Shown here in pieces: positions 1-43,433 of a stretch of DNA of 43,433 bases. The notes under the pieces are model-generated. The model was not told the origin of the DNA. It ran no database searches and worked only from the letters and a program-made list of their open reading frames with translations. Source of the DNA: Deltaproteobacteria bacterium (GTDB taxonomy: Bacteria > Desulfobacterota > Desulfobacteria > Desulfobacterales > UBA11574); NCBI GenBank assembly GCA_019308685.1, contig JAFDHQ010000004.1, positions 1 through 43,433 of the forward strand, read 5' to 3'. Position numbers and translations under genes: made by a program. The first letter of the stretch is position 1. Each line of letters begins with the position of its first letter.

Positions 1-76
1 TGGCTCCCCAGCACGGACTCGAACCGCGGACCCAGTGGTTAACAGCCACTTGCTCTGCCAACTGAGCTACTGGGGA
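1..76 (-). tRNA. tRNA-Asn (anticodon GTT)
   Basis: Read on the minus strand this is a complete 76-nt cloverleaf. The acceptor arms TCCCCAG and CTGGGGA pair, the D-arm contains AGCTCAGTTGGCAGAGC, the anticodon loop is CTGTTAA with GTT at its centre, and the T-arm contains GGTTCGAGTCC. The discriminator is G and the CCA tail is encoded at bases 3-1. It decodes Asn AAC/AAU codons. A promoter-like sequence lies just upstream at 93-121. The downstream terminator would fall outside the window. Confidence 0.97.
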
Positions 77-92
77 TCAATTGGAGCCTTTC

Positions 93-121
93 TCTGTAAT
101 AAAAAAATAAATCCCGGTCAA
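93..121 (-). promoter_or_regulatory. Putative sigma-70 promoter of tRNA-Asn
   Basis: On the minus strand TTGACC is followed by a 17-nt T-rich spacer and TACAGA, ending 16 nt before the mature tRNA 5' end. The -35 box is good and the -10 box is weak (3 of 6 bases). Support comes from the promoter region of tRNA-Gly at 27809-27837, which has almost the same -35 and spacer (TTGAC, then GGGATTT, then a T run). Confidence 0.55.
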
Positions 122-191
122 GAGAAATTTAAATTAATTTTTTTTTGTTTTGGGTATTGCCGGTTAGTGGTTTGACTGGTAAGAACATATT

Positions 192-1823
192 ATGTGGCGT
201 AAAAAGTTCAACAAGAATTGTTTGCTTGTTACAGGGGTTATCGTCGTTTTTCAGATCTGCGTTTCATGTGCGCTCACGTCGAAACATCGGTATTTTAAAG
301 CTGAAGCATGCTATTATGACCTTCGCAAAAACCCGGAAACCCAAAAATACAGATACAATTGGCTGCGGTGTATAAAAAAGTTCCAAGAAGTTTACAAACA
401 AGACCCATCAGATCCCTGGGCACCGGCGGGCATGTATATGTCCGGGAAGCTTTATGGAGAACTTTACGAACGATCACATCGAACATCTGATAAACATGAG
501 GCCATAGATCTTTTCAGACGGGTTATAAAACGTTATCCCAAAAGCCGGTACCGGGCAAAAGCAGCGGCGGCCATACGCACCCTTGAAACAAAGGCATCAA
601 AAGGCAAAAAAGCAAAAAGAGTATCTCACGCAAGAAAAACCAAAAAAAAATATACCCCGGCAACGCCTCAGACTCACTTGAGTACCCGAAAAACTGTTGC
701 CAACATCACCACCGTAACCGGACTGCGTTACTGGTCTAATCCGACCTACACCCGAGTTGTTATTGACGCCAGCCGGGAAACATCCTTTACCCACAGACTT
801 CTCAAAAAAGATCCTGCCATTAATAAGCCTCAGCGTTTGTATGTTGATTTGAAAAACAGCAGACGGGGGAAAAACATAGAAAAATTTATACCCATCCACG
901 ATAATTTGCTCAGGGATGTGCGCGCCGGTCAGTATACACCCCATGTGGTTCGGGTTGTGGTCGATATCAAGTCTATTGAAACCTATAAAATTTTTTCACT
1001 CAAGCATCCGTTCAGAGTCGTCCTGGATCTGTCAGGAGATTCTATGGATACTTGGTCTGCTGTAAAATCTAAAAAAAAATCAACTGCAACTACAATCAGA
1101 AAGCGTACAAAAGGGGTTTCAGCCAAACAACCGCAACGGGATCGTCCCCTAATCGTTGTGGATCCGGGTCACGGAGGACACGATTTTGGATCTTCCGGCT
1201 ATTTAAAAAAAGTGTATGAGAAAGATATTGCCCTTCAAATTGCCGGACGGCTTGCAAAAAAAATCCGGAAAAAACTTCCGTACGAAGTTCTCATGACCCG
1301 GAATAGTGACTCTTATCTTACACTTGAAGAACGGACGGCAATAGCAAACACAAAAAATGCAGACCTTTTTATATCCATACATACCAATGATTCCGGGAAT
1401 CGAAGCACATACGGAATTGAAACCTATTTTTTGAACCTTGCCACGGATAATTCAGAGATAACGGTCGCGGCCCGTGAAAATGCCACTTCAACAAAGAACA
1501 TCAGTGATCTGCAAACGATTTTAACAGATATTATGCAAAACACGAAAATTGATGAATCAAGTCTCCTGGCAAGTTATATACAGGATTCTTTGTGTAATTA
1601 CTTAATACGAAGTTTCCCTCATATCAAAAACAGAGGGGTTAAAAAGGCACCTTTTTATGTGCTTCTCGGTGCACGGATGCCCGCCATATTGATAGAAGCT
1701 TCCTTTATCAGCAATCCCAGGGAATGCAAACGATTGACCAGTGCAAAATACCAGGAGCTTTTGTGCGAGGGTATATTAAACGGCATACAAAAATATGTCG
1801 AGAAATCAAGAATGGCCTCGTAA
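192..1823 (+). CDS. N-acetylmuramoyl-L-alanine amidase (AMIN + Amidase_3)
   Basis: A 543-residue exported cell-wall hydrolase that should cut the bond between MurNAc and the stem peptide during cell separation. The N-terminus has a basic start and a hydrophobic stretch (about residues 10-26) ending VSC, so it may be a signal peptide or a weak lipobox. Residues about 45-130 look TPR-like (helical, with a YPKSRYRAKAA segment), then a Lys-rich linker, an AMIN domain (about 172-285) that would target septal peptidoglycan, and the Amidase_3 catalytic domain (about 320-535). Expected zinc ligands are visible: His327 (DPGHGG), Glu343 (EKD) and His397 (SIHTN), with catalytic Glu502 (IEASFISN). The ribosome site is weak (GGTAAGA). 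It converges on the SixA-like gene with an 8-bp gap. Confidence 0.93.
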   Translation: MWRKKFNKNCLLVTGVIVVFQICVSCALTSKHRYFKAEACYYDLRKNPETQKYRYNWLRCIKKFQEVYKQDPSDPWAPAGMYMSGKLYGELYERSHRTSDKHEAIDLFRRVIKRYPKSRYRAKAAAAIRTLETKASKGKKAKRVSHARKTKKKYTPATPQTHLSTRKTVANITTVTGLRYWSNPTYTRVVIDASRETSFTHRLLKKDPAINKPQRLYVDLKNSRRGKNIEKFIPIHDNLLRDVRAGQYTPHVVRVVVDIKSIETYKIFSLKHPFRVVLDLSGDSMDTWSAVKSKKKSTATTIRKRTKGVSAKQPQRDRPLIVVDPGHGGHDFGSSGYLKKVYEKDIALQIAGRLAKKIRKKLPYEVLMTRNSDSYLTLEERTAIANTKNADLFISIHTNDSGNRSTYGIETYFLNLATDNSEITVAARENATSTKNISDLQTILTDIMQNTKIDESSLLASYIQDSLCNYLIRSFPHIKNRGVKKAPFYVLLGARMPAILIEASFISNPRECKRLTSAKYQELLCEGILNGIQKYVEKSRMAS

Positions 1824-1831
1824 TTCAAACC

Positions 1832-2293
1832 CTACCCGATATTGGGCACGAGAGCCCATTTGATCACCCAGAACCCGGTGGCAGAGTCTTTATCCAGGCA
1901 CACAATACCGCTGTTTTGAAATTTAAATACCGGCTTTTCTATGGATCCTGTTATTAGAAATGAAGTCATTCTTTCCATAAAAGGCAGGTGACCGACAAGC
2001 ATACGATTTGCCGTAGAGTCTATTTTTTCGGCAAAAGCGGCTACATCATCCAAAGGATTCAGCCCGCTGCTTTCCTGTATCCCTTGTTCAGGCTTTAGGA
2101 TAGATTCAAAGATTTCAGCGGTCTGGCGAGCCCTGGTTTTACCGCTGTGGGTTATGCCCGACACAAGAACATTATATGCTTTGGCCACTTCTGCGATACG
2201 CTTTGTTTCAGCGATTCCCTCCGGTGAAAGACCCTTTTTCGGATCTTCATCCTTGGGCAAACTCTTGCCGTGCTGAACCAGAAAAAGTGCCAT
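1832..2293 (-). CDS. sixA: SixA-like histidine phosphatase
   Basis: A 153-residue protein of the histidine phosphatase (phosphoglycerate mutase-like) superfamily, SixA branch. Family members remove phosphate from phosphohistidine on protein partners. The nucleophile His8 is present, but the usual RHG signature reads QHG (residues 7-9). The second family segment SGKTRARQTAEIF and the late VGHLPFMER motif (second catalytic His) are intact. A strong ribosome site AAGGAGGG precedes the ATG. It lies 60 bp downstream of and co-directional with ppdK, whose product carries a catalytic phosphohistidine, so a functional link is possible but inferred. Confidence 0.85.
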   Translation of the reverse strand: MALFLVQHGKSLPKDEDPKKGLSPEGIAETKRIAEVAKAYNVLVSGITHSGKTRARQTAEIFESILKPEQGIQESSGLNPLDDVAAFAEKIDSTANRMLVGHLPFMERMTSFLITGSIEKPVFKFQNSGIVCLDKDSATGFWVIKWALVPNIG

Positions 2294-2353
2294 GGTAGGC
2301 CCCCTCCTTAAACTTTAATTAGTGCCCATCTACAAATCTATATTGGGCATAAA

Positions 2354-5092
2354 CTAAGTTTTTGTTTTTCTGTCACGCAGTGCGGCATGAGCGGCAGCCA
2401 GTCGTGCCACGGGAATCCGGAAAGGAGAACACGAAACATAGGTTAACCCCAGTTCATGGCATAACTGAATAGATTCGGGATCACCGCCGTGTTCGCCACA
2501 AATACCGCATTCCAGGTCGGGTCTTACGGACCGTCCTTTTTCAACCGCCATTTTCATAAGCAGGCCCACGCCGTCCCGGTCGATAACCGCAAAAGGATTA
2601 TCCGGCAGGATTTCTTTTTCCATATATTCAATCAAAAACCCGGCTTCGGCATCGTCTCTGGAAATCCCGAAGGTTGTCTGGGTCAGATCATTGGTTCCAA
2701 AAGATATAAAGGCGGCATATTCGGCGATCTGATCGCAGGTCAGCGCAGCACGCGGGATTTCGATCATTGTTCCGAACTTGTAATCCGGCTCGATTCCCTG
2801 CTCCTCCATAACCTTTTTAGCCTCGGTCTCGAGGATCCCCTGCTGAATCTTTAGTTCGTTAACATGGCTGGTTAGCGGAATCATCACCTCCGGATGCACG
2901 TCTATCCCTTCTTTAGCCACCATGCACGCGGCCTCAAAGATGGCACGCACCTGCATAGTGGTCAGTTCCGGAATGTGAATCCCCAGGCGCACACCACGCA
3001 GGCCCAGCATGGGATTGGATTCATGCAGACTCTCGACCCGCTTGAGAATTTGTTCTTCTTTGGTGATTTGGCCCAACAGCTTATTAATTTCCTCAAGATT
3101 GCTGGCCTCTTTCAGACGAATCTTACAGTCGGTCAAATCTCGCATCAGGTCCACATGGTTGGGTAAAAATTCGTGCAACGGCGGATCGATCAGGCGAATA
3201 ATGACCGGCAGACCGTCCATCACACGGAAAAGACCGGCAAAGTCATCCCGCTGAAAGGGAAGCAGCGCATCAAGTGCCTCGCGCCGTTCACTGGGTAAAT
3301 CCGTCATAATCATCTTCTGAACAAAAGGGAGTCGCTCGGCCTCAAAAAACATGTGCTCTGTCCGACACAGGCCGATCCCTTCTGCACCATAATCCCGTGC
3401 GCGCTGGGCGTCGGCCGGATAGTCGGCGTTGGTCCAGACGCCCAGTTGACGAAACTCATCCGCCCAGGATAGTATCTTCATCAGCCAGAGGTCCTTAATG
3501 TCGGGAACCATGGTCTTGAGCTTCCCCATATAAAGTTCACCCGTCGTGCCGTCAATGGAGATCCAGTCACCTTCTTTGATAATCTGATCGTTCACACTCA
3601 TCTGGCGATGGGCCATATCTATTTCAAGGGCCGAAACGCCCACGACGGCCGGCTTGCCAAACTGCCGGGCAACCAAAGCAGCATGGCTGGTTCTCCCCCC
3701 CCGGCTGGTGAGAATTCCCTGAGCAGCCAGCATGCCGTGTACGTCGTCCGGACGGGTTTCAGGACGTACCATGATGACGTCTTTGCCTTCTTCTTTGGCC
3801 CATGCTTCAGCGATATCAGCGTCAAGGGCAACCACGCCATAAGCTGCGCCCGGCGAAACATTAAGGCCGGTGGCCAGCATTCCGCCGGTTGCTTTGGCCT
3901 TTTTGATGGCTTCCCGATCAAACTGCGGGTGCAGGAAAAAGTCAACCTGCTCCGGAGAAACACGCATAACCGCTTCCTCGCGCGTAATCAAACCTTCTTT
4001 CACCATATCAACTGCGATACGAACAGCGGCCTGGGCTGTACGCTTGCCGTCGCGCGTCTGCAGCATCCAGAGCTTACCCTTTTCAATGGTAAACTCCACA
4101 TCTTGCATATCACGATAGTGCTTCTCCAGCTTCTGGGTGATTTGCTCGAATTCTTCATAGGCCGTGGGCATCTCCTCTTTGAGTTTTGAAATGTCATCCG
4201 TCAGTCGTATACCGGCAACCACGTCCTCACCCTGTGCATTGGTAAGATAATCGCCTTCTATGTGATTTTCTCCGGTGGTGCCGTTGCGCGTCAAGGCAAC
4301 ACCGGTAGCACTGTCGTTGCCCATGTTGCCAAAAACCATGGTCTGGATACTGACCGCCGTGCCCAAATCATGTGGAATACCTGCAGCATTGCGATAGTCA
4401 ACCGCCCGCTTACCGTTCCAGCTCTTAAAAACAGCTTCGGTGGCCAAAATGAGCTGCTCGTTTGGATCGGTTGGAAAATTGCGGTTTGCATATCGTCTGA
4501 AAATCGACTTAAATTTGTTAGTTACGTCCTTCCAGGCATCGGCTGTCAACTCCGTGTCGGTTTTTACGCCTGCTTTACGCCGGGCTTGGGTAATGACTTC
4601 CTCAAAAGCCTCATCAGGAGCACCCATTACCACACTGCCGAACATCTGCACCAAACGGCGATAAGAATCATAAACAAACCGTTCATCGCCGGTCAATTCC
4701 ACCATTCCCTCGGCGGTTTGGTCGTTAAGACCGATGTTGAGCACCGTGTCCATCATACCCGGCATGGAGAACTTGCCACCGCTGCGGCATGAAATCAATA
4801 ATGGGTTCTTTGGGTCACCGAATTTCTTGCCGGTGGCAGCTTCGACAGTCTGCATGGCCTTTCCTATCTGATCCCTCAGCCCCTGCGGAAAGGTGCCACC
4901 CGCCGCCAAATAGGCGTTGCAAGCCTCGGTAGTAACGGTAAAACCGGGGGGAACCGGCATATCAATACGTACCATTTCCGCTAAATTGGCTCCCTTGCCG
5001 CCCAACAATCCCCGCACGTTTTCCCAATCACCACCCACATGATCTTTTGCTTCTTCAACTTCACCAAAAAGATATACCCATTTATTCGTCAT
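2354..5092 (-). CDS. ppdK: Pyruvate, phosphate dikinase
   Basis: A 912-residue enzyme interconverting pyruvate + ATP + Pi and phosphoenolpyruvate + AMP + PPi, at the pyruvate/PEP node of gluconeogenesis or glycolysis. It begins with the family start (WVYLFGE, then LLGGKGANLAEM) and an ATP-grasp domain. The swivel domain carries phosphoryl-acceptor His470 in GGRTSHAAL. The C-terminal PEP/pyruvate TIM barrel contains GLCRTEHMFF and the terminal CGICGEHGG, which holds the catalytic Cys. Length is normal for the family. The ribosome site is GAGAGGTG. The preceding 220 bp, up to the nrdJ stop, show no strong promoter or terminator. Confidence 0.98.
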   Translation of the reverse strand: MTNKWVYLFGEVEEAKDHVGGDWENVRGLLGGKGANLAEMVRIDMPVPPGFTVTTEACNAYLAAGGTFPQGLRDQIGKAMQTVEAATGKKFGDPKNPLLISCRSGGKFSMPGMMDTVLNIGLNDQTAEGMVELTGDERFVYDSYRRLVQMFGSVVMGAPDEAFEEVITQARRKAGVKTDTELTADAWKDVTNKFKSIFRRYANRNFPTDPNEQLILATEAVFKSWNGKRAVDYRNAAGIPHDLGTAVSIQTMVFGNMGNDSATGVALTRNGTTGENHIEGDYLTNAQGEDVVAGIRLTDDISKLKEEMPTAYEEFEQITQKLEKHYRDMQDVEFTIEKGKLWMLQTRDGKRTAQAAVRIAVDMVKEGLITREEAVMRVSPEQVDFFLHPQFDREAIKKAKATGGMLATGLNVSPGAAYGVVALDADIAEAWAKEEGKDVIMVRPETRPDDVHGMLAAQGILTSRGGRTSHAALVARQFGKPAVVGVSALEIDMAHRQMSVNDQIIKEGDWISIDGTTGELYMGKLKTMVPDIKDLWLMKILSWADEFRQLGVWTNADYPADAQRARDYGAEGIGLCRTEHMFFEAERLPFVQKMIMTDLPSERREALDALLPFQRDDFAGLFRVMDGLPVIIRLIDPPLHEFLPNHVDLMRDLTDCKIRLKEASNLEEINKLLGQITKEEQILKRVESLHESNPMLGLRGVRLGIHIPELTTMQVRAIFEAACMVAKEGIDVHPEVMIPLTSHVNELKIQQGILETEAKKVMEEQGIEPDYKFGTMIEIPRAALTCDQIAEYAAFISFGTNDLTQTTFGISRDDAEAGFLIEYMEKEILPDNPFAVIDRDGVGLLMKMAVEKGRSVRPDLECGICGEHGGDPESIQLCHELGLTYVSCSPFRIPVARLAAAHAALRDRKTKT

Positions 5093-5312
5093 TTTGAGGC
5101 ACCTCTCTATAAATTAAAGATTGAAATAAGAATAAGGCAAGTGTAAAAAATAAAATATTCTGAATATCACTCATTTTAAGCAAAAATCGCTTTACTGTCA
5201 ACGGAAAATGATAAGGAGAAAAGGGACCGATGGATGGAACGAGGGTTCCGATATTTTAATGCACCGGCAGTTATCATTATCATGGTTCGGTTTTGATGAG
5301 AAAAAAATCCGG

Positions 5313-7475
5313 TTAACACCGCGCCCACCCACACTCCATGTTGGAGCACACCATACAGCCTTCGGCCCGATGAATTGGTGCACCGCAATCCGGGCAGCAA
5401 ATATCTTTGATTTTTGTCGTATGATGCTCGTTAAAATGAATATCTGCATCTTCAATTCGTTTTGCAACTTCACGGTACAATTCCGCATTTTCTATGGCAA
5501 CCTCAAGGGCTTTGCCCATCCCGGCCGCACAACTATTTACTTCCACATCTTTTCCTGAAGAAATTGCCTTTGTACAGGCCGGACAGTGGATGGATTTCAT
5601 GGAGCCTATTATTTTTTCAGTAGACACACCGGCCCGGAGACAGTAAGACAAAAGCACGCCCATTGCCTTGGTGTTCGCCGCGCAGCCGCCGCCTACGGTT
5701 CTTATAAAAACTTCCACCACTCCATCTTTGTCAAAATGAGGATCAACATAGAGTTTGCCGCAGGCTGTTTTCATTTTGAGACTCGGCCCGGTGGTCGCCC
5801 GAGGACGATGCTTGAGTTCTCCTCTAACTAATTTAGCTGCTTTTTCAGGTTCTACCTTTTGCTTTTTTGTATACAAAGCCTGGACAACACGGGAACCGTC
5901 CCGGTAAAATGTGATCCCTTTGCATCCCATCTTCCATGCTTTGAAAAAGGCTTGGGAAATCTCGGATTTATCGGTGTTGTAAGGCGCATTGATGGTTTTT
6001 GAAACGCTGGAGTCAACGCCGTTGTTCTGAAATGCAGCCTGTATCATAATGTGTTCTTCAACAGAAACATCATTGGTAGTGACAAAAAAATCAGGTAAGG
6101 ATTCGGCTCCCTTTTTTTCGAACCATTCCCGTACCACATCAGGAACCATGTTTAGCTTTTCTCCCTCCAGACACTCCTTGGTATAGCTAAATGCAAAGTT
6201 CGGTTCACACCCCGACGAACAGTTTGCAATCATTGAAATCGTACCGGTGGGGGCAACGGTTGTCAGCGTACCGTTGCGTCTTTTGGGAATGGAAAACTCA
6301 TATTCATCATAAACCGGCGCCGCACCTTTTTCATTGCCCAATTCAATGGAAGTTTCATTGGCAATATTGTAAATAAAGGTCATTATTTCTTTCGCCAAAT
6401 TGACAGACTCATCGGATCCGTATCGAATGTGAAGCTTGATGCACATGTCGGCAAAGCCCATGATCCCCAGGCCGATCTGTCTGGTTTTTAAGGTCATTTT
6501 TTCGATTTCCGCAATAGGATAATTATTGACGGTGATTACCGAATCGAGAAAACGTACGCCGATCCGGGCGGTTTTACGCAGTTTTTCCCAATCTATTTTT
6601 GCTTTTCCTTTTACCCAATCACCACTGACCATCCGAGAAAGATTTATGGATCCAAGATTACAAGAGCTGTAAGGCAACAGCGGTTGCTCTCCGCATGGGT
6701 TTGTGGCCTCAATTTCACCCATTGGACGCAAGGGATTGTTTCTGTTAATGGTATCTAAAAAGACAATACCCGGCTCCCCGTTTCTCCAGGCGCCGTCTAC
6801 CATTGTGTCCCAAATCTCCCGTGCAGAGAGGGTTTTGTATATTGTGTCATTAAAAACCAGATCATACTCCCTGTCATTCTCAACATCTTTCATAAAAGCA
6901 TCCGTGACGCCCACAGACAAATTGAAATTCTTCAGCTCTCCCTCCAGAATCTTGGCGGTCAAGAAACTCTCAATATCAGGATGATCAACCCGCAGGATCC
7001 CCATATTGGCGCCATCTCGGGTGCCTCCTTGTTTTATGATATCTCCGATGGTGAAATCGAAGATTTCTATGAAAGAGAGCGGGCCTGAAGCCGTTCCTCC
7101 GGTGGAAGTAATGCGGTCGCCTTTGGGACGAAGGTTCGAAAAACTCATACCGGTTCCACCTCCGTGCGCCTGTACGTCCACGGCGTCAGAAAGTGTTTTA
7201 AAAATACTTCTTCGACTATCTTCCATGGGAAGAACAAAACATGCGCTTCCACACCCTTGATTTCTGCCAAAATTTCGCAAAGTGGGGCTGTTGGGTAAAA
7301 AATCCAGGTCCATCATAATCTTTTTATATTCTTTCTTCCATTTTTCACGTCCTTCTGGATTTTCTTCGGCGCCTGCCACTTTATGCGCGACCCGGTCACA
7401 CAATTTTTCCCAGGTTTCACCTTTAGCAAAATATCTTTTTTGTAATATTTTTAGTGCGTTTTCTGCAATTTGCAT
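5313..7475 (-). CDS. nrdJ: Adenosylcobalamin-dependent ribonucleotide reductase (class II)
   Basis: A 720-residue class II ribonucleotide reductase that makes deoxyribonucleotides from ribonucleotides using adenosylcobalamin to create a thiyl radical, with no oxygen requirement. It lacks an ATP-cone at the N-terminus. Recognisable segments are FLPNSPTLRN, QGCGSACFVLP (active-site Cys), HGGGTGMSFSNLRP, NPCGEQPLLPYSSCNLG (thiyl Cys near residue 261) and APTGTISMIA. The C-terminal tail has a zinc-ribbon-like CPDCGAPIHRAEGC and closes with CGWARC, which would supply redox-active cysteines. The ribosome site GAGGAG is clear. No frameshift is seen. Confidence 0.97.
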   Translation of the reverse strand: MQIAENALKILQKRYFAKGETWEKLCDRVAHKVAGAEENPEGREKWKKEYKKIMMDLDFLPNSPTLRNFGRNQGCGSACFVLPMEDSRRSIFKTLSDAVDVQAHGGGTGMSFSNLRPKGDRITSTGGTASGPLSFIEIFDFTIGDIIKQGGTRDGANMGILRVDHPDIESFLTAKILEGELKNFNLSVGVTDAFMKDVENDREYDLVFNDTIYKTLSAREIWDTMVDGAWRNGEPGIVFLDTINRNNPLRPMGEIEATNPCGEQPLLPYSSCNLGSINLSRMVSGDWVKGKAKIDWEKLRKTARIGVRFLDSVITVNNYPIAEIEKMTLKTRQIGLGIMGFADMCIKLHIRYGSDESVNLAKEIMTFIYNIANETSIELGNEKGAAPVYDEYEFSIPKRRNGTLTTVAPTGTISMIANCSSGCEPNFAFSYTKECLEGEKLNMVPDVVREWFEKKGAESLPDFFVTTNDVSVEEHIMIQAAFQNNGVDSSVSKTINAPYNTDKSEISQAFFKAWKMGCKGITFYRDGSRVVQALYTKKQKVEPEKAAKLVRGELKHRPRATTGPSLKMKTACGKLYVDPHFDKDGVVEVFIRTVGGGCAANTKAMGVLLSYCLRAGVSTEKIIGSMKSIHCPACTKAISSGKDVEVNSCAAGMGKALEVAIENAELYREVAKRIEDADIHFNEHHTTKIKDICCPDCGAPIHRAEGCMVCSNMECGWARC

Positions 7476-7505
7476 TTTATTTTTATCTCCTCAACCTTCA
7501 TGGAC

Positions 7506-7574
7506 AATGAACTCGTAAAAAGGCTTTTGTCTACTACAGACCGAACCAAACTGACTTTTTACAAAGGCGTCAAA
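7506..7574. repeat. Eroded copy of nested inverted-repeat element
   Basis: The segment starts TGAACTCGTAAAAAG and ends GACTTTTTACAAAGGCGTC, matching the outer and inner ends of the longer elements at 19763, 32890 and 37080 with several mismatches and a shortened core. Its right edge runs into the thioesterase gene: the TGA stop (7572-7570 on the minus strand) is formed by the TGACG end of the repeat. Confidence 0.5.
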
Positions 7575-7992
7575 GAAAAGGAATGGGCTTACCGGTACGA
7601 TACGCCAGAGCCTGGCAGGTAGCGATCAACTGTCCATCCTTATCCGTTACCTTGATATCATAACCGGCCGTCTTCTTAGTCCGGCTGACTTGCCGGGCTT
7701 GGGCTCGCAAAAGCTTTCCCGGTTTGGGACTGGACACATAGGTTACGCTCACGTTTAAAGCCACCGCCACGGTCCCCTCTGTCTGACCGGCTGCCTCAAA
7801 TGCCTCGTCGATCAAGCCAAAAATGACTCCGCCGTGGGCTCTACCGTAAATATTGTCCATGGCTTGTGGATTATAGATCATCTCCACCACGGAATATCCA
7901 AGTTCCAACTCCACAAGTTCCATTCTCAAAGCCCGTGCAAACGGCTCTTTTTCAACTGCGCGATAGATCGCCTCTTTTACGGTTTGATCCAT
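7570..7992 (-). CDS. PaaI-family hotdog thioesterase
   Basis: A 140-residue single-domain hotdog protein, expected to hydrolyse acyl- or aryl-CoA thioesters. The family core HGGVIFGLIDEAFEAA is present (about residues 53-68), with the helix that carries the catalytic acid, followed by the usual strands VALNVSVTYVSSPKPG and RTKKTAGYDIKV. Substrate cannot be told from sequence. The ribosome site before the ATG is weak (GATGGAAATGG). It is co-directional with nrdJ (94 bp) and the diguanylate cyclase, but no metabolic link is obvious. Confidence 0.88.
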   Translation of the reverse strand: MDQTVKEAIYRAVEKEPFARALRMELVELELGYSVVEMIYNPQAMDNIYGRAHGGVIFGLIDEAFEAAGQTEGTVAVALNVSVTYVSSPKPGKLLRAQARQVSRTKKTAGYDIKVTDKDGQLIATCQALAYRTGKPIPFL

Positions 7993-8020
7993 GGTCCATT
8001 TCCATCTATGGTTTCAAAAT

Positions 8021-8034
8021 TGATGAATTCATCA
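8021..8034. repeat. 14-bp perfect palindrome, possible collapsed repeat
   Basis: TGATGAATTCATCA directly abuts the stop codon of the diguanylate cyclase gene. It equals the outermost arms (TGATGAATTC and its complement) of the nested repeat at 27352-27387 joined without any core, so it may be a deletion remnant. A chance palindrome is also possible. Confidence 0.3.
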
Positions 8035-9381
8035 TTAGGTTTTCTTCTTTTTAACTTCATACATTCTTGTATCGGCTCTATGTATGAAATCTTCAGGGCT
8101 ATCTCCTTCAGTGGCCATGGTAACACCGGCGCTCACAGTTATATTTACATCTCCGGTATCGCTAGAAAAAAAACGTCTTTTTCTGAAATTTTCTTTAAAG
8201 TTCAAAATTTTCTCTTGAGCCATTTTCTCATTCAAACCTGAAATGACAACAGCAAACTCATCTCCTCCATATCGTGCAATGAAATCATCTTTTCGAAAAG
8301 TTTCCTTCAGACACTGGGCCACCTTTTGCAATACTTTATCTCCGGCAACGTGACCTAACGTATCATTGATCCATTTAAAATTATCTACATCAAAAAGCAC
8401 CAATGATAACGCTCTTTTCTCTTTGTTGAACTCCGTCAGAGAATTTTTTAAATTCACATCAAAAGCACTGCGGTTGTATAGACCCGTGAGCCCGTCTTTT
8501 GTAGCTGCCGATTGGAAATGTTCCGCCTTTTTAGCCAGAATAAGGGCGTCTTTTTCCGCTTCTGTAATCTTCTTTTTAAGTTTATCGATATTTTCCTGAG
8601 CTTTTCGAGCTTTTCGGATTTCTTCCTCTTTTCTTTTCGACATCAGCTGCTTTATTTTGGTCAGCTTTTCAATGACAGCACCCTTTATTTCATCGATGGT
8701 AGTATGGAGGTTAAACGAGTCGGCTATTGAACCGACTTGATGATTAACCTTTATCTCAAACCGCTCAATCTCTTTTATGTTCTCATCTCCACCAATTTCT
8801 TTCGTCAATGTTTTTTCCAGCTCTTTAACATGTCCCAAGAGCATAATAAACGTATTGTTGATATATGTGAAATCTTCCGAGATCTTGCCTTTCAGTCCTG
8901 TAATAAAACCTAAAAACGAGGCGGTTGCATTCTCTAACTCCACCTGTGCCATGTTTTTATGGCATTTAAGATGAATAGACTCGGCTTGTGTTTTCAGTTC
9001 GTCGGTTACCGGGTAGAAATTATCGAGAAGAACAACCATTATTTTCTTAACTATTCTGCATGACTTGAACAAACGATCTTTTAACTCATTAACTTGGCTC
9101 AGGTTTTCCTGATCAAGCCCTTTTTTAGTCTCTTCTGCAAAAATTTTGCTTCTAAGCTTATCAACCTCATTTTCAATCCGGTCAATAGGTAACGCCTGGT
9201 CCGTGTTAACCATTTCTTTTACGGCCCGGTATTCTGCTGAAAGCCCCTCATGCGTAGCCATCACGGTGCCAAAGGCATTAATGACCTTTAATAGACACTG
9301 CTTTTCATCATGTCTGAGTTGTTCCATATGAAAACAATCTTTTTTTAACCGCTCAATTTCGGCTGTTACCTTATCATCCAT
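8035..9381 (-). CDS. Diguanylate cyclase (GGDEF domain) with coiled-coil sensor region
   Basis: A 448-residue cytoplasmic protein; no membrane segment is visible. Residues 1-280 are helical, charged and partly coiled-coil, with a long Lys/Glu stretch just before the catalytic domain. The GGDEF domain (about 290-445) starts DGLTGLYNRSAFD and has an intact GGDEF active site near residues 371-375, so it should make cyclic di-GMP from two GTP. Residues RKDD, positioned as RxxD upstream of GGDEF, fit the product-inhibition I-site. No EAL or receiver domain is fused. The ribosome site AAGGAAAG is good. Confidence 0.93.
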   Translation of the reverse strand: MDDKVTAEIERLKKDCFHMEQLRHDEKQCLLKVINAFGTVMATHEGLSAEYRAVKEMVNTDQALPIDRIENEVDKLRSKIFAEETKKGLDQENLSQVNELKDRLFKSCRIVKKIMVVLLDNFYPVTDELKTQAESIHLKCHKNMAQVELENATASFLGFITGLKGKISEDFTYINNTFIMLLGHVKELEKTLTKEIGGDENIKEIERFEIKVNHQVGSIADSFNLHTTIDEIKGAVIEKLTKIKQLMSKRKEEEIRKARKAQENIDKLKKKITEAEKDALILAKKAEHFQSAATKDGLTGLYNRSAFDVNLKNSLTEFNKEKRALSLVLFDVDNFKWINDTLGHVAGDKVLQKVAQCLKETFRKDDFIARYGGDEFAVVISGLNEKMAQEKILNFKENFRKRRFFSSDTGDVNITVSAGVTMATEGDSPEDFIHRADTRMYEVKKKKT

Positions 9382-9424
9382 AACTCAATCTTTCCTTATA
9401 CGTTGTGCCTATTGAAAAAACAGA

Positions 9425-11443
9425 CTATTTTTTCAAAAGCTCCATTGCTTTTTGAACAATGTTTTCAGGTGTAAAGCCAAACTGTTTCATTACGGTTCCA
9501 CCCGGTGCGGAAGCACCAAATTTACTCATTCCGATGACTGCGTCCCTGTTTCCGACATAGTGTTCCCATCCCATGGGAGAACCGGCTTCTATGGCAAGAC
9601 GCACGGTGACATCCGGTAAAAGCACACGGTCTTTATACTCCTGAGGAATTCGTTCGAAAAGTTCCCAACTTGGCATGCTTACCACCCGGGCGGCAATATT
9701 GTCCAAAGCAAGACGCTTTTGGGCTTCAAGGGCAATATGCACTTCCGAACCTGTGCCAATCAGGATAATATCGGGCTTGCCCTCGCAATCCGCCAGGATA
9801 TACGCCCCGTTTTCCAGCCCGTTTTCTTTAGTGCCCCGGTTTAATACCGGAAGTTTCTGGCGACTTAGAATCAGAGCAACCGGACCTCTTGTGTTTTTTA
9901 CGGCATGACGCCATGCCTGGACGGTTTCAGAAGCATCCGCAGGGCGTATAACCGTAAGGCCCGGAATTGCCCGCAGGCTGGCGAGTTGTTCAACGGGCTG
10001 GTGGGTCGGGCCGTCTTCGCCGACCGCGATACTGTCATGAGTAAAGACATATATCATCGGCAGGTTCATAAGGCTGGCTGCGCGAATTGCCGGCCTCATA
10101 TAGTCGGCAAAAACAAGGAATGTTCCACCATACGGCCGCAGGCCATTGTGCAGGAACATACCGGACATTATTCCTGCCATGGCATGTTCCCGGACACCGA
10201 AACGAATATTGCGTCCCTCGTATGCATGGTTTTGAAATTCACGGGAAGTGTCCATATATGTTTTGTTGGAAGGAGCCAGATCCGCAGAACCGCCGATAAG
10301 TGTGGGGATTTTATCTGCAATGACATTCAGAACCTTACCTGATGCTGCACGGGTTGCAATGGGACCGTCGGCAACGGAAAATTCGGGCATTTTTTCATCC
10401 CATCCGGGTGTTAAAAAACCACTCATGGCATCGACCCATTGTTTTGCCAGATCCGGATGTTCTTTGCTGTACGCCAGATAGTTTTCCTGCCACCCGGCTT
10501 CGGCTTCTTTTCCTGCTTCGATGCATTTTCTGAATCTATTTAACGCCTGCTCAGGTATGAAAAAAGACGGTTCTTCAGGAATACCCAGGACTTTTTTCGT
10601 CAGGCGGACTTCTTCTTCGCCAAGCGGTGCGCCGTGGGCGTCGGCGGTATCCTGTTTATTGGGACTTCCGAAAGCGATATGGGTTCGCAGAACAATGAGT
10701 GACGGGCGTTCGGTCTCGGCTTTGGCTTTCCGGAGGGCATTGAAAATGGCATCAATATCATTCCCGTCATCAACTTTCAGAATATGCCAGTTATAGGCCT
10801 TAAAACGCAAGGCAACGTCTTCGGTAAAGGTTATTTCGGTACTCCCTTCAATTGAAATTTTATTGTCATCGTAAATGCAAATGAGTCTGCCAAGGCCCAG
10901 ATGCCCGGCAAGGGAAGCGGCTTCCGAAGATATCCCTTCCATCATGTCTCCGTCTCCGCACATCATATATGTGAAATGGTCAACAATATCATATCCTTTT
11001 CGGTTAAATCGGGCCGCAAGGTGCCGTTCTGCCATCGCCATACCCACGGCATTGGCAAAGCCCTGACCCAGAGGACCGGTTGTGGTTTCCACTCCGGGAG
11101 TATGGCCGAATTCAGGATGTCCCGGCGTCTTACTGCCCCACTGTCGAAAATTTTTTATTTCATCAAGGGTTACGTCATAACCCGTAAGATGAAGCAGGCT
11201 GTAAAGGAGCATTGATGCATGTCCGGCTGAAAGCACAAATCGATCCCTGTCCAGCCATCCGGGATTTTTGGGATTATGTTTCATCACCCGAGTCCATAGA
11301 ACATAGCCTGCAGGAGCAAGACCCATTGGCGCACCGGGATGTCCGGAGTTAGCCTTTTGAACCGCATCCATGGAAAGAGTGCGTATGGTATTGATACAAA
11401 TCTCATCGATTTTCGCCCGGCTTTCTGACAAGCCCTGATTCAT
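9425..11443 (-). CDS. tkt: Transketolase
   Basis: A 672-residue thiamine-diphosphate enzyme of the pentose phosphate pathway that transfers two-carbon ketol units between sugar phosphates. The N-terminal signature [12 protein letters not shown], the TPP-binding CGDGDMMEG region (about residues 160-190), the central [18 protein letters not shown] and the C-terminal domain are all present and full length. The start ATG has a strong GGAG ribosome site in an A-rich context. The gene begins inside the tail of a truncated radical SAM ORF (11403-11729), so its leader appears to have been rebuilt by a deletion. Confidence 0.98.
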
Positions 11444-11729
11444 AATTGGTTTCTCCTTTTTTTAAATTTTCCAAAAGAATGTTCAGCAACCTTTTCTGAG
11501 GGACAATTAACGCATCTCCATCGCAAAGAAACACCCGGCGCTGGCGTTTGCAGAAGGTTGCCGCAAAAGCGATATCCTCCATGATCATGGAATCCCCTTT
11601 TATACGAAACCGCTCCGCCTTGTATGCCCCACAGAATGTGCACTTGTTCCTGGAACACCCGACGGTGATCAGCAGCAAAATGCTGTTGGCTTCACTGGGC
11701 GGCCGAATGATATTTCCCTCATAGTGCAA
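11403..11729 (-). pseudogene. 5' fragment of a radical SAM protein gene
   Basis: The first about 88 codons encode the start of a radical SAM enzyme: IIRPPSEANSILLLITVGC, the Fe-S cysteines in CSRNKCTFC, then RQRRVFLCDGDALI and PQKRLLNILLEN. After that, similarity ends and the frame runs into the transketolase ribosome site and start region, stopping inside tkt. The rest of the SAM barrel is missing. A TTG start preceded by AGGAG at 8-nt spacing is retained, so a short peptide could still be made. Read as a 3' truncation whose junction lies at about 11450-11485. Confidence 0.75.
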
Positions 11730-11963
11730 TACAGATTCTCCTAAACCCCAATAAATAGTATTGAAGTTTTACCCTAAATCGAAGCTTTTATGCAACCATT
11801 TTTCCTGATGAAAAATCTTTTTTCACAAAATGAATAACAATACAAATGAATGGGTTTTCACAAAGTCCAAAATATAATGAGCAATTTATTTTGTTTAATG
11901 GGTTACATTTATTCATTAAATTTGATACGGATAAGACATTAAAGAAATTAAGGACTTTTGTGT

Positions 11964-12944
11964 ATGATACTTAATCTGGTCTATTTTGTTATCGGTCTGT
12001 TGATGCTCTATTATGGTGCCAACTGGCTTGTAAAAGGATCTTCGAGCCTGGCTCGCAATCTCGGTTTGACACCGCTTGTTATCGGTTTAACCGTAGTTGC
12101 ATTCGGGACTTCGGCACCCGAACTGTTTATCAGTGTGGTATCTTCGATTAAAGATAAAAGCATGATCGCCGTAGGAAATGTTGTGGGAAGCAACATCTGC
12201 AACATTGCTCTTGTTCTGGGTTTGGCCGCATGTATACATCCGATAACGAGCAATCGGTCGGTGTACCGCCGGGATATTCCGATTATGCTCGGCATATCCA
12301 TATGTCTTTTGCTGATTTCTTTTGACTCGAAAATCGGAAGGCTCGAAGGTGCGTCGCTTTTCGGCGGAATTATCTTATATACATGGTTCAATTATTATAT
12401 TGCCGTTAAAGAATCCCGACGGGACGTAAAAAGCGAAAGTGTTGCTTTCGCACATGCCGTGGAAAAAATCGAATATGTAACTTCAAAAACCCGTCAGGTT
12501 GTATGTATCACGGCGGGAATCATCGGTGTGATCATCGGTGCGGAAGTTCTTATTGATTCCGCGGTTGCAATCATGAAAATATTCAATGTCAGTGAAAAGT
12601 TCATCGGCCTGACCATTGTTGCACTGGGGACTTCGCTTCCGGAGCTCGCCACTTCCGTTGTTGCCGCACTGAGAAAAGAGATGGATATCAGCATCGGCAA
12701 CCTGGTGGGAAGTAATGTTTTCAACATACTGAGCGTGCTCGGAGCGGCCTCTTTAATCAGACCGATTCCTATTCCAGGCGGCTTCATTCCTAGCGGTCTG
12801 CTCGTTGATTACCTGGTGATGATATTCGTCGGTTTTCTGCCGTGGCTGATGATGAAAAAGAATTACACGATAACACGCAAACATGGTGTGATTCTCCTGG
12901 TCTGCTATGCAGGATATGTCGCTTATCTGATACTCAAAGCATAG
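11964..12944 (+). CDS. Calcium/sodium antiporter (CaCA family, YrbG-like)
   Basis: A 326-residue inner-membrane exchanger with about ten hydrophobic segments. The two family alpha-repeats are clear and homologous: VVAFGTSAPELFISVV with VGNVVGSNICN in the first half, and IVALGTSLPELATSVV with IGNLVGSNVFN in the second. The acidic Glu in each PEL motif binds the cations. The ATG at 11964 is preferred over the upstream TTG at 11958 because AAGGA lies at a proper distance from the ATG only. The 234 bp before it, back to the radical SAM remnant, are AT-rich with no clear feature. A terminator follows at 12992. Confidence 0.95.
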   Translation: MILNLVYFVIGLLMLYYGANWLVKGSSSLARNLGLTPLVIGLTVVAFGTSAPELFISVVSSIKDKSMIAVGNVVGSNICNIALVLGLAACIHPITSNRSVYRRDIPIMLGISICLLLISFDSKIGRLEGASLFGGIILYTWFNYYIAVKESRRDVKSESVAFAHAVEKIEYVTSKTRQVVCITAGIIGVIIGAEVLIDSAVAIMKIFNVSEKFIGLTIVALGTSLPELATSVVAALRKEMDISIGNLVGSNVFNILSVLGAASLIRPIPIPGGFIPSGLLVDYLVMIFVGFLPWLMMKKNYTITRKHGVILLVCYAGYVAYLILKA

Positions 12945-12991
12945 GTATCTGATGGTTACATGGTTTGGGACCTTAAAATATAGCCCTTTTT

Positions 12992-13020
12992 ACCCGAACG
13001 CCGCCAGTTTGGGTTTTATT
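12992..13020 (+). terminator. Rho-independent terminator after the antiporter
   Basis: ACCCGAAC and GTTTGGGT form an 8-bp stem (one G-T pair) around a 7-nt loop, followed by TTTTATT. It sits 47 bp after the antiporter stop and touches the stop codon of the convergent cupin gene, so it may serve both directions (AAAAAGGG flanks the other side). Confidence 0.75.
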
Positions 13021-13285
13021 TAAAATTATAGTGCTTTTTTACCGGCGCCTTAATATCCCAGATACAGGATAACCCTTTTGGGAATGTAACAAAATCCCCC
13101 TTTCCGAATTCCACCGTGTCGCCGTCTTTTGTTTCAACAATAACTTTGCCTTCCAATAAATAGCATTCCTCAGTACTGTCATAATGCCAGTCGAATCGAG
13201 AAATTTCTTTTTCCCATATGGGCCAGGATAAAACACCCCCTGTTTCTATATCCTTATTTGTTGGTTTTTTAATCTCGATTTTCAT
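13016..13285 (-). CDS. Small cupin-domain protein
   Basis: An 89-residue single cupin barrel resembling the EutQ / ureidoglycine-type cupins. Visible segments are the metal-site region FDWHYDSTEECYLLEGKV and the second motif FGKGDFVTFPKG. The first motif retains one His and Glu residues but is not a full two-His site, so metal binding is uncertain. The function of such stand-alone cupins is generally unknown. A strong AAAGGAG ribosome site precedes the ATG. It is isolated between two plus-strand genes. The 274 bp upstream are AT-rich and I see no firm promoter. Confidence 0.82.
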   Translation of the reverse strand: MKIEIKKPTNKDIETGGVLSWPIWEKEISRFDWHYDSTEECYLLEGKVIVETKDGDTVEFGKGDFVTFPKGLSCIWDIKAPVKKHYNFK

Positions 13286-13559
13286 ATTCTGCTCCTTTCA
13301 ATCGATCAGCATATCAAGTGAAACCCTAATTGATCGTAAACAAAATGGGAAACATAATATTTTGATTTATTAGCATAAGTAATAGCCGAAGGCAAGTCGT
13401 AGATCCCTTTAATTTTTAAACCTTTAATTGGTTTTGTCAAACATATTTCAGTTGATAAAAACATATAATATGATATTTAATCATAATCGTCCGGTAATGA
13501 AAAAAGTATCAGAACTTATAGTTCTTGATGCAAATCATCGAGAATAAAGGTGGATAACA

Positions 13560-14399
13560 ATGATCATCGATTTTCATACGCATATTTTCCCCAAAGCCAT
13601 ACGTGAGAACAGACAAAAATATTTTCCCAATGAATCTGCATTCAAGCTGTTATACCGTTCACCCGGATCAAAACTTGTGGGTGCAAAAGAAATCGTCGAC
13701 TCAATGGATGACCAGGGTGTCGATAAATCGGTTGTGTTTGGTTTTCCATGGAAAACAAAGGAACCCTTTAAAGTACAAAACGACTACATCATGGAAGTCG
13801 TGGCCAGATACCCCGATCGACTGATCGGTTTGTGCTGTTTTGATCCGTCTCATAGGGAAGCTGTTCCGGAAACAGAGCGTTGTATTAAAGGAGGGCTTTC
13901 GGGAATTGGAGAAATCGCTTTTTATGAATCCGGAATTGATGACGGCGCACTGGATAATTTGTCCCCTCTCATGGAAATCTGTCGGGACAGAGACCTGCCT
14001 TTTTTGATCCATACCAATGAACCGGTAGGACACATCTATCCGGGCAAAACGCCGAACACCCTGAAACAGATCTACGATCTTATCAAGAGATTTCCGGAAA
14101 ATAAAATCGTTCTGGCTCACTGGGGCGGCGGGATTTTCTTTTTTAATCTTCTAAAAAAGGATGTAAAAGAACGCCTTGAAAATGTATATTTTGATACGGC
14201 CGCATCACCGTTTCTTTACGATCCCCGGATATACCGGTATGCAAAAGAGATTGCCGGCCTGGACAAGATTCTTTTTGGCAGTGACTTTCCGCTGTTAAAG
14301 CCTGCAAGATATTTCAAGGAACTCGAAAAAACCGGGCTGTCACAAGATGAGATTGAATCTATTTGTGGCCGGAACGCTGCAAGACTGCTTAAGCTCTAA
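13560..14399 (+). CDS. Amidohydrolase-family metal-dependent hydrolase
   Basis: A 279-residue TIM-barrel hydrolase of the amidohydrolase-2 (PF04909-like) group. Metal-site motifs are present in order: DFHTHIFP at the N-terminus, FLIHTNEP, VLAHWGGG and the late FGSDFPLL with the catalytic Asp. Substrate is not predictable; relatives include decarboxylases and lactone or amide hydrolases. The ribosome site AAGGTGG is clear. It is followed after 38 bp by a truncated cupin gene with its own GGAG site, so the two probably formed an operon. Confidence 0.9.
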   Translation: MIIDFHTHIFPKAIRENRQKYFPNESAFKLLYRSPGSKLVGAKEIVDSMDDQGVDKSVVFGFPWKTKEPFKVQNDYIMEVVARYPDRLIGLCCFDPSHREAVPETERCIKGGLSGIGEIAFYESGIDDGALDNLSPLMEICRDRDLPFLIHTNEPVGHIYPGKTPNTLKQIYDLIKRFPENKIVLAHWGGGIFFFNLLKKDVKERLENVYFDTAASPFLYDPRIYRYAKEIAGLDKILFGSDFPLLKPARYFKELEKTGLSQDEIESICGRNAARLLKL

Positions 14400-14437
14400 C
14401 TCCTATTCCAAAAATCATGGCAGATTGGAGAATTACA

Positions 14438-14587
14438 ATGTTTTATAAGCGTGATACCAAGGGATATAGAGAGGTTCTGCCGGGTATAAAATTAAAAACA
14501 TTGGTTTATGGACAAAAAGGGGCTTTTGCAAAGGTCTCTCTGGATGGAAACTATTTAAGACGTATCAACGTCCCGCATTCATCCTGA
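14438..14587 (+). pseudogene. 5' fragment of a cupin-domain protein gene
   Basis: A 49-codon ORF begins MFYKRDTKGYREVLPGIK and continues LKTLVYG, which matches from memory the conserved start of a small cupin family. The His-rich cupin barrel that should follow is absent: after about residue 25 the frame enters unrelated sequence and stops at TGA 14585-14587, overlapping the convergent end of the MBL gene by 37 bp. A good ribosome site (GGAG, 9 nt before the ATG) remains. The likely history is loss of the 3' part by a deletion at about 14510-14520. Confidence 0.65.
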
Positions 14588-15369
14588 GTTGCAACATCAA
14601 GTCGTGCATTGCAATGGCTCATAGCCCGGCCCACTTCACTTAGGGCTTTTTGGGGAGTATTGTTTGTTTCGCTCAGGTGAGCCAGAATTACATATTTTAA
14701 TCGGTCATGTTGCACTTCCTGCAAAAGGTTCTTCGATGCCTCGTTGGACAGATGTCCGGTTCTGCTCTTGATGCGTTGTTTTATCGGCCATGGATAGGGA
14801 CCGTTTATCAGCATGTCCTCATCATGATTGGCTTCAAGAATCAACAAAGAACACCCTTTGAGATGCTCTTTAACCATGGATGTGGCAATGCCGAGATCTG
14901 TGGCGATCCCGATTTTTGTTCCGTTCTGATTGACGGTAAAGCCGGACGGATCCTCTGCATCATGGGATATGGAAAAAGGATGTATGGAAAGGTCATCGAT
15001 CATAAAGGGTGAGCCGCATTTAAAGTTATTGATTACACGGACATTTCCAAGCTGTGAAAGGGCTGTTTTTTCTGTTTTAGAACTCATAAAAACCGGCAGG
15101 TTAAAACGGCGAGAAAGAACACCCACCCCCTGGATATGGTCGGTATGCTCATGGGATACAAGGATGGCGTCAAGATCTTTAGGATGAAGCCCTTTTGAGT
15201 GAAGGCGGCGTTCAATTTCGATTCCTGAAAGGCCGGCATCAATAAGTATTGAGGTGGAGCCGCCGGACACATAAACGGCATTCCCCCTGCTTCCGCTTGC
15301 CAATACGCATATTTCGAGGTTATAATCGAGTCCGGCTTGCAACTGCTCTGAAAACCAGGATTTCTTCAT
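14551..15369 (-). CDS. MBL-fold metallohydrolase, YycJ/WalJ-like
   Basis: A 272-residue metallo-beta-lactamase-fold hydrolase. The signature ICVLASGSRGNAVYV, the metal motif SHEHTDH, then HDAEDPSGFTV, TDLG, LEANHD and the RTGHLSNEAS segment identify the YycJ/WalJ group, thought to be nucleases or phosphodiesterases. The chosen ATG at 15369 lies 1 bp beyond the dut stop; an ATG at 15417 would add 16 residues that overlap dut and are not family-like. Neither has a strong ribosome site, which suggests translational coupling. It is the last gene of the long rimP-to-MBL block. Confidence 0.88.
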   Translation of the reverse strand: MKKSWFSEQLQAGLDYNLEICVLASGSRGNAVYVSGGSTSILIDAGLSGIEIERRLHSKGLHPKDLDAILVSHEHTDHIQGVGVLSRRFNLPVFMSSKTEKTALSQLGNVRVINNFKCGSPFMIDDLSIHPFSISHDAEDPSGFTVNQNGTKIGIATDLGIATSMVKEHLKGCSLLILEANHDEDMLINGPYPWPIKQRIKSRTGHLSNEASKNLLQEVQHDRLKYVILAHLSETNNTPQKALSEVGRAMSHCNARLDVATQDECGTLIRLK

Positions 15370-15370
15370 C

Positions 15371-15829
15371 TTAACGCCCCGTATGCCCGAATCCGCCACT
15401 ATTGCGATCGGTTTCATCGAGTTGTTCTACAACCTTTAACTCGGCCTGATAAACCTTTTTAACGACCATCTGGGCAATCCTGTCCCCACGATGAAATGTA
15501 TAATTCTTTTCTCCAAGGTTTATCACCGCAATCTTTATTTCTCCGCGATAATCGGCATCAATGGTACCGGGAGAATTAATAATCCCAATACCGTGATTTA
15601 CTGCCAACCCGCTCCTTGGACGAATCTGGATTTCAAATCCTGTGGGGATAGCAACCGCAAAACCGGTGGGTATCAAGGTAACAGCACCCTTTTCCAGTAC
15701 AATGTCTGTTTCTATGGCCGCACATATGTCCATACCGGAGGAATTGGGTGTCATGTAGCGAGGCAGGGGTATATCTGAGTCCGATTCCGGTCTTAAACAA
15801 AGAATTTTGATGGAAGGAGAAGTATTCAT
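15371..15829 (-). CDS. dut: dUTP diphosphatase
   Basis: A 152-residue trimeric-type dUTPase that converts dUTP to dUMP + PPi, keeping uracil out of DNA and feeding dTMP synthesis. All five family motifs are present in order: SSGMDICAA, RPRSGLA, GTIDADYRGEI (with catalytic Asp), RGDRIAQMV and the C-terminal SGGFGHTG arm. It starts 3 bp after the stop of the M16 peptidase gene, indicating co-transcription and probably coupled translation. Confidence 0.97.
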   Translation of the reverse strand: MNTSPSIKILCLRPESDSDIPLPRYMTPNSSGMDICAAIETDIVLEKGAVTLIPTGFAVAIPTGFEIQIRPRSGLAVNHGIGIINSPGTIDADYRGEIKIAVINLGEKNYTFHRGDRIAQMVVKKVYQAELKVVEQLDETDRNSGGFGHTGR

Positions 15830-15832
15830 AAA

Positions 15833-17098
15833 TCAGAAGGTTAAAATATCGTCAAACTCATCCTTTTGAGTAACCGGTCCTAATAGGGTCAGCGCAAACT
15901 GTCTTTTTTGAAAAAGGCTTTCAGCCAGATCAAGGATGTCTTCTCGGGTAACCGATTCGATATTATTTGCAATCTCTTCCAAAGGAATATAACGTCCAAA
16001 ATGAGTTTCGTTCTGTGCCAGCCGAACCATCTGGTTGTCGTTGCTTTCTGATGCAAGCATGAGACTCCCCTTTGTGTGTTCCTTGGCATCATGCAGTTCG
16101 TTTGGATCAACACGCGTTTGTTTGAGTCTGGAAATCTCTTTCAGAATCAGTTCGGTTGATTTTCGGGCGTTTTTAGGATTGACGGCTGCAGAGGCCCCGA
16201 ATATCCCGGTATCCACATAAGATGAGATAAAGGAATAAACCGAGTAAGCCAGGCCTCTTTTTTCGCGTATTTCCTGAAACAGTCTTGAACTCATGTTCCC
16301 GCCGAAGATAGTGTTCATTAGGGAATACGCATACCGTCGTGGATCGGTTATTGAAACACCTTTCGTCCCCAAACAGATATGAACCTGTTCCAAGTTTCTC
16401 TGGTGCAGGTTAACCTTGCAGCGACCTTGAGGGGTAAACCGTTCGGGGAAGCTGTTCCCCGGACGAATAGATTCAAAGACCGGCCCGATAAGATCAACCA
16501 AGCGGTTATGCTCCAGGTTGCCTGCAGCCGAAATCACAATACGCCCGGGTTGATATAACTTGTGAAAAAACCTTTTAATGGTATGGGAATTAAAATCTGC
16601 AACGTTTTCACGAGTGCCGAGAACGGATCGTCCCAGAGAATTATCCCCCCAGAAATTTCTTCCCGAAAGCACATGAATGTATTCATCCGGACTGTCTTCC
16701 ACCATGCCGATTTCCTGAAAAATAACCGCCCGTTCATTTTCTATCTCTTTTTCATCAAACACGGAGTTTAAAAATATATCAGAAAGAATATCGACCATGG
16801 TTTCCAGATGGGTGTCCAAGACTTTTGCATGGTAACACGTATTTTCAGCACTTGTAAAAGCGTTTGTCTGGCCTCCGATTGAATCAAATTCCTTGGCAAT
16901 CTGAAAAGCGGTCCGTTTTTCCGTGCCCTTAAAAATCATATGTTCAATAAAATGGGAAAGCCCGTTTTCGGATGACGATTCATCCCGGGCTCCGACATTT
17001 ACCCATACCCCCATGGATACGGAATGAATATGGGGCATTTTCTTACTGACAATCCTGATGCCGTTATTGAGAGTAGTTTTATTTACGTCGTGCTCCAT
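15833..17098 (-). CDS. M16-family zinc peptidase (YmxG/processing-peptidase-like)
   Basis: A 421-residue M16 metallopeptidase. The inverted zinc motif HxxEH is present as HFIEHMIFKGT (about residues 46-56), and the third ligand lies in ENERAVIFQEI. The first half is catalytic; the second half has the RGLAYSVYSF region typical of the family. Length matches the short bacterial peptidases that commonly follow pnp. It starts 10 bp after the pnp stop. No signal peptide is visible, so it is probably cytoplasmic; substrates are unknown. Confidence 0.94.
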   Translation of the reverse strand: MEHDVNKTTLNNGIRIVSKKMPHIHSVSMGVWVNVGARDESSSENGLSHFIEHMIFKGTEKRTAFQIAKEFDSIGGQTNAFTSAENTCYHAKVLDTHLETMVDILSDIFLNSVFDEKEIENERAVIFQEIGMVEDSPDEYIHVLSGRNFWGDNSLGRSVLGTRENVADFNSHTIKRFFHKLYQPGRIVISAAGNLEHNRLVDLIGPVFESIRPGNSFPERFTPQGRCKVNLHQRNLEQVHICLGTKGVSITDPRRYAYSLMNTIFGGNMSSRLFQEIREKRGLAYSVYSFISSYVDTGIFGASAAVNPKNARKSTELILKEISRLKQTRVDPNELHDAKEHTKGSLMLASESNDNQMVRLAQNETHFGRYIPLEEIANNIESVTREDILDLAESLFQKRQFALTLLGPVTQKDEFDDILTF

Positions 17099-17108
17099 TT
17101 TTCTCGGC

Positions 17109-19193
17109 CTATTTTTCTTCTTCCAGGGTAGCTTTGTGGCTCAGACGGATTTTTCCGTCTCTGCTGATCTCAAGAACTTTGACTTTGATACGATCCCCTT
17201 CCTTTACAATATCAGAAACTTTGTTTACCCGGCGATTGGCAAGTTGTGAGATATGCACAAGACCGTCTGTTCCGGGCATTAACTGGACAAACGCACCAAA
17301 ATCCATGATCTTTACAACCGTCCCTTCATAAATTTCTCCCACTTCGGGTTCCATTACAATTTCATCGATCATTTTTACGGCGGCATTTGCTTCTTCCTGA
17401 GAAAAAGCGGCGATTTTGACCACGCCCTGGTCATCTATTTCAAGTTTTGTATCGGTTTCATTTTGAATTGCCCTGATGATTTTTCCTCCGGGACCGATGA
17501 CTTCACGGATCTTGTCAGGATTAATATTCAGGGTAACGATTATCGGCGCATAAGGGGAAATCCGATCACGAGGCACCTTAAGAGCTTCTAACATTTTGTC
17601 AAGAATATGAAGCCGACCCACGCGTGCCTGTTCAAGGGCTTTACCCATAATCTCCTTGGAGAGTTCATGAATTTTTATATCCATCTGGAGTGCGGTTATA
17701 CCGTCTTTTGTGCCGGAAACCTTAAAATCCATATCACCGGTATGATCTTCGTCCCCAAGAATATCCGATAGGATAACCACGTCATCTCCTTCTTTTACAA
17801 GCCCCATGGCAATACCGGAAACCGGAGCTTTGATTGGAACACCACCGTCCATTAGCGCCAGGGTGCCCGAACATACGGTTCCCATGGATGAAGATCCGTT
17901 GGACTCTAAAACCTCTGAAACAAGACGGATCGTATAGTCAAATTCTTCCTTATCCGGCAGGGTTTTTTCTAAGGCTCTGGTGGACAGCCCGCCGTGACCG
18001 ATATCTCTGCGGCTCGGCCCGCCGATGCGTCTGACTTCTCCTACCGAATACGGTGGAAAATTGTAATGGACCATAAAGGGCCTCTGTTCTTCACCGGTTA
18101 GCGTCTCAACACGCTGTTCATCCCGACCCGACCCGAGGGTCAGCACACATATCACCTGGGTTTCTCCCCGTGTAAAAATAGCACTGCCGTGGGGTCTGGG
18201 CAATATGCCGACCTCACATGTAATCGGCCTTATTTCATCAAATTTTCTTTTATCAATCCGACGTCTCTCTTTAAGAACAATATCCCTGCTGATTTTTTTG
18301 AGTAAATTATTTAATATCGTTTTTACTTCGTCTCTGCGATCCACATAATCTTCCCCGAGCTGTTCAATAATATCTGATTTTATAGCCCTGAGCGCAGCGC
18401 TTCGTTTGGTTTTTTCAGGTATCATTAGGGCCTCGTTAATCCTCGGGGATGCCTGGGGTTCAACTTTTTGCACCAGCTCCTTATCCATTTCGGGCGGTAT
18501 AAAGGGCCGTTTGGGTACTCCGTTAATTTCCTTGAGTTTCACTTGCATATCTAAAAGCGGCTGCATGGCGTTATGGCCGAAAAAAATTGCTTCAAGCATA
18601 TCAAATTCACTAACCATATTTCCACAGCCTTCTACCATTACAACACCGGTTTTTGAACCGGCAACAATAATGTTGATGTCCAAATTTTCGTATTCGTCTA
18701 CAGTAGGATTGATTTTTAATTGACCGTTTATCCGGCCGACACGTACGCATGCAATCGGCCCCGCAAATGGAATGTCTGATATTTCAAGAGCAGCAGATGC
18801 CCCTATCATTGCCAGAATGTCAGGATCGTTTTCCTGGTCCATGGAGAGTACGGTTGCAATAACTTGAGTTTCACATCGGTATTCTTTGGGAAAAAGCGGC
18901 CGGATGGGTCGGTCTATAAGGCGAGCGGTCAGGGTCTCCTTTTCGCTGGGCCTTCCGATTTCGCGTCTGAAATAATTCCCGGGTATTCGCCCCGCTGCAT
19001 ACCCCTTTTCCTGATATTCAACGGTAAGCGGCAAAAAATCTGAGGGGCGTTCTTCTTGAGAAGATACTACGGCAACGAGTACAATAGTATCTCCGTACTG
19101 AACCACAACCGAACCGGATGCCTGTTTGGCGATTTTGCCGGTTTCGATACTTAGTGTTTTTCCACCGATTTCAGTTTTGAGTAAAGTTTCCAT
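17109..19193 (-). CDS. pnp: Polynucleotide phosphorylase
   Basis: A 694-residue 3'-5' exoribonuclease that uses phosphate to release nucleoside diphosphates. It has two RNase PH domains (about 1-210 and 305-540, with [20 protein letters not shown] in the second), a helical linker, a KH domain with [15 protein letters not shown] (about 555-610) and an S1 domain (about 620-690). Start ATG with AGGAG. The 244-bp leader between rpsO and pnp holds a GCCTGT/ACAGGC inverted repeat with a long loop but no convincing terminator, so readthrough from rpsO is likely. Confidence 0.98.
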
Positions 19194-19437
19194 ATTTGTC
19201 TCCTAAAAGCAAAGCAGCTTCAAACCTGTAATGGCTTGCCAAATTCCATAATTCCTAATGGGCGGATCATTAAATAGCAAAAGGTCACGTTCAATTGCTA
19301 ATGGCAGGATTAAAAATTAAGCCCTAATGCAGGTACAGTTCTATGAGCCTGTCTTGTGCTTATACGAATAATACAGGCATGTAATAAATTAGGCTATATT
19401 TTATCTCCTGGGCAAGAGGTCACAAAAAATGTGTGTG

Positions 19438-19707
19438 CTATCTTCTCAATCCCAGGGTTTCTATGATTGCCCTGTATCGTTTTACATCTTTATTTTTTAC
19501 GTAGTTCAAGAGCCTGCGCCGTCTTCCCACTAAAATCAATAACCCCCTTCTGGAGTGATGATCCTTTTTATGAACCTTTAAGTGGTCTGTAAGATAAGAA
19601 ATACGGTGTGTCAGAAGTCCGACCTGTACCTCCGGAGAACCGGTATCGTTTTCATGCAGCTTAAACCGCTCGATCAGCTCCTTTTTGTCTTTTGTTGTTA
19701 AAACCAA
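19438..19707 (-). CDS. rpsO: 30S ribosomal protein S15 (TTG start)
   Basis: An 89-residue S15, which binds the central domain of 16S rRNA early in 30S assembly. The sequence is canonical: [47 protein letters not shown] and a basic C-terminus. The start codon is TTG, as no ATG fits the conserved N-terminus, and a full AGGAGG ribosome site lies 9 nt upstream. The rpsO-pnp pairing is ancestral. The 198 bp upstream to truB are largely a repeat element (19763-19907). Confidence 0.97.
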
Positions 19708-19762
19708 TGTTTTTCGCCTCCTCTTGTTAAAATATTAATTACTTACTTAATTGTGAAGGTCT

Positions 19763-19907
19763 CGTAACAAGTCCGATTTAGACGGTTTCGTAAAAAGTTC
19801 AAATTCAAGGCGTGCAAATTTTGTAATCATGAGGCGTACTTTTTCCGTACGTTGAATGATTACGAAATGCAGCACAACGCAGAAGTTGGACTTTTTACGA
19901 AACCGTC
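19763..19907. repeat. Nested inverted-repeat (MITE-like) element, copy between truB and rpsO
   Basis: An outer end CGTAACAAGTCCGATTTA is followed by a 127-bp core (19781-19907) bounded by GACGGTTTCGTAAAAAGTT and ACTTTTTACGAAACCGTC. The interior (GGCGTGCAAATTTTGTAATC, GTACGTTGAATGATTACG) is shared with copies at 32890 and 37080. No ORF lies inside. The truB TGA stop (19908-19906) is formed across the element edge. As RNA the whole unit would fold into a long hairpin. Confidence 0.9.
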
Positions 19908-20817
19908 AATTGTTGAATACACAACAATAACCATACCTGTTCCTATTTTTTGTATCCTTTAATACGGCAATCAGATGGTTGTTTGTATCAACAATTTTAA
20001 TAAAGCCTTCTAATGTCTCTGCATGCACCGGCCTTAAATCCTTTTTGGTTAGGATATTGCCATGCATTATTTTTTTTGCCAACGCATTATCGGCTATATA
20101 TTCGGGCATATCCTGCAATGCGTCTGACATACTGATTATCCGATGGGATATGTTTTCAGATAAAGCAAAATTTTCTATCTCAGATAACTTCATAGCCTCG
20201 GTAATCGAAAACCCGCTGCTTTGTATCCGCCTTAATTCTTTAAGATGGCCACCGCATCCGAGTAATTTTCCTATGTCTGAGCAAAGTGTTCGGATGTATG
20301 TTCCTGCCGAGCAGGATACACTAAAATGTATCAACGGCAGATTGATTCTAAGTATTTCAATGTTAAAAATAGTGATACGTCTTGCCGGTTTCTGAACCGG
20401 TTTCCCCCTGCGCGCCAGTTTGTAAAGGGGAATCCCTTTACATTTCAGTGCCGAGTAAATCGGCGGAATTTGCTCCATCGACCCCTTAAACTGGTTAAAT
20501 ACGGAACGTATTTTTACTTCAGAAAATAATACGTTATCACATGTGGATGTAACAATTCCAGTTGAATCCTGCGTGTCTGTTTCAATACCCAGGTGAAGAA
20601 CCGCTTCATATTTTTTGTTACCGTGCAGAAAAAATCTGGCAAGCTTTGTCGCACGATTGATACAGCATATTAAAATACCTGTTGCAAAAGGATCAAGTGT
20701 ACCGGTATGCCCGACTTTTCTTATTTTAAATATTTTTTTTATACAGGCCACTACCTCGGCGGAGGTTATACCTGCAGGCTTATCAATAAGTAAAATCCCG
20801 TTTAATTCAGACTGCAT
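19906..20817 (-). CDS. truB: tRNA pseudouridine-55 synthase
   Basis: A 303-residue TruB that makes pseudouridine 55 in the T-loop of tRNAs. The N-terminus LLIDKPAGITSAEVV and the catalytic HTGTLDPFATGIL with its Asp (about residues 37-48) are intact, as are the SCSAGTYIRTLCSDIG segment and a short PUA-like C-terminal region. Length is normal, but the last codons run to the edge of a repeat element that supplies the stop, so the original C-terminus may have differed slightly. It begins 8 bp after the nrnA stop. Confidence 0.97.
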   Translation of the reverse strand: MQSELNGILLIDKPAGITSAEVVACIKKIFKIRKVGHTGTLDPFATGILICCINRATKLARFFLHGNKKYEAVLHLGIETDTQDSTGIVTSTCDNVLFSEVKIRSVFNQFKGSMEQIPPIYSALKCKGIPLYKLARRGKPVQKPARRITIFNIEILRINLPLIHFSVSCSAGTYIRTLCSDIGKLLGCGGHLKELRRIQSSGFSITEAMKLSEIENFALSENISHRIISMSDALQDMPEYIADNALAKKIMHGNILTKKDLRPVHAETLEGFIKIVDTNNHLIAVLKDTKNRNRYGYCCVFNN

Positions 20818-20825
20818 CAGTTACG

Positions 20826-21794
20826 TCATATTTTTTCAGACAGCTTTAATATTTGTGAGGTTATATCAGAAAGTGTGGTTTCAATACTGAATCCGGCGGC
20901 AATGGAATGGCCGCCTCCACCAAACGAAGCTGCAATTGAAGCCACATCAACCGTTCCATCAGAACGGAGACTGACATCAAACCTTTTAATTTTTTTTGAT
21001 TTTTCTTGGCCGTTCCTGTTTTCCTGTATCAGCGCCGCTATTTTAACATCCTCAATACGTTTTGCGTAATTGATCAAACCGTCACTGTCTTCAGCCTGGG
21101 TGTGTGTTTCATCAAACATATCTTGACTCAGTGTCATAATTGACAGTTTACCGTTATTTGAGATCTCGATAGAGTCAAGGGCTAAATTAAGAAGCTTTAT
21201 GCGGCCCAGAGAATACGTTCCATATACATGTTGAGCAATATTATAAGGATCGACGCCCAATCCTACCATTTCTTGGCAGATTGAAAAAGCGGCCCGGTTT
21301 GTATTTGAAAAGCGAAAAGAACCGGTATCCGTCAAAATTCCCGTGTATATTGACGTAGCAATGGCTTTGTCAAAGGGGACATTCATCTGTTTTATCAGAC
21401 GGTATATGATCTCCGCGGTGGCACATGCTGAAGTATCTATGAGTTGAAAATGACCGAATCGGGTATTGGTCACATGATGATCGATGTTGACAATGATCGG
21501 AATCTGTCGAACCACTGAAACCGCCTTTCCGATTCGTTGTAAATCTCCGCAGTCAAGAATAACGGCAAGATCGTATTCTCTGTTTTTTACAGTCCTCACA
21601 ACACGGTTTGCAGCAGGGAGAAAACGATACACGGCAGGAATGGGACTTTCATTGTATAACGTTGTCTTTTTATTCAAACCATCAAAACAAAGTCCCATGG
21701 CGATCAACGAGCCGATTGCATCGCCGTCCGGGTTCGCGTGAGAAGCAACCAAAATGTGGTCACTATTTTTCAAATAACGTATTATTTGGTCCAT
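20826..21794 (-). CDS. nrnA: DHH-family bifunctional nanoRNase / pAp phosphatase
   Basis: A 322-residue DHH/DHHA1 phosphoesterase. Family members degrade 2-5 nt RNA fragments left by exonucleases such as PNPase and convert pAp to AMP. Motifs in order: SHANPDGDAIGS, DCGDLQRIG, NIDHHVTN (DHH), DTGSFRFSNT and the substrate-binding SFGGGGHSIAAGF near the C-terminus. The start at 21794 overlaps the rbfA end by 32 bp, indicating coupled translation. Confidence 0.94.
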   Translation of the reverse strand: MDQIIRYLKNSDHILVASHANPDGDAIGSLIAMGLCFDGLNKKTTLYNESPIPAVYRFLPAANRVVRTVKNREYDLAVILDCGDLQRIGKAVSVVRQIPIIVNIDHHVTNTRFGHFQLIDTSACATAEIIYRLIKQMNVPFDKAIATSIYTGILTDTGSFRFSNTNRAAFSICQEMVGLGVDPYNIAQHVYGTYSLGRIKLLNLALDSIEISNNGKLSIMTLSQDMFDETHTQAEDSDGLINYAKRIEDVKIAALIQENRNGQEKSKKIKRFDVSLRSDGTVDVASIAASFGGGGHSIAAGFSIETTLSDITSQILKLSEKI

Positions 21795-22140
21795 TATCCG
21801 CTTTTACAGCCTTCAAGACTTTATCTATTCGTGATCCGTAGTCAAAAGATTCATCGTAAAAAAATTTAAGATCCGGCATATACCGCAAACCCAACCGGCG
21901 AGCAAGTGTACGTTTTACATACCCCAGGGCACTTTTAAATCCTTCTGCCGCCTCTTCCATGCTTTTTTTGTTACCGGATGCAACGAAGTATATCCGCGCA
22001 ATTCTTAAATCTCGAGACATTTTAACATCTGTAATGCTGGCCTTTTCAAGACGAGGATCTTTTATTTTTTTCAGCAATATTTCCGACAATACTTTTTGTA
22101 TCTGGCCACTGACTCTGTCAGATCGTGCAAATGGTTTCAT
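21763..22140 (-). CDS. rbfA: Ribosome-binding factor A
   Basis: A 125-residue KH-like 30S maturation factor. Typical segments are RSDRVSGQIQKVLSEIL, DPRLEKASITDVKMSRDL, the kinked helix region ALGYVKRTLARRLGLRY and the FFYDESFDYGSRID end. It helps finish 16S rRNA 5'-end processing and acts in cold adaptation. It overlaps the ylxP-like stop by 4 bp and nrnA by 32 bp within the operon. Confidence 0.97.
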   Translation of the reverse strand: MKPFARSDRVSGQIQKVLSEILLKKIKDPRLEKASITDVKMSRDLRIARIYFVASGNKKSMEEAAEGFKSALGYVKRTLARRLGLRYMPDLKFFYDESFDYGSRIDKVLKAVKADNGPNNTLFEK

Positions 22141-22424
22141 AAATTGATGATCTCCATCTCACTGTCGATGATCTCGGCCAGATTCAATTCCTCTGCCAGA
22201 TTAAAAATCTTGTCTATCTTGGAGTTTATCACCTTTCGATTGTTGCCGACCAGGGAAAACCCTATCACTGCCTTTTGATAGATGTCATTTGATCCGACCT
22301 CTGCAACCGAAACATTAAAATTATTGCGCAGCCGGCTAATGATCGATTTTACAATTTTCCTTTTGCCTTTTAAAGAGCGGCAATCATGTAACCTGAATGT
22401 GATAGTCCCTAAACCCGCAACCAT
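22137..22424 (-). CDS. DUF503 (YlxP-like) protein
   Basis: A 95-residue DUF503 protein, a ferredoxin-like fold commonly found between infB and rbfA. The hallmark is SLKGKRKIVKSI after the first strand (GLGTITFRLHDCR), then VAEVGSNDIYQKAVIGFSLV. The ATG at 22424 is chosen over the one at 22463 because it follows the infB stop with a GAG-rich ribosome site and gives the standard N-terminus. The role is not established; location suggests ribosome-linked work. Confidence 0.9.
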   Translation of the reverse strand: MVAGLGTITFRLHDCRSLKGKRKIVKSIISRLRNNFNVSVAEVGSNDIYQKAVIGFSLVGNNRKVINSKIDKIFNLAEELNLAEIIDSEMEIINL

Positions 22425-22431
22425 GTCACTC

Positions 22432-25119
22432 TCACTCTTTAAGTTCAGGTTTGATCTCCTCAAGGTAGTAACATTCTATGATATCACCCACCTTGATGTC
22501 ATTATATTTTTGGATTCCGATCCCGCATTCATAACCGCTCTGGGCTTCTTTGATATCGTCTTTGAAATGCCGGAGGGAAGAAATTTTACCGTCATGACAG
22601 ACAACCCAATCCCTGAGGACACGCGCAAGCTGCCCCCTCTCTATTTTCCCTTCAGTGACATAGCAACCTGCGATAGCTCCAACTTTTGGGACATGAAACA
22701 CTTCGCGGACTTCGGCTTTTCCCAGGATCCGTTCTTCAAAAGTAGACGACATCATACCGAGTATGGCATCCTTGATGTCTTTTATAATATCATAAATGAC
22801 ATTATAAAAACGTATGTCCACGTTTTCTTCATGAGCAAGCGCCTGAATTTTAGAAGTGGGACGAACGTTAAACCCTATAATTATGGCATCAGAAACGGTG
22901 GCCAGGGAAATATCCGATTCGGTCAACGTGCCGGTAGCTGAATGAACCACGTTAATTTTAACTTCCTCGTTGGAAAGTTTTATCAAAGCCTCCTCAAGGG
23001 CTTCGATAGAGCCATGCACATCGGTTTTAATTATGAGATTGAGATCTTTAACCCTGTTTGTCTGTATCTGCTCATAAAGTTTTTCAAGACTTAATCTGCT
23101 GGTTTTTGCCAGTTCTTTAGACCGTTGTTTCTTTATTCGATGCGCACTGACCTGCTTGGCATTCTTTTCGTCTGCCAGCGAAAGCAACTCATCGCCGGCA
23201 TTCGGGACACCTGAAAGCCCGATTATTTCAACCGGCATTGAAGGTCCGGCGGACGTTAAATTCATTCCCATGTCATTCACCAAGGCTCGTATTTTGCCAT
23301 AGTGTATGCCGCAAACCACCGGATCATGAATCTTCAGAGTTCCCTGCTTAACCAGAACCGTGGCAACAGCACCTCTGCCTGAATCAAGCTTTGCTTCAAC
23401 CACGTAACCCATGGCAAGCCGATCCGGATTTGCTTTAAGCTCCAATATTTCTGCCTGAAGAAGAACCATTTCAAGCAGATCATCAATCCCCTGCTCCTTT
23501 TTGGCAGAAACCTGGACAAAAATAGTATCACCGCCCCAATCTTCAGGTACAAGACCTGTATCCGCAAGTTCACGCTGAACCCGTTCAGGATCGGCATTTT
23601 CTTTGTCTATTTTATTAATTGCCACGATGATCGGGACTTTTGCGGCTTTTGAGTGGTTTATCGCTTCAATGGTTTGGGGCATAACACCATCATCTGCGGC
23701 AACAACCAGAATGACCAGGTCCGTGACCTTGGCACCACGGGCACGCATTTCTGTAAACGCCTCATGCCCCGGCGTATCCAGAAATACAATCTGGCCTTTA
23801 TCTGTAGATACATTATAGGCCCCGATATGTTGGGTGATTCCCCCGGCTTCATTTTCCGTGACTTTGGTTTTTCTTATCACATCAAGAAGAGAGGTCTTTC
23901 CATGATCCACATGTCCCATAATAGTAACTACCGGCGGCCTTTCGATGAGCTTATCCGGATCATCCTTTTCTATCTTTAAAAGAGTTTCTTCTTCAAAAGA
24001 GGCTTTTTCCAGTTCGTAATCGAATTCTGCGGCCACAAGAACGGCGGTATCAAAATCTATAACCTGGTTAACCGTTGCCATAACACCCAAAGCCATCAGC
24101 TTTTTGATCATTTCTCCGGCTTTAATTCCCATTCGTTTTGCCAAATCAGACAGGGCAATGGCCTCATCAATTTTTATTCTACGTTTGATGGCTTTAGGAG
24201 TAGTTATCAAAGGCTTTTGTTTCACCAGTGTGGTTTTAGCCTTTGCAGCCTTTCGCCCCTTACGAATCCGATTACCCTTAATATAAAGATCGGCCCCCTC
24301 AACCACCTCTTTTTTACGGAAGGAGATTTTCTTTTTGAAAAACTTTCTATCTCTTGCAGTTTCGTCGAGCTTTTTTGTCCATTTCTTTTTTTTCTTTTTG
24401 TCTTTTACAGGTGCCTCTGTCGAAGGTGATTCGGGTTCAGACACCTCTGTCGGTGGTGATATTTTTTCAAGTTTTGCTTTGGGTTTATGCACCCGGTCTT
24501 TTTCGATCTTGGGCTCTTTTTTCCCAGGATCGGGGGTTACGGGCAGTTTTATAATTTTTGCCGGAACATCTTTTTCAATCTTTTTAGCGTCTTTTTTCTT
24601 TTTTAATTTCTTTAAAGCCACCGGTTTGATGACTTTAGGTTTTTCTTTCGAAACAATGGGTTGTGTAACGGCTTCTTCAGGTGCATCCTCCTTGACGGTT
24701 GCGTCTTTCTCTACAGCCTTTTTCCCTTTGACAATAGGTTCGGGAGCATCTTCCTTGATCAGCTCTTCCGTTTCTTTTTCCGGAGGGATTTCTTTTTCTT
24801 TAAGCGCTTTTTCAGACGATTGATCAGCAACTTCTGTCTTTTCGGGATGCTGTTCCGGTTCAATAGCCGTCTCTGGCTGAACCGCTATTGGCTGCACACG
24901 TTTTTTTCGTCTTCGGATAATCGACGGTTTTATACGCGTTTCCTCAACCTCTTTTTGTGGTGAGCCAAGTAAATTCATTTTTATCCTGTTCACAGCTTCA
25001 TCATCCAGAGAACTCATATGGCTTTTGACATCAATATCCATATTCCGTATCTTTTCGAGCAGTTCTTTATTTGTTACGTTAAGATCTCTGGCAAGTTCAT
25101 ATATTCTGATCTTTGCCAT
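22432..25119 (-). CDS. infB: Translation initiation factor IF-2
   Basis: An 895-residue IF-2, the GTPase that brings initiator fMet-tRNA to the 30S subunit and promotes subunit joining. The N-terminal IF2N module ([20 protein letters not shown]) is followed by a long Lys/Glu/Pro-rich linker (about 60-300), a second IF2N-like module (about 310-370) and the G domain (about 390-560) with [16 protein letters not shown] and NKID, then beta-barrel and C-terminal tRNA-binding domains. The ribosome site is a G-run (GGGGGGA). It follows nusA by 100 bp. Confidence 0.98.
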
Positions 25120-25219
25120 CCATCCCCCCTGAATTCGGTTGTTACCGAACTTTTGTTTATATATTTTCTCAATATGTTAATTTGGCCGATTTAGAAGACC
25201 ATCCCGGCCGGTATATGGG

Positions 25220-26728
25220 CTATCCGTCATCTTCTGAAGTATTATCGACAGATAAAGACTGTCCGGACACCCGCTCATCACTATCGCTAGCTTCTTTTAA
25301 GGCCTCCCGAACATCTGAACCCACTGAATTTTCATCACTATCCGCTTCATCATCCGGTATAACTTCTTCAGATATGTCATCGATCGTCTCTTCTTTTAAG
25401 ACCTCCTGAACATCTGAAACCGCTGAATTCCCATCGCCATCCAATTCATCATTGGGCAAATCTTCATTGGGTAGCTCATCGGCCGTTTCTGTGCTTACCA
25501 TATATTTTCTTGAAGTTTCGATCAGTTGCATGGCTTTTTCTTCGTCAATGTCTCTGATCTGAATCAAATCTTCTACCGAAGAATTGCTGAGTTCCTCAGC
25601 AGAAAAAAATCCCTTTTCATACAAAGCATCCGCCATGCTAATCCCAACGCCCGGCAATGAAACCAGAGAGTCGTAGCCATCTTGCATGGCTTTACTGTAT
25701 CGTGTTTCACTGATGACATCAAGATGCCATTTAGTCAGTTTTGAGGCCAAACGAACATTTTGCCCTCTTTTCCCGATGGCTATTGAAAGAAATTCGTCGG
25801 GTACAATGACTTCCATGGATTGATTCTCTTCATCAATAATAACTCTAGATATTTCAGCAGGTGCAAGTGCATTGCATACAAATTTTGCAGGATCAATATG
25901 CCAGGATATAATATCTATTTTCTCCCCCTTAAGTTCCTGAACAACGTTCTGTACACGACTCCCTTTCATTCCGACACAGGCACCAACCGGGTCTATATCG
26001 GAATCGTTGGAAGTCACTGCAAATTTTGCACGGATTCCGGGTTCACGAACCGCACCCATAATAGTTACGATACCCTCGCTGATTTCCGGAACTTCTGTTT
26101 TGAAAAGACAAATCAGAAAATCAGGATGTGTTCTCGAAAGAATAATTTGCGGGCCGCGAGTTTCATGAAGCACATCCACTATATATGCTCTGACACGATC
26201 ACCCCGTCGATACGATTCCTTAGGAATCTGTTCTCTTGCCGGAAGAATACCTTCGGTTTGCCCTAAATTAACGATAATGTCGTTACGGTCAAAACGCTGT
26301 ACAATTCCGTTGATAATTTCACCTTTTCGGCCCACAAAACTCGAATAAACCGCATCCCTCTCCGCGTCTTTCATTTTCTGTATAATAACTTGTTTGGCCG
26401 ACTGTGCCGCGATACGTCCAAAAGTGGAAGTATCCATTTTTGTGCCGAGGCTGTCACCGATTTCGCATTCCGAATCCAGCTTGCGCCCTTCTTCAAGGCT
26501 TATTTGGAGATCGGGCTCTGTAATCTCTTCAGCCACATCTTTAAACTGGAATACTTCAATTTCCCCGGTTGCATCATTGTATTGAACTTCAATATCTACC
26601 TTGGTCCCAAACTTTTTTCTCGCAGCAGATTCCAGGGCTTCCTCAAGAGCTTTGATAAGCACCTCGCGGTTAATACCCTTGTCTCGACTAACCTGTTCAA
26701 TTACACGTTTTATATCTGCTATAAACAT
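25220..26728 (-). CDS. nusA: Transcription factor NusA
   Basis: A 502-residue NusA that binds RNA polymerase and RNA to control pausing, termination and antitermination. Order of domains: NusA-N (about 1-130), S1 (about 135-200), KH1 and KH2 (about 205-345, with GACVGMKGSRVQNVVQEL and IAIGKRGQNVRLASKL) and one helix-hairpin-helix repeat (about 350-415). The last about 85 residues are strongly acidic and hold two similar units, GNSAVSDVQEVLKEE and ENSVGSDVREALKEA, a tail unlike the basic linkers of its neighbours. The ribosome site is GAGGAA. Confidence 0.97.
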   Translation of the reverse strand: MFIADIKRVIEQVSRDKGINREVLIKALEEALESAARKKFGTKVDIEVQYNDATGEIEVFQFKDVAEEITEPDLQISLEEGRKLDSECEIGDSLGTKMDTSTFGRIAAQSAKQVIIQKMKDAERDAVYSSFVGRKGEIINGIVQRFDRNDIIVNLGQTEGILPAREQIPKESYRRGDRVRAYIVDVLHETRGPQIILSRTHPDFLICLFKTEVPEISEGIVTIMGAVREPGIRAKFAVTSNDSDIDPVGACVGMKGSRVQNVVQELKGEKIDIISWHIDPAKFVCNALAPAEISRVIIDEENQSMEVIVPDEFLSIAIGKRGQNVRLASKLTKWHLDVISETRYSKAMQDGYDSLVSLPGVGISMADALYEKGFFSAEELSNSSVEDLIQIRDIDEEKAMQLIETSRKYMVSTETADELPNEDLPNDELDGDGNSAVSDVQEVLKEETIDDISEEVIPDDEADSDENSVGSDVREALKEASDSDERVSGQSLSVDNTSEDDG

Positions 26729-26807
26729 ACGTTTTTCCTCGTTATTCTAAATATCAACTGTTGTCCGAATAAAACCCTGATTATTCAGCTAAGGGTGAAC
26801 ATTCGGG

Positions 26808-27341
26808 CTAATCAGCAAGTCGCGCCGTAATAATTTCCTGGTAAGGAATACATGCGATTTTACCATTGACCGACAGTTTTACCATTTCTTCAGATATGCC
26901 CATAAGGACACCTTTAAATTTTTTTTGGCCGTCAACAGGTTGAGCGGTTTTAATTTTTACACGGTTTCCTTTGAATCTATCAAAGTCACGCCTTTTTCTA
27001 AGGGGACGATTCGGTCCCGGCGATGAGACCTCCAGACGGTATGGCCCGGTATCTTCAAGAAATACATCCAAAAGGTCGCTTGACTGGCGGCTGATATGTA
27101 CACAGTCGTCGAGGGTAACTCCTCCGGGTCCGTCTATAAAAAGGCGGAGTATCCTCCCACCCGCTTCCCTCTGATATTCAAGGTGGACCAACTCCAACCC
27201 CTCGGTTTCACACAGCGATTCTATTAATTCTCTTGCCTGTGCAACAATTTTTTCCTTATTTACCGGAGATCGGTTTTTATGTGTCCGGGTCTTGACCTTA
27301 AATTTTAATCTGTTCTTTGCTTTTTTATTTTGACCTTTCAA
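26808..27341 (-). CDS. rimP: Ribosome maturation factor RimP (TTG start)
   Basis: A 177-residue RimP needed for 30S maturation. Conserved segments are GLELVHLEYQREAGGRILRL, the GVTLDDCVHISRQ motif, LEVSSPGPNRPLRK and the C-terminal Sm-like region. The frame has no ATG; TTG at 27341 is the only reasonable start and gives a basic N-terminal extension of about 25 residues. The ribosome site is weak (GATAGG). It heads the rimP-nusA-infB block. Two hairpins lie directly upstream. Confidence 0.93.
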   Translation of the reverse strand: MKGQNKKAKNRLKFKVKTRTHKNRSPVNKEKIVAQARELIESLCETEGLELVHLEYQREAGGRILRLFIDGPGGVTLDDCVHISRQSSDLLDVFLEDTGPYRLEVSSPGPNRPLRKRRDFDRFKGNRVKIKTAQPVDGQKKFKGVLMGISEEMVKLSVNGKIACIPYQEIITARLAD

Positions 27342-27351
27342 TGGCCTATCG

Positions 27352-27387
27352 ATTTGATGAATTCGACTTTTTAGAAATTCATCAAAT
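27352..27387. repeat. 12-bp perfect inverted repeat in the rimP leader
   Basis: ATTTGATGAATT and AATTCATCAAAT flank a 12-nt loop containing GACTTTTT. The arms plus GACTTTTT resemble the outermost ends of the nested repeat family (TTGATGAATTCGTAAC at 33032 and beyond), so this may be a copy that lost its core. In RNA it would place a hairpin about 10 nt before the rimP TTG. Confidence 0.6.
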
Positions 27388-27397
27388 TGTCCCCCAT

Positions 27398-27424
27398 AAA
27401 AAATAAAAACGGGCTTTCGCCCGT
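27398..27424 (-). terminator. Rho-independent terminator between tRNA-Gly and rimP
   Basis: On the minus strand ACGGGC, a 4-nt GAAA loop, GCCCGT, then a T-rich tract (TTTTTATTTTTTA). The 6-bp GC-rich stem closed by a GNRA loop is a strong terminator. It would end transcripts coming from tRNA-Gly or merR, or act as an attenuator ahead of rimP-nusA-infB. A T-rich run on the other side makes it partly bidirectional. Confidence 0.8.
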
Positions 27425-27543
27425 TTCTTCTAATACAGGTAGATCTTAGTGGATCGAGAGACTTTATCTGTTCATGAAAATAACCATAAGGAAAAAATTA
27501 ACTCCAAACCACACATGCATAGCCAAAATCTACACTTTGATAA

Positions 27544-27685
27544 GAGACCATTGAAAAACGACCCCTTTTGCCCAATCCCGGCGTCAGACTCAAATTTTAA
27601 TCCTCAAAATACTAAATGTATTCCTGTGGTTAAAATTTTCGCCTTCCTTGGCCTTGAACAAAATTGAACATTTTTCAAAGGTCTC
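27544..27685. repeat. 142-bp inverted-repeat element (GAGACC ends)
   Basis: The ends GAGACCATTGAAAAA and TTTTTCAAAGGTCTC are inverted repeats with one mismatch over 15 bp. The interior has no ORF; it differs in sequence from the GACGGTTTC family. It lies 34 bp downstream of tRNA-Gly. It resembles a non-autonomous transposable element by structure only. Confidence 0.7.
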
Positions 27686-27719
27686 ATAACCTTATATATT
27701 AAACAAGGCGAACATCCAA

Positions 27720-27794
27720 TGGAGCGGGCAACGAGATTTGAACTCGCGACTCCAAGCTTGGGAAGCTTGTACTCTACCACTGAGTTATGCCCGC
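27720..27794 (-). tRNA. tRNA-Gly (anticodon CCC)
   Basis: A complete 75-nt tRNA on the minus strand: acceptor GCGGGCA pairs with TGCCCGC, the D-arm contains ACTCAGTGGTAGAGT, the anticodon stem CAAGC/GCTTG encloses loop TTCCCAA (anticodon CCC), the T-arm is GCGAGTTCAAATCTCGT, the discriminator is T and the CCA end is encoded. It reads GGG codons. Confidence 0.96.
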
Positions 27795-27808
27795 GCGTGG
27801 ATATTCGT

Positions 27809-27837
27809 AAAATAATAAAAAAAAAATCCCTTGTCAA
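27809..27837 (-). promoter_or_regulatory. Putative sigma-70 promoter of tRNA-Gly
   Basis: TTGACA, a 17-nt spacer beginning AGGGATTT and continuing as a T run, then TATTTT, 14 nt before the tRNA 5' end. The perfect -35 box and the spacer shared with the tRNA-Asn upstream region (93-121) support a real promoter. Confidence 0.7.
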
Positions 27838-27935
27838 TACAATTAAATAATAAATCCTAAATTCTGCGTTATCTGTTTTTGAAAAAAGATATTAAAAAAT
27901 TTAGGTAAATTTTTAAAGCGGTAATAGCATTCGGA

Positions 27936-28283
27936 TTAGCTTATAAGATCGCGTATGTTTTTAAGTCTTATGCGAATTTCATCGAGGGAGATGGTTGAAG
28001 GTTTTGCTTTTTTTTCATCCGGTTTGATTTTTAAATGCTGTCTGGCCCCTTGAATTGTAAATTTCTTATCATACAAAAGGTGTTTTATTTTTAGAATCAA
28101 CTCAATGTCACTTTTCCGATACAGCCTCTGACCTGAATCAGATCGTTTGGGATTTATTTTTTTGAACTCATTCTCCCAGAATCTCAAAACATACGCCGGG
28201 ACCCCAACAATTGCACTGACTTCCCCCACCTTGAAATAAAGCTTATCCGGCAGTTCTTTTTGATAAGAAGTGTAATCTTCCAT
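27936..28283 (-). CDS. MerR-family transcriptional regulator
   Basis: A 115-residue protein with a MerR-type winged helix-turn-helix: YFKVGEVSAIVGVPAYVLRF, then WENEFKKINPKRSDSGQRLYR and the LLYDKKFTIQGARQHL helix. The C-terminal region is short (about 30 residues) with no Cys cluster, so it is not a metal or redox sensor of the classic kind. A MerR gene after pheT is common in proteobacteria, often with ihfA between; ihfA is absent here. Regulated genes unknown. Confidence 0.9.
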   Translation of the reverse strand: MEDYTSYQKELPDKLYFKVGEVSAIVGVPAYVLRFWENEFKKINPKRSDSGQRLYRKSDIELILKIKHLLYDKKFTIQGARQHLKIKPDEKKAKPSTISLDEIRIRLKNIRDLIS

Positions 28284-28387
28284 TGTTTAACCCACAGCTT
28301 TTAATAGGTTAGCAACCGTTCAGTCTTTTGCAGCAAGTCCATTTCAAACAATCGGCACTATTTTTAAAAAGCTGGTAAGTTAAAAGA

Positions 28388-30754
28388 TTATACAGACGGC
28401 AGGGTTGCGTCAATCTTTCTCAAAAGCCTGTCCGAAATGCTTTTATGAAGATTATTTACCCGTTTATCTTCCAAAGTTTCACTGGAAGATCTGTAGGTTA
28501 TTCTAAATGAGATACTTTTTCTCCCTGCAGGAATAGGATCACCTTCAAAAACATCAAACAGGTGTAAGTTTTCCACCAGCTCTTCATTTAAATCCATAAC
28601 GCTTTGCAGGATTTTATTTGCCTCAATATCCTTATCAACGATCAGAGTAATATCCCTTGATGTGGCCGGGAACTTTGGAATTGGCGAAACAGATTTAGTG
28701 TCCGGCGTGTGACTTATCAGTTTATCAAAATTAAATTCAAAAATAAAGGCCGTTTGTTTTAAATCATAATTCGTGAGCACTTTAGGATGTAATTCTCCGA
28801 CAAGTCCTATGGGTTCATCTTTTATAATAACCTGGGCCGTAAATCCGGGCTTTGTATAAAAACAGGATGCCGTCGGCATATGGGTAAAGTCTGAGTTAAC
28901 AATGCCCAGGTTTCCCAGAAGTTCTTCAACAACGCCTTTTATATCATAAAAATCACAATCGATTTCCTTGGAAAACCAAACCGCATCCTCTCTCTTTCCC
29001 GTCCAAAGACCTGCTATCATTTCAATTTCATCAGGCAGGCTGTCTTTTTGGCCGGTGTTAAAAAAGACGTTGCCAATCTCAAACAGCTTAAGATTTCTGT
29101 TTTGAACCGATATGTTGTATTTCATGGTTTCAAGAAGTCCGGGTATAAGAGACGTTCTCATTATCGACTGATCTTCAGACAGAGGATTTAAGACATTTAC
29201 AACCTGTCTTTTTTTATCATCCGGCTCAAGATTGAGGCGATCACATGATAGATGGTTGATAAAACTATAATTTATTGCTTCGTTAAATCCCAGCCCGGTC
29301 ATCAGGCATTTAATTCGATCCCTTGATTCGATCTTTTTTGATGGATGCCTGGCTTCAGCAGGTATCAGTGGAAAGGTTGTTTTGATGTTGTTGTAACCGA
29401 ATAGACGTGCAATTTCTTCTGTAATGTCTTCAAATCGGGTGATATCGACTCTACAGGATGGGGGAATAACCCGAAGTCTGTCATTATCAATCTTATGCAC
29501 TTGAAATTCAATCGATTTTAAATGATTTTCAATATCGTTTATACCCAGGTCAATACCCAGCCGGCGGTTTAGGGCCGTTCCGCTGATATCGATGACCCGG
29601 TCAGGTAAAGGGTTTGGATATTCATCAATTGTACCTTTAATAAGTTTACCGCCACCGATTTCAGCAATGAGCTGCGTGGCTCGATGTAATGCAGTAATGG
29701 TTCCTTTGGGATCGACGCCACGTTCGAAACGGTGTGAGGCATCCGTGTTTAACCCCGTTTTTTTTGAAGTCTTTCGGATGCATACCGGATCAAAATATGC
29801 ACTTTCAAGAAGAATTTTTGTTGTGGAATTTTCGATTTCGGAATTCAATCCGCCCATAACCCCCGCAAGGGCGACCGGTTTTTCACCGTCGCAAATCATA
29901 AGCATTTCCGGGTCAAGGCGGCGTTCTTTCCCGTCAAGAGTGACAAAGGATTCACCTTCCCCGGCTGTACGCACCACAATCCGGTGTTCAGCAAGGCGGT
30001 CAAAGTCAAAGGCATGAAGCGGTTGGCCGCTTTCCATCATTACAAAATTGGTTATATCGACAATATTGTTAATCGGTTTCAAACCCACTGAAACCAAGCG
30101 ATCCTGAAGCCAGAAAGGAGACCGACCAACAGTAATATCAAAAACAAGGCTGGCGGCATATCTTGGACAAAGTTCAGGATCCATTATGGTTATAGAGGTA
30201 TAGTCTGAAATGTCATCAAAGGATTCCGGCAGACAAATTTCAGGATAAGTTACCTTTTTTTTCTGAAATGCCGCAATTTCGCGAGCCGTTCCGATTATAC
30301 TTAGGCAATCCGGTCTGTTTGGAGTCAGATCAATTTCAAACACAGGGTCTGACAAACCAAGGGCCTTGTTCAGCGGGCAACCCACCGAATGGTTTGGGCC
30401 AAGCTCCATGATACCGTCACTATTGGCACCGAGCCCAAGTTCGATCTCGCTGCAGATCATGCCTTCTGAAGCCTCCCCCCGGATGATGCTTTTTTCAAGG
30501 ATCGTGCCTTTCGGAAAACAGGTGCCAGGCATGGCACAAGGTACAAGCATATCATATTTGACATTGGGAGCACCACAAACTACGGTGATGATGCGATCAC
30601 CGATATCAACTCTGCAAAGTTTCAACTTATCGGCATTCGGATGGGGATCTATCTTGACTAACCGGCCGATGACAACACGATTTAAATAATCATAACGGTC
30701 TGAAACCGCTTCAACTTCAAGACCGGCCATTAACCAGCTTAAACTGACCTTCAT
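28388..30754 (-). CDS. pheT: Phenylalanyl-tRNA synthetase beta subunit, N-terminal gap
   Basis: A 788-residue PheT, the non-catalytic subunit of the alpha2-beta2 enzyme charging tRNA-Phe; it also edits mischarged Tyr. The EMAP/OB domain (HPNADKLKLCRVDIGD, about 37-52), B3/B4 editing region, B5 domain and C-terminal anticodon-binding domain (KFPATSRDITLIVD) are present. At the start MKVSLSWL is joined directly to MAGLEVEAV. In the family these are separated by about 20-25 residues, so an in-frame deletion of the first helix is likely. It begins 1 bp after pheS. Confidence 0.95.
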   Translation of the reverse strand: MKVSLSWLMAGLEVEAVSDRYDYLNRVVIGRLVKIDPHPNADKLKLCRVDIGDRIITVVCGAPNVKYDMLVPCAMPGTCFPKGTILEKSIIRGEASEGMICSEIELGLGANSDGIMELGPNHSVGCPLNKALGLSDPVFEIDLTPNRPDCLSIIGTAREIAAFQKKKVTYPEICLPESFDDISDYTSITIMDPELCPRYAASLVFDITVGRSPFWLQDRLVSVGLKPINNIVDITNFVMMESGQPLHAFDFDRLAEHRIVVRTAGEGESFVTLDGKERRLDPEMLMICDGEKPVALAGVMGGLNSEIENSTTKILLESAYFDPVCIRKTSKKTGLNTDASHRFERGVDPKGTITALHRATQLIAEIGGGKLIKGTIDEYPNPLPDRVIDISGTALNRRLGIDLGINDIENHLKSIEFQVHKIDNDRLRVIPPSCRVDITRFEDITEEIARLFGYNNIKTTFPLIPAEARHPSKKIESRDRIKCLMTGLGFNEAINYSFINHLSCDRLNLEPDDKKRQVVNVLNPLSEDQSIMRTSLIPGLLETMKYNISVQNRNLKLFEIGNVFFNTGQKDSLPDEIEMIAGLWTGKREDAVWFSKEIDCDFYDIKGVVEELLGNLGIVNSDFTHMPTASCFYTKPGFTAQVIIKDEPIGLVGELHPKVLTNYDLKQTAFIFEFNFDKLISHTPDTKSVSPIPKFPATSRDITLIVDKDIEANKILQSVMDLNEELVENLHLFDVFEGDPIPAGRKSISFRITYRSSSETLEDKRVNNLHKSISDRLLRKIDATLPSV

Positions 30755-30755
30755 G

Positions 30756-31763
30756 TTAAAACTGCCTTAAAAATCTTAGATCATTTTCAAAATACTTACG
30801 AATGTCATCAATTCCGTATTTCAGCATGGCAATCCGTTCCACGCCCATGCCGAAAGCAAAACCGGTATAACAGGTTGTATCGTATCCAACGTTTTCAAAA
30901 ACAGCGGGATGAACCATGCCGGCGCCGATAACTTCAAGCCATCCGGTATGTGAGCATACTCTGCATCCATCCCCTTTACAGATAACACATCTTATATCAA
31001 CTTCAGCACTCGGTTCTGTGAAAGGAAAAAAACTGGGCCGGAATCTGAGACTGGTTTCCGGGTCGAATATCTGGTGAACAAATGTGGTCAAGACGCCCTT
31101 AAGGTCACCGAATGAAACATTTTCATCGACCAGAAGCCCTTCAATCTGGTGAAACATGGGAGTGTGCGTCAAATCGGAGTCACAGCGGTATACCTTGCCG
31201 GGTGCAATAATTCTTACCGGAGGTTTCTGCTTTTCCATTATCCGGGGCTGAGTAGGAGACGTATGCGTACGAAGGACAATGTTGTTGGATATATAAAATG
31301 TGTCCTGCATATCTCTCGCAGGATGATTTTTAGGGATATTAAGGGCTTCAAAATTATAATAATCTGTTTCAACCTCAGGTCCTTCTACAACATCAAATCC
31401 CAGTCGTACAAAAATATCGCATATTTGTTGGGTAATCTGGGTAATGGGATGCAACGATCCTCGCGGGATGACTCTTCCGGGCAGCGAAACATCAATTCGG
31501 TTGTCTGTATCATAAGAAGGAGTTTCAAGTTGCTTTATGGCCTTTTTAAATAATTCACCAAGGTTTTTTTTTGTTTGGTTTGCCTTTTTTCCTGCTTCGG
31601 GTCTGATTTCCCTTGGCAGGTTTGAAATATTCCTCAAATATTGAGTCACCATACCCTTTCGACCCAAATACCTGACCGAAATGGCTTTGATGCTTTCACG
31701 ATCAGAAGCAGCTTCAAGTTCCTTCAGAGCCTCTTTTTTAATCTGTTCTAAAGTTTTTTCCAA
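30756..31763 (-). CDS. pheS: Phenylalanyl-tRNA synthetase alpha subunit (TTG start)
   Basis: A 335-residue catalytic subunit. The N-terminal coiled coil (about 1-85) is followed by class II motifs: motif 2 region VRIIAPGKVYRCDSDLTHTP, then FFPFTEPSAEVDI, GWLEVIGAGMVHP and motif 3 GFAFGMGVERIAMLKYGI. A CxxC..CxxC-like CVICKGDGCRVC segment occurs before motif 3. The frame opens at TTG 31763; no ATG nearby suits the N-terminus, and the ribosome site is weak. Confidence 0.97.
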   Translation of the reverse strand: MEKTLEQIKKEALKELEAASDRESIKAISVRYLGRKGMVTQYLRNISNLPREIRPEAGKKANQTKKNLGELFKKAIKQLETPSYDTDNRIDVSLPGRVIPRGSLHPITQITQQICDIFVRLGFDVVEGPEVETDYYNFEALNIPKNHPARDMQDTFYISNNIVLRTHTSPTQPRIMEKQKPPVRIIAPGKVYRCDSDLTHTPMFHQIEGLLVDENVSFGDLKGVLTTFVHQIFDPETSLRFRPSFFPFTEPSAEVDIRCVICKGDGCRVCSHTGWLEVIGAGMVHPAVFENVGYDTTCYTGFAFGMGVERIAMLKYGIDDIRKYFENDLRFLRQF

Positions 31764-31905
31764 TTTTTCGATCTATCTATAACCAAAAGTTAGGTTGCTT
31801 GGCTCATCCCGCCATATAACAGAGGAACGTATCATTAGAATTAAAAAAAATTTTGTTCCAAAATATACGAATATTTTTTTGTTGTAAAATTCCCCAAACC
31901 TTGGG

Positions 31906-32256
31906 TTAGAGCTGTTCTGATGCTAAATTTGCAATTTGAGCAAATCCCGATGGATCAGATATTGCTAATTCAGCGAGAACTTTTCGGTCCAAATGAACAC
32001 CGGCAAGTTTTAATCCGTGTATGAATTTACTATAAGATAGATTATTCATTCGTGCCGCTGCATTAATTCTTGTGATCCATAGTTTTCGGAAATCACGCTT
32101 GCGTGCCTTACGATCCCGATAAGCATACATAAGCGCCTTATCTACAGCATCGGCTGCGGTGCGAAACAATTTGCTACGGCCGCCGCGATGTCCTTTAGCC
32201 AATTTCAAAATTTTTTTTCGACGTCTTTTTGCTTTAAAACCTCTTTTGACTCGCAT
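31906..32256 (-). CDS. rplT: 50S ribosomal protein L20
   Basis: A 116-residue L20 binding 23S rRNA early in 50S assembly. The start ATG at 32256 ([16 protein letters not shown]) is preferred to an upstream ATG at 32301 because it has TAGGAGAAG at good spacing and the canonical N-terminus. Later segments [30 protein letters not shown] and [12 protein letters not shown] are typical. It is separated from rpmI by 273 bp, filled mostly by an inverted-repeat element, whereas these genes are usually tens of bp apart. Confidence 0.98.
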
Positions 32257-32301
32257 AAATCTTCTCCTAAATATTCTGATTCGTAATGTTATCGGGCACA
32301 A

Positions 32302-32521
32302 AATCAGTTTCCCATGCAGAAATTAGCAATTTTTCGCAAGGTCAAGGAAATTAAGGAACACCGCGTCTCGCCCCGAGGCGGAAACAAGTAATTCCACAGA
32401 TTGACCCCAGAGAAACAGGCTCTGCCCCAGTCGAATCGGCTGTGCATCCAACCGGATAAACATTTCACGGGGCAAGCGCAGAGATTGCGGAAAATGGCAA
32501 TTTCCGGATGGAAACTAATTA
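32302..32521. repeat. About 220-bp inverted-repeat element between rpmI and rplT
   Basis: The left end AGTTTCCCATGCAGAAATTA followed by GCAATTTTTCGCAA matches the reverse complement of the right end (TTGCGGAAAATGGCAATTT followed by CCGGATGGAAACT) over about 38 bp with a few mismatches. The interior is GC-richer than its surroundings (GCGTCTCGCCCCGAGGCGG), with no ORF of note. It has MITE-like structure and splits the usual L35-L20 gene pair. Confidence 0.75.
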
Positions 32522-32529
32522 CAAATCCA

Positions 32530-32727
32530 CTATCCATTGGGAAGAAGCAGTTTAACCATCTTTTTATCGGATTTTTTGATGATTTGACTCTGCCTTAACG
32601 CACGTTTTCGTTTCGTGGTTTTTTTTGTTAAAATATGATTTGCATGTGATTTTGCAAAGACGAATTTGCCTGTACCTGTTTTTTTAAAACGCTTTGCAGC
32701 AGCTTTGTTAGTTTTTATTTTTGGCAT
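32530..32727 (-). CDS. rpmI: 50S ribosomal protein L35
   Basis: A 65-residue basic L35: [39 protein letters not shown] and [10 protein letters not shown] are all canonical. The ribosome site is CGGAGAAG. Its 3' end is 8 bp from the element that separates it from rplT. A 10-bp-stem hairpin lies 24 nt upstream. Confidence 0.97.
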
Positions 32728-32750
32728 TATATCTTCTCCGTATCAAACAT

Positions 32751-32791
32751 AGATGGCGTGAACCACAGAAATATGCAAGCCCACGCCATCT
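32751..32791 (-). promoter_or_regulatory. Hairpin in the rpmI leader, possible autoregulatory site
   Basis: AGATGGCGTG and CACGCCATCT form a perfect 10-bp stem around a 21-nt loop, 24 nt before the rpmI ATG and just upstream of its ribosome site. No T tract follows, so it is not a classic terminator. In other bacteria L20 represses rpmI-rplT through leader RNA structures; whether this hairpin does so is inference. Confidence 0.45.
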
Positions 32792-32889
32792 TTATGAAAA
32801 AATAAGTAAAAATACTTTTTTTATTTCTCAATAAATTAAGTGGGTTCAAATCCTCCTTGTTATTGAGAACTTATCATCTATCCAATTAT

Positions 32890-33038
32890 GACGGTCTCTT
32901 AAAAAGTCCAACTTCTGCGTTGTGCTGCATTTCGCAATCATTCAACGTACGATAAGAACGCCTCATGATTACAAAATTTGCACGCCTTGAATCTGAACTT
33001 TTTATGAAACCGTCTAAATCGGACTTGTTACGAATTCA
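32890..33038. repeat. Nested inverted-repeat element, copy between infC and rpmI
   Basis: Reverse orientation relative to the copy at 19763. The core 32890-33014 begins GACGGTCTCTTAAAAAGTCC and ends ATGAAACCGTC, with the shared interior (GATTACAAAATTTGCACGCC). The outer end continues TAAATCGGACTTGTTACGAA then TTCATCAATA. Together with the rpmI hairpin it occupies most of the 331 bp between infC and rpmI. Confidence 0.9.
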
Positions 33039-33058
33039 TCAATAAGTTTTGAACACAA

Positions 33059-33610
33059 TTATTTTGTCGATGGTTTTGGCGATAGGACCATAATCATTGT
33101 GCGACCTTCAAATTTAGGCCGCTGTTCAACCAATGCAATTTCTTCCGTTTCCTGAACAACCCTTTCGAGCAAATCTCGACCCAGCTGAGAAAGCGTAATC
33201 TCACGTCCTCTGAAAATGACGGTTACCTTGACTTTGTCCTTTCTTTCAATGAACTTTTTGATATGACTGATTTTGGTCTTAAGATCATGTTCACCGGTCT
33301 TTGGGCGTAATTTTATTTCCTTAAGCTGAAAAGTCGCCTGCTTCTTTTTTGCTTCCTGTTTCTTTTTGGTCAATTCATATTTATATCGCCCGTAATCCAT
33401 TATTTTGCAGACAGGAGGATTAGCGTTGGGAGATATTTCCACCAAGTCAAGACCAAAATCATTCGCAACAGCGATTGCCTTATAAGTGGGAATAATGCCG
33501 ATCTGATTGCCGTCAGGATCTATTACCCGGACCTCTTTTGCTCTAATATTTCTATTAATATTGATTCTACTTGATCTGTTTGCCCTATTTGTACGTCTTG
33601 GTATAGCTAT
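33059..33610 (-). CDS. infC: Translation initiation factor IF-3 (probable ATA start)
   Basis: A 183-residue IF-3, which prevents subunit joining and proofreads the initiation codon. N-terminal domain RAKEVRVIDPDGNQIGI and NPPVCKIMDYGRYKYE; C-terminal domain KEIKLRPKTGEHDLKTK and KVKVTVIFRGREI. The best start is ATA at 33610-33608 (product AIPRRTNRANRSSR...), 5 nt after a perfect AGGAGGTG. In-frame ATGs at 33670 and 33655 would add 15-20 residues that translate the ribosome site itself and do not look like IF-3. IF-3 genes are known to use rare starts for autoregulation (AUU in E. coli). Confidence 0.95.
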   Translation of the reverse strand: MAIPRRTNRANRSSRININRNIRAKEVRVIDPDGNQIGIIPTYKAIAVANDFGLDLVEISPNANPPVCKIMDYGRYKYELTKKKQEAKKKQATFQLKEIKLRPKTGEHDLKTKISHIKKFIERKDKVKVTVIFRGREITLSQLGRDLLERVVQETEEIALVEQRPKFEGRTMIMVLSPKPSTK

Positions 33611-33615
33611 ACTTT

Positions 33616-33623
33616 CACCTCCT
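33616..33623 (-). promoter_or_regulatory. Strong ribosome binding site deciding the infC start
   Basis: AGGAGGTG on the minus strand matches the anti-Shine-Dalgarno over 8 bases and lies 5 nt before the ATA codon. No ATG or other usual start codon lies at a suitable distance, so this site is the main evidence for the non-canonical start. Confidence 0.8.
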
Positions 33624-33726
33624 GAGCCATAAATTATTGCCAATACTTCCAACATGGAATTGCACGTCAAACATCTTTAGTGCATATTCCATATGGTGAG
33701 ACATCAACCTAAATTGAATTCTGAAA

Positions 33727-33755
33727 TATATAATAACATTAATAAATGCAAGCAA
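33727..33755 (-). promoter_or_regulatory. Putative sigma-70 promoter of infC
   Basis: TTGCTT, 17-nt spacer, TATATA, about 117 nt upstream of the infC start. The -35 lies within a short direct repeat (TTGCTTGCAT twice). The remaining part of the 326-bp gap between infC and the deaminase gene shows nothing clear. Confidence 0.4.
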
Positions 33756-33936
33756 AAAATGCAAGCAAATAAATATAGTTATTAAATCGAGACCCCACGT
33801 TAAATAACCTCCGGCAGCCGATTTAAAAACAAATTACCACCTGAATGTCGTTTAAAGACTCTTATCAATTTTCATGCAAGATTCAACCACCAAGTTGTTT
33901 ACGATACATCAAGTTTTTAGAATTTCCAAAATGGTT

Positions 33937-34437
33937 TTACTGGCTGAGAGTATATCCGGAAAGCAGACTTCCACGCCAGTAAGAATTTTTCGGATTTTTA
34001 AAAAAAACCTTGAAAAGTTCCAGGCTCTCTTGGCGCAGGACGTTCGGCACAATTGAAATTCGACAATCTTTATAAAGCGGAGTCAGTTTTGTCAAATCAC
34101 AGTTTGTACCTCCTCCCATTATGTCTTCATAGGCATAAACGATTTCACTGATACCGCTCAGAATCATTGCGCCCAGACACATCATACAGGGTTCTAAAGT
34201 TGTAAAAAGGACGACTCTATTTTTGTCAATATTTACTTTCAAATCGATCAGTTGCTTTAATGCTATGATTTCGGCATGGTCAATTTCATTTGGGAAATCC
34301 CCTGATGTGCCTTTTCTGGAACCTGTTGCCAATATCGTGTCCTGATATACAATGACACAACCCACCGGAAATTCCCTCGCATACAGAGCTTTTTTTGCCT
34401 GTTCCAATGCCTTACCCATGAAGTATTTATATTCCAT
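33937..34437 (-). CDS. Nucleoside deaminase (CMP/dCMP deaminase fold)
   Basis: A 166-residue zinc-dependent deaminase. The active site is visible: His54-Ala-Glu56 (HAEIIAL) and PCMMC with Cys84 and Cys87, giving the zinc ligands and proton shuttle. It resembles TadA/guanine-deaminase relatives, but the segment after the zinc site (EDIMGGGTNCDLTKLTPLY) differs from canonical TadA, so tRNA adenosine deamination is not assured. It is co-directional with the HsdR-N-like gene 67 bp upstream. Confidence 0.88.
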   Translation of the reverse strand: MEYKYFMGKALEQAKKALYAREFPVGCVIVYQDTILATGSRKGTSGDFPNEIDHAEIIALKQLIDLKVNIDKNRVVLFTTLEPCMMCLGAMILSGISEIVYAYEDIMGGGTNCDLTKLTPLYKDCRISIVPNVLRQESLELFKVFFKNPKNSYWRGSLLSGYTLSQ

Positions 34438-34504
34438 GTTGTTTCTGTGAATTTTTTGGTTCTTTGGTTCTAATGTAGAAAGATTATCCCTCTAACGGGG
34501 GTTT

Positions 34505-35065
34505 TTACAATCTGCATGTGCCGTCATCGCACATACAGCTTCCATCGACCTCAAAAGCATAAACAATCTTAGATTCCATCTCAGACTGTTTGGCTGAGAT
34601 AGGATCAAAATGTATATTGGTTACCTGTTCAATGAGTTCGGCTTTGGCAGGTATAGACTCAAGGCCAATTGAAATTACCTTACCGGTCGCTCCCTCGAGA
34701 ATGTCTGCATCTTCACCGTTTGTGACAACAACCACCGGTACCTGATAAGGCGCCACAAGTCTCGAAGCAGCCAGCGCGGGTCGATGCCGGGTGACCAGTG
34801 AACCGGGACCATATTTTATAATAATACAGATTTTACCTGCAAGTTTAATGGTATAATCAACTGTTATAACAGCTTTTTTATCTGCAACGGTTATAAGAAG
34901 TCCGCGGCCGGGTTCGATCTCCTTTTTAAGGTATCCTTTATGTTCCACAAGAATACGCGCCAGTTTCTGTCTGTATCTTTCATCATGAGTGTCCTGAATT
35001 GTTTCACCCGTTATAAAATCAACCAGTTCACCGAGTATGAGATGATGCCCTTGTGTATCTTTCAA
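34505..35065 (-). CDS. Stand-alone HsdR N-terminal-domain protein
   Basis: A 186-residue protein resembling the nuclease-fold N-terminal domain of type I restriction HsdR subunits (HSDR_N_2-like): ERYRQKLARILVEHKGYLKK, VDYTIKLAGKICIIIKYGPG and LAASRLVAPYQVPVVVVTNG. No helicase or other restriction gene is near. The usual PD-(D/E)xK core would read E-x-K after the hydrophobic strand; here the strand CIII is followed by KYGPG, so the acidic residue is missing and nuclease activity is doubtful. The C-terminus has three Cys (CMCDDGTC). Function unknown. The next 294 bp up to dgt hold nothing I can identify. Confidence 0.75.
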   Translation of the reverse strand: MKDTQGHHLILGELVDFITGETIQDTHDERYRQKLARILVEHKGYLKKEIEPGRGLLITVADKKAVITVDYTIKLAGKICIIIKYGPGSLVTRHRPALAASRLVAPYQVPVVVVTNGEDADILEGATGKVISIGLESIPAKAELIEQVTNIHFDPISAKQSEMESKIVYAFEVDGSCMCDDGTCRL

Positions 35066-35359
35066 TGTTCTTAAACCTCCCTAATCTGGATAAATTGGCT
35101 GGCAAGCTTGCAACGTTAAGCGGGGCTAAGTCACTAATTGCTGTGTTGGCCCGACTCCATAATTTATTGAAAAGTTACTTTGCGAGTCCATATTTATTGA
35201 ATTTTGAACTTTGTTGTATTGAGTGTTTGTGTATTGATTTTTATCCAGACAACACATAAATTCAATTGGTAATAACAAAATCATAAAACAAGATTTTCAG
35301 GATGTAAAGTTTCAAATATTCCTTTACAATTCATTATTCCTGTGAATAACTGTCATCAT

Positions 35360-36415
35360 ATGAATATCCGTGAAGAATTTGAAAAACGTGAAAAAGACTT
35401 TATATCTCCGTTCGGATGTCTAAGCGCCGAATCCCGGGGCCGAATGAAAAAGGAACCCCTCTGTCCCATCCGAACCGCTTTTCAGGTGGACAGGGACCGA
35501 ATTGTATATTCCAATGCCTTCAGACGGTTAAAATATAAAACTCAAGTTTTTTTAGCTCCTTTGGGCGACGAGTACCGAACCCGGATGACTCATACCCTTG
35601 AAGTGTCTGAAATCGCAAGAACAATAGCACGCGCTATGCGTCTTAACGAAGATTTGACCGAAGCCATCGCCTTAGGTCATGATTTGGGACATACCCCGTT
35701 TGGTCATGGCGGTGAGACCATACTGAAAGAAATATATTCGCCGGATTTTACACATAAAGAACAGAGCCTGCGTGTTGTTGATGTATTGGAGAATAACGGT
35801 CAGGGGCTAAATCTCACACATGAGGTCCGAGACGGAATTTTGAAGCATTCCAAGGGGTATGGAAAAATTATTCCAGATGATCCCAATGAACGGGCCTTTA
35901 CAATTGAGGGAAATGTCGTCCGTATTGCCGACATTATGGCATATCTTAATCATGATTTGGATGATGCCATCCGAAGTGGTGTTATCAGCCGAAGTCAAGT
36001 TCCTGATTCCTGTGTGAAGATTCTTGGACGCACGCATTCCGAACGCGCAAACAGCATGATAAAGGATCTTGTATTTTCAACTCATGTCCGCAAGGGTAAA
36101 TTATGTCTTGAAATGAGCAATGAGGTTTATTCTTCCATGACCGAACTCAGAGAATTTCTTTATGAAAAGGTGTATCGTTCACCTCAGGTCCATGGGGAAT
36201 TTGTCAAGGCCAAAAAGATTCTGTCCGAACTTTACACATGCTGTCTGGAAAACGAAAAGATGTTTAAAAGAGAACTTAAAGCCATGAATATGGAAGCGTG
36301 CAATTATAATAAACAGCCTTCTGAGAGGATTGTTTGTGATTTCATCGCAAGCATGACAGACCGATATGCTTTAGATCTTTACGAAAAAATCTTTTTCCCA
36401 TCGCCTCAATTTTAG
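35360..36415 (+). CDS. dgt: dGTP triphosphohydrolase-like HD protein
   Basis: A 351-residue HD-domain dNTP triphosphohydrolase, expected to split dNTPs into deoxynucleoside and triphosphate. Typical segments: DFISPFGCLSAESRGR, QVDRDRIVYSNAFRRLKYKT, TRMTHTLEVSEIART, the HD pair in LGHDLGHTPFGHGGE and the distal metal Asp in RIADIMAYLNHDLDD. The ATG at 35360 fits the family start; a GTG at 35342 would add six residues. Neither has a clear ribosome site. First gene of a plus-strand series. Confidence 0.93.
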   Translation: MNIREEFEKREKDFISPFGCLSAESRGRMKKEPLCPIRTAFQVDRDRIVYSNAFRRLKYKTQVFLAPLGDEYRTRMTHTLEVSEIARTIARAMRLNEDLTEAIALGHDLGHTPFGHGGETILKEIYSPDFTHKEQSLRVVDVLENNGQGLNLTHEVRDGILKHSKGYGKIIPDDPNERAFTIEGNVVRIADIMAYLNHDLDDAIRSGVISRSQVPDSCVKILGRTHSERANSMIKDLVFSTHVRKGKLCLEMSNEVYSSMTELREFLYEKVYRSPQVHGEFVKAKKILSELYTCCLENEKMFKRELKAMNMEACNYNKQPSERIVCDFIASMTDRYALDLYEKIFFPSPQF

Positions 36416-36480
36416 TCCTAACAATTTTTATGCTCAATCTCTCGTGATACAACTATGAAGCCACTATCAGGTATACGGAA

Positions 36481-37065
36481 ATGCTACCCGTAATCGATCG
36501 TAAAATCTTTGGACCTTTTTTAGAACGATTAAAAGTAATTTACTCGACTATGGATAAAAAATATCAGGAAGCCGCTGATTATTATAGTTTTCATTGTTCG
36601 GGCTGTGACGACAATTGCTGTTTTACCCGCTTTTATCATTATACCCTTTTGGAATATTTCTATATCATGGAAGGGTACAACACCCTTGCTGATGAAACGC
36701 AGGTCGAGGTGAAGCAAAGAGCTTTGGAATTGTGCCGGAAAACCCGTGAAGCTGATAAAAAAGGGTGCCCGGTCAGATTAATGTGCCCGCTTAATTGGAG
36801 CAGTTTATGTCTGATTTATACCTACCGACCCATGATATGCAGATTGCACGGCATTCCCCATATACTTCAGCGGCCGGGTCAGGGGGTTATGTATGCGCCG
36901 GGCTGCGAGGTTTTTAAAAAACAGTGTCGAAAAAAAGAGCCTTTCAAGTTTGATCGGACACCTTTTTACATGGAAATGGCCGAACTGGAAAAGGAACTGA
37001 AGCAGGCGGTCGGTATGACACAAAAGATTAAAATGACTGTGGCGCAAATGTTAATAACCTTTTAA
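36481..37065 (+). CDS. YkgJ-like Cys-cluster protein (1)
   Basis: A 194-residue protein with the CSGCDDNCC cluster (about residues 39-47) followed by CPVRLMCPL, SSLCLIYTYRPMICRLHGIP and an APGCEVF segment. This spacing is that of the YkgJ/UPF0153 family, proposed to bind zinc or an iron-sulfur cluster; function is not established. The C-terminus is helical. It is followed by a repeat element (37080-37202) and a second, distant member of the same family. Confidence 0.8.
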   Translation: MLPVIDRKIFGPFLERLKVIYSTMDKKYQEAADYYSFHCSGCDDNCCFTRFYHYTLLEYFYIMEGYNTLADETQVEVKQRALELCRKTREADKKGCPVRLMCPLNWSSLCLIYTYRPMICRLHGIPHILQRPGQGVMYAPGCEVFKKQCRKKEPFKFDRTPFYMEMAELEKELKQAVGMTQKIKMTVAQMLITF

Positions 37066-37079
37066 TGTCTCTAAATTTA

Positions 37080-37202
37080 ATGAACTCGTAAAAAGTCCGA
37101 TTTAGACGGTTTTGTAAAAAGTTCAAATTCAAGGCGTGCAAATTTTGTAATCATGAGGCGTACTTTTCGTACGTTGAATGATTGCGAAATGCAGAGACCG
37201 TC
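37080..37202. repeat. Nested inverted-repeat element, shortened copy between the two YkgJ-like genes
   Basis: Outer end TGAACTCGTAAAAAGTCCGA, then the core from 37105 (GACGGTTTTGTAAAAAGTTC) with the shared interior. The right side is cut: after GCGAAATGCAG it jumps to AGACCGTC, losing about 27 bp (CACAACGC to the ACTTTTT arm) relative to the copy at 19763. Confidence 0.88.
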
Positions 37203-37234
37203 AAATTTAAGCATGTTAAATAAAGATATACCCT

Positions 37235-38017
37235 ATGAAATATATAGAAACAGAAGATATAGACCACTTGCCCGGAAAATTAATTAGAGCGGGGGATAAT
37301 TTTAATTTTCGATGTTACCCGGGCATTGACTGTTTTAATCGATGCTGCCGAAATCTCAATCTTTTTTTATACCCCTACGATGTTATCCGGCTAAAAAATA
37401 GGCTTAGAATCTCAACAGACCAGTTTATTGACAAGTATGTAGATATTGTATTGCGACCGTCCAGTTTCTTCCCGGAAGTCCTTTTACGGATGGCTAAAAA
37501 TAAAGAAAGAACCTGTCCGTTTCTGGTGGAATCAGGCTGCTCGGTTTATCCTGACCGTCCGGATACCTGCCGTACTTTTCCGATTGAACAGGGCGTTTTT
37601 TATGATGCCAAACATCATAAAACAGAACTTATTCATTTTTTCAGACCCCCTGAGTTCTGTCTCGGTCAGTATGAAAAAACAACCTGGACAATCCGAACAT
37701 GGTCAAAGGACCAGGACTCTGTTGTGTATAATAAAATGACCCTGCTCTGGTCAGAGGTAAAACGTCTGTTTCAAACCGATCCTTGGGGCGCTCAGGGACC
37801 GGAAGGGCCCAGAGCAAAGATGGCCTTTATGGCAACGTATAATATCGATCGATTTCGTGATTTTCTGTTTAACAGTACATTTTTAAAACGATACAAGGTA
37901 AAATCCGCTTTATCAAAAAAAATGCGAAATGATGATGTGGAATTAATGAAGTTCGGTTTTGATTGGGTCAAATTTTACATTTGGGGGATTAGAACCAAAC
38001 ATTTCAAACTGAGATAG
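37235..38017 (+). CDS. YkgJ-like Cys-cluster protein (2)
   Basis: A 260-residue YkgJ/UPF0153-family protein. The N-terminal cluster is CYPGIDCFNRCC (about residues 27-38), then TCPFLVESGCSVYPDRPDTC and RTFPIEQGVF, the family arrangement for a metal centre. The C-terminal about 110 residues are helical and aromatic with no known motif. It ends 16 bp before the M1-ChaN-PDZ gene, so the two are probably co-transcribed. Confidence 0.85.
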   Translation: MKYIETEDIDHLPGKLIRAGDNFNFRCYPGIDCFNRCCRNLNLFLYPYDVIRLKNRLRISTDQFIDKYVDIVLRPSSFFPEVLLRMAKNKERTCPFLVESGCSVYPDRPDTCRTFPIEQGVFYDAKHHKTELIHFFRPPEFCLGQYEKTTWTIRTWSKDQDSVVYNKMTLLWSEVKRLFQTDPWGAQGPEGPRAKMAFMATYNIDRFRDFLFNSTFLKRYKVKSALSKKMRNDDVELMKFGFDWVKFYIWGIRTKHFKLR

Positions 38018-38033
38018 TGAGTATTCACAAGTA

Positions 38034-41000
38034 ATGAGAAAACTACTTTTTCTTTTGATGGTTTGTCTGCCGGCAACGGGCTGGAGCGCTAATCTTGACT
38101 ATGCGCTAGAGGTTCAGATAAACCCCCATGAACGGAAAATCACGGGCACTGCCCGTATTAAATCTTATGCCCATATGAATATTAATTTAATGGTTCGCAA
38201 TCTGCATAAGCTGAAAGTGGATGGCAGCATCGACGTTAATGCTGCCAATGACAGCATCAATCTGACGATGCAAAAGGGCCAAAAAAAAATTATAAGTTAT
38301 GAAGCCACCTTCAACCCAAAAGGTACTAGAAGCCATCTCAAAAATAGGATTTTGGCTCAAGGTCAAGGCAGGACCGAGTTTCAACCCACAGGCATACTCA
38401 AGTATGTCGAGGACTTGAGACGAGGGTCTAACACAGAGATTGGGGGAAAAGACTTTTTTGAGATAGCTTCTAATTTCATCGACACAGAGAATGTGTTTTT
38501 AATCGACAACTGGTATCCGCGTCCGAATGTTCTGGTTACGTATGATCTTGCCGTGACGTTACCGGAAAATTTTATAGCCACTTCAGAATCTGAATCCGTA
38601 ATCATTCAAAAAAATGGAAAAACAAAAACCTTTGATTTTAAGTTCAATCACCCATTGGACCGCTTGCATCTGGCGGCTTCAACCCGGTATGTCCTGAAAA
38701 AAGACCGATATAACAATATCTCCATAGAAACTTATTTCTTCAAAGAAGATGCTCAGCTTGCAGATACGTATATTGCTTATACTAAAAAATATCTGGCAAT
38801 GTACGAAAATATGCTCACATCCTATCCATACCAGCGTTTTGCTATTGCGGAAAATATTTTCCCCACAGGCTATTCAATGCCGACTTTTTCCCTGCTGGGT
38901 AAGCAGGTGGTGAATTTACCGTTCATTGTTAAGACATCCCTAGGACATGAAATTTTACATCAGTGGTTTGGAAACTCTATTTATATTGATTTTACATCCG
39001 GCAATTGGGCGGAAGGAATCACCACTTATTTTGCGGATTATCATTATGCCGCTCTTGATGGCAAAGACACAGACTATCGCAAACAAATACTGGTAGATTA
39101 CGATGCCTATGTAAATGCTGGCAATGCCATGCCTTTGAGTGATTTTTTCAGCAGACGGAATAAGGCCCAAAGCACCATAGGCTATGGAAAATCAGCAATG
39201 TTTTTTCATGGATTAAGAGAACGCTTTGGTGATGATTCGTTCTTCGCAGCCATAAGAGCCTTCATTTATAACAATAGCTTTCGAAAAGCTTCCTGGAACG
39301 ATATACAGCGTGCTTTCGAAAAAGTAACCGGAAAAAAACTAAAACCATACTTCGAGACCTGGCTCAACCGTAAAGGTATCCCCCGACTTGAAGTAAAAAA
39401 TGCTAAGTTGCGTGTTGAGCAGGGACAAATTAAGTTAAACTTCGAACTGTTGCAAAAGGGAAAAGTTTATCCACTGATAATCCCCATATCCGTATACACC
39501 GACACGGGCAAAAATACGAAATTTATCCATGTGAAAGAATCTAAAGAAAAGATCCGTCTTTTTATGGATGAGATGCCCAGTAAAGCGGTCATTGATGAAG
39601 ACTACACAATGATGCGACATTTAGTACCCGAAGAAATTCCGCCGGTTCTGGCCGGTATGATGGGCAAACAAAAGCTGACTGTCGTTGTTTCATCCACGCA
39701 ACGGGGCATATATCAACCGATGATCGACGCGCTTGGGATTGAAAATATTACTTATGTAACCCCGAATAATATCACATTAAGTCAGATCAAAGACAATTCG
39801 TTTTTGATTGCAGGGTTTAATAATATCGCTGTAAATATGCTGTTCGGAAAACAGGCTGTTCCAAAAGATGGGATAAGAATAAAAGTTTATAAAAATCCAT
39901 ACAATGAGTCGGAGCGCATTGCCCTGTTACATGCCAAAAACAAAACAGAAGCTCAAGCGGTTCAGCGCAAAATACCCCATTACGGTAAATACACCGAGCT
40001 GGCTTTTAGAAACGGACGGAACACCTATAAAACTGTTGCCGGTACAGATAACGGCATCCGAGTGCTGTCGCGTCCGGCACCCCGAGTTCTGAAGCCCGAT
40101 ATGCCGACAACCGTAACCAGCATTATTCCATATCTTACCGCATCCCGCATTATTTACATCGGGGAAAAGCACGACCGGTTCGCCCATCATATTAACCAAC
40201 TGCAACTCATTAAAAAGATGCATAACACCGGATATAAGCTGGCTGTGGGCATGGAAATGTTCCAAAAGCCTTTTCAACCGGTGGTGAATGACTATCTGGC
40301 CGGGAGAATTGATGAGCATGAATTTTTGCAAAAGACCGAATATTTCAGCCGGTGGCGGTACGATTATAATTTATATAAACCGATCATCGATTATCTTAAA
40401 CAACACAACTTGCCCCTTGTTGCCCTTAATATTCAAGGTGATATCAGCCGTAAAGTTGCTCGTGAAGGCATATACAGTCTATCCGATAAGGAGAGGCAAC
40501 AACTTCCCCGTTCCATGGATTTTTCAAATGAACGCTACCGGAAAGATTTGAAGGAGGTGTTTCCTTGGCATAAGGAACATGGGGAGTTAAGAGATTTTAG
40601 TCACTTTTTACAGGCTCAAATTTTATGGGATGAAGCCATGGCGGAATCCGCTCAAAAATTCCTAACCGCCAATGCGGAAAGCAAACTGGTGATACTGGCA
40701 GGAAATGGTCACATTAAACATAAATATGGAATTCCTGAACGTCTTTATCGGAGAAACCACGAAGCTTTTTCGGTGATTGTGCAGGATGAAGAAATTGAAG
40801 ACGGAATTGCTGATTATGTGCTTATTACCACAAAATTAGAGGGAGATAAGTCTCCGAAACTTGGGGTAATAATTGAAGAAAAAGACCAAGGACTTGAAGT
40901 CATGCGTATGCTTCCCAATAGCCCTGCCAAGAAAGCAGGATTGCAGGAAGGTGATATTATTCAAATGGTTGCAGGCCAGTCAATACAATCGCTGGCAGAC

Positions 41001-41120
41001 TTGAAACTTGCACTGTTTTACAGCACAGTTGGTAGCAGGCTCAAAATTCAGATTGAAAGGGCGGGTAAGAACCTGGATAAAGAGATTGATTTGTTCCATC
41101 ATTCCTCTAGAAAAAAATAA
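38034..41120 (+). CDS. Exported M1-peptidase / ChaN / PDZ fusion protein
   Basis: A 1028-residue protein with a signal peptide (MRKLLFLLMVCLPATGWSA). Residues about 20-450 form an M1 aminopeptidase-like part with HEILHQWFGN (His305, Glu306, His309) and the third zinc ligand Glu in GNWAEGITTYFADY; the gap is 17 residues rather than the usual 18, and the GAMEN exopeptidase motif is replaced by PTGYSMP (about 278). Residues about 450-690 are a beta-rich linker. Residues about 700-930 match ChaN, a heme-binding lipoprotein family (YIGEKHDRFAHHINQLQLI, VGMEMFQKPFQPV, LAGNGHIKHKYGIP). Residues about 940-1015 are a PDZ domain (LPNSPAKKAGLQEGDIIQ). Probably periplasmic or surface-located. The joint function is unknown. 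Confidence 0.88.
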   Translation: MRKLLFLLMVCLPATGWSANLDYALEVQINPHERKITGTARIKSYAHMNINLMVRNLHKLKVDGSIDVNAANDSINLTMQKGQKKIISYEATFNPKGTRSHLKNRILAQGQGRTEFQPTGILKYVEDLRRGSNTEIGGKDFFEIASNFIDTENVFLIDNWYPRPNVLVTYDLAVTLPENFIATSESESVIIQKNGKTKTFDFKFNHPLDRLHLAASTRYVLKKDRYNNISIETYFFKEDAQLADTYIAYTKKYLAMYENMLTSYPYQRFAIAENIFPTGYSMPTFSLLGKQVVNLPFIVKTSLGHEILHQWFGNSIYIDFTSGNWAEGITTYFADYHYAALDGKDTDYRKQILVDYDAYVNAGNAMPLSDFFSRRNKAQSTIGYGKSAMFFHGLRERFGDDSFFAAIRAFIYNNSFRKASWNDIQRAFEKVTGKKLKPYFETWLNRKGIPRLEVKNAKLRVEQGQIKLNFELLQKGKVYPLIIPISVYTDTGKNTKFIHVKESKEKIRLFMDEMPSKAVIDEDYTMMRHLVPEEIPPVLAGMMGKQKLTVVVSSTQRGIYQPMIDALGIENITYVTPNNITLSQIKDNSFLIAGFNNIAVNMLFGKQAVPKDGIRIKVYKNPYNESERIALLHAKNKTEAQAVQRKIPHYGKYTELAFRNGRNTYKTVAGTDNGIRVLSRPAPRVLKPDMPTTVTSIIPYLTASRIIYIGEKHDRFAHHINQLQLIKKMHNTGYKLAVGMEMFQKPFQPVVNDYLAGRIDEHEFLQKTEYFSRWRYDYNLYKPIIDYLKQHNLPLVALNIQGDISRKVAREGIYSLSDKERQQLPRSMDFSNERYRKDLKEVFPWHKEHGELRDFSHFLQAQILWDEAMAESAQKFLTANAESKLVILAGNGHIKHKYGIPERLYRRNHEAFSVIVQDEEIEDGIADYVLITTKLEGDKSPKLGVIIEEKDQGLEVMRMLPNSPAKKAGLQEGDIIQMVAGQSIQSLADLKLALFYSTVGSRLKIQIERAGKNLDKEIDLFHHSSRKK

Positions 41121-41278
41121 CAGAGATGATAATCCTACCTGTCCCGAAACCCAACAATATACAATAACTTGGGGATGATCAAAAAAATATTACTATATGT
41201 CGTGTTTTTTTACTTGAATTTTTTTTTTACGTAATATACAGGTTGATTATTGTTCTTTTAAAAAAAAGGAGGAGATTT

Positions 41279-42007
41279 ATGAGAGTTATTGCAAGTGCCA
41301 ATCAAAAAGGAGGATGCGGTAAGACAACAACAGCCATTAACCTTGCATCTTCTTTATCTTCAAAAGGGGAGAGGGTATTGCTTATTGATTTTGATCCTCA
41401 GGCTCACGCAACCATGGGTTTGAATATAATGCCTTCTGATCTTGAGAAAAGCATTTATCATGTTATAACTCCAAAGGATTATCAGTTCTTAAGGATTGAA
41501 GATATTTTGGTGCCGATTAAAGACAACTTTGACCTTGCTCCCTCAAGCCTGATTCTCAGTGCCGTCGAACAAGAACTTTCAGGATTGGAGGGCAGGGAAA
41601 ATAGGCTGTTTCGTGCTATTCAGGAACTCAAAAAAACATATGACTATGTTGTAATTGATTGCCCCCCAAGCATTGGGCATCTTTGCTTTAATGCGCTTCG
41701 TGCCTGCGAAGAAGTAATTATCCCCATCGATATGAGCCTTTTTTCTCTTCGCGGTGTATCCAAATTACTGGAGATCATCATCCTGCTTAAAGACAAAACT
41801 GGCCATGATGTTAAATCTCGTGCGCTTATCACCATGTATGATCGCAGGACACGCTACTCCAGGGTTGTGTTGGAAAAGGTTAAAACAGAATTTGGAGATA
41901 ATGTTTTTGAGACGGTAATTCGTTACAATATCCGCCTCTATGTATCCGGATCTCAATACGTTGAGCCAGACGGAAGATATCTTACAAAAGACAGAGGAAT
42001 ATATTGA
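41279..42007 (+). CDS. ParA/Soj-type ATPase with atypical C-terminus
   Basis: A 242-residue deviant-Walker-A ATPase. Motifs: NQKGGCGKTTTAINLA at the N-terminus, LLIDFDPQAHATMGLN, YVVIDCPPSIGHL and the LITMYDRRTRYSR region. The ATG at 41279 is chosen because AAAGGAGGAG precedes it; an ORF start at 41243 has none. After VIRYNIRL the usual end of the family (Glu-Ala-rich, then the D-Y-x-A-L-A-E helix) is missing and replaced by about 23 unrelated residues. The +1 frame is open from 41919 to 42155, so a frameshift near the 3' end is possible. No parB or centromere-like repeats are seen. Confidence 0.88.
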   Translation: MRVIASANQKGGCGKTTTAINLASSLSSKGERVLLIDFDPQAHATMGLNIMPSDLEKSIYHVITPKDYQFLRIEDILVPIKDNFDLAPSSLILSAVEQELSGLEGRENRLFRAIQELKKTYDYVVIDCPPSIGHLCFNALRACEEVIIPIDMSLFSLRGVSKLLEIIILLKDKTGHDVKSRALITMYDRRTRYSRVVLEKVKTEFGDNVFETVIRYNIRLYVSGSQYVEPDGRYLTKDRGIY

Positions 42008-42008
42008 T

Positions 42009-42155
42009 ATGTCCGTAAAATCACCTGAGATTGAGCAGCCGATTTCTGAGTTGGAGGAATTCTCCGCTTACTCTCCTCAATCCAATTATTCAGAAATGGT
42101 TGAAGCCATTGCCACAAAATCCACGAATTCTTATTTTAACGATGAGGATGGATAG
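42009..42155 (+). CDS. Small acidic hypothetical protein
   Basis: 48 codons starting ATG, 1 bp beyond the parA-like stop, with GAGGAA 8-9 nt before. The product (MSVKSPEIEQPISELEEFSA...) is acidic, Ser-rich and lacks any motif I know. The same frame is open upstream to 41919 inside parA, so it may be either a small coupled gene or the displaced C-terminus of a frameshifted ParA. Confidence 0.45.
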   Translation: MSVKSPEIEQPISELEEFSAYSPQSNYSEMVEAIATKSTNSYFNDEDG

Positions 42156-42213
42156 AAAGGAAATAAATAACGACTTGTGGGAAAAAGGGGAGAGGCAAGA
42201 GGCCTAATTCTAA

Positions 42214-42555
42214 ATGGAAAAAAAGAGCCTGGAAAGGGATATAAAGGACAGAAGAGGGTTAGAGGACATCTCAAACTTATTTTTGTCAACCAGCGAAAAG
42301 GCAAAGGAGAATTTGCAGCCGGTCGAAGATCAATGCACGGTCGAAGAAACGGTAACCATTTGTAAAAAACTTGCATTTCAAAATGATGAAAATGTTCAGC
42401 AAAATATACTAAAAACCCTGACCAAGCATCTGGAAGAAGGATATCATTTAAAGCGGGTTGCCCTCCAAAAAAATGAGGATATTTCAAAGCCGAGAGGCAG
42501 AATGCGCAGAGAAGAAGAGATAATTATTTTTATAAAAGACCCTCCATCTACTTAG
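42214..42555 (+). CDS. Hypothetical protein downstream of the ParA-like gene
   Basis: A 113-residue charged protein I do not recognise. Residues about 40-90 (VEETVTICKKLAFQNDENVQ, then NILKTLTKHLEEGYHLKRVA) look like a compact alpha/beta unit. The ribosome site is modest (AAGAGG). Co-direction and short spacing to the ParA-like gene suggest a shared unit. No membrane segment or signal peptide. Confidence 0.6.
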   Translation: MEKKSLERDIKDRRGLEDISNLFLSTSEKAKENLQPVEDQCTVEETVTICKKLAFQNDENVQQNILKTLTKHLEEGYHLKRVALQKNEDISKPRGRMRREEEIIIFIKDPPST

Positions 42556-42576
42556 TATTTTTTCATCCCGAGGACT

Positions 42577-42608
42577 TAACCCGAATATTTCATGAAATAT
42601 TCGGGTTA
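42577..42608. repeat. 32-bp perfect palindrome
   Basis: TAACCCGAATATTTCA is followed immediately by its exact reverse complement. It lies 21 bp after the 113-aa ORF. No T tract follows (GTGGCC), so it is not a standard terminator, though the RNA could fold into a 14-15-bp stem. It could be a protein-binding site or the joined ends of a lost repeat. Confidence 0.8.
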
Positions 42609-42663
42609 GTGGCCCCGCCCCAACTGTCCTTTGGTCCATGGGGCCTTCACCCCGTAGGAAATA

Positions 42664-42795
42664 ATGGAATACTGGCAAAGAGATGCACGCCGTCGTGGAG
42701 CATTCTTCCCGTATTGGGATTCAAATCCGTTTGCCCTGCCAAATGCCTTCTCCTGGATTGACAGTTTTATAGTATTCCTTTATACCTCCAGTTAA
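42664..42795 (+). CDS. Possible 43-aa ORF rich in aromatic residues
   Basis: ATG preceded by TAGGAAATA; the product starts MEYWQRDARRRGAFFPYWDS and contains many Trp, Tyr and Phe. I recognise no family. A promoter-like sequence lies inside it, which argues against a full gene, so it may be a remnant. The rest of the 328 bp between 42556 and 42883 holds only the palindrome and that promoter. Confidence 0.2.
   Translation: MEYWQRDARRRGAFFPYWDSNPFALPNAFSWIDSFIVFLYTSS
42758..42786 (+). promoter_or_regulatory. Putative promoter ahead of the ABC-F gene
   Basis: TTGACA, 17-nt spacer, TATACC, 98 bp upstream of the ABC-F start. The -35 is perfect and the -10 matches 4 of 6 bases. Confidence 0.45.
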
Positions 42796-42883
42796 CAGTA
42801 ATAAAACATGCCGGTAGGCACATCATAGAGTCATGCTGACCGTTTTAATAGAATGGCCCACCGGCTTGGCCATTATAAAAAAT

Positions 42884-43433
42884 ATGATCGGTGTAGAAAA
42901 TCTTCATAAAAGCTTTGGTTCTCAAATTCTTTTTGAGGGTACCGGTTTTAAGCTCAATCCAAAGGAACGGATTGGACTTGTTGGCCTCAATGGACACGGA
43001 AAAACAACCCTTTTTCGAATCATTATCGGAGAAGAGTCCCCGGACTCTGGAACCATAAGCATCCCCGTGAAATGATGCTTATCACCCATAACCGAGGGCT
43101 AATGGACAAACTGGTCACCCATACCATGGGAATATACCGAAAAAAGTTGCATAAAATTTCTGGAAATACAGAAAAGTTTTACTTCCAGATTGCCCAGGAA
43201 GAAGAGGTGCATGAAAAGACCCGAATTAAAGATGAGCGACGCCGTAAGGAAGTCGAACAGTTTATTGAGCGTTTCAGGGCCAAGGCCAGACTTGCCAATC
43301 TGGTGCAGTCACGAATTAAAACCCTTTCAAAAATAGGAAAAAAAGAAAAACTGGAGAAGCTCAAAACCCTTGATTTTGCCTTCAGAAGCCGTTCTTTTCT
43401 CGGCAAGCACGTCTTGAGCGTCCGGGATTTATC
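42884..43433 (+). pseudogene. ABC-F ATPase gene with internal deletion (runs off window)
   Basis: The first piece (42884-43075) encodes the start of an ABC-F protein: IGVENLHKSFGSQILFEG and Walker A GLVGLNGHGKTTLFRI, up to SGTISIP, then a stop. The second piece, in another frame from about 43066, resumes at EMMLITHNRGLMDKLVTHTM (the H-loop of the first ATPase domain) and continues through the charged inter-domain linker (EKTRIKDERRRKEVEQFI) to the window end without a stop. The first domain's signature and Walker B, about 130 residues, are missing and the frame shifts at the junction. ABC-F proteins act on ribosomes; this copy cannot make an intact one. Confidence 0.8.

Follow-up and report, generated by a model that had tools for sequence, protein, structure and literature searches.

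The gene at positions 38034-41120 (plus strand, ATG start) of the 43,433-nucleotide stretch of DNA analyzed here (the window) encodes an exported protein of 1028 amino acids, in which a divergent M1-like peptidase module with a complete zinc site and a ChaN domain with the catalytic quartet of the TIKI superfamily are joined in one chain that ends in a PDZ domain, and this architecture recurs in several bacterial phyla. The protein has about an even chance, in our estimation, of being a soluble periplasmic two-site peptidase or hydrolase whose PDZ domain captures substrates. This reading starts from four observations, namely the domain content, the conservation of the catalytic residues, the repeated occurrence of the fusion and the side-by-side position of the two halves where they are separate genes; from these we infer that both sites are active, that the substrates are peptides and that the PDZ domain captures them.

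A preliminary description of this gene had identified its open reading frame and placed Peptidase_M1, ChaN and PDZ modules behind a single signal peptide, and it was right in all of these, since the three domains score above the Pfam curated cut-offs (Table 1): Peptidase_M1 with 44.9 bits (cut-off 27.7), PDZ_2 with 47.3 bits, and ChaN, which had been expected within residues 700-930, with 214.3 bits (cut-off 27.7) over profile positions 5-213 of 213, i.e., as a full-length domain. The signal peptide, MRKLLFLLMVCLPATGWSA, has no lipobox by direct reading of the sequence, and comparable hydrophobic N-termini are seen in most homologues. An N-terminal beta domain (residues 20-190) follows it. Three parts had been missed: a beta-sandwich, an alpha/beta domain and a 48-residue insertion encoded by a miniature transposable element (MITE). 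The AF2 model of the whole protein has a mean pLDDT of 86.9 and a pTM of 0.80, and pLDDT values below 50 are confined to the signal peptide (residues 10-17), residues 98-144 and the final four residues.

Table 1. Features of the fused gene; positions are those of the window and residue numbers those of the 1028-residue product.
Feature	Position	Strand	Evidence
Whole gene: exported M1-like / BcsB-FD-like / ChaN(TIKI) / PDZ protein, 1028 aa	38034..41120	+	
Sec signal peptide, residues 1-19, without lipobox	38034..38090	+	Sequence reading; homologue N-termini alike
In-frame MITE of 144 bp, TA duplication counted in; adds ~48 residues (99-146) with predicted disorder	38327..38470	+	Absent in sisters; inverted repeats; genome copies; pLDDT <50 at 98-144
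M1-like metallopeptidase module, residues 150-460	38481..39413	+	PF01433 at 303-443; matches to M1 aminopeptidase structures
G-Y-S-M-P-T (279-284), in position of M1 GAMEN exopeptidase loop	38868..38885	+	Structure alignments; motif survey
HEILH (305-309) ... E327 zinc site, x17 spacing	38946..39014	+	Invariant in 41-row alignment; spacing survey
Tyr384, putative M1 catalytic Tyr	39183..39185	+	Invariant in 41-row alignment; aligned with Y of 'YSKG' in M1 structures
Beta-sandwich (447-538), like third domain of M1 enzymes	39372..39647	+	Strands in AF2 model; sequence profile
Alpha/beta domain (541-692), fold like BcsB flavodoxin-like domain	39654..40109	+	No Pfam family; Foldseek to BcsB 9fmt_C, E 3.0e-5
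ChaN / TIKI-superfamily domain (701-904)	40134..40745	+	PF04187 E 2.6e-63; 2g5g E 3.9e-13
2His/2Glu quartet span: GEKH (E711, H713), E741 in MEMFQKPFQ, H893 in GNGH	40161..40712	+	Invariant in 41-row alignment; 90/91 ChaN domains
PDZ domain (941-1020), HtrA/DegP type	40854..41093	+	Pfam PDZ_2; DegP matches

The M1-like module resembles M1 aminopeptidases by sequence and by fold (full model against 8cgp, E 1.3e-25), and it shares with enzymes such as IRAP, ERAP1, PepN and F3 the Pfam match, the HExxH motif, the distal glutamate, the catalytic tyrosine and the overall fold; H305, E306, H309, E327 and Y384 are invariant in a 41-row alignment of homologues. It differs from them in two respects. 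The zinc ligands H305, H309 and E327 are present, but the spacing between HExxH and the glutamate is x17 in this copy and in 57 of the 65 members of a wider set that have HExxH (x16 in six, x18 in none), and G[YF]xxP[TS] takes the place of the GAMEN (GxMEN) loop wherever it can be recognized in this set. Canonical M1 enzymes of related genomes (L105-L110), in contrast, have the x18 spacing and GAMEN or GGMEN. The glutamate of GAMEN anchors the free N-terminus of the substrate in M1 aminopeptidases, and because it is missing here while the zinc site is kept with x17 rather than x18 spacing, the module is probably not an ordinary aminopeptidase; given the absent loop and the shortened ligand spacing, the site may also be non-canonical or weak. 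It would then form a second, zinc-dependent peptidase site whose trimming or cutting, because the N-terminus-anchoring loop is missing, probably does not follow the classical chemistry of aminopeptidases.

The other putative active site lies in the ChaN domain. E711, H713, E741 and H893 are invariant among the 41 aligned sequences, and the 2His/2Glu quartet that they form is kept in 90 of 91 ChaN domains, fused or unfused, including those of members that lack the M1 site. TIKI-superfamily enzymes use two histidines and two glutamates, all four of which are essential by mutagenesis in the endopeptidase VvRRSP; the VvRRSP structure resembles the ChaN structure 2g5g, and the Ere-type relatives are esterases (PMC6254334). 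The protein thus has in common with VvRRSP, Tiki and the esterase Ere/Bcr135 the E-x-H, E, H pattern on a ChaN fold, but its context would be one of bacterial periplasmic housekeeping, neither host- nor Wnt-directed. Because the quartet is so widely kept, the ChaN domain here is more probably a hydrolase, protease- or esterase-like, than a heme carrier.

Is the M1-derived site needed for whatever the ChaN domain does? Three loci are natural M1-dead versions that retain the ChaN quartet and the PDZ domain: in L143 an M1-sized region lacks HExxH, and in L144 and L148 the M1 catalytic domain is gone while the beta and middle domains remain along with ChaN and PDZ. Because of these losses the two sites, as read from the sequences, are not always required together. 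Persistence of the quartet in these three proteins, like the esterase activity of the Ere-type relatives (PMC6254334), fits an alternative in which the protein is a hydrolase centered on its ChaN/TIKI site and acts on something other than protein (an ester, a lipid or a glycan-linked compound), while the M1 and BcsB-like parts mainly provide a scaffold for substrate binding. The middle of the protein also lends itself to that view. Modelled by itself, this region gives a pLDDT of 85.4, and although residues 541-692 have no sequence match in Pfam or the PDB, Foldseek finds for them the cellulose-synthase subunit BcsB and parts of GH84 and GH115 enzymes, which are carbohydrate-associated folds; in the model this is a resemblance of fold to the BcsB flavodoxin domain and not family membership. 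Against a non-protein substrate stand the invariance of the M1 zinc site and tyrosine in the 41-row alignment, the retention of the zinc site by M1 halves that stand alone, and the PDZ domain, as such domains usually recognize peptides. We regard this alternative as unlikely. In the two-site peptidase or hydrolase that we prefer, the beta-sandwich and the BcsB-like alpha/beta domain would join both sites into one body.

The nearest relatives of the PDZ domain are those of DegP/HtrA, and it would capture substrates, probably via exposed C-termini. Bacterial PDZ domains mostly accompany proteases according to a 2019 catalogue, whose entry for a 'Haem-binding uptake, Tiki superfamily' family lists 37 uncharacterized members, e.g., Desulfovibrio DVU_3254, with PDZ domains best matched by HtrA-type structures (PMC6411480). 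That family and the present protein share the combination of ChaN with PDZ, but as the catalogue's entry describes it the family consists of ChaN and PDZ only, whereas in the present protein these two follow an M1-like module and a BcsB-like domain. In our tree most proteins with only ChaN and PDZ group with other stand-alone ChaN domains, outside most of the fused ones.

The preliminary description had proposed that the protein couples periplasmic binding or cleavage of peptides to heme or iron handling. The peptidase and substrate-binding part of that proposal agrees with the conserved zinc ligands and the PDZ domain; the heme or iron part had the name of the Pfam family as its sole basis and is made less likely by the TIKI quartet in 90 of 91 domains and by a neighborhood in which no heme-uptake genes recur. 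Its more specific form, turnover of heme or c-type cytochromes, in which the peptidase would digest (cyto)heme proteins or peptides and ChaN would bind the released heme or hemopeptide, deserves separate consideration. With the ChaN-part profile, the closest solved relative found is 2g5g, the crystal structure of ChaN from C. jejuni, a heme-binding lipoprotein; its 2006 crystal paper reportedly describes a heme-binding dimer with heme bound by a tyrosine, and His/Lys contacts to the heme propionates belong to this type of ChaN. It is not known to have hydrolase activity, and, as far as we know, the heme-binding annotation of ChaN domains in many genomes goes back to that one crystal structure. 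The domain studied here is homologous to it over the full length of PF04187, and in the alignment 2g5g also has the quartet, with both GxxH motifs and both glutamates; this same quartet, as the hydrolytic one of TIKI enzymes, speaks against heme turnover. By our reading of the alignment few of the 2g5g tyrosines in the aligned part are matched by tyrosine here, and the tyrosine of the W..DY motif is conserved in only 67 of 91 sequences. The settings differ as well, 2g5g being of a type that is a small lipoprotein beside a heme receptor and the present domain being part of a soluble, enzyme-like protein of ~1000 residues with neighbors unrelated to heme. Multiheme cytochromes are abundant in the hosts, and PF13435 occurs in every sampled genome of the phylum that has the fused gene, but this signal is weak and confounded by lineage, and we set the correlation aside as uninformative because PF13435 is found in 159 of the 197 genomes of the phylum sample anyway. 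Taken together, heme or cytochrome turnover appears to us improbable, to about the same degree as the non-protein substrate above.

The genomic neighborhood was scanned over 122 neighboring proteins, among which families for heme uptake do not recur, be they TonB receptors, heme ABC transporters or others, and a heme-uptake locus was rejected as the recurrent context. In Nitrospirota (L014, L016, L024, L025, L027, L028 and L035) the fused gene lies after thiG-thiE-thiC, a cluster in which a gene for a small ADK-like kinase is often present too, and at some of these loci thiD follows the fused gene; a link to thiamine was judged lineage-specific, as outside Nitrospirota only a distant thiE was seen, in Sulfurimonas. 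In the window, two CxxCxxCC (YkgJ-type, putative Zn/Fe-chelating) proteins are encoded in tandem directly upstream of the fused gene, at 36481-37065 and 37235-38017. The second is kept beside the fused gene in L002-L006 and the first in L002-L005, the PF03692 match of the first being below the Pfam cut-off. A small stand-alone HSDR_N_2 protein (type I restriction R-subunit N-terminal) is encoded at 34505-35065 on the minus strand and is likewise kept beside the locus in L002-L005.

A single scan of species genomes yielded 55 related loci, and 43 proteins, counting this copy, can be aligned from their first half through to the C-terminus. M1 and ChaN are found in 41 of 41 aligned homologues and PDZ_2 in 40 of these, and the hosts belong to Thermodesulfobacteriota, Nitrospirota, Campylobacterota (Sulfurimonas, Arcobacter), Aquificota, Schekmanbacteria and others. 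The closest ChaN matches in the Nitrospirota and Campylobacterota samples lie almost all in frames of ~930-1030 amino acids (two are shorter), and the weaker ones in frames of ~210-530 amino acids. On a tree of the Desulfobacterota sample, fused and stand-alone ChaN domains are mostly separate, with 12 changes of the 'fused' label against a mean of 29.0 after shuffling; a clade of 21 rows, made up of ChaN domains from stand-alone and adjacent genes, is starred on this tree.

Relatives in which the two halves are separate, unrelated genes had been named as an observation that would speak for a chance fusion. The separate halves that we found are instead neighbors, in three arrangements: M1 then ChaN on the same strand (L114), ChaN-PDZ then M1 on the same strand (L120), and divergent M1 and ChaN halves at Sedimenticola-type loci (L049, L050, L052 and L054), where the M1 half has a signal peptide of its own and the ChaN-PDZ half a lipobox, seen in L049 and L050 as a lipobox-like LSAC. 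That split halves remain neighbors is a strong argument that the two share a function, and their coupling, seen also as fusion in several phyla, is real, as had been suggested. A paralogous M1 half lies close to the fused gene in L012, and a frame change splits the gene at residue 533 in L036, which may be an assembly error. That the fusion is due to chance or an assembly artefact is extremely improbable and we consider it refuted, for although the source is a metagenome-assembled genome of 283 contigs and this copy has a MITE insertion, M1 and ChaN occur together in all aligned homologues and in dozens of independent genomes, some of them single-contig assemblies (G177, G089; CP070737), and on the tree the ChaN domains of fused proteins group together.

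The insertion itself is absent at the same site in four close sister genes (L002-L005). The element has terminal inverted repeats of 18 nt (38327-38344 and 38455-38472), TAGAAGCCATCTCAAAAA, and the same genome holds 13 full-length copies with 82-100% identity plus fragments; related elements of the same length are present in other genera of the order. Most copies have one stop-free frame per strand, and because of this the element is read through as 48 residues in the fused gene. Two more of the 13 copies are also read through in frame, in a 436-residue membrane-like protein (L063) and in a 535-residue DUF2064 plus glycosyltransferase-2 protein (L064). In the latter (L064:32-1636) the MITE peptide lies between the DUF2064 and family-2 glycosyltransferase domains in one open frame, where the element may have fused what were two genes or made a linker longer. 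Rickettsia and Coxiella are known to have mobile repeats within reading frames. No purifying selection was seen on the MITE-encoded peptide (synonymous share 0.19, with 0.27 expected), and because of this and its predicted disorder the 48 residues are probably tolerated baggage.

In a limited literature search we found no description of an architecture of M1, BcsB-like, ChaN and PDZ parts. We tentatively raise the possibility, less probable than the two-site reading itself, that these proteins form a new class of two-chemistry periplasmic peptidases, in which one chain would combine a zinc site that derives from M1 but lacks GAMEN with a TIKI-type 2His/2Glu site, a PDZ domain would feed both, and which several phyla of anaerobic and sulfur-cycling bacteria would have retained. 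Under the two-site reading that we prefer, the protein would be a Sec-exported, soluble hydrolase of the periplasm and, most likely, a peptidase acting in the turnover of proteins or peptides. The GAMEN-less M1 branch is a natural test of the role of that loop, and a ChaN family that keeps the TIKI quartet and is tied to a peptidase module makes the question of whether bacterial ChaN is an enzyme directly testable. If true, a two-chemistry peptidase would give the ChaN/TIKI fold a first housekeeping role as an enzyme in bacteria.
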